34,156 nucleotides of DNA from Archaeoglobales archaeon. GTDB lineage: Archaea; Halobacteriota; Archaeoglobi; Archaeoglobales; Archaeoglobaceae. Positions within the stretch are counted from its first letter, which is position 1; the number at the start of each line of letters is the position of its first letter. Both the position numbers and the translations under genes were made by a program. The notes under the pieces were generated by a model. The model ran no database searches. It saw nothing but the letters and a program-made list of their open reading frames with translations, and had not been told where the DNA came from. This document shows positions 1 to 34,156 of this stretch, piece by piece. The DNA lies in assembly GCA_003662995.1 (NCBI GenBank), contig QMZC01000017.1, forward strand, positions 1 through 34,156. Reading direction: 5' to 3'.

Positions 1-666
1 GATGGTTGTGAGTAATATAGCATCGTTATCCTGTTTGGCTTTCTCCTGGATTATCCTGTCTATTTTCTTTATTTCCTCATTTATCCTGTCTATGATGGAG
101 AGGTTTGCATTCAGAAGTTCTCTGTCTATTTCTGGTATGTCAAGGTTTTCTAAATGTTCTCTACCCTTCTTTGTGAAGGGATTTGGATAATCAAAGATTC
201 CATTTCTTGAAAGGATGGCATGCACTCTGTTCTTTAATCTGTTTCTGTCTTCTATCAATGACTTTCTTAATCTTGTAAGATCTCTTAATTCCCTCACTTC
301 TTTGGGTGGTACATAGGACTCTGCTATAAGGTTTGCTCTTAACAAATGTGCAAGCATTTTTGCATCCAGACGGTCGTTCTTTATTCTCGCTTCAGCTATA
401 GCCCTAGTTTTGTATGGATGAGCAAGCTTTACTTCCATGTATTTTTCCAGGATATCGTAGATGAATCTGTAGTTGGATGTTGCTTCTATTACAGCTTTAG
501 CTCCTTTGTATTTTGATGCAAATTTTTGTAGAGATTCCTTTGTGTTTTCTATTCTTTTTTCTTTTACTATTTCTCCCGTTTCGTCAACTACAGCTACATA
601 CGAATACCTTTTGTGTACGTCCAATCCGATGCAGACCGGATAATCACCTATTCGTGCTTCCACCAC
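1..666 (-). CDS. IS110-family transposase, 5' part (runs off the window)
   Basis: The minus strand is open from about 666 to the window edge. It encodes the N-terminal DEDD (RuvC-like) catalytic domain of an IS110-type transposase, which moves its element through a Holliday-junction-like intermediate. Visible motifs are GLDVHKRYSYVAVVDETG near the start (first Asp), VIEATSNYRFIYDILE (Glu) and KNDRLDAKMLAHLLRAN (last Asp pair), followed by a basic helical stretch with LRDLTRLRKSLIEDRNRLKNR. I chose the GTG at 666 because the DEDD domain begins directly after it; GTG at 663 is equally possible. The C-terminal Ser domain lies outside the window, so intactness is unknown. Confidence 0.82.
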   Translation of the reverse strand, partial: MVEARIGDYPVCIGLDVHKRYSYVAVVDETGEIVKEKRIENTKESLQKFASKYKGAKAVIEATSNYRFIYDILEKYMEVKLAHPYKTRAIAEARIKNDRLDAKMLAHLLRANLIAESYVPPKEVRELRDLTRLRKSLIEDRNRLKNRVHAILSRNGIFDYPNPFTKKGREHLENLDIPEIDRELLNANLSIIDRINEEIKKIDRIIQEKAKQDNDAILLTTI

Positions 667-1109
667 ACTTCCACCATCCTTCTCGCCTGTTAAGTCAGTC
701 CACCGCATTCTAGATGCATGGACTGAACTAACTGTAGGCTTTTACATCGGTCTGCTGAAAAGGGTTCCACATGTGGTCAGTCCAATATTAACAAAGATGA
801 TTTCTTTCTCATTCTCTTTGAATTTACGTTTAAAACGGAGAAAATGAAATTTACAAATTGCTCTGCTTCGAATTTTGCCATGAAGTTGTAGACAGATTTA
901 AGATTTATTTCATCATCTATCCTCAAAAACTTTCTGAGCTCTAGCCGAAGCCGCAGTCAGTAAATGAGTGGTGGGTGATGATGAATGCTCAGTAAAACAA
1001 CACTCACACCATCGACCATTGTTTTCTCTTTTCGACCTTTCCTGCTCCCGGAGCTGAATGCTGGATTTGGACCTGCCTGATCCGATGGGGTGTATGAAAT
1101 GATAAAAAG
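667..1109. other. Gene-poor stretch with IS debris
   Basis: No complete gene is visible. Positions 667-777 are presumably the end of the IS110 element and its flank; IS110 elements normally lack clear inverted repeats, and none is seen. Positions 778-945 are a transposase relic, listed separately. In 946-1109 I see a GTGATGATGA stretch near 969, but no convincing paired C/D boxes, tRNA or promoter. Confidence 0.4.
778..945 (-). pseudogene. Fragment of a DDE transposase, same family as the copy at 2282-3314
   Basis: The minus strand is recognisably similar, base for base, to about 2938-3095 (minus strand), the part of the transposase gene just before and including the first catalytic Asp region. 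Shared stretches include TTTCTGAGxTC, CTTAAAAATTTTCTGAG-like and AATTTTGxCATGAAxTTGTAGAC. Only about 55 codons' worth remain and both ends are missing, so this is an old relic from an earlier insertion of the same element. Its edge next to the IS110 element suggests nested insertion. Confidence 0.6.
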
Positions 1110-1409
1110 ATGATTGAGGAGGTTATTGAAAGAAGAAGGGTTTTAACCGATACACTTTTTTCAAAAGACAGGGGTATAAAGAGAGTAAAACTTCAAAAAC
1201 TCAATATTGAAGAGTGTTCGGCCGAAGTACGCTTTGCGATAGAAATTGAGAAGCTCGACCCGGTCATCCTCAGCAATCTGGCGTTATTTCTCCATGATCT
1301 TGAAACTGAGTATGCCGGCCAGTTTTTCGTAAATGAATTCGTGTGTGGGGAGCTAACAGTAAATGGAAAAATGAAAGTCCCCCGTAGAGGAAGAGTCACT
1401 CAATTATGA
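1110..1409 (+). CDS. Hypothetical 99-residue protein
   Basis: This open frame begins at ATG 1110, a stop codon sits only two codons upstream, and no good ribosome site is visible. The product is mixed in charge and soluble-looking (for example VRFAIEIEKLDPVILSNLALFLHDLE), with an amphipathic central helix and a basic tail. No family was recognised. The composition looks protein-like rather than random, but the location between IS debris and a regulator, and the lack of initiation signals, make a truncated gene or chance frame possible. Confidence 0.35.
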   Translation: MIEEVIERRRVLTDTLFSKDRGIKRVKLQKLNIEECSAEVRFAIEIEKLDPVILSNLALFLHDLETEYAGQFFVNEFVCGELTVNGKMKVPRRGRVTQL

Positions 1410-1454
1410 CGGGGAGAATGTCACTGAATGTTTCAATGATGTGCATGTACTCTC

Positions 1455-1940
1455 TTAAACAATAGTTCTTCTATGATTTTTATGTGTTTTTGAGGCTATG
1501 ATTGCATGGTAGTGATTTACCTTGAACCCCTTTTTCCGAAGCCATTCCATGAATTTCCTCCTTTCCTGATGATACTCTCTAATATCTCTGTAGCGAACAA
1601 TAAAACACAGATCATAAGAACCTACGGTTTCAAAGACATTTTCAACGAAATCTAGTTTTTTAAGATGTTCTATCAGTTCATCAAGTTTATTCTTAGAAGA
1701 TATATCTAAATCAATGAAGCCGACGGTAAGCATTTCTAATCCAAGCTTTTGATAGTCGGCAACCCATAATCCTTCTTTAAGCTTTTTTAAGTATCCTTTT
1801 CTCTCCAAAGCTTTGGTTCTGTTTTGTACTGTTCTAAGGGTTATATTAAGCATATCGGCAATCTCGCTCTGAATCTTTCCTTTGAGTATATATCCTATTA
1901 TTTTTCTATCTATATAATCAAGTTCTTCTTTGCTTTGCAT
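1455..1940 (-). CDS. Lrp/AsnC-family transcriptional regulator
   Basis: This 161-residue protein has the usual Lrp/AsnC architecture and length. An N-terminal winged helix-turn-helix spans about residues 8-55 (LDYIDRKIIGYILKG, then QSEIADMLNITLRTVQNRTK as recognition region). A C-terminal RAM-like effector and oligomerisation domain follows, with the beta strands around MLTVGFIDLDIS and FETVGSYDLCFIVRY. Members bind DNA as dimers or octamers and commonly respond to amino acids. The ATG at 1940 is supported by a TATA box about 26 bases upstream, giving a leaderless transcript. It is flanked by IS elements on both sides, so its target genes cannot be read from context. Confidence 0.88.
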   Translation of the reverse strand: MQSKEELDYIDRKIIGYILKGKIQSEIADMLNITLRTVQNRTKALERKGYLKKLKEGLWVADYQKLGLEMLTVGFIDLDISSKNKLDELIEHLKKLDFVENVFETVGSYDLCFIVRYRDIREYHQERRKFMEWLRKKGFKVNHYHAIIASKTHKNHRRTIV

Positions 1941-1960
1941 ATTTTGGCAAATATTGGGGA

Positions 1961-1971
1961 ATTATTTAAAG
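1961..1971 (-). promoter_or_regulatory. TATA box for the Lrp-like gene
   Basis: On the minus strand this reads CTTTAAATAAT, a good archaeal TATA box. Its centre lies about 26 bases from the ATG at 1940, the usual distance to a transcription start, so the message is probably leaderless. Confidence 0.5.
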
Positions 1972-2281
1972 TTTCTGCATATATCTAACTAATACAAGGA
2001 GTTCTACCGTGTTCAATATTCCTACTTTTGCTTTTTATCTCAAACACGCTTGCTTTGTCAATCAGCTTGAAATAATAAGCTTGAAATACTAAAACACTAT
2101 AAAAACTAAACCTATAACAAATCAAATAGAAGGGATAAATACAACAGGAAGCTTGTGAAAGAGGCAAAATCCTATTCAACGTAGAGTTCATAGAAAGTTG
2201 GAAGAAAGAGCTCAAATAAATGAGCGAAAAACAAGAGAATTCCTTTTTACATCTAAACTAATATATATGGTCTTCTCCATC
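1972..2281. other. AT-rich intergenic flank of the DDE transposase copy
   Basis: No supported gene. Short frames exist, such as one of 76 codons on the minus strand, but its composition is unlike a protein and it has no initiation signal. The left end of the transposase element should lie here, yet no inverted repeat matching the region right of 3314 could be found by eye. Confidence 0.35.
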
Positions 2282-3314
2282 TCACCACTCTGATAATTTC
2301 TGAATAACCTTCTTTTCCCTGAATCCCAGCTTAAACGTCATCCCTGTCAAGAGGACAGAAAGAGAACACCTCTTTTTAACTGGCTCGAAAGAATAGCAGT
2401 GCAAGCCCTTCATACCGTAAGCCTCTTTCCCCAGCTTGATTACGTCCTCTATTATCGCTCTCAATTTCTTCAGATTCTTCTTTAATCCTTCAACCAACTT
2501 CCTTACGAGCCTTCTATATCTCTTCTTCTCCTTCTCAACGTTCTTCGAGTTAAATATGAAGAGAGGATAGCTTATTAACCCTTCAAGCCTGTTAAACCTG
2601 AATTTCTCCCTTGGAATTATCAAAGGAACAACACCGTATCTTATCCCGATCAGATAGTTCTTGTAGCTGTAAAATCCTCTGTCCATGATTATAGCATCTC
2701 CAAACTTGATCAGCTTTCTTCTCTTAAGCATTTCTAAAATTAGAGGATATATACGGCTTTCATGGATATTGGCTGGATAAACATGGAAGAATAGGGGTGT
2801 TAGAGTCTTGTAGTCAATCAGAATCATCATCTTCATGCCAAGAAAGAATCCTTTTGTTGAATAACCCCACTTGTAGGGTTTATTCTTCAAATCCCTCCTT
2901 CTGAAAGGATTTAGATCGAGCGATATATCAGTCCAATCCAGTATTAGCAAAGAGGGTTTCTTTCTCCTTCTCTTTGAATTAGCGTTAAGAATTGAGAAAA
3001 CTAAGTTTATGAACTGATTCGATTCAAATTTTGACATGAAATTGTAGACCGATCTCAATTTAACCTCGTCATCTATCCTTAAAAATTTTCTGAGTTCATA
3101 ACGCTTGTTTATCTCGCTAACAGCGTAGGATATCTCTAATTCAAAGAGCATCGCCAGAATTATGATCTTAAGGAATTTCTATTGCCTTGTTGACTGGTGT
3201 TATCTTATATCTTGCCAGAGCTTTCTTCGTTTCCCTTGTTTCAAGTTTATCTACGATTTTTGATAGAAGCTCCCATCTTTCGTCTCCTTTTATCGGATAG
3301 ACAGGTAATCTCAT
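2282..3314 (-). pseudogene. DDE transposase (IS4/IS5-like), split by a +1 frameshift
   Basis: The first frame starts at ATG 3314 (MRLPVYPIKGDERWELLSK...) and ends at TAA 3168-3170. The second frame is open from 3178 to the stop at 2282 and carries the catalytic core. Its features are LILDWTDISLDLNPF (first Asp), a strand-rich region with KWGYSTKGFFLGMKMMILID, IIMDRGFYSYKNY (second Asp) and a basic C-terminal half where the Glu would lie. This arrangement is typical of transposases with an RNase H fold. The two frames overlap by about ten bases at ATA GAA ATT CCT TAA. This is either an indel that killed the gene or programmed +1 frameshifting at a slow stop codon. No terminal repeats were identified. 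A fragment of the same family lies at 778-945. Confidence 0.7.
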
Positions 3315-3564
3315 TTAAATCACCTAGAAAATGTATAATCACTGGGATTTATTAATTTTACGGTTTATTTTTGCTTTATTTTTGGTTTTAGGTAATATGG
3401 TTGTGTCCCGTTGGAATAGGAGATGATTTAGATATTTGTTTTGAGTATGGAGTTGTCTGAATGGAGATTAAATGGTGTGTTGATGGAACACCATATACTA
3501 TATATACAATCCTCACAACAATTCGCTACTGCTAATAATATCTTGATTGCAGCTCAGACCATTC

Positions 3565-4253
3565 GGTACTGTCAACTTAACACCTCCAGTAATTATAGAA
3601 AGCCATAAAGCTCTCCAACCAGCTTTGTACAGAATCAAAAGAACTTCTAAATGGAAACCTATTCCAGAACCTCTTCACTCTTTCCTTAAACCTCGAAAAG
3701 AATCCCTCAACAGCATTTCTTAGCCAAGTTTCATGCCTGTAATTCAATCCCAATCTTTGTAAGCAATTATACCAGAATCCTCTATCAACAACTACTTCTG
3801 GCTTGCTTTCACAGTATTTCAACACGTCTTTCAAGAAAACGTAGGCTTCAAAGCTCCCTCTGCTCTCAGAAGCCCATATAGCTAAGCATTCTTTGGTATC
3901 AACGTCTATAGCAGCCCATACAAAGATTTGCTTATTTTCCAGCTTTGTTTTTGTTTCGTCTATTGCAATTAACTTTCTCTTCTTCTTTCTTGGTTGCTTT
4001 AGAACTGTCTTTAATCTATGGTAGTAAATCCTAACCGATTCATGACTTATCTCTTCAAATAAGGATAAGAAATCGCTTGTTTTTCTCAAAGAAAGGCCAA
4101 AGAAGTATAATAGAGCGGCTAATATCTTTAATTCTACATTTTTCTTATTCCTCCGAAAGACTTTTGTAACCTTGATATGCTCTATCAATTGGCTTAGTGT
4201 AGGTTGCATATGTTTTATCTCAGTTATTTATTTTTTGTTATTTTGACAGTGCC
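3565..4253 (-). mobile_element. Complete IS6-like insertion sequence, 689 bp
   Basis: The ends are short imperfect inverted repeats: GGTACTGTCAA at 3565-3575 and, on the other strand, GGCACTGTCAA at 4253-4243. The element is flanked by an exact 9-base direct repeat AGACCATTC at 3556-3564 and 4254-4262. One intact transposase fills it. The perfect repeat indicates a fairly recent insertion with no later rearrangement across it. IS6 elements usually give 8-base duplications, so 9 is slightly long; the outermost base of the ends may be placed differently. Confidence 0.85.
3577..4209 (-). CDS. IS6-family (IS240-type) transposase
   Basis: This is a 210-residue DDE transposase of normal length for compact archaeal IS6 elements, which transpose by forming cointegrates. 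The order is an N-terminal HTH-like helical region (residues 25-70, [20 protein letters not shown]), then the RNase H-like core. Core residues are Asp84 in IAIDETKTK, Asp142 in VVVDRGFW and Glu168 in [19 protein letters not shown]; the spacing and the R/K after Glu fit the family. It starts at ATG 4209 and stops 12 bases inside the left end of the element. No lesion is seen, so it is probably active. Confidence 0.9.
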
Positions 4254-4339
4254 AGACCATTCAACAATCAACAAGAAATTTCTGAAAAATATAGATTTTA
4301 TTTCACCGGAGAGCTGGAATAATCTTCTGCTCATTTACT

Positions 4340-4680
4340 ATTAATTTCAGAAGAAGATAAAGGAAACAGAGAAAGCTCTGAATGAGTTCGCAAAAGAGAC
4401 GGAATCAAATGATTACTTGAAAGGGACAAAGCTTTTCAAAAGACATGTGAAGAGTATTCTTTCGTTTGCGTACAAGAAACTAGAGGTATATACATTTCAT
4501 GGCAACGATAGATGAGAAGTTAATGGGAGAGATAAACAGGCGAATGAAGAAAAGGATTTATGGAGCAAGAAGTAGGGACGAGAACCTGCTTGACTTGCCG
4601 CTCAAAAGGTATGTTGAAAGAGTACCTAATCTCACCGATCCTCTTTTCTTTAAATTATGGTTACTTTCTTATTGAATTAA
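4340..4680 (+). pseudogene. Possible transposase C-terminal relic
   Basis: Two plus-strand frames read protein-like in succession. The first has ALNEFAKETESNDYLKG and KRHVKSILSFAYKKLE. The second begins at 4501 and has EKLMGEINRRMKKRIYGARSRDENL and LPLKRYVERV, then stops near 4676. The GEINRRMKKR-type motif resembles the last catalytic-Glu region (E-x-x-N/R-R-x-x-K) of several transposase families. The rest of the gene is absent and the frames are not joined. The family assignment is a guess; only decayed coding sequence is reasonably supported. Confidence 0.3.
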
Positions 4681-4774
4681 TTGAATTATTTGATGCGTAA
4701 TATGACCCCTGAGAAGCAGTTATTTTTGATATTATATGTATCTAATACTTCGCATATTACGAAAAATTTACATA

Positions 4775-4783
4775 GTTAAATAC
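4775..4783 (+). promoter_or_regulatory. TATA-like box before the first thiolase
   Basis: GTTAAATAC is centred about 23 bases before ATG 4802, and no ribosome site lies before that ATG. This fits a leaderless archaeal transcript and makes it the likely promoter of the whole 4802-9432 operon. Confidence 0.4.
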
Positions 4784-4801
4784 TTGTAAAATTTTATAAC
4801 A

Positions 4802-5963
4802 ATGAAAGTTGGTGTTATTGGCGTAGGTTGCTCGAAGTTTGGCGTAAGAGATGTTACAATTCAGGAGCTTGCATATGAGGCTAGTAAGGAGGCTCTATAC
4901 GACGCAGGAATAAACGGAGAGAAAATAGACCTCAGCGTTATTGGATGCGTTGGAACAAGAAACTACGAGCTTATGCCTGCAGTTCCGGTAAACGAATACT
5001 GCGGTTTTGCTGGGAAGGGGCCCTATCAGGGTTGAAGCTGCATGCGCAACTGGAAGCGCTGCAATCTACACAGCATATTCCTCCATAGCATCCGGAATGG
5101 TTGATATCGCAATAGTAATTGGAGTTGAAAAGATGACTGAAGTTGAAACTGCTGTATCTCTTGCTGTTGGAGGCAGAGCTGGCAATTATCTCTGGGAGTT
5201 TCATCAATATGGCACAACATTCCCAGCATACTACGCAATGCACGTATCAGCCCACATGGCAAAGTATGGCACTACAGAGAAGCAGATGGCTCTCGTCGCT
5301 GTCAAAGCTCATAAGAATGCTGCAAAGAATCCTAAGGCACAATTTCAGAAGGAAATTGATGTTGAAACCGTTTTGAATTCAAGAGTTATAGCATATCCGT
5401 TAAAGCTCTTCGATTGCTCACCAATAAGCGACGGTGCTGCGGCAGCAATTCTTGCTTCTAAAGAGAAAATAAAGGAACTTGGAATTGATAACGCTGTATG
5501 GATCGGTGGAATAGGTTACTCATCCGATACATCAAACATGACGAGGAGAGAGAGTTTTGTTGGTTTAAAAGCTTCTGTAAACGCTGCGAAGATGGCTTAC
5601 AAAATGGCGGGAATTGATGAGCCCATTAACTAATTTGACATTGCGACGGTTCACGATTGCTTCACAATCGCAGAAATTATGGGTTATGAGGATCTGGGTT
5701 TTTGCAGAAAGGGTGAAGGCGGGAAATTTATCGAAAACGGAGAGTCAGACTTTGGAGGAAAAATTCCAGTCAACACTTTTGGGGGTTTAAAGGCTAAGGG
5801 ACACCCTTTAGCAGCTACTGGCGTTGCTATGGTCTACGAAGTCGTCAAGCAGTTGAGAGAGGAGGCTGGAAGACTTCAGGTTGATTTGAAGAACTATACT
5901 GGTCTGACTCACAACGTTGGCGGTACTGGACACTTCGCCTGGGTTTTTGTGTTGAGGAGGTGA
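4802..5963 (+). pseudogene. Acetyl-CoA acyltransferase (SCP2-type thiolase), frameshift plus nonsense
   Basis: The three reading frames together give a full-length archaeal thiolase (about 385 residues), which would cleave 3-ketoacyl-CoA with CoA. Frame one runs from ATG 4802. At GGGAAGGGGCCC (about 5011-5023) it shifts into the frame that carries the nucleophile motif EAACATGSAA. That frame ends at TAA 5631-5633, immediately followed in frame by [15 protein letters not shown] with the catalytic His. The end carries [14 protein letters not shown] with the second His. Thus all active-site motifs survive but two independent lesions interrupt the chain. An intact paralogue lies at 21208. The DUF35 gene follows four bases later, the normal pairing. 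Decay is likely; a sequencing error could explain the G-run shift but less easily the TAA. Confidence 0.85.
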
Positions 5964-5967
5964 TTCA

Positions 5968-6360
5968 ATGTACATTGAGAGTAGAGAGCTGCCGCTAAAA
6001 CACAAGATACCTGTAGGTAAGACGGTAAAATACTGGAAGGGGCTTGAAGAAGGTAAAATCTACAAAACAGTTTGCAGGTGCGGAAGGGGGTACTATCCTC
6101 CCCATTCCGAGTGTAGTTTTTGCGGAAGCGAGACTGAATGGGTGGAAATTGAGGATTATGGTGTTATTGAGGCTTTTACTGTTGTTTATACAATTCCAAA
6201 AGGTTTCGAGTGGAGTAAACCATACACGATTGCAATTGCAAGGTTTGGGAACATCAGAGTAATGGGCTGGGCTGAAGAAGTGAAAGTTGGTGATAAAGTA
6301 AAAGCTTTCACGGCTAAAGATCAGAGTGGGGTTTGGAAGGTTTATTTTGAGGTGGTATGA
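5968..6360 (+). CDS. DUF35 / OB-fold thiolase partner protein with zinc ribbon
   Basis: This 130-residue protein has an N-terminal rubredoxin-like zinc ribbon (Cys36, Cys38, Cys49, Cys52) and a C-terminal OB fold (GVIEAFTVVY, GNIRVMGWAEEVKVGDKVKA). In archaea such proteins bridge acetoacetyl-CoA thiolase and HMG-CoA synthase, or accompany other thiolases, and help channel acyl-CoA. The ATG has a strong GAGGAGGTGA site, five bases after the thiolase stop. One oddity is that the first pair is CxC rather than the usual CxxC (CRCG), as if one residue were lost, so zinc binding may be weakened. Its thiolase partner is broken. Confidence 0.85.
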   Translation: MYIESRELPLKHKIPVGKTVKYWKGLEEGKIYKTVCRCGRGYYPPHSECSFCGSETEWVEIEDYGVIEAFTVVYTIPKGFEWSKPYTIAIARFGNIRVMGWAEEVKVGDKVKAFTAKDQSGVWKVYFEVV

Positions 6361-6560
6361 TGTCATTTCACGGCGTCGATTTCTTCAACGTCAATGAGCT
6401 TTTGACTGAAGAAGAGAGCCTCGTTAGAAGTTCTGTTATAGAATTTCTCATAAAATTTGAGCTTCTCATTGCTGATTCATGGCACAAAGGCGTTGAATTT
6501 CAGATAGCTTACACCAAATTTTTGCTTGAGTGCAAAAATATAGTCAGGAGAGAACTATGA
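6357..6560 (+). pseudogene. N-terminal fragment of a glutaryl-CoA-dehydrogenase-like acyl-CoA dehydrogenase
   Basis: This 67-residue frame overlaps the DUF35 stop (ATGATG). It resembles the N-terminal helices of the glutaryl-CoA dehydrogenase-like branch: GVDFFNVNELLTEEESLVRSS followed by EFLIKFELLIADSWHKGVEF. The helical pattern then becomes irregular and the frame stops at 6560. No flavin- or substrate-binding part remains. A complete acyl-CoA dehydrogenase begins 13 bases later, so this looks like the remnant of a second, tandem dehydrogenase lost by internal deletion. Family assignment rests on the short N-terminal pattern only. Confidence 0.55.
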
Positions 6561-6572
6561 GGGGGTGTTTTT

Positions 6573-7739
6573 ATGGATTTTAAATTAACTCCGGAGCAGA
6601 TAGATATTAAGAAGGCTGCAAGAGAGTTTGCCGAAAACGAGTTTTCTCCAGAGCTGATGGAGGAGTGTGATAGAGAAGAGGGGTATCCTATGGAAGTCGT
6701 CAAGAAGGCAAGAGACCTTGGTTTTTCGACGATAAAGATTCCTGAAGAGTACGGTGGGATGGGTTTAACCTTGTTTGAAGAGGCTCTGATTACAGAGGAG
6801 TTCTACAGAGTTAGCCCGGGAATTGGTAACGCATGTCTCAGCTCAACCTTTGGAACCGAATTACTCATTCTATTTGGCAATGAAGAGCAGAAAGAGAAAT
6901 ACTTGAGATGGATTACAGAAAAGCACGGAATTTCGGCAATGGCTACAACTGAGCCAGAAGCTGGAAGTGACGTGGCTAACGTAAAGATGAAAATTGTTAA
7001 GGAGGGAGATGAGTGGGTTATAAATGGTGTTAAAACATTCATAACCAATGGTACTGTCTGTGATTTTGTTCTGGTTTTGGGCAGAACCTACGATGGCGAG
7101 AAGAGGCATCACGGCTTGACTTTCGCAATTATTGAAAGTAAAATGAAGGGATTTAAGGCAACAAAAATAAAAAACAAGCTCGGGTTGAGGGCGAGCGATA
7201 CTGCGGAAATCGTGCTGAAAGACGTTAGAGTTGGCGATGAGAACATTCTCGGCGAACCTGGCAAAGGTTTTTACTACCTCATGGAGTTTTTCAACCACAC
7301 TCGCCCAAGAGTCGCTGCTCAAGCTGTTGGCATAGCTCAGGGAGCGTTTGAGCTCACTTTAAATTATGTGAAAGAGAGGAAGCAGTTTGGGAAGCCCATA
7401 GCAGCTTTCCAGCATACTCAGTTCAAAATAGCTGAGATGGCTACCCGCATACAAGCTGCGAGGTTGCTAACATATCAGGCAGCATGGCAGTGCAGCATTG
7501 GTGAGAGAAAACCAGAACTGTCGTCTATGGCTAAGTGGTTCGCTGGAGAGACGGCAGTATACGTCGCAGACTGGGCGGTTCAGCTGCATGGCGGTTATGG
7601 ATATGTAGGCGACTACGCTGTAGAGAGATTCTACAGAGATGCAAAAATCACTGAGCTCTATGAAGGAACCAAGGAGATTCAGAAACTCGTTATAGCAAGG
7701 ACGATGCTCAGAGATGTTTTGAAAAAGTACGGTGATTGA
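6573..7739 (+). CDS. Acyl-CoA dehydrogenase
   Basis: This intact 388-residue flavoprotein oxidises acyl-CoA to trans-2-enoyl-CoA, passing electrons to ETF. The N-terminal helical domain covers residues 1-110. The FAD/substrate motif ATTEPEAGSDVANV lies in the middle beta domain, together with GVKTFITNG and LGLRASDTAEI. The C-terminal helical domain has GKPIAAFQHTQFKIAEM and QLHGGYGYVGDY, then the catalytic Glu364 in ELYEGTKEIQ. Length is normal. The start ATG follows GAGGGGGTG. It sits in a beta-oxidation operon whose thiolase and hydratase are broken, so the encoded pathway may be incomplete unless paralogues elsewhere complement. Chain-length specificity cannot be told. Confidence 0.95.
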   Translation: MDFKLTPEQIDIKKAAREFAENEFSPELMEECDREEGYPMEVVKKARDLGFSTIKIPEEYGGMGLTLFEEALITEEFYRVSPGIGNACLSSTFGTELLILFGNEEQKEKYLRWITEKHGISAMATTEPEAGSDVANVKMKIVKEGDEWVINGVKTFITNGTVCDFVLVLGRTYDGEKRHHGLTFAIIESKMKGFKATKIKNKLGLRASDTAEIVLKDVRVGDENILGEPGKGFYYLMEFFNHTRPRVAAQAVGIAQGAFELTLNYVKERKQFGKPIAAFQHTQFKIAEMATRIQAARLLTYQAAWQCSIGERKPELSSMAKWFAGETAVYVADWAVQLHGGYGYVGDYAVERFYRDAKITELYEGTKEIQKLVIARTMLRDVLKKYGD

Positions 7740-7740
7740 A

Positions 7741-8507
7741 ATGGAGAGGATAAAGCTCGAATACTTGGATAGAATTGCTGTAATCATCCTGAACAAACCT
7801 GAAAAGTTGAATGCTCTGGATACAAAAACAAGAGTTGAGCTTAAGCAAGCCATCGAAGAAGTTGAGGATAAGGCGAGAGCACTTATAATCACTGGCAGCG
7901 GAAAAGCTTTTGCTGCCGGAGCAGATATCAACGAGCTGATAAAAAGGAGCCCCTTAGATAGTATTGAAGCTGCTAAGCTTGGAAGTGAGCTTTTTACAAA
8001 AATTGAGGAGCTGGACGTGCCTTCAATTGCTGCCATAAATGGCTATGCTTTAGGTGGGGGTTGCGAGCTTGCAATGGCTTGCGACATAAGAATTGCAAGT
8101 AAAAAAGCTAAGTTCGGGCAGCCAGAGATAAACATCGGCATAATTCCGGGAGCTGGAGGAACGCAAAGATTGCCGAGACTCGTTGGGCTGGGAATGGCAA
8201 AAAACTTGTGCTCACTGGTGAGATAATAGATGCTGAAGAGGCTTACAGGATCGGCATTGTTGATGAGATTGTCGAGGAAGACAGAGTTATGGACAGAGCA
8301 ATGGAGATTGCAAGAAAAATCGCTGAAAAATCACCGACAGCCGTTAAGTTTGCAAAGAGGGCTTTAAATGCTGCGAGAAGTATGAGTCTGCATGACGGGC
8401 TTAAATACGAACTCGGACTCTTTGCAGTCCTGTTTTCAAGTGAGAATGCGAAAGAGGGGATGAAGGCTTTTTTGGAAAAAAGAAAACCCGAATTTAGGGG
8501 GAAGTAG
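7741..8507 (+). pseudogene. Enoyl-CoA hydratase/isomerase, single frameshift
   Basis: The crotonase fold is complete across two frames. The first has LNKPEKLNALDTKTRVELK, then the oxyanion-hole strands AFAAGADINEL and GYALGGGCELAMACD, then the catalytic-Glu region FGQPEINIGIIPGAGGTQRL. The second continues with LTGEIIDAEEAYRIGIVDEIV and the C-terminal helices to 8507. The shift lies in a run of six A at about 8199-8204; a seventh A would restore one 255-residue protein of normal length. It would hydrate enoyl-CoA made by the preceding dehydrogenase. The ATG at 7741 is preferred over an upstream GTG because it is better spaced from GGTGATT. A homopolymer sequencing error is a real alternative. 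Confidence 0.85.
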
Positions 8508-8508
8508 T

Positions 8509-9432
8509 ATGAAAGTGGAAGTTATAGGTGTTGTGGGTTTTGGACTTATGGGGACGCAAATAACACAGTTTTTTGCTCAGAGTGGTTATGAAGTTGTCGC
8601 AATAGATGTGAATCAAGATGCTTTGAAGAAAGGGATTGACACGATTGTTAGTGGGAGATTTGGGTTGAGGAGGCTTGTTGAAAGAGGAAAAATAACAGAG
8701 TCAGAAATAGAGGAAATTATAAAGAGGATTAGACTAACAACTGATTATTCTGAACTGAGAGATGCTGATGTTGTTATTGAAGCTGTTTTTGAAGACATGA
8801 ATCTCAAGAAAAAAGTACTCCAAAAAGTATCAGACATTGTGAGGGACGATACAATAGTAGGATCAAATACTTCTTCGATAAGCATAACAAAGCTCGCATC
8901 AGCAGTCAAAAATCCCGAAAGCTTCTTGGGAATACACTTCTTCAATCCAGCCCAGATTCAGAAGCTTGTTGAGCTTGTTAAAGGATTACTAACAATCGAT
9001 GTAGTTGTAAACAATGTAAGGAGTTGGTTAAGTGATGTTGGAAAAGTCTCAATTGTTGTTAAAGATTCGCCAGGTTTTGCAACTACCCGTTTGGGCTTGA
9101 CTCTTGGTAAGGAGGCGATGTTAATGGTTCAGGAAGGTGTTGCAACTCCACAGGACATAGACATCGGGATGATGCTCGGTTATGGTTTTACAATGGGGCC
9201 CCTTGAAACTGGAGATCTTGTAGGACTAGATACAAGACTGAGAATATACGAATCTATGTATGAAATGACTAAAGATCCCAAGTGGGCTCCGCCTCGCTTG
9301 CTTGTTCAGCTGGTAGATTCTGGATATCTTGGTGACCCAAGCGTGAAGCCAGAAAGTAGAGGAGGAATCTATGAATATTTCGGACAAGAAAGAGCTACAC
9401 AAGTTCTTAAAAAGTTAGGGTGGGGGAGATAA
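8509..9432 (+). CDS. 3-hydroxyacyl-CoA dehydrogenase
   Basis: This intact 307-residue enzyme oxidises 3-hydroxyacyl-CoA with NAD+. The Rossmann domain begins with GFGLMG (GxGxxG), followed by VVAIDVN (Asp that selects NAD). The sequence includes ADVVIEAVFEDMNLKK, SNTSSISI and the catalytic His in GIHFFNPAQ, paired with Glu in KLVELVKG. The C-terminal helical domain has DSPGFATTRLG and GFTMGPLETGDLVGLD. The start ATG lies one base after the hydratase stop with GGGGGAAG upstream, so the two are co-translated. It is the last clear gene of the first beta-oxidation operon. Confidence 0.95.
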   Translation: MKVEVIGVVGFGLMGTQITQFFAQSGYEVVAIDVNQDALKKGIDTIVSGRFGLRRLVERGKITESEIEEIIKRIRLTTDYSELRDADVVIEAVFEDMNLKKKVLQKVSDIVRDDTIVGSNTSSISITKLASAVKNPESFLGIHFFNPAQIQKLVELVKGLLTIDVVVNNVRSWLSDVGKVSIVVKDSPGFATTRLGLTLGKEAMLMVQEGVATPQDIDIGMMLGYGFTMGPLETGDLVGLDTRLRIYESMYEMTKDPKWAPPRLLVQLVDSGYLGDPSVKPESRGGIYEYFGQERATQVLKKLGWGR

Positions 9433-9493
9433 TATTTTATCATTTCCATATGCAATTCTAGCACTAACGTAATGCTTCCAATTATAGTGTAAT

Positions 9494-10381
9494 ATGGCTA
9501 AGATAAAACTTGAACTTACTCAACTTCAAAAGGATATACTGCATGCTTTAATAACTCTTCACAAAAAGAAGGGTGGATTGATAAAAGGAAAAGAAATAGC
9601 TGGATTTATTAACAGAAATCCCGGAGTTGTAAGGGACCAAATGCGAGTTTTGAAGGTGTCAGGAATAGTTAGAGCCATTCGTGGACCAAAGGGAGGATAT
9701 ACACCGACAACCAAGGCCTATAGATTATTATATACAACAAAGCCAAACGAATCAGTTAGAGTGCCAGTAATTGTCAATGAACAGATTATGGAGGATTTAA
9801 CAATAGAAGATATCAACTTGCCTTCGATAACGCATCTAGGGGTTTGCCAAGCGAGGATGAGAATTGCTGGGGATATCAAAAAGATATCTACTGGTGATAG
9901 GGTTGTTATTGGACCTACACCTGTCAGTGAACTAATAATTTATGGGGAGGTAACTGGTAGGGAGGATACAAGGAACGTATTAATTATTGATATCAAGAAT
10001 ATATTGGCTCTACCAAAGGACATAGTTGGAGAGTGTATGTCGTCTCCAATAATTACAGTTAATGTAAATAAAAAAGTTAGCGATGCTGCAAAAATTTTGG
10101 CGGAGAAAGGAATATACTGTGCACTAGTAAGAGACAGAAGCAAGTTTGTTGGCATTTTTACATTAGACCATGTTGCAAAAGCCATAGCAGAGAACAAGCT
10201 TGATAAATCAGTCAAAGAAGTTATGAGACCAAAAATCGTTGCAGTAGAAAAAGATACGCCCACCAGAGAAGCTTTAATGTTAATGAATCGTGAAAACGCT
10301 AGATTTCTTGTTGTTACTGACAGCAGTGAACCAGTTGGAGTTATAACTGACCAAGAGATACTGACTAAGTTGGTAGAGTAA
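9494..10381 (+). CDS. HTH regulator with tandem CBS domains
   Basis: In this 295-residue protein the N-terminal winged helix spans about residues 8-80 (LQKDILHALITLHKKKGGLIKGKEI is only partly conserved, then VVRDQMRVLKVSGIVRAIRGPKGG with a wing like Rrf2 proteins). A middle beta-rich linker of about 90 residues follows. Two C-terminal CBS motifs (about 175-235 and 238-295) come last: GECMSSPIITVNVNKKVSDA and KEVMRPKIVAVEKDTPT. CBS pairs usually bind adenine nucleotides, so it may sense energy charge or acyl-CoA-related ligands. It lies directly after the beta-oxidation operon on the same strand, so regulation of that operon is a reasonable guess. No lesion is seen. Confidence 0.85.
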   Translation: MAKIKLELTQLQKDILHALITLHKKKGGLIKGKEIAGFINRNPGVVRDQMRVLKVSGIVRAIRGPKGGYTPTTKAYRLLYTTKPNESVRVPVIVNEQIMEDLTIEDINLPSITHLGVCQARMRIAGDIKKISTGDRVVIGPTPVSELIIYGEVTGREDTRNVLIIDIKNILALPKDIVGECMSSPIITVNVNKKVSDAAKILAEKGIYCALVRDRSKFVGIFTLDHVAKAIAENKLDKSVKEVMRPKIVAVEKDTPTREALMLMNRENARFLVVTDSSEPVGVITDQEILTKLVE

Positions 10382-10429
10382 TAGGCTTTTCATGAGTCCT
10401 AATTAAGAGGATTATGGAGTTTAAAACTC

Positions 10430-11850
10430 GTAGATGGTTAGTAAGTATCCAATTTATCCTCTTCGTCAGAAACATACAGTCGAGATCCGCACAAATACTC
10501 ATAGGTAGCTGATCGAAGCCTGGAAGACTTTCTTCGATTGTCTAAAGCATCTTGACAACTACAAATTTCACATAAGAGGGTCTAGCTTTTCAGACAGGAA
10601 GAAGTCAAATCATACAGTTGGTTTACGACAAGATGCGATTTAAAGTGTTCGGGGAGAAGTAAGGCTTTCAATTCCAAAGCAGCTGAGAGAGTACCTGAAA
10701 AAGGAGTATGGTTATGACAAGAGGTACCTGTGGGTGGACACTAGTATCGACTTAGCTCAGTATGATGTTAAAGAATGTTCAGATAACTCCTTTGAAGTAT
10801 CAGGCAAAATATTCTAGCATATAGAGATTGTTTACGCTCTAAAGCTAGAACATCCAGAATCAGAGGTAGAGAATGAGAAGGAAAGACTCACTAGCATAGA
10901 CTTCAACAAAGAGAAAGTAGAGAAAATAAATGAGACCAAAAGTAATCTTGACGATAACCCTGAAGAGTTGTTAGAGAAAATAAAAAAAGCAGAAACCCAA
11001 AACTGATAACAACTACGCCATCCAGAACATTTTAAGGCAGATTGAGAAGGGCTTCAGGAACTACTTTAGCAGCTTTTAACAAATAGTTCAACAAGCTTAA
11101 ATCCAAATTACAATCAGAGGCTGACATCCTGAGAAACAAGATTGATATTCTGAAGAACAAAGATGAGGACGTTTCAGAGCTCGAAGAAGAGAAAAGACAG
11201 GTCAGGGAGAAAATAAGGCAACTATGCACACAGAAAGAAGTGAATCGATACTCAATTCCACAGGCAGACGAAGTACTTTTCTCTTTACTTCTACATCACA
11301 GGTCACAGCACAGTCATCATTGGAAAAGGAGCTTTAGAATGCAAACAGAACTGCAATCTAAGCTCCAAAGTAGCAGAAAGGTTCGTTCAAATACCGTCCA
11401 GGAGTTTAATCGATAAGCTTGAATACAAACTTGCATCGCTGGGCATTCAGCTAATAGAGGGTGATGAGGAATACACTTCTCAGGCTATCTGCATAAATGA
11501 TGACATCGTTGAAATCCACAAGAAATTAGAGATAAGAGAATACGATTTCAAACTTGCGGGAGAGAGGGATGAGAAGAAGAGAGGGTTATACAAAGACATA
11601 ATTGTAGTTGACAGTAAGAAGAAAGAAATCGTTTACAATGCAGACAGCAGCGATAGCTTTAACATTTATGAGAGTGAGAACAAAGCTCCCGAGACTGACT
11701 AAATTTTTGCAATTGACATACATGTAAAGAATAGAAAAAGGCATTTGTACCAGAGGTTATTAAAGAAAAAGCAGTCTCTGCAATTTGCAATAACAAGTAA
11801 GATGGAAGCAAAATATCAGCTTTTAGTATAAGAGCTTCACTTGATATCGA
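10430..11850 (+). pseudogene. Decayed TnpB-like (IS200/IS605 OrfB) gene
   Basis: No intact gene lies in this 1.5-kb stretch, but scattered plus-strand frames read as a TnpB-type RNA-guided nuclease. From about 11300: HSTVIIGKGALECKQNCNLS, then RFVQIPSRSLIDKLEYKLAS and GIQLIEGDEEYTSQA, then KRGLYKDIIVV and NADSSDSFNI. These match the family's order VIGKN...WKQ..N, NFVQIP..KLI..L.YK, GI...E.YTS+, +RGLY and NAD.NGA.NI. Upstream frames (10640-11000, 11000-11240) look like degraded N-terminal and helical parts. Many stops and frameshifts interrupt it. No TnpA partner was recognised. Confidence 0.6.
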
Positions 11851-11948
11851 GGAATGGTTTGGTGACCGGATATAACCCTAAAAAATTTAGCTGCTCTCCT
11901 AACTGATTAAATTTGATTGCAAGCTGGAATTTTGCCCCTCGTAATATC

Positions 11949-12744
11949 CTATCTTATCCCCCAGAATCTTCTTGGAGTGAATTTTTTCTTATCCAAAAAC
12001 TCCTCGCTCCTCTCCCTGAATTCCTCGGAAGCCCAGACCATTGCTGTAATATCCCTTGAAATTTGCAAATTAAGCGTTGCCAAATCTGTCCAGAACTTGA
12101 ATGCTGATTTGACAACTCTGAATGCCTGTGGGCTTAGGGTATCTAGTATCTGAATCACAAGATTTCTTGCCTCTTCTTCGACATTCTCATCCTTAACAAC
12201 TCTGTTTATCAACCCCATTTGATAAGCTTCATCAGCAGACAGAATTCTTGCCGTAAAGAGTAATTCTCTTGCTCTTTTCTCCCCAACAATCAAAGGAAGC
12301 AACTGAACTCCCAAACCAAGAGCTGTTGAGCCAACTCTTAGCTCTGGTTGACCAAATCTTGCAGATTCTCCGGCCACAACTAGGTCACAGGCCATTGCCA
12401 TCTCGTTCCCCCCCAACGCATACACCTCTGACAACCGCAACAGTTGGCTTAGATGTACTTCTCAGCAAGTCAATAATTGTGTAATACTTGGAAAACCACT
12501 TAACGCCCTCCTCAAAGCTTAAATTCATCAGTTCACTGAGGTCAGCTCCGGCACAGAATACTCTTTCGGTTCCTGTTATTAAAATGGCTTGGATCTCATT
12601 ATCTCTGTCAGCTTCGACAAGTACACTCTCTAGCTCGTCCATGTACGCGTGGTTTAAAACATTCAGTTTCTCAGGGTTTTGGAGTCTAATCCAAGCAATT
12701 CTCTTATCTTTCGGGTCGATTTCAAGGTTAACAAGACCTGTCAT
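11949..12744 (-). pseudogene. Enoyl-CoA hydratase/isomerase family, frameshifted in a G run
   Basis: The first frame starts at ATG 12744 (MTGLVNLEIDPKDKRIAWI) with LQNPEKLNVLNHAYMDELE and VFCAGADLSELM, ending in VRGVCVGGERDGNGL. The continuation in another frame has GGNEMAMACDLVVAGESARFG, QPELRVGSTALGLGVQLLP and the C-terminal helices to 11949. The join is a run of seven G (minus strand, about 12408-12414), where related proteins carry three glycines (GGG-N/C-E). Six or nine G would restore the frame. Combined length is about 265 residues, normal for crotonases. The gene stands alone, opposite in direction to the other catabolic genes, next to an IS6 relic. Confidence 0.82.
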
Positions 12745-12793
12745 AAGTTCAATTATTATGGTAAATTTATTAAATTTACGGCGATTAGGCACA

Positions 12794-13471
12794 GACCTGT
12801 CCACATTAGCATAAAACTATAAATACTTAAAATTATGCATTATTATGCTAAAAGTAAAGGAAATTGTAGAAGAATTAAAAGCCTTCGAAAGAAACAAAGT
12901 ACCTTTGGAAATCAAAATACTTGGTATAGCAACTACATAAACCGCCATTGGTAAGAAGAACTGCCAGAATTCTGTCAGAGCTTCATCCAGTCTCTAAAAC
13001 ATCGTTGGAAGGATAAAGAAATTTGAAGAGAAGCTACCAGTTACAACAGAGAAAAAACAAAGAAATCTGATTGCTTTAGATGAAACAGTTGTTAAGGCAA
13101 GGAAAAAGAAGTACTATGTTTATTCAGCGGTTGATGTGGAAAGGAATGAGCTAATTCTTATGAGAGTTTATACAACAAGGAATTACCTAACTACAAGATC
13201 CTTCATCAAAGAAGTCTTAAATTACTGCGAAAATTTGTCGTTGATAAAGCTCATTGGCTTAAAAGAGCTTTAGAAAGTCTGGAATTGGAATTTGAACATC
13301 AGACCTTTCAGGAAGAGAAGTCTGGTTGAATCCGTGTTTTCCTCTTTTAAACAGAGAATAAAACTGTTCTTCTGCTCTATTGCTGCTAAAAATCCTGTTA
13401 GATGTTGGAATCTATCCTGTAAGCTGTTCATGCTGTATCACAACTATCTGAGGTGGTTAAGTTGACAGGGC
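12794..13471 (+). mobile_element. Decayed IS6-like element
   Basis: The end-like sequences GACCTGTCCAC (12794-12804) and, on the other strand, GCCCTGTCAAC (13471-13461) match at 9 of 11 bases and resemble the ends of the intact element at 3565-4253. No direct repeat of the flanks remains, which suggests deletion or recombination after insertion. The element separates the hydratase gene from a TRAP-permease fragment whose left part is missing. Confidence 0.55.
12845..13465 (+). pseudogene. IS6-family transposase relic
   Basis: Successive plus-strand frames give the parts of an IS6 transposase: a start-like MLKVKEIVEELKAFERNK, then VRRTARILSELHPVSKTS, then RNLIALDETVVKARKKKYYV (first Asp). FIKEVLNYCEN follows, then SLVESVFSSFKQRIKLFF (catalytic Glu region) and the C-terminal LYHNYLRWLS just before the right end. 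At least three frameshifts or stops interrupt it, and the second Asp region is degraded. It is a different, more decayed member than the transposase at 3577-4209. Confidence 0.75.
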
Positions 13472-13474
13472 TCA

Positions 13475-13869
13475 GAAATGATACGAAGCGGCTATAAACC
13501 TAACGTCGCTGGACTGATAGCAGCAGTCACCGGTACCGCAGCCAACTTATGCCGCCTGTTCTAGGTGTCGCAGCATTCGTTGTGGCACAACTAATGAATG
13601 TCCACTACACACATGTCGCAAAAATGGCGCTGCTACCAGCTATACTTTTCTACATTTCCTTCTTCATAATCACACACTTAGAAGCGGTGAAGCACAACGT
13701 TGGAAGAATTGAGCGGGAGATACCGCCCCTACTTACCGTACTTAAGGAAGGGTTCTACATCTTTTTAATATCGATATGTGTCTTGATATACTTTCTCGTG
13801 CAGTTCTATCCCGCAGGTCTTTTGGCTCTTTATGCAAGCAGAATTGCAATTGCTATATGCCTTCTTTAG
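13475..13869 (+). pseudogene. TRAP transporter fused permease (DctQM/TAXI type), fragment
   Basis: The first frame gives EMIRSGYKPNVAGLIAAVTGTAANL, part of a well-conserved TRAP large-subunit region, but it is written here only as a match and is broken after AANL. The second frame continues from ATG 13549 with MPPVLGVAAFVVAQL, then hydrophobic segments LPAILFYISFFIITHLEAV and FYIFLISICVLIYFLVQFY. One missing base at the join breaks it. In the family the junction reads GG/AN-LMPPVMGAAAF, so the shift is clear. Only about 130 of more than 600 residues remain; the 5' part is lost at the IS6 relic and the 3' end stops early. It once imported organic acids. Confidence 0.65.
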
Positions 13870-13884
13870 AAATTTTTTGAGTCA

Positions 13885-15285
13885 TCAATTTTCGATTAGT
13901 CTTCCCACTTCGGCAAGCTTCTTGGCAACATCATCTAAACCAAGCATCTCCAAGGTCTCTCTAGTTTGCCATCCAGTCTCTTTGTCCCATCCCTGAAGTT
14001 CGTAAAATTTATCGAGCATCGCATTATACATCTCGTAGTCTAATTTCTCACCCCTATGAGGTCCTGAAAGAATCGGATCTTCGAAAAATCGTGGATGTGG
14101 CAGATCATCTTTCCTAGTAAAACCCGTATGGATTGTGTTAAATGCTTTTTCTAGGTTATAAGCGCACCTTCCGAGGAGCATTAGCTCCTTTTCTGTGACT
14201 TCTATCCCCAGTCCATATCTAACAAGTTCTGCGTAATCTGACGGTTCTAGGGCATACACTCCAGACCATGTACCAACGTACACACATATACCGAGCATAT
14301 CTTCTATCTCTTTCGTTCTAAGTTGCCAGTAAACTATGGGTGGCTGATCCTCGTACTTATACACATTCCACGTCCTATTTTTTGGACCAAAGGCTATCGG
14401 AACATTTACACTACCTCTCATATGTCTCCCTGCTACTGGAGAGGTGCTGCAGCCCAGAGCCCAACCTTTTGCTAGTCTATACGGATCTACCGTTTCTTGT
14501 CCCTTTTGGTGTATGGCATATTTTTCTGAGTTTTTCCCTAGCTTTTTAGCAGCTTCCACTACACCATCAGCAAGAAAATCTCCAAATCCGTCTCTATAGG
14601 CGAGCTTCTCCTGTAACTTGAGCATTGCATCTGCGTTTCCCCAATTTAATTCAAGTCCGTCGGTGTCTTCCTTGGTTAGTAATCCCCTTTCGTAACACTC
14701 GTATGCCCAAGCCATGACCACGGAGGAATTATCGCCATCAAGTCCAAGCTGGTTTGCTCTCAGGTGAAATCTTAAGGAAGCATCTGGTTCATCTACATCC
14801 ATTTTTCCAGACCATAAAACTGAGTTAATCCAGTATCCAGCTCCTTTGGTTCCCGCATATTTCCCTTCAGTGATCTCAGAGTAAGGTGTACATCCAACAG
14901 GACAGTTGTAACATGCCAGTATTTTTTTAAAATATCTTGGTACTCCTACGTCTAAACCCATAATTTTTTTCTTCTTTCCCGTGGCCAATGTATATCTAAG
15001 GCATTTTTTGTTGTATGCATGATTTCCCAGAGCTCGTCATTTCTCTTTTCATCCGTGTATATCATACCTGCTAATGTTCTTCTTCTGAATGTCTTTGCAG
15101 TAGGTCTTTTCATTATCTTTTGAAATGCTTTGTAGGCCACCTCCATAAATCTCTCTGGATCTGCCACCTTTACGGATCCCGTCCCAAGAACACAAAGTGC
15201 CTTGAGTTTTTTATCCCCCATTATACATCCTACACCAGAGCCTCCTGCAGACCTAGCACAATCAGCTATGATATTTGATCCACGA
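13885..15285 (-). pseudogene. Aldehyde:ferredoxin oxidoreductase family, 5'-truncated and frameshifted
   Basis: This tungsten-pterin enzyme family oxidises aldehydes to acids with ferredoxin. Coding similarity begins abruptly near 15285 with VRGSNIIADCARSAGGSGVG and MGDKKLKAL, the end of the pterin-binding N-terminal domain; roughly the first 150-190 residues are absent. The frame shifts near 14960-14990 (NALDIHW / MGLDVGVPRYFKK). The rest carries the Fe-S ligand motif CYNCPVGC and a complete C-terminal domain, with LGICVYVGTW holding the last Cys. The gene abuts, head to head, an FAD oxidase that has also lost its 5' end. With no start, promoter or N-terminal domain it cannot be functional. 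Confidence 0.85.
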
Positions 15286-16462
15286 ACCAGGAACAGTTGG
15301 TGCGGGAATAGCCAACAACTCTGTTGGTGGTGGCGGAGAGCCGATGTTCCACAACCCTGGTGAGCATGTAGTGGGTATGGAAGTAGTTTTGCCGACAGGT
15401 GAAGTTGTAACGCTTGGTTCTCCAGGGTATAACAAATATTCCAAGCATTGGTTTGGTGGTAGATATTTAGCCGGTCCTGATTTAGCGGGACTGTTCATAG
15501 GTGATCCCGGATTTCTTGGCATAAAAACGAAGATTGCCCTGAGAATCTTTCCGCTACCGAAAGCAATGATAGCAAAAACTGTTCTCGTTCCTGGAAAGGC
15601 TCCTGGAACTGTAGATGACTACTTGGCATCTACTGAGAATTACATCAAAATTAGCCTAGAACTTGAAAAAGATGGTGACTTTGGATTAAGTCATGGAGCG
15701 TTCGCCATGGCATACTTCGACCAGCTCTACGTCTCTTATGTTGGAGCCACTGAAATCTTCGAACCCTTCTCCAGAATATGGGATCCAATGGAAGGTGAGC
15801 CATGGACAGAGGGTATGTTCTGCTACATTATTGCAGGTGATTCTGAGGAAGAGGCTTTAAACAGGGTTCGCAGAATAGACAAAGTCTGCGAAAAATACGG
15901 ATGCAGAGAGTTTGGAGAAAAAATTGAGGACGGTAACTTCGCTAGGTGGCTACTTGAGAAGAATGGAGACGTCCTATATGCGCACCCGCTATGGATGTCA
16001 GCTGGTGCCTCTCCAACAAGAGGAGCGCAGTGGTACATCTACGATATGGCTTGGGTGAATGTCATTCCTGCTTTGAGAGCAATAGTAAAACATTGCCTAG
16101 ATAACCGCGAGCTTTATACAAGGGCTAGAGCAACCGCTCCAAGTTGGGTTCTTGCTCCTGTTGGAGGTGGAGTGAAGCTAGCAGAGGCTACACACATGAG
16201 ACAAGAGGAGATACCACGATTGGAGGAAGCAGTCAAGGCACAGAGGCGTATCTGGGATGATAAACATAGAATATATCTGGAACACGGAGGCGTTCCAATC
16301 TGGAAGGGAGTATTGTACACTTTAAAAATGGTTAAGTGGGGAATCTTTGATGAGAGTTATCTCAATCTATTGAGAAAAATAAAGGAGAGTCTGGACCCCA
16401 ATGGAATACTTAGTCCTGGCCAATTTGGATATGGAATACCTGAAGATTTGGAGGTATGGTAA
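15275..16462 (+). pseudogene. FAD-linked oxidase (D-lactate dehydrogenase / VAO-type), 5'-truncated
   Basis: The frame is open for 395 residues, but family similarity starts inside the FAD-binding domain at GTVGAGIANNSVGGGG. The N-terminal PP-loop part (about 100-150 residues) is missing, and the apparent TTG start lies in aldehyde-oxidoreductase sequence. It includes EHVVGMEVVLPTGEVV, GPDLAGLFIGDPGFLGI and a long C-terminal catalytic domain ending LDPNGILSPGQFGYG, typical of the FAD-oxidase C-terminal domain. Such enzymes oxidise hydroxyacids or aryl alcohols and often pass electrons to an HdrD/GlpC-like Fe-S partner, which is the next gene. Loss of the FAD pyrophosphate loop should abolish activity. 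Confidence 0.82.
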
Positions 16463-16475
16463 AGGGAGGTGATTG

Positions 16476-17877
16476 ATGTGGGATGTCGAGAAATGGAGGA
16501 AAGAAGAGTATACTTGACAAAGTTTAAATTTATAGAAGACTTAGATCCCCGCTCATATCTGCACTGCATGCAATGTGGCTTCTGCACAGAAGGATTTGCC
16601 ATGAGTATGCCGACAGTTAAAACTTCAACAGTAAGTTGTCCACTTGAAGGAGTGGAAGCCATCCCAGGGTTTGAGCCTGTATGTCCAGGGGAAAGATGCA
16701 AATTATAAGGGCACTTTTAGAAGGTAGGATAGAGCCCAGCAAAGAGCTCATGGAAGATATAACGCTTTGTACATTCTGTGGTTTGTGTAGACAAATATGC
16801 CACAATGGAAACGACCCGAATGTTAGCCTTCCAATAAGTAGAGTTACAGATCAAGAGTTAGTGTTTGAAGCGTTAAGGGCAGACCTTATAAGGCTGGGAA
16901 TTGATCCTATCCCGAAGCATCAAGATATGTTAAACTCCCTAAGAGTGAACCGTGTTAAAGATGCGTGGAATCCGTGGGCCACCAACCCATTTGGTGAAAA
17001 GAAGGAGGACAGGGACAAGTGGACGCAGCATTTAGACTTTAAGATGAAAGATCTGAGGGAAGATGTGGAGGCAGAATATCTGCTCCATATAGGATGTACA
17101 GCTTCTTATTTACATCCAGATGTTGCTGTGGCAGCGGCCAAACTCCTTCATGCAGCAGGCGTTGATTTTGGATATTTGTACAGTGATGAACCTTGCTGCG
17201 GATGGCCTGCTAAGAAGATTGGAGATTGGCTTATGTATAAGGAGGAATTTGCAGAACCAAACATAGAACTCTTCAATCGGTTATATGAGGAGAAGGGGGT
17301 AGAAAAGATAGTTGCAGTTTGCTCTGGTTGCACGAAAATGTTTTACCAAGAGTATTATGATGATAGATTTTACAGCTTCTTTGGTTTCGAGAAATTAAAA
17401 CCGGATGTCTTACATCTTCCTGAGCTAATTCTTGACCTAATCGAAGAGGAGGCCCTACAATTTCCAGAAAATGGTACGAAGTACAAAATTACATACCATG
17501 ATCCATGTCGTACGGGTAGAAGGCTCGGACTAATCGAGACACCCAGAAAAATCATAGAAAAAGTCCCGCAGTTAGAACTGGTTGAAATGAAAAACAACCG
17601 AGAATTTTCACGTTGTTGTGGAGTTGGTGGTGTAGTTAAAGATGGACACCCTGAAGTAGGGCTTCAAATTGGCATGAAAAGAGTTGAGGAAGCAGAAGAA
17701 ACAGGGGCGGAGTATCTTGTATCGGTGTGTCCAGAATGTAAAAGGGGTCTAGCAGAGTCGGCAGATGCCATGAAATCCAAATTTGCTGAAGAAGCTGATG
17801 ACAGGTTCCTGAAGACATATTACAAAGGAAAGGTGAGAGATTTGAGCGAAATGTTGTGTGCAATTTTAGGTGTGTAA
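16476..17877 (+). pseudogene. HdrD/GlpC-like Fe-S oxidoreductase, probably two frameshifts
   Basis: The protein has two N-terminal [4Fe-4S] motifs (HCMQCGFC... and CTFCGLCRQICH) and two C-terminal CCG domains. The first has GCTASYLHP, DEPCCGWP and SGCTKMFY; the second has DPCRTGRRL, RCCGVGG and CPECKRGL. Such subunits carry electrons between flavin dehydrogenases and quinone or heterodisulfide. A clear shift lies at about 16681-16700, where VCPGERCKL* must join SRGKMQIIRALLEG. A second is likely near 16510: the ATG at 16476, ideally spaced from GGGAGGTGAT, gives MWDVEKWRKEEYT then a stop, while LTKFKFIEDLDPRSYLH follows in another frame. The 398-codon second frame could start at 16681, but it lacks the first cluster. 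Confidence 0.82.
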
Positions 17878-19060
17878 TTTGTGGGGGGTGAGAGATGTGG
17901 AAAGAGTCAAACTTTGTGGAAGGCGTATGGTAGAGATGGTAGAAGTAGAGGGTAGGAAGAATCTTGTTCCAAGGGAGATCGCAGAAAAATTTGAAGATTA
18001 CTACTCAAAAGCAGAGAAGTGGATAAAAGAGGGAATACGACACAGGTTAGATACCAGGGGAGAAAAATTCGCTGAGTTTATAGCTGAGTGGCTTTACGGA
18101 GATTTTCAAGCTATAATAATGAATGGTGGACATGCTTGGAAAGAGTACTTACTGACATCGAACATGCAGATTGGCCCAGCATTCACTAGAAAATACACTA
18201 TTCATCGAGGAGTGCGATATTCCAGAACAGAGTTTGGGTGGTTGCCTGAGGATCCAAAATTGGGGCTTACTTATGCAGAGAAAGACTGGCGGGATCTTAA
18301 ACCTATCCCAGAGTGGGACCTCAAAGAAGAGAGTAACACGAAGAAGAACCCGATAAACAACGGTTGCTGTGATGTGCATATGAATTGGAGTAGTGACATA
18401 AACTATCCATACTGCTTCGCTCATGTTGACGATCCCTACGTCTATCATTTCATATGGAGAGAAGCCTTTGAAGAAGGATATGCTCATCCATCACCTACTC
18501 AAGTTCCATTTAAACTCTGTGCAGCATTCACCTTCAGACTGTTCTGGGTTTTAGGACATCTTAATCCGAAAATACCCGGGTGGCAGGTAAGGTTTAGGCA
18601 CAGAATGAAGTTGGAGAAGCCTAATATGCGACCAGATGTCTGGAATGAATATGAATGGAGAGCAATGAAAGAGTGGGGTACTTGGAAATCAGCTTTTGAA
18701 GCTTTCATGGAAAAAGAAGAAAACCGAAAATACTTCAAAGAAAAGTTCGGATGCGAGACACTTGAAGAATTACTAGAAAAACTTAAGAATGGGGAACTAA
18801 AGCATTTAGAAGCAGCTCCCGGAGTTAGAACTTATCTTTACGATGAAAGACCGAACTGGACACCATTTATGAGAAACATCTACTGGTGGGAGAATTACAA
18901 AGTCGATCCAAAAAGTGGATATATTCTGAACTTTGGAAAATTCGAGCCTGAAAACATGGTAGAAATTCTAGTCTCCCAAGGTTTCAATCGAGAGCAAGCC
19001 GAACAAGTGGCAAAGGCAGACGAGCCTCTAGATCATTTCAAACCTGCACCAGAAACATAA
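17870..19060 (+). CDS. Unknown tryptophan-rich protein linked to the FAD/Fe-S genes
   Basis: Not recognised. The 396-residue frame is soluble, rich in Trp, Tyr and charged residues, with no signal peptide or membrane segment. The middle holds clustered potential metal ligands: NGCCDVHMNWSSD, YCFAHVDDPYVYHF and EEGYAHPSPTQVPFKLC. Coiled-coil-like helices follow (FMEKEENRKYFKEKFGCETLEELLEKL), and the C-terminus has an UBA-like helix pair (MVEILVSQGFNREQAEQV). The start is doubtful. The open frame begins at GTG 17870 overlapping the previous stop, but the best initiation signal (GGGGGGTGAG) precedes ATG 17895 in another frame, which reads MWKESNFVEGVW then stops. So an early frameshift is possible. 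Co-orientation suggests a role with the preceding dehydrogenase. Confidence 0.7.
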   Translation: MCNLWGVRDVERVKLCGRRMVEMVEVEGRKNLVPREIAEKFEDYYSKAEKWIKEGIRHRLDTRGEKFAEFIAEWLYGDFQAIIMNGGHAWKEYLLTSNMQIGPAFTRKYTIHRGVRYSRTEFGWLPEDPKLGLTYAEKDWRDLKPIPEWDLKEESNTKKNPINNGCCDVHMNWSSDINYPYCFAHVDDPYVYHFIWREAFEEGYAHPSPTQVPFKLCAAFTFRLFWVLGHLNPKIPGWQVRFRHRMKLEKPNMRPDVWNEYEWRAMKEWGTWKSAFEAFMEKEENRKYFKEKFGCETLEELLEKLKNGELKHLEAAPGVRTYLYDERPNWTPFMRNIYWWENYKVDPKSGYILNFGKFEPENMVEILVSQGFNREQAEQVAKADEPLDHFKPAPET

Positions 19061-19115
19061 TAAAAACTTATAGTAAAAACTTCCTCCTCATTAATTTTTT
19101 TTGGGGTGATAGCGT

Positions 19116-21125
19116 ATGACTGAGAAAAAGATTCTTTGGGAACCTTCCCCCGAATTCATTAAGGGTTCTGTTATGTATAAGTATGTTAGCTATTTAAATG
19201 ACGTGTTTGGTTACGATTTCGAAATTTCTGAGAACGCTCTTGAAAATGTAAAGCACTATGATAGACTTTGGCGGTGGTCTGTGGAGAAAATCGAGGACTT
19301 CTGGGAATCTATTTGGCAATACTTTAGAGTGACAGCCCATACCCCATATTCTACAGTGCTAACAACTATGGAAATGCCAGGGGCCAGATGGTTTGTTGGA
19401 GCTAAACTCAACTATGCAGAGCATGTCTTTGCACGAGCTAAATGGGGAGAGGAAGCAGTAGTTTACGTCAGGGAGGATGGAGTTAGAAGAAGTCTAACAT
19501 GGAATGCACTCGCTAGGCAAGTTGCTTCAGTAGCCGATTGGCTCAAGGAGATTGGTATCAAAAAAGGCGACAGGGTTGCTGCATATGTAAGTAGTATTCC
19601 CGAAGCTGTTGTAGCACTCCTAGCAACGGCAAGTATTGGGGCAATATGGGTTGCTACAGGAGCTGATATGGCACCAAGAGCTGTTATTGAAAGATATAAT
19701 TTGGTCGAGCCAAAAATACTCTTCGCTGTTGATGGTTATCAATACAATGGAAAAGAATTTAGAAAAGCTGATGATGTCTCCAAGGTGATTAAGGCTGTAT
19801 CCAGTATAGAAAGAGTTGTTTGGATTAATAACCTGTATGAGGATATACCTAGGCTCGAAAAGCCCACATACAGCTGGAATGAAATAGCAGAGAGGCGGGG
19901 ACTCAAGTTAAGTTTCGAACCTGTAGAGTTTAATGAGCCTCTATGGGTGCTCTTCACATCTGGCACAACGGGAATACCAAAGCCAATAACCCACGGGCAT
20001 GGAGGAATTCTTCTGGAGGCTTTAAAAACAAATATGCATCAAGACCTAAAAGAGGGGGATAACTTCACATGGTATACTTCACCTTCTTGGATGATGTGGA
20101 ACTATTTGGTTGATGGACTTCTATCATCCGCTAAAATCGTGTTTTACGACGGAAGCCCAACATACAGAAAATTAACACCACTATGGGAGCTTGCAGAAAA
20201 AGAAAAGCTAGCAATTCTGGGCGTAAGTGCCCCCTTCCTTCATGGATGCATGAAGGAAAGTGAACTTGAACCAAAATCTCAATTCGATCTAAGTAAGCTA
20301 AAAATGATAGGATCCACTGCCGCGCCACTCTCGCCTGCAGGCTTTGAATGGGTTTACTCGAAAGTTAAAGAAGATGTGTGGTTAAACTCGTTAAGTGGTG
20401 GCACTGACCTTAATACAGCTATCGTCGGCGGATGCCCATTCCTGCCTGTATGGAGTGGAGAAATACAGTGTAGATGGTTAGGAGCAAAAGTTGAATCATA
20501 CAACGTGGAAGGGAAACCTATCATAAACGAGCTTGGAGAACTTGTAATAGAATTACCAATGCCCTCAATGCCTCTTTACTTCTGGGGAGACGATCCCGAA
20601 ATGAGCTGGTATAAAAGATCATACTTCGAGATGTTTCCAGGCAAATGGCGTCACGGAGACTGGATAATGATAACCGATAGAGGGACCGTCGTGATAACGG
20701 GTAGATCCGATTCGTCGATAAAGAGAAGAGGCGTAAGAATGGGGACCATAGACTTTTACAAGGTTGTTGAGGAGCTACCTGAGGTTCAAGATAGTCTTGT
20801 CCTTGACATTAAGGGGTATTTAATATTATTCGTAGCGTTGAAACCGGGTCTTCAGCTTACTGGAGAGCTAAAGCAAAAGATAAATACGAAATTAAGAAAA
20901 GAGTTAGGACCATATTTCATAGCGGATTATATAATCCAAGTTCCAGACATACCTATGACGTTAAACTACAAGAAGGTTGAGGTTCCCTTGAAAAGAGTGC
21001 TTACAGGCCAATCCATGGAAAAGGCTGTGAAACTAGAAAGTTTACAAAATCCCGAAGCTTTTAAGAAAGCCGTTGAAGTCGCTAAGCCTATAATAGAGGA
21101 AATAATTTCGAAAGAAGAGGGTTAA
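19116..21125 (+). CDS. acsA: Acetoacetyl-CoA synthetase (acetoacetate-CoA ligase)
   Basis: This intact 669-residue member of the acyl-adenylate superfamily activates acetoacetate with ATP and CoA. The N-terminal motif WFVGAKLNYAEHVF and the overall length fit the acetoacetyl-CoA branch rather than acetyl-CoA synthetase. The phosphate loop is LFTSGTTGIPKP (from residue 279). Later come NSLSGGTDLN, WRHGDWIM and the hinge GRSDSSIKRRGVRMGT. The catalytic C-terminal Lys lies in LNYKKVEVPLKR (Lys619 or Lys620). In most relatives a Ser/Thr-Gly precedes it; here it is Asn-Tyr. The start ATG has GGGGTGAT eight bases upstream. With the following thiolase it would turn acetoacetate into two acetyl-CoA. 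The symbol is tentative. Confidence 0.9.
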   Translation: MTEKKILWEPSPEFIKGSVMYKYVSYLNDVFGYDFEISENALENVKHYDRLWRWSVEKIEDFWESIWQYFRVTAHTPYSTVLTTMEMPGARWFVGAKLNYAEHVFARAKWGEEAVVYVREDGVRRSLTWNALARQVASVADWLKEIGIKKGDRVAAYVSSIPEAVVALLATASIGAIWVATGADMAPRAVIERYNLVEPKILFAVDGYQYNGKEFRKADDVSKVIKAVSSIERVVWINNLYEDIPRLEKPTYSWNEIAERRGLKLSFEPVEFNEPLWVLFTSGTTGIPKPITHGHGGILLEALKTNMHQDLKEGDNFTWYTSPSWMMWNYLVDGLLSSAKIVFYDGSPTYRKLTPLWELAEKEKLAILGVSAPFLHGCMKESELEPKSQFDLSKLKMIGSTAAPLSPAGFEWVYSKVKEDVWLNSLSGGTDLNTAIVGGCPFLPVWSGEIQCRWLGAKVESYNVEGKPIINELGELVIELPMPSMPLYFWGDDPEMSWYKRSYFEMFPGKWRHGDWIMITDRGTVVITGRSDSSIKRRGVRMGTIDFYKVVEELPEVQDSLVLDIKGYLILFVALKPGLQLTGELKQKINTKLRKELGPYFIADYIIQVPDIPMTLNYKKVEVPLKRVLTGQSMEKAVKLESLQNPEAFKKAVEVAKPIIEEIISKEEG

Positions 21126-21207
21126 GTTCACGGAGAATCTAAAATTTGATCTCAAACTTTGCATCGAATGTGAAAAAGAGAACCACAAAAAATTATGGAG
21201 AGTCAAG

Positions 21208-22404
21208 ATGGAAAAGAGAGACGTTGCGGTTTTAGGAGTTGGGATGACCAAATTCGGTTATCATCCAGACAAATCACTAGCTGAATTGTTTGCTGAGGCT
21301 TTCTTTGAGGCTTTTGAGGAATCAAATATCGAGCTTAAGGACATTGAAGCGCTATACTTTGGAAACTTCGTTGGAGAGATGACAGATGGCTCAGCAAACC
21401 TTGGAGGATTTGTGGCTGACGAAATAGGGCTTAAAGGCATTCCTGCAAGAAGGTATGAGGCTGCCTGTGCGTCATCAAGCGTAGCTTTCAGAGAGGCTTA
21501 TTATGCTGTTGCTACAGGTTTGTACGATTGTGTGGTTGTTGGTGGGAGTGAAAGGTTGTACAATGCTGGAACAGCAATCGGTACAAGGGCTTTGGCAACT
21601 GCAGTTGATGGAGTGTATGAAATAACTGCAGGCTTGACATTTCCAGGAGTTTTTGCCTTGGCAGCAAGGTTTTACTCAAAGAAATATGAAATTCCATTGG
21701 ATGAGTTGAGGGAAAAGATGGCGATGGTTTCGATAAAGAATCACAAGTATGGGGCTGTTAATCCAAAATCACAGTTTTATAACAAGTTTGGTGATTTGAA
21801 GGTTGAAGATGTTTTAAATTCCAAAATGATTTGTTCTCCCTTAACGCTCTTCGATTGCTGCCCAATGACAGACGGTGCATCAGCCGTAATTCTAACAACG
21901 GCAGATAAAGCTGAGGATTTAATAGACACTCCGGTTTACGTTTTAGGGACGGGCCAAGCATCTGCAGGAGCCTTGTTCAGGCAAAAGGAAGATATGATTA
22001 GAGCGATTCCAAGAAAGATTTCATCGGAAATGGCTTATAAGGAAGCAGGCTTAACACCCAAGGATATTGATTTTGTTGAAATTCACGACTGCTTTACAAT
22101 TGCAGAGATAATCGCAAGCGAGGCAATGGGATTCTTTGAATATGGTAAGGGAGCTGACGCTGTGGCAGAAGGTGTAACATCGATTGATGGTGATTTACCA
22201 ATAAACCCAGATGGTGGGTTAATTGGTAAAGGTCATCCGGTTGGAGCTACTGGGACAGCCCAGATTTATACAGTTGCCAAGATTTTGAGAAATGAGTACA
22301 AGTACAATCCAGTAAAAGCTGAAGTCGGAATGACAGACACCTTAGGAGGAGATTTTGGAACGCTTGTTAACATCATACTTGGAATTCATAGGAGGGGTAA
22401 GTAA
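21208..22404 (+). CDS. Acetyl-CoA acyltransferase (SCP2-type thiolase), intact
   Basis: This 398-residue archaeal thiolase has all catalytic motifs: the nucleophile Cys87 in EAACASSSVAF, His293 in IHDCFTIAE and His343 in GKGHPVGATG, with the terminal DTLGGDFGT loop. It would cleave acetoacetyl-CoA or longer 3-ketoacyl-CoA with CoA. It follows acetoacetyl-CoA synthetase by 82 bases, and its stop overlaps the start of a DUF35 gene (TAATG), so the two are translationally coupled. The order synthetase, thiolase, DUF35 suggests acetoacetate or ketone use. It is the working counterpart of the broken copy at 4802-5963. Confidence 0.95.
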   Translation: MEKRDVAVLGVGMTKFGYHPDKSLAELFAEAFFEAFEESNIELKDIEALYFGNFVGEMTDGSANLGGFVADEIGLKGIPARRYEAACASSSVAFREAYYAVATGLYDCVVVGGSERLYNAGTAIGTRALATAVDGVYEITAGLTFPGVFALAARFYSKKYEIPLDELREKMAMVSIKNHKYGAVNPKSQFYNKFGDLKVEDVLNSKMICSPLTLFDCCPMTDGASAVILTTADKAEDLIDTPVYVLGTGQASAGALFRQKEDMIRAIPRKISSEMAYKEAGLTPKDIDFVEIHDCFTIAEIIASEAMGFFEYGKGADAVAEGVTSIDGDLPINPDGGLIGKGHPVGATGTAQIYTVAKILRNEYKYNPVKAEVGMTDTLGGDFGTLVNIILGIHRRGK

Positions 22405-22808
22405 TGTTTAAGGAGTTTTTTGATGCACTACTTGAAGGAAAGGTTTTGGGGATTAGATGCAAGGATTGCAATTCATACTCAATTCTAAAGTCAACGTGTG
22501 ACAATTGTGGTAGTAAAAACGTTGAGAAAGTTGAATTGTCAAATAAGGGTGTTATAACAACATTCACAACAACATACGTTGCACCAGCAGGCTATGACAA
22601 AGAATGCCCATACGTTGTTGCATTTGTTGAGCTTAAGGAGGGTTGTTGGTTGGTTGGAAGGTTGGACATCGATGCCAATTTGGCTGATGAGATTGGACAG
22701 GATTTGATAGGCAAAGAAGTAGAAATCTACGGCAAAGAATTCCCAAATGAGCCTTACTACCCTGATAAGAAAAGAAGGGTCGTGCCAATGTTTAGGTTGA
22801 TTAGTTAA
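22404..22808 (+). CDS. DUF35 / OB-fold thiolase partner protein
   Basis: The product has 134 residues. The N-terminal helix MFKEFFDALLEGK leads into a complete zinc ribbon (Cys19, Cys22, Cys32, Cys35 in the CxxC...CxxC pattern), followed by an OB fold (GVITTFTTTYVAPAG, YVVAFVELKEGCWLVGRL). It is the expected companion of the thiolase whose last base it shares. Unlike the DUF35 at 5968 it keeps regular CxxC spacing. No lesion. Confidence 0.9.
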   Translation: MFKEFFDALLEGKVLGIRCKDCNSYSILKSTCDNCGSKNVEKVELSNKGVITTFTTTYVAPAGYDKECPYVVAFVELKEGCWLVGRLDIDANLADEIGQDLIGKEVEIYGKEFPNEPYYPDKKRRVVPMFRLIS

Positions 22809-23160
22809 TTACTATTTATTTTTCGCGATATTCTCTGCAAACAAAATATAGTTGCCGTTGCACCTCTTGATGTGTTCTTGATACCCTTTGTTTTGAGTTA
22901 TCTAATTACTGATCTAAATTAGGCTGGCAATGAGGCTCAGCTGAAGAGTGCCGTACCAGAGGTTACATAGGGTTGCTGGATTTTGTAAGCGGTCTAAAGC
23001 TTGTCCATCAAGGAACATCCAGCAAGTCAGGATTTACCAGAAGAGGATAGGTTTGGCTAAAGTTTAGGCAACTTAGGAAGTTGTCGACAGTTACTCCGCC
23101 GTTCTTAGTTCTGATGAGCCCCCAAATCAAAAGAAACTGAATAAATTCTCTGCATACTGA
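22809..23160. other. Intergenic stretch, no supported gene
   Basis: About 350 bases lie between the thiolase/DUF35 operon and the pilin-like gene. One short plus-strand frame near 22970-23040 (LLDFVSGLKLVHQGTSSKSGFTRRG-like when stops are ignored) has the rhythm of an IS110 transposase C-terminal region, but this is too short and broken to call. The stretch marks the border between the catabolic island and the transfer genes. Confidence 0.35.
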
Positions 23161-23628
23161 TTAGTTAATTTTGATAAACATGTCAACAACCACTTTATTT
23201 TCATCTACAACAAACACTTCATACTCACCTTCATCCAGCTTACCCGAAAACTTCAGAACGTCGCCAGTTGAAAAAGACGAATCAATATCACTCACGTTTG
23301 CCATTATAACATTCCCTCTAACAGCATAACCATCATAAACTGCTGAATCTATTAAGGATCCATCCGTAGCGTTTCTCAGCACAACTCTAAGATCTGAATA
23401 TTTAATGCTGCCTGACAGCATTACTATATCAAATACTTGACCGGTCGAAGCTGGTTGCTTTGAATCTCTTATGACTATTTTGTGATAGTTATATCCAACA
23501 TCAGGTGGTTTAAATGTTGCTACAAGGCTTGATGCGAGAACTATAGACAAAATTAAGATGATAAATTCACCAACGACTTCACTTATACCTTCATCATCTC
23601 TATAGAATTTACCCAACCGTTTGGCCAT
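23161..23628 (-). CDS. Archaeal type IV pilin-like protein
   Basis: This 155-residue protein begins with a basic stretch and the class III signal DDEG followed by ISEVVGEFIILILSIVLAS, the prepilin-peptidase cleavage site and hydrophobic assembly helix of archaeal pilins. The remainder (about 110 residues) is a beta-rich extracellular head with repeated acidic turns and no Cys. A prepilin peptidase would cut after the Gly of DDEG. It is divergent from the VirB3/VirB4-like operon, with a shared 88-base promoter region. It may therefore be an attachment pilin of the same transfer element, or an unrelated surface protein. Confidence 0.8.
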   Translation of the reverse strand: MAKRLGKFYRDDEGISEVVGEFIILILSIVLASSLVATFKPPDVGYNYHKIVIRDSKQPASTGQVFDIVMLSGSIKYSDLRVVLRNATDGSLIDSAVYDGYAVRGNVIMANVSDIDSSFSTGDVLKFSGKLDEGEYEVFVVDENKVVVDMFIKIN

Positions 23629-23647
23629 ATCTGCTATTGATTTTTAG

Positions 23648-23696
23648 AGAATAAATACTTTACCTTATCATTATACTCAACAGTAATTATAAATAT
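23648..23696. promoter_or_regulatory. Divergent promoters of the pilin and the transfer operon
   Basis: On the plus strand TTATAAATA at 23688-23696 lies about 25 bases before ATG 23717. On the minus strand an AT-rich AGTATTTATTCT at about 23648-23659 lies about 26 bases before the pilin ATG at 23628. Neither start has a ribosome site, so both messages are probably leaderless. The shared region is the natural place for joint control. Confidence 0.5.
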
Positions 23697-23716
23697 ACGT
23701 ATGAGTATTTAGTGAT

Positions 23717-24559
23717 ATGGAAGGGTTAAAAGTAGTAGAGTTTCCTACAGTAATTGAAGGGGAGCTGAAGTTCTTAGGGAAGTTCACGACAATGGAGCTT
23801 CTCACGTCATTTCTAATATCCATCGCTGCGTTTCAAGCTCTTTCGAACTTCTCAACATCAACAGCCTTCGCAGCATCCTTAATCACGTTTGCTTCCATAA
23901 TCTTGCTAAAGTTGACGATGCCAGAAGAAGTGGGTTACTACTTTCCTTTATACGCATCATACTTCGCCTTGAAAAGGAAAACTGTCTATGCGCACGAGCT
24001 CGACACAACGAAGTACATTCCAGCGATGAGCTTCGTTGATGGATGGATTGTTAAGCTGACAAATGGATTTGCTGCTGTAATTGAAGTTGAACCGGTTAAC
24101 TTCTTTTATTCCCTACCTGCAGATCAGAGAAGCTTCATAGACGCTTACAAGAGCATGCTGAATTCAATAGACTTCCCAATCCAGATCCTCAGCGTTTCAT
24201 CTGAGTTCGATATATCTAGGTACATGAACAAGCTGCTAATGAGGTTCAGAGATGGAGATATTGCTGAAAATCCAGTGTTAAGGGAAGCTCTGGACGACTA
24301 CATCAGGTGGCTTGATTCTGAGATCAGAGATGTCTTTCAGAGGCGATACTTCGTAATCGTTTCGGCAAAGAAGAAGTCAGAGGAAGCAGCAGTGGCTGAG
24401 CTTAAGAGGAGGGTCGAAACAGTTGTTGCGGGATTGAGGAGAGGAGGAATTCAGGCGAAAATTCTGGAAAGAGAGGATATTTTGGCAATTTACGAGATTT
24501 TAAGCAGCAGAATGGTTTTGCCCGGAAATTACAGCTCCTCAAAATTCATAGCATGGTGA
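23717..24559 (+). CDS. Membrane-anchored VirB3/PrgI plus VirB4-N-terminal-like protein
   Basis: The protein has 280 residues. Two closely spaced hydrophobic segments (about residues 27-43 and 48-66) follow a cytoplasmic start with FPTVIEGELKFLGKFTTME, as in PrgI/VirB3-like proteins. Residues from about 100 on (FVDGWIVKLTNGFAAVIEVE, LPADQRSFIDAYKSMLNSID) resemble the N-terminal domain of VirB4/TraC ATPases, which docks the ATPase to the membrane complex. A separate VirB4-like ATPase begins five bases after its stop. So the anchor and N-terminal domain appear to be encoded apart from the motor. Assignment is by domain pattern and context. Confidence 0.65.
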   Translation: MEGLKVVEFPTVIEGELKFLGKFTTMELLTSFLISIAAFQALSNFSTSTAFAASLITFASIILLKLTMPEEVGYYFPLYASYFALKRKTVYAHELDTTKYIPAMSFVDGWIVKLTNGFAAVIEVEPVNFFYSLPADQRSFIDAYKSMLNSIDFPIQILSVSSEFDISRYMNKLLMRFRDGDIAENPVLREALDDYIRWLDSEIRDVFQRRYFVIVSAKKKSEEAAVAELKRRVETVVAGLRRGGIQAKILEREDILAIYEILSSRMVLPGNYSSSKFIAW

Positions 24560-24563
24560 GGCT

Positions 24564-26333
24564 ATGTTCTGGAGGAAGAAGAAAAATAGAAGTGATGTAT
24601 TGAAGCTCCTCAGCCCGAAAGCGCATAAGGAGGAGGTGGACCGCTGTATAGCAGCTCCGGAACTTGTTGAGGTTGAGAAGGGGCTGATTTCAATCAACGG
24701 GAGGCCGATGATAATCAGCTACATAGCAGCCTATCCGGCGAAGGTTTACGAGGGATGGATTGCTGATGAACTGGTTTGGAAACCATTCAACATCGATGTT
24801 GTTCAGTTCGTTGAACCGATGCCCGAGGAAAGGATTGTTGCAGAGTTGAACCGCAAAATCACGCAGCTCGAAGCGAAGCTTGCTGAGATGCGCGGAAAGG
24901 GAAGAATCGATACGCAGAGCATAGAGCAGGAGCTTGAATACTTCTACCGCTACAGAGAACTGCTTACAGCGAGGAGGACTAAGCTGTTTACGATGAGCAC
25001 ATACTTTGCGGTATCTGCTGATAGAAACGCTGTTGAGGATGCATTTGTTGATTTCAGCAAGAGGATGAAAGCTAAGGGTGCACAGCTCAAGAGGATTCGC
25101 TACAGAATGCTCGACGCCTTCAAAGCATTCCTGCCTGAGAACAGAGATCTGCTGAAAAGAAAGGTGCTTGTGGACAGCGATGCTGCATCTTCGTGCTTTT
25201 TCTTTAGCTTCCCAAAGATCATGCACGAGAACGGTGTTCTTTATGGATTTGACGCTGCAACGAGGTCGCCTGTTATAATAGACAGGTTCAGGTTTGCAGG
25301 ACACAACGAAGTGGTTGTCGGAAAGATAGGCAGTGGAAAATCTTTCTTCGTCAAGCTCGAGATGCTCCGCTGGATGCTAAATGATTCAAACATAAAAATA
25401 TTCCTCGTAGATCCTCTTGGCGGATTTGCAGATCTGGCAGCAGTTCTTGGAGCTCAGAGAGTTGTTGTTGGAAAGGCAACGATGAATCCGCTTGATATAA
25501 TTGTCCCAGAAGGGGTCTCTGCCCGCGATGTGCTCAGGGAGAAGCTCATGTCACTAATGGAGTTCTTCTCAACATTCTTCGAGGAAGAAATTGGAAGTCC
25601 CGTTGATAAAACAGAGTCTGGTGTTCTCAGGAAGGCAATACTAAAGGCTTACTCGAAGAAGGGTTATGGCAGGGCTATTATAGGAGATGTTATATCCGAG
25701 CTTGAGAATGTTGCTGAGAGCGAAGAAGAGAGAAGTGCGGCTTCAAGGCTGAAGGCAGCCCTTAATGCCTTCACGTCAGAGTTAAGCATGTTCAACGGTC
25801 AGACAGACATTGAGATATACGGAAGAGCAGTTTACTTCGACTTCTCTCAGGTTGAAGGAGTTATTAGAAGTCCGCTCCTTCTCCACGCCGTATTAACTTG
25901 GATCTCTTCTAGGGTTAGGGGGGAGGGCGGAAAGAAGATCGTTGTCATAGATGAGGCTCACTACTTCATGAGGTATAAACAGATAAGGGCGTTTCTGGAG
26001 AGGGAAATTAGACATTCAAGGCATTACAAGGTTGGTTACACGCTTGTAAGTCAGAGCTTTGCCGAATTCGCCGAGCATGAGGAGGGGAAAGTTATGCTGT
26101 CAAATGCAAACATCGTCGTAATTTTCAGGCTGGATTCAATGCCAGAGGAAATCAGGAGGATGCTCGGCATATCTAAATTTGGAGAGCAGTTTGTGAAGGA
26201 AGCTGCTCAGGGAAAAGTGGCAGGCTACTCTTCAGCTTTACTGGTTTTGCCGGGTGAGAACAGCTATCACATAAATGTGCTTGCATCTCCGGCTGAAATA
26301 GAATTCCTTGGCTCTGCCGGGAGGGGAGTCTGA
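24564..26333 (+). CDS. VirB4/TraC-like conjugation ATPase
   Basis: This 589-residue ATPase of the HerA/FtsK superfamily powers assembly and substrate translocation of type IV secretion machines. The N-terminal 240 residues are helical with a coiled-coil segment (about 85-130, rich in Glu and Lys). Walker A is GKIGSGKS at residues 253-260, with VDPLGGFADLAA after it. Walker B is KIVVIDEAHYF with Asp463-Glu464, and the arginine-finger and sensor region is LVSQSFAEF. Length is shorter than bacterial VirB4 (about 800), consistent with the preceding gene carrying the N-terminal part. The start follows GGTGAGG; the stop overlaps the next start by one base (TGATG). Confidence 0.88.
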   Translation: MFWRKKKNRSDVLKLLSPKAHKEEVDRCIAAPELVEVEKGLISINGRPMIISYIAAYPAKVYEGWIADELVWKPFNIDVVQFVEPMPEERIVAELNRKITQLEAKLAEMRGKGRIDTQSIEQELEYFYRYRELLTARRTKLFTMSTYFAVSADRNAVEDAFVDFSKRMKAKGAQLKRIRYRMLDAFKAFLPENRDLLKRKVLVDSDAASSCFFFSFPKIMHENGVLYGFDAATRSPVIIDRFRFAGHNEVVVGKIGSGKSFFVKLEMLRWMLNDSNIKIFLVDPLGGFADLAAVLGAQRVVVGKATMNPLDIIVPEGVSARDVLREKLMSLMEFFSTFFEEEIGSPVDKTESGVLRKAILKAYSKKGYGRAIIGDVISELENVAESEEERSAASRLKAALNAFTSELSMFNGQTDIEIYGRAVYFDFSQVEGVIRSPLLLHAVLTWISSRVRGEGGKKIVVIDEAHYFMRYKQIRAFLEREIRHSRHYKVGYTLVSQSFAEFAEHEEGKVMLSNANIVVIFRLDSMPEEIRRMLGISKFGEQFVKEAAQGKVAGYSSALLVLPGENSYHINVLASPAEIEFLGSAGRGV

Positions 26334-28825
26334 TGAAGTTTTTCAGAAAGAGGCAGAAGCCGTTTGAGGAGGTTCGAAGGGAGATAATTCATATACGACA
26401 TGAGGATGTCATCTTAGCCTCTCACGATGAGCTTTACCTGGGCACATTCAACGATAGCGTGAGAGGGACAATACACGTTTCAATTGCTCTTGAGGACAGA
26501 TTTAGGCACTGCTTGATTGTAGGAGCTACCGGAACGGGAAAGAGCAATCTACTCATCAACATGATTCTTCAAGACATCTATGCTGGCAGAGGGCTTTGCT
26601 TCATAGATCCAAAGGGAGATGCAATCGAAGATGTTCTCATGCGAATTCCGGAATCGAGAGTAAAGGACGTTATACTCATCGATCCAGCAAATTACGACAA
26701 GGTTGTTGGCTTGAACTTCCTCGAACTGCCGAGAAAGGGGCTTTCGGAGATACAGATAAATGCGATGAAAGAAGTGATCGTGGCAGACTTGGTTGCATTG
26801 ATGAGGCAGCAGACTGCGATATGGGGCGAAAGGTTCGGAAGAATATTCGAAACGCTGGTAAGGGCGATTTTAGACTTCAACGAAAGAGTTGGTGAGGAGG
26901 AACAGCTCACATTCCTCGACTTGTACGTTCTGCTTACGGATGAAGAAGTTAGGAACAGGTTTGCGGAGACTGTAAAGGATCCAATAATTAGAGAGTATCT
27001 GCTGAAGGTGAATGAAATGCAGGATGATGTCATGGAACCAGTCATAAGGCGTCTAAACGACTGGGTGATGAACAAGGTTGCAAGGCAGATCGTTGCCCAC
27101 AGAAAATCTTCTTTTGATTTCAGAGAGGCGATAGATACAAACAAGATAATTTTGGTGAGGGTGCCAAAGGGGGAGGTAGGAGTTACAATAATGCAGCTCA
27201 TTGGCACTACAGTTCTATCTAAGATATGGGCTGCTGCAAAGTCAAGGGTGGACATTCCGCAAGAGGACAGAAAACCATTCTTCCTTTACATAGACGAGTT
27301 CGCCAACTTTGCCTTTGAAGGTTCTACTTTTGATGAAATCTTCTCTGAAGCAAGGGCATTTAAGCTTGGGTTGATTGTAGCAACCCAGTACCCCTCCCAA
27401 TTATCTAAAGAAGTTATGGAGGCAGTTTATGGAAACTGCGGAACTGTAATAGCATTCAATCCGCAGAACCCAAAAGATGCGAGTGTTTTGATAAAGAGGT
27501 TTCCTGGTGTGAAGGTTGAGGATTTGCTATCTTTAGGTTTGTATACAGTGATGCTCCGCTTGATGGTGAGGAACGAGCTTACAGATCCGTTCATAATACG
27601 TACATACCCTCCAACCACTCCCCTTAGAAGTAGGGAGGAGATAAAATGGGTTGCAGAGAAATCGCTTGAAATGTACGGAAAGAATAGGATATCTGAACTC
27701 GATCTCTCTGCAAGCTTAAGGAGGATAAAAGAGTTATGCAGGAGCCACAAGGAAGGATACTTTGACGAAATGTTAGAAATCCTGTACAGCCTTGTCATCC
27801 AAGAAAAGAGCATTGACTACAGAAACTTCTCTATTGAAGCAAAAAAGAGGGCTTTGAGTGTGAACGAGAAGCAGTTCTCCGATCTACTCCAGCTCTTTGA
27901 GGATATGGGACTTGTTGAGCTGAGGAGTGATGTTAAGACGGGTAAAATCACACCCATTCCAAAGCCTGAAAGGTTAAAGGCTCAGTTTTGGGATGGAAAG
28001 TTCAACACAATCCTTGCAGGATTTATTGACCACAGGAAGCTTATAGAAAGGGTTTACGAGTACTTCGTTAAGATGGGCTTCATCGTTGAAGTCCCAAAAG
28101 AAGGCAAATATATGCCAGATTTAGTTCTGCGGATGCCTGTGATAGAGCCAGAGTACATGCATGAGTTGGTTCAGGCAAGACAGCTAACTGCTGGGAGAAG
28201 TGCTGTGGTTGAGATAGAGACAACAACTCAGACACGCCCGGGAAGACTTCTGACAAAGCTCAAGAGGGCTTACATGTCGAACATGTTTGCCATCTTTGTA
28301 ACCCTTGGAAGCGGTGATAGTGCAAAAGAATACTACGCTGATGCAAGATACATTATGCATGTACTGACAGATATGAGGGGGAGGAATGGATTCTACAAGA
28401 CTGATGAGGTTGAAAGGGACAGCAGAGGAAGAAAACTGTGGGAGAACAAACATACTGGGCAAATAGCATATGAGGCTAATGGAGCTCTCTACAGCTCCAA
28501 GGGCTTAGAGTGCACGGTAAGCGAAGCTCCAGAAAAAGGTTGGATTGTTAAGAAGAAAGTCTTTGATCCTGAAAAGGAGTTTGGAGGCAGTAAGCCGAGG
28601 CCGGGAGTGGATTTTGCCGTCTTAGTGTTTCCTCCAGACGATTTCGACTTCCCAGTGGTTTCTGTGATTAGAGGTGGAGCCGGCTTCTGGCTCATGACTT
28701 TAGATGGTAGAGAAGTCTCTCAAGAGCTTGAGAGCGCTTTCAGGAGGCGTAGAATGAAAGAAGGAAAGTATGAACAGGTAGGAGAGAGGATAAAGAGGTC
28801 GATGGAGCGCATACTTAGTTCCTAA
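26333..28825 (+). CDS. VirD4/TraG-like coupling ATPase with C-terminal nuclease-like domain
   Basis: The product has 830 residues. Residues about 35-430 form the motor of a type IV coupling protein: Walker A GATGTGKS at 64-71, FIDPKGDAIEDVL after it, Walker B FFLYIDEFAN with Asp321-Glu322, and VATQYPSQL as the sensor region. There is no N-terminal membrane helix, unlike bacterial VirD4. The extra 400 residues hold a winged-helix-like stretch (about 470-560), then YEYFVKMGFIVEVPKEGKY, Asp596 in MPDLVL, Glu627 and Glu629 in AVVEIETTT, and Lys642/Lys644. This spacing resembles a PD-(D/E)XK nuclease core. It probably drives DNA transfer; the nuclease idea is inference. It is translationally coupled to the VirB4-like gene. 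Confidence 0.85.
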   Translation: MKFFRKRQKPFEEVRREIIHIRHEDVILASHDELYLGTFNDSVRGTIHVSIALEDRFRHCLIVGATGTGKSNLLINMILQDIYAGRGLCFIDPKGDAIEDVLMRIPESRVKDVILIDPANYDKVVGLNFLELPRKGLSEIQINAMKEVIVADLVALMRQQTAIWGERFGRIFETLVRAILDFNERVGEEEQLTFLDLYVLLTDEEVRNRFAETVKDPIIREYLLKVNEMQDDVMEPVIRRLNDWVMNKVARQIVAHRKSSFDFREAIDTNKIILVRVPKGEVGVTIMQLIGTTVLSKIWAAAKSRVDIPQEDRKPFFLYIDEFANFAFEGSTFDEIFSEARAFKLGLIVATQYPSQLSKEVMEAVYGNCGTVIAFNPQNPKDASVLIKRFPGVKVEDLLSLGLYTVMLRLMVRNELTDPFIIRTYPPTTPLRSREEIKWVAEKSLEMYGKNRISELDLSASLRRIKELCRSHKEGYFDEMLEILYSLVIQEKSIDYRNFSIEAKKRALSVNEKQFSDLLQLFEDMGLVELRSDVKTGKITPIPKPERLKAQFWDGKFNTILAGFIDHRKLIERVYEYFVKMGFIVEVPKEGKYMPDLVLRMPVIEPEYMHELVQARQLTAGRSAVVEIETTTQTRPGRLLTKLKRAYMSNMFAIFVTLGSGDSAKEYYADARYIMHVLTDMRGRNGFYKTDEVERDSRGRKLWENKHTGQIAYEANGALYSSKGLECTVSEAPEKGWIVKKKVFDPEKEFGGSKPRPGVDFAVLVFPPDDFDFPVVSVIRGGAGFWLMTLDGREVSQELESAFRRRRMKEGKYEQVGERIKRSMERILSS

Positions 28826-28889
28826 TTCAATATTAAGAGAAATACGATAGTTAGCTTGTTTAAAGTTGTGAATTTTGAACTTCGTATAC

Positions 28890-29687
28890 TTACAATCTTC
28901 TAATCTCCCATTTCTTTAAGTGCAAAACAACTCCCTCAACTCTCACATCAAGCCTCTTTAACCCCTCTATAACTCCAGAAACAAATGCGTTCAGTTTTTC
29001 ATAATCACTCATTATCGAATAGCTTTCCGGGAAATTATCTATCAACCAATTCCTGAAATCCTTCCCGCTCGCCCTAAGATTCAGAAACTCTATCCAGTAC
29101 TTATCAACAAAGTCTTTCGTTTCTTCAACTAAACTCTCAACATCAACAATTCCCGGAATGGTAGGAGAAATAAATCCATAGTTTGGTATTTTCTCTTCAT
29201 TTAAAACCTTTAAAGCGTAAATTCTACTTTCATGATGAGGGAAAAAGGGTTCTAAATCTTTTTTAAGCCTCCCATCAAATCCGTTTATCGTTAAACCGAT
29301 CTCAATTGTTCTGAATCGCTTAAACAGTTCTATATCTCTCAGAACAAGGTCGGATTTTGTCAGTATAGAAAGCTCTACTCTCTTATCCATGCTTTGAAGC
29401 ACATTTTTTGTCAGCAAAAGCTTCTCCTCTAAAGGTTGATATGCGTCGCTCAAACTGCTCATATACACTTTACCTTTCACAAAGTGCCTGGTGAGTTGGG
29501 AAGCATTCTCCTTAACCTCTACCCATCTCCCCCATTCTCCGTATTTTTTCCATTTACATACGAATTTGGCATAGCAGTATTTGCAAGCATGCTCACAGCC
29601 CACGTACTGATTTGCTACCCATTTTGCGCCGGGAATTTTAGTTGGTGTGAAAATTTTCTTTGCTCTGGTTTTTATTATTTTAACCAT
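28890..29687 (-). CDS. Radical SAM protein, SplB-like (DNA repair photolyase family)
   Basis: This 265-residue radical SAM enzyme has the cluster motif C31-x3-C35-x2-C38 in VGCEHACKYCYAKF near the N-terminus, as in the spore photoproduct lyase-like COG1533 group. Later motifs are VYMSSLSDAYQPLEE, LSILTKSDLVLRDIELF and IEIGLTINGFD, which form the SAM-binding barrel, and NYGFISPTIPGI. The true substrate of most archaeal members is unknown; a role in thymine-dimer repair cannot be assumed. The ATG at 29687 overlaps the preceding gene's stop (TGAATG), and its ribosome site GGAGGG lies within that gene, so the two are translated together. It faces the VirD4-like gene convergently. Confidence 0.85.
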   Translation of the reverse strand: MVKIIKTRAKKIFTPTKIPGAKWVANQYVGCEHACKYCYAKFVCKWKKYGEWGRWVEVKENASQLTRHFVKGKVYMSSLSDAYQPLEEKLLLTKNVLQSMDKRVELSILTKSDLVLRDIELFKRFRTIEIGLTINGFDGRLKKDLEPFFPHHESRIYALKVLNEEKIPNYGFISPTIPGIVDVESLVEETKDFVDKYWIEFLNLRASGKDFRNWLIDNFPESYSIMSDYEKLNAFVSGVIEGLKRLDVRVEGVVLHLKKWEIRRL

Positions 29688-29876
29688 TCATCTACCCTCC
29701 GATTTTTTTAAATGGTCTCTCATCCAATAACCCCATACACCCCATACTATTGCAAGGAGTGTGTTTAGGATTGCACTAACTATGTCACTTCTAAAATAAG
29801 CTCTAACTGCAAGAATACTCCACAAGACGATGGCAATAATTGGAAAAATTAGTATTATCGTTCCTCTTCCGTTCAT
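29688..29876 (-). CDS. Small two-helix membrane protein
   Basis: This 62-residue protein has two hydrophobic segments (IILIFPIIAIVLWSILAV and IVSAILNTLLAIVWGVWGYW) joined by a short loop with RAYFRSD, and a basic C-terminus. No family recognised. I chose ATG 29876 rather than the upstream GTG at 29888 because GAGGAG sits five bases before it. Its stop TGA overlaps the start of the radical SAM gene, so it forms a two-gene unit; it could anchor or accompany that enzyme, but nothing shows this directly. Confidence 0.6.
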   Translation of the reverse strand: MNGRGTIILIFPIIAIVLWSILAVRAYFRSDIVSAILNTLLAIVWGVWGYWMRDHLKKSEGR

Positions 29877-29997
29877 ACTACTCCTCACTTACATCAATTT
29901 GTAGGCCTTAAAGAGCATTAGAGATTGAAGACCCTATCCAAATCACAAAGGAGAGATCAATTTTTATTTAGTTTATATCAAAATTATTTTAATTACA

Positions 29998-30021
29998 GAT
30001 AAAAAAGAAGAAAAAAATAAA
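29998..30021 (-). terminator. T-rich transcript end after thioredoxin
   Basis: On the minus strand, about 50 bases beyond the thioredoxin stop, the sequence is nearly all T in two runs (eight and six T, broken by CTTC). Archaeal terminators are typically T-rich without a needed hairpin. No stem is seen. Confidence 0.4.
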
Positions 30022-30069
30022 GAGAGCTGTGATTTAGTTTGCTTTACCTGCAATACGGCAATTTTTCCA

Positions 30070-30393
30070 TCACCAAATTTCCGAAAATTCCTCAACTTTT
30101 CTTCTCAGCTCGTTTTCAGGGATCACTCCGATTATAACATCAACTGGCTTACTATTCCTGAAGAATACAAGTGTCGGTACTGCGGACACGCCGTACCTGT
30201 TGGGAACCTCTGAATCCTTAGCAACGTTGAATCTTACGAAAACAATCTCTGAAAACTCGTTGGCAAGTTTATCTATGGTCGGCTTTAGCTTCTTGCATGG
30301 TGCGCACCACTCAGCCCAGAACTCAACTATAACGCTCTCGTTCTCTCTCAAAACATCGTCAAAGTTTCCGGGATCAACTTCGATGACTGCCAT
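30070..30393 (-). CDS. trxA: Thioredoxin
   Basis: This 107-residue single-domain thioredoxin is of standard length. It has the active site W29-C30-A31-P32-C33 followed by KKLKP, and a cis-proline loop AVPTLVFF. The usual Gly-Pro of the active site is Ala-Pro here, which is common in archaeal thioredoxins. The protein is cytoplasmic and reduces protein disulfides. ATG 30393 follows GAGGG by about five bases. It lies 31 bases downstream of the five-gene unknown cluster on the same strand, so it may be read from the same transcript; several proteins of that cluster carry Cys pairs. Confidence 0.93.
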   Translation of the reverse strand: MAVIEVDPGNFDDVLRENESVIVEFWAEWCAPCKKLKPTIDKLANEFSEIVFVRFNVAKDSEVPNRYGVSAVPTLVFFRNSKPVDVIIGVIPENELRRKVEEFSEIW

Positions 30394-30424
30394 GTAAACC
30401 CTCTGTAGAGGTCGTGAGCTGGGA

Positions 30425-30964
30425 TTAAATGCAATTCGCTAGTAATTCAGGGTGTTCTTTAATGTAATTCTCTATCCAATTCAAAACACTTTTAACCTTC
30501 TCCTTAACACTGGTTCTCGAAAGCAGTTTTACAGCGTTTATGACTGCTTTCAAGTCATTTTTAATCGCTTTTTTAAGTATTCTGTATAGATCTTCCCTGA
30601 ACTCTTCACTCCTCCAAGATCCATCATAATAGTACTTAATCCTAAGCTTGCACGAACCAGCAGCTGCAAATATCAGAACGATTATCGAGAATTCTTTGGC
30701 AATAGAAAATTCATCTCTAAAATCACATGCTGTTGTTAACTCAATTTTGAGCTTTGGCACGAGTTTATCAAATTCTTTTAAAGCTTTAACGAGTTCTTCA
30801 TCGAGATCAGCCTCTAAAAGCCTATCGTTATGACAGCACGGGCAGTAAACTTCTGCAAGGTCTCCGTAATCGTCTACCTTCTCCTCAAATCCGTCGTAAT
30901 CGTAGTATTCGTGGTAGTACTTTGTATAGCCAAAATGAAAACACTCTCCACAAAATAAAACCAT
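30425..30964 (-). CDS. Unknown protein with CxxCxHFGY zinc-finger-like start and LLANCI tail
   Basis: Not a recognised family; 179 residues. The start at ATG 30964 is set by AGGAGGTGA just upstream, rather than the earlier frame opening at 30991. Near the N-terminus Cys5-x2-Cys8-x-His10-FGY and then Cys41-Pro-Cys43-Cys44-His45 could bind zinc. An acidic helix follows (EADLDEELVKALKEFDKL), then a hydrophobic helix (FSIIVLIFAAAGSCKLRIK) and a long Lys-rich helical C-terminal part. It ends PELLANCI, a hydrophobic tail shared by all five genes of this cluster. It is a diverged paralogue of the protein at 32380-32913: same N-terminal motif, CH pair, hydrophobic-AG helix and length. Confidence 0.75.
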   Translation of the reverse strand: MVLFCGECFHFGYTKYYHEYYDYDGFEEKVDDYGDLAEVYCPCCHNDRLLEADLDEELVKALKEFDKLVPKLKIELTTACDFRDEFSIAKEFSIIVLIFAAAGSCKLRIKYYYDGSWRSEEFREDLYRILKKAIKNDLKAVINAVKLLSRTSVKEKVKSVLNWIENYIKEHPELLANCI

Positions 30965-30975
30965 GTATTCACCTC

Positions 30976-31944
30976 CTAAAGAATATCGCAAAGTAGCTGA
31001 AGACTCACATCGTCAGGGAGCAGTTCAGTTAAATCAAACTTCAAATTTCCAACGTTAGGGAGAATTCTCTCTTTTAGGTAATCCAGAAGCTCTGGATCAT
31101 CCCACTTGAAGAAGGTTCTATCATCGTCATCGGTCCAGTTTACGGGCTCTTCGAACTCGCCACGCTGAATCTTTCTTAGAATAGAATACACTCTGAATAG
31201 ATTTCGGACTTCTAAAACTGCTACACCACTCTTGCAAATGATTACAATTACTTCACTCTCCTTGTCAGACCATTTAAAGATCTTGTAGGTGAATGCGAAT
31301 AGCTTGAACCCGTTAACATCTATAATCTCATTACTATTCTTAAGCTCGCTGTAGAAGTCTGCAATCGGTTTCATTGCCTTCTTAGCCTTTTCAGACTTCT
31401 TAATAGCCATCTTAATGTATTTCTTAGCAGCATCGAAACCCTTATTCTCCAGAATGTGTATAGCTCTCTCTGCTGAAGATTTTGGAGCTTTATACTTCTC
31501 CTGCAGTTCTTTAGCATTCTTATATAGCTCCTCACAACCATTGGGTGGAATTAGAGATCCGTTGCTAAGGTTTATGCTGAGACAATCCTTAAATGGATAC
31601 ACTATACTGTTGAACCGCAGAAAGAGCTTTTTATCGTTACTAAATCTTCTCAACCTGACTTTTGCCTCAAAATCGACTTTGAACTTCTTTCCAGCATAAT
31701 ACGACGCCTGAGCGAGTATTTCGTTAAGCCTGAGAAGAGCGCTCCTGTAGTAATAATCGTCAAAATAATATTCGCTTTCTCGGAGTATTAGCACGCTATC
31801 AGGTGTCAATTCAGCAAAAACGTTATCCCATGAGTAAACGTATTTTGTAGTTCCATCAGCCTCAAAAACTACCTTTTCCACACTGCAGCTAACTTCCTTG
31901 TGGAACATACACGAAATGAGGTCATAATACGGAATGGTCACCAT
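30976..31944 (-). CDS. Unknown 322-residue protein with hydrophobic tail LLCDIL
   Basis: No family recognised. ATG 31944 is chosen because AGGAGGTG lies seven bases before it; the frame itself opens earlier at 31977. The N-terminal third is rich in Tyr and beta-strand pattern (YVYSWDNVFAELTPDSVLIL, SEYYFDDYYYRSALLRLNEIL). A Lys-rich helical stretch (about 165-205, AAKKYIKMAIKKSEKAKKAMK) follows, then a further beta-rich region (GFKLFAFTYKIFKWSD, EVIVIICKSGVAVLEV), and an acidic end NWTDDDDRTFFKWDDPELL. It ends SLQLLCDIL. The translation start region (ggaggtg-tatac-ATG) is almost identical to that of the following gene at 30425-30964, which lies 11 bases downstream. Confidence 0.75.
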   Translation of the reverse strand: MVTIPYYDLISCMFHKEVSCSVEKVVFEADGTTKYVYSWDNVFAELTPDSVLILRESEYYFDDYYYRSALLRLNEILAQASYYAGKKFKVDFEAKVRLRRFSNDKKLFLRFNSIVYPFKDCLSINLSNGSLIPPNGCEELYKNAKELQEKYKAPKSSAERAIHILENKGFDAAKKYIKMAIKKSEKAKKAMKPIADFYSELKNSNEIIDVNGFKLFAFTYKIFKWSDKESEVIVIICKSGVAVLEVRNLFRVYSILRKIQRGEFEEPVNWTDDDDRTFFKWDDPELLDYLKERILPNVGNLKFDLTELLPDDVSLQLLCDIL

Positions 31945-31973
31945 GTATACACCTCCTAATTTTACAATACTAA

Positions 31974-32354
31974 TCAAATGAGGTTTGCTAGAAGTTCCGC
32001 TTCTAAGTCCAGCTCACTCAAAGCTTCTTCCAATCCTGAAACTCCTTCGTAAGCTTCCGAGAAAAATTCGATAACATCTATTGGAAATTCTAAGTAGGGG
32101 ACATATGGGGCTACTGCAGCATCTTTCAGCTCTTCTAAGTTTTTATACGCTGCTGTGAACACGTATTTGCTGTCAAAATTTGCTACGAAGAAAAATATCT
32201 CTTTGTTATTTTCAGCTATGCCGACGACCTTTCTCATCTCCTTGAGAATCTTTATTCTTGTTATTTTTGCTCTTTCCCGCTTTTCTAAATATTCAAGCCT
32301 TTTAACAAGCTCCTTCAAAACATCGCCCTCGCTTTTACACCAAGTTGTTCCCAT
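31974..32354 (-). CDS. Unknown 126-residue protein with hydrophobic tail LLANLI
   Basis: No family recognised. The N-terminal third is a strongly charged helix, possibly coiled coil (VLKELVKRLEYLEKRERAKI); a beta-like middle follows (KEIFFFVANFDSKYVFTAAY), then an acidic helical end (SGLEEALSELDLEAELLANLI is the last part). The ATG at 32354 has GGAGGTG eight bases upstream. It lies 25 bases after the gene at 32380 and 29 bases before that at 30976, on the same strand. The last six residues LLANLI match the LLANCI tail of the protein at 30425-30964. Confidence 0.7.
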   Translation of the reverse strand: MGTTWCKSEGDVLKELVKRLEYLEKRERAKITRIKILKEMRKVVGIAENNKEIFFFVANFDSKYVFTAAYKNLEELKDAAVAPYVPYLEFPIDVIEFFSEAYEGVSGLEEALSELDLEAELLANLI

Positions 32355-32379
32355 AACAGCACCTCCAAAAAAGATTCGA

Positions 32380-32913
32380 TCAGACTAACACTGCCAGCAC
32401 AAGCCGCTCAATCTCACCGAGGTATTTCTTAAAACTTTCATCAATCTGAACCTTAGATTTTACTACTTCTACTGCTTCTACAATGTGCTTTGCACGAGAT
32501 CTATCTTCACTGACTATCTTGGCGAAATGCTCCTTCAGAACATCTCTTGTAAGTTTGTCCAATTCATATCCGTCCTTTTTAGCTGTTCTTCCAGCATCTA
32601 CATCATACACATTGATTACTCCTTTAACCCATTTTATCGAGAACTTCCCAGCTACGCTCAACAAGAGTGCTACAGCTGAGGCTGTTTCGCCGCAAAACTC
32701 CTTTTCAACATCCTTGAGGAGTTCTACTACTTCTTCGTTGCATTCAGCATGGACAAGTACTCCTCCTTCACCTTCTTTATGGCAGAGTCTCTCTTTTTCG
32801 TCTCCAGGGTAATCCTTGAGGTATTCTCCAAATGCATCATAGTAAAATACATCCTCAGCCACAGCATCATAGCCAAAATGCAAACATCTTGCGCAGAAAC
32901 AAATCTCTTCCAT
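32380..32913 (-). CDS. Unknown protein with CxxCxHFGY zinc-finger-like start and LAVLV tail
   Basis: The product has 177 residues. Cys7-x2-Cys10-x-His12-FGY at the N-terminus and Cys44-His45, with His55 and Cys58 following, are potential zinc ligands and align with the protein at 30425. Next come an acidic helix (NEEVVELLKDVEKEF) and a hydrophobic helix (TASAVALLLSVAGKFSIKW) with the same AG-x-x-x-x-K pattern as its paralogue, then a helical C-terminal half ending RLVLAVLV. The ATG at 32913 follows GAGGTGG. It is paralogous but clearly diverged, so duplication is old. Function unknown; a zinc-binding adaptor or nucleic-acid binder is only a guess. Confidence 0.75.
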   Translation of the reverse strand: MEEICFCARCLHFGYDAVAEDVFYYDAFGEYLKDYPGDEKERLCHKEGEGGVLVHAECNEEVVELLKDVEKEFCGETASAVALLLSVAGKFSIKWVKGVINVYDVDAGRTAKKDGYELDKLTRDVLKEHFAKIVSEDRSRAKHIVEAVEVVKSKVQIDESFKKYLGEIERLVLAVLV

Positions 32914-32930
32914 CTAAACCACCTCTAAAA

Positions 32931-32952
32931 TTTCTTTAAAGAAAAAAATAAA
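32931..32952 (-). terminator. Palindrome and T run between two cluster genes
   Basis: The perfect palindrome TTTCTTTAAAGAAA (32931-32944) overlaps a T-rich run on the minus strand just after the stop of the gene at 32954. It could end or attenuate transcription there, or its CTTTAAAG core could act as a TATA-like promoter for the downstream four genes. The sequence alone does not decide. Confidence 0.3.
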
Positions 32953-32953
32953 G

Positions 32954-34156
32954 TCAGATAAGCACAGCGAGGGTCAAGAGCCCTGTCACATTTGGTGCAT
33001 AGTTTGCCAGAGCTTTCCACTCCCAGTCCCTAAACATGTCCTTCCTTATCTCAACCCATCTTTCAATAATCTCCCTTAGCTCTTCATTTGTTATCTTGCA
33101 ACCATCTGCTGTTCTTACAGAATAACCCTTCTCAGCGTGGTGGATTAGTAATCCCATCTCACTAAACAAGTTCTTCAGCCTTATCAGTCCTATAAGCCCC
33201 TCATCACCAGCCTTTTCTATCGTTGATTCTGGAATGCACGGATTAGGATAAACGACATCTTCGAGGGAGATGCAGCAATCGTCAACAGTCACCTCGTACT
33301 TCCCCAGCCTTAGCCTGCCGTACTTCTTAACTACGCTCTTAAGTATTGGTTTTGCATCCTCCTCCAGCTCTTCAACCGACTTGCCTTTTTCAACTCCGGC
33401 ATACTTGCACGCCAGACTGGTCAAATCTTTTAGCATGTTTGAGTGTCTAAGTACATTATATTCGTTGAATATTATGAATAGAAGCTGCTCCAGATCACTT
33501 CTGAATCTGCTCGAGTTAAATCTTGACAAGAACCACTTCACAAAATCCTCAACAGCGAAGAGTTCCTTAGCATACCCTGTATTTGTAACATCCAGAAGGG
33601 CATAAACTTCCCCGACAATCTTTCTTACCACAGGAAGTAGCGGGATGAGATTGCTTGGAGCTTCTACGAGTACGTAATTCTTCTCTATTTGCTTGAGAGT
33701 TTTAACCGTATAGCCGTCTGTTACAAGCGTCGTTTCCTTAACAAACTCCAGCCACTCTTCGTATGTCGTGACGAGACCTCCAGCGATTTCTCTCAGCTCC
33801 TTGTAGATTTTCTTTGAACCTACAACGAGATATCCGTAAGAAAAACCTTCCTCTGGTACATCAGTTACCTTTTCAGTGTAGATGATATGTTTACCTTCCA
33901 GTACTTCGTTAAGTAGTTCTTCTTTAGTGTGGTAGTGCGGCCCATCTCTTTCGAAATTACCAATTCTGTATACTTTGATCCTTTTTACAGTCTTCTCTTT
34001 ACTCAAATTGACCTCCTTAACACCATTCTTCTCCAAGAACTCGATGATTGCAGGATTGTCAACATAGACTGCATAAATCCCAGCATCTTCTAAATCTAAT
34101 TCCTTCTTTGAGTTTGGTCTCCTCTTCAAATAACCCGTCTTTCTCCCAGTCGCAGC
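32954..34156 (-). CDS. Unknown protein, 5' end outside the window, tail LLTLAVLI
   Basis: At least 400 residues are seen; the frame stays open to the window edge, so the start is not known (TTG 34129 is only an internal possibility). No family recognised. Early residues are basic (TGRKTGYLKRRPNSKKELDL), then YAVYVDNPAIIEFLEKNGVKEV, IKVYRIGNFERDGPHYHTKEE, and a strand GYLVVGSKKIYKEL. The middle is helical (AVEDFVKWFLSRFNSSRFRSD), followed by an all-alpha region with a few Cys (VTVDDCCISLEDVVYPNPC). It ends VTGLLTLAVLI, nearly the same as the LVLAVLV end of the next gene 40 bases downstream. It is the upstream member of the five-gene cluster seen here. Confidence 0.7.
   Translation of the reverse strand, partial: AATGRKTGYLKRRPNSKKELDLEDAGIYAVYVDNPAIIEFLEKNGVKEVNLSKEKTVKRIKVYRIGNFERDGPHYHTKEELLNEVLEGKHIIYTEKVTDVPEEGFSYGYLVVGSKKIYKELREIAGGLVTTYEEWLEFVKETTLVTDGYTVKTLKQIEKNYVLVEAPSNLIPLLPVVRKIVGEVYALLDVTNTGYAKELFAVEDFVKWFLSRFNSSRFRSDLEQLLFIIFNEYNVLRHSNMLKDLTSLACKYAGVEKGKSVEELEEDAKPILKSVVKKYGRLRLGKYEVTVDDCCISLEDVVYPNPCIPESTIEKAGDEGLIGLIRLKNLFSEMGLLIHHAEKGYSVRTADGCKITNEELREIIERWVEIRKDMFRDWEWKALANYAPNVTGLLTLAVLI

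Follow-up and report, generated by a model that had tools for sequence, protein, structure and literature searches.

Results

Five tailed genes at the contig end

The window, as we call the whole stretch of 34,156 nucleotides analysed here, covers the 3′ end of a larger locus, which is truncated where the contig stops. It carries five adjacent genes on the minus strand whose products share a hydrophobic C-terminal tail. The outermost, at positions 32954–34156, is the 3′ part (the last 400 codons) of a gene for a rIIA-like GHKL (HATPase_c_3) ATPase. Its 5′ end is lost at the contig end and the remainder is on contig C115; full-length orthologues measure 813–814 aa (L012, L014). The protein ends in ...NVTGLLTLAVLI, with the codons of LLTLAVLI and the stop (...GLLTLAVLI) at 32954–32980, and its relatives end in LITLAELI, LALAALL, IALSTLL or LALSFL. 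The HATPase_c_3 match (5e-7) is N-terminal, and the PHROG rIIA matches (1.2e-9 and 5.2e-9) span residues 44–120, corresponding to the ATPase domain only. The protein resembles T4 rIIA-like GHKL proteins in this N-terminal domain and in overall size, whereas the remainder is unrelated in sequence. No rIIB partner was found, and the structure model was poor (mean pLDDT 63).

The next gene (32380–32913) encodes a 177-aa Zn-ribbon-like protein with the tail ...EIERLVLAVLV (LVLAVLV and stop, 32380–32403). In its AF2 model the C-terminal helix, residues 159–176, is confidently predicted; a Foldseek comparison of the model with the PDB returned nothing significant. It is followed by a 126-aa protein of unknown family (31974–32354; tail ...LEAELLANLI, with ELLANLI and stop at 31974–31997), whose orthologues in genomes G003 and G019 are 83–84% identical and still end in ELLANLI. 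The 322-aa protein (30976–31944; tail ...VSLQLLCDIL, with QLLCDIL and stop at 30976–30999) has an orthologue in G003 with 79% identity and the tail ...VRLQLLCDIL, and gives a CARF3 match at 1e-4 spanning 85 residues. The last gene (30425–30964) encodes a 179-aa Zn-ribbon-like protein with the tail ...KEHPELLANCI (ELLANCI and stop, 30425–30448), 42% identical to a 242-aa cluster protein of Ferroglobus placidus that ends in NHPEVLADLM. None of Pfam, NCBIfam and PADLOC placed the window proteins convincingly in a family.

The initial annotation had read all five C-termini as L-[AC]-x-[LCI]-[ILV]-COOH, and this reading is correct. The tail is indeed absent from the neighbouring thioredoxin, radical SAM and small membrane proteins. 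The tailed proteins were also rightly described as unrelated except for one pair: the 179-aa and 177-aa proteins are 37% identical over 71 aa, and the others show no mutual relationship once the tails are trimmed.

A conserved tail anchored to the stop codon

About 15 protein families that are unrelated to one another bear the tail; they are encoded on one type of archaeal locus resembling a mobile element. The consensus of the last ten residues is h-K/R-K/R-x-h-L-A-x-L-[LI]-COOH, and the tail is predicted to be helical wherever a good model exists. Its register is fixed to the stop codon: in a set of 25 tails, partly chosen by eye, position −5 is L in 23 and position −1 is L, I, V or M in all. 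The last five residues have a mean hydropathy of 2.3, against −0.3 in the background. The hydrophobic positions −10, −6, −5, −2 and −1 fit the pattern of an amphipathic helix; as the mean hydrophobic moment of the tails is not raised, this description rests on the position pattern and not on that index.

The tail is kept between orthologues that are only 24–47% identical, and 96 aligned tail codons showed 10 amino-acid against 26 synonymous differences, which indicates purifying selection on the tails. The expectation that homologues would keep the tail held for the most part: several families retain it in distant homologues, and two Zn-ribbon paralogues (169 aa in G002, 191 aa in G019:C6) lack it. 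An origin of the tails from a DNA repeat was excluded, because the codons of ELLANCI and ELLANLI differ at five of seven positions.

L, I or V is the last residue of about 30% of background proteins and the motif was defined post hoc, so that chance or compositional bias had to be considered. A background sample of 1400 ORFs was drawn in stretches from 1.28 Mb (707 from this genome, 693 from F. placidus). The strict motif occurred once in it; such ends are not found in comparable number elsewhere in the genome. The sole match (G000:C21, 169 aa, ...EEIGQELLAQLI) belongs to this locus too, in the part that continues upstream. Since the motif was devised after the fact, the held-out tests are decisive. 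In the leave-one-out test, with 487 background ORFs for comparison, each tail ranked within the top 2.1%. A profile built from the five window tails and applied blindly to F. placidus retrieved 10 of the 48 cluster ORFs and 11 of the 693 elsewhere (p = 1e-7); without homologues of the training proteins it still retrieved 8 of 46 (p = 5.5e-6). The tail also leads to further members: on a previously unseen contig (G019:C135) it pointed to a 112-aa protein ending in VKKVLLANLI, encoded between DUF6744 and MoxR-1. With the rarity of the motif and its conservation in distant orthologues, chance is almost certainly the wrong reading, and the blind test had already refuted it. The tail is well supported as a real shared signal; that it is selected and confined to this locus is supported too.

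MoxR/vWA pairs upstream and distribution of the locus

Two MoxR/vWA pairs lie upstream of the window genes. MoxR-1, vWA-1 and DUF6744 share the locus in G000, G019 and G022, and the MoxR-1 of F. placidus is a match to Pfam bpMoxR (7.4e-62). MoxR-2 adjoins vWA-2 in G000:C166, G019:C51 and G002, and these two are the tail-less genes that track the tails best. The initial annotation placed the receptor upstream, beyond the window, and plausible candidates do occur there in MoxR-2 and vWA-2, which are found on contig C166 and again, in syntenic arrangement, in G019:C51. MoxR-2 matches PHROG 1297 (3.9e-77) and vWA-2 matches PHROG 1314 (6.5e-76). vWA-2 combines a predicted DUF2201 metallopeptidase with a vWA domain (Pfam DUF2201_N, 5e-28; DUF2201, 4e-23). 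In five aligned copies the HExxHxxxxH motif (HEVSHIAFRH or HELLHYLLxH) and the MIDAS (DxSxS, T, D) are intact; no solved relative was found by sequence.

The locus is carried by only five Archaeoglobales genomes, all from heat-loving archaea of one order. In G002, MoxR-2/vWA-2, the GHKL gene and tails are present and vWA-1 is absent; in G011 a relative of vWA-1 is present and vWA-2, GHKL and tails are absent. The G003 locus is degraded, with tails retained and MoxR-2 reduced to a fragment. A scan of genome contigs with vWA-2 returned mostly bacterial MoxR-vWA loci, which are tail-less, and tail-like ends were seen in only 4 of 1863 ORFs from MoxR/DUF2201 loci of bacteria, phages and plasmids. 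The alignments of GHKL and vWA-1 yielded no relatives in viral contigs.

Discussion

The tail travels with two proteins that are themselves devoid of it, an AAA+ motor and its protease-like vWA partner, and so looks like a client tag. With a confidence slightly short of even, we propose that it is an end-anchored tag recognised by the MoxR-2/vWA-2 machine that the locus also encodes; both the receptor and its purpose are inferred. In this model, vWA-2 or the MoxR ring would bind the tail by its free carboxylate and hydrophobic face, after which ATP would drive the remodelling, assembly or clipping of the tagged proteins. The clients would be the GHKL ATPase, the Zn-ribbon proteins and small accessory proteins, many unrelated proteins being turned by the tag into clients of one machine. 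The presence pattern of G002 and G011, where tails go with vWA-2 and GHKL rather than with vWA-1, argues for this model. Against it stand the restriction to five genomes of one order, the tails of G003 beside a mere fragment of MoxR-2, and the two tail-less Zn-ribbon paralogues. As related MoxR/DUF2201 pairs work without tails, the tag would be special to this lineage.

Precedents exist for the contacts proposed. The vWA protein of the NorQ/NorD pair touches the post-sensor-1 loop of MoxR with its C-terminus, and the MIDAS has been proposed as the place where the substrate binds (PMC13036017). In complement convertases, C3b uses its C-terminal carboxylate to chelate the MIDAS metal in the vWA domain of factor B (PMC12847986); this eukaryotic contact serves as a model for a vWA domain reading a free C-terminus, and homology is not claimed. 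The same two components stand side by side in the known MoxR AAA+/vWA pairs (NorQ-NorD, RavA-ViaA, CbbQ-CbbO and the jumbo-phage MoxR with its metallopeptidase-vWA), whereas the bacterial, phage and plasmid loci examined have no tagged client family. To our knowledge, no client family with a common C-terminal tag is known for MoxR/vWA chaperone pairs. The phage version has been described as a vWA domain fused to an N-terminal metallopeptidase (PMC7824862). The MoxR-vWA-based conflict systems of Kaur et al. 2020 have the same core with variable associated genes, but the effectors described for them give way here to the GHKL and Zn-ribbon clients; a term search of that work found neither the tail motif nor DUF2201. 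Encapsulin cargo peptides are likewise short C-terminal peptides common to unrelated proteins, but the present tail differs in pattern and occurs on far more proteins. Loading into an encapsulin-like shell, one of the roles initially suggested, was not supported: no HK97-fold shell gene was present among the cluster proteins scanned against Pfam, which are part of the ORFs. The initial interpretation as a whole is partly supported.

The tail could instead be an assembly tag whose receptor is another protein of the element, such as the MoxR-1/vWA-1/DUF6744 unit or a scaffold; the tails would then pack as amphipathic helices, much as coiled-coil or MIM1-type docking helices do. The spacing of the hydrophobic positions, the confident last helix of the 177-aa protein and the presence of that unit in the same locus in three genomes agree with this, but the tails of G002 occur without vWA-1, the G011 relative of vWA-1 occurs without tails, and the DUF6744-MoxR-vWA units of an Alicyclobacillus plasmid and a Moorella phage are tail-less. 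We consider it unlikely. A C-terminal degron, comparable to ssrA-type tags with non-polar ends, seems less probable still; the protease would be one of the host or of the element, such as the PAN-proteasome, Lon or the vWA-2 metallopeptidase itself. Non-polar tails fixed to the protein end are a typical feature of C-terminal degrons and the locus encodes a predicted metallopeptidase; yet the length, the fixed spacing to −10 and the basic residues at −9 and −8 exceed what a simple non-polar degron needs, and a tag for a host protease would be expected on unstable host proteins too, whereas such ends are nearly absent elsewhere.

An amphipathic helix for membrane targeting appears improbable: the last five residues are hydrophobic and preceded by K/R in the F. 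placidus set, but window-type tails are neutral to acidic (net charge 0 to −3), the hydrophobic moment is not raised, and a membrane role does not require an exact register with the carboxylate. Type IV secretion substrates often have C-terminal signals, and VirB4/VirD4-like genes lie 1.6 kb from the tail cluster in the window. The tail might then be read by the VirD4-like coupling protein (26333–28825) and the tagged proteins exported in conjugation-like transfer. VirD4 homologues exist in G000, G003, G019 and G022, and distantly in G002. However, no tail was convincing near the VirD4 loci examined (G008, G003:C16, G019:C80/C91 and G022 near 387 kb), with three weak matches in 255 ORFs, and in G003 and G019 the secretion and tail modules do not lie side by side. 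This reading is disfavoured, and we regard it as very improbable.

MoxR-vWA machines are widespread among prokaryotes and the viruses that infect them, and how they choose their clients is poorly understood. If the client-tag model is correct, the one end-anchored peptide on about 15 unrelated families would be a ready-made recognition element, client selection would become directly testable with a 10-residue peptide, and the peptide could possibly serve as a portable tag for heat-stable proteins. The tailed set would at the same time list the clients of a system on which the literature searched yielded nothing.

The net charge of the tails, mostly 0 to +3 in the F. placidus type, differs from that of the window type, so that one conserved docking surface is not proven. 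A more speculative extension of the client-tag model, which we hold to be doubtful, is that the MoxR/vWA-metallopeptidase reads free C-termini as a tag language, with the carboxylate on the MIDAS metal and the leucine helix in a groove. Tag and reader would then co-diverge between elements, from neutral-to-acidic to mostly basic tails, each machine handling its own proteins only.

Tail-Bearing Cluster and Its Locus

Re-reading of the sequence bore out what the initial annotation had reported, namely that five proteins encoded at 30425-34156 end in a similar hydrophobic peptide (the tail). Their genes, GHKL and those for the 177-, 126-, 322- and 179-aa proteins, lie in tandem on the minus strand with GGAGGTG-like sites and short gaps before most of those after the first (GHKL), and because of this arrangement resemble a single operon. 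The window is an entire contig (C17 of genome G000) and the tail locus extends past its end, the remainder of the GHKL gene being on contig C115. At window positions 5007-5963, a thiolase-like gene apparently occupies two ORFs (208 and 94 aa) and is possibly frameshifted.

The gene order in G000 was pieced together from contigs C21, C166, C115 and C17 through synteny with contig C51 of genome G019, from which we infer the join. It reads DUF6744, 112 (broken), MoxR-1, 169 (tail), vWA-1, 131, 196, MoxR-2, vWA-2, 168 and 223 (tails), GHKL (tail), then 177, 126, 322 and 179 (tails). The 168-aa gene of G000 is cut by a contig end before its stop and its tail was taken from G019. On C115, 223 and GHKL are separated by several genes, among them an ABC transporter; ABC-transporter-like and CooC-like genes (L062:1872-7107) there split two tail-locus genes adjacent in G019, and represent an insertion or an assembly join.

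In the 57 genomes available for the order, GHKL, MoxR-2, vWA-2 and tails occurred together in G000, G019 (two copies, spread over contigs), Ferroglobus placidus (G022) and G002, with a degraded remnant in G003. Broken GHKL and VirD4 C-termini adjoin a tRNA-Cys gene in two genomes (L068:10075-10284 on G009:C25; L067, approximately 11520-11740, on G003:C22), which suggests a past insertion at this gene. The GHKL remnant there keeps its tail as LLTLTMLI.

Composition and Conservation of the Tail

In a protein comparison made after the last 12 residues were cut off, and with the 112-aa protein added, the tail was carried by about 15 unrelated families. These include the GHKL protein, Zn-ribbon proteins (179, 177, 168, 242 and 149 aa), other proteins (322, 126, 223, 169 and 112 aa) and, in F. 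placidus, the proteins 153/84, 415, 217, 307, 324, 211, 305, 151, 63 and 166. In the consensus of 25 tails, position -10 is V/L/I, -6 is hydrophobic, -5 is L (23/25), -4 is A (13/25), -2 is L/I and -1 is always L/I/V/M (25/25); positions -9/-8 are mostly K/R in F. placidus.

The expectation that homologues should keep the tail held for distant orthologues and failed for two Zn-ribbon paralogues, which lack it. It was retained in GHKL orthologues of 24-58% identity and in the pairs 307/309 (35%), 324/333 (47%) and, in weaker form, 211/199 (34%). In G003, the 179-aa gene stops prematurely and has no tail. Judged from the codons, selection on the tail is acting at the protein level, since ELLANCI and ELLANLI are encoded differently at 5 of 7 positions; across 96 tail codons of G000, G003 and G019 orthologues, 26 synonymous differences were counted versus 10 amino-acid differences. 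A C-terminal helix was confidently predicted for the 177-aa protein, and the GHKL structure model was too poor in quality for use.

Specificity of the Tail

As L, I or V is the last residue of about 30% of ORFs, it is the whole pattern that needs testing. The strict motif, L-[AC]-x-[LCI]-[ILV]-COOH, occurred once in 1400 ORFs (1.28 Mb sampled from G000 and F. placidus), in the 169-aa protein ending in EEIGQELLAQLI. Its contig, C21 of G000, also carries the 196- and 131-aa genes, a further vWA gene, a further MoxR gene and a DUF6744 gene, all of the tail locus. The equally numerous ends elsewhere in the genome that the initial annotation had named as a contrary outcome were thus not seen in the ORFs sampled, the one match being within the tail locus.

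Because this motif had been fitted after the fact, held-out tests were chosen. A profile built from the five window tails alone and applied blind to F. placidus placed above threshold 10/48 ORFs of the 453.6-486 kb cluster versus 11/693 elsewhere (Fisher p = 1e-7), and 8/46 cluster ORFs (p = 5.5e-6) once two homologues of training proteins were removed. In a leave-one-out analysis of 21 tails, a set partly chosen by eye, every tail fell in the top 2.1% of the background. The previously unseen contig G019:C135 supplied a further tailed gene of the locus (112 aa, VKKVLLANLI), whose G000 orthologue (L241:5273-5509, on C21) is frameshifted with the tail still present in another frame. We regard a genuine shared C-terminal signal as very probable; carried on a single lineage of archaeal loci that resemble mobile elements, this tag is apparently undescribed in the literature searched.

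At bacterial, phage and viral-contig MoxR-vWA loci, tail-like ends were found on just 4 of 1863 ORFs. No convincing tails were seen where phages and plasmids carry DUF6744-MoxR-vWA or DUF2201 loci. Two DUF6744-MoxR-vWA trios (L271, L273), one in a phage of Moorella thermoacetica and the other on an Alicyclobacillus plasmid, have the same kinds of genes as MoxR-1/vWA-1 and are tailless.

Possible Function of the Tail

The tail could be an export signal for type IV secretion, a reading that we disfavour because no convincing tails occur at VirD4-type secretion loci in the same genomes. It may otherwise act as a degron or a membrane helix. Window positions 23161-28825 encode a pilin-like protein, a 280-aa protein and VirB4-like and VirD4-like ATPases, resembling a conjugation or DNA-import module; G003, G008, G019 and G022 have VirD4 copies with 65-72% identity.

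Most likely, the tail serves to tag the clients of a MoxR/vWA-metallopeptidase machine. It was not found on any copy seen of MoxR-1, vWA-1, MoxR-2, vWA-2 or DUF6744. As reader of the tail we infer MoxR-2/vWA-2, which is favoured because G002 has this pair and tails and lacks vWA-1, and G011 has a vWA-1 relative and no tails; we hold this assignment of the receptor tentatively, at slightly less than an even chance. The vWA-2 protein (DUF2201) combines a metallopeptidase domain containing HExxHxxxxH with a vWA domain having an intact MIDAS. In NorQ/NorD, the vWA partner touches the MoxR ring through its C-terminus, and the site proposed for the substrate is the MIDAS (PMC13036017); in complement the MIDAS ligand is a C-terminal carboxylate (PMC12847986). 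Both are precedents for the mechanism and not for homology. The DUF2201 metallopeptidase-vWA protein is matched at 6.5e-76 by PHROG 1314, a family annotated as "HNH endonuclease"; this annotation recurs in many phage records and seems to be mistaken.
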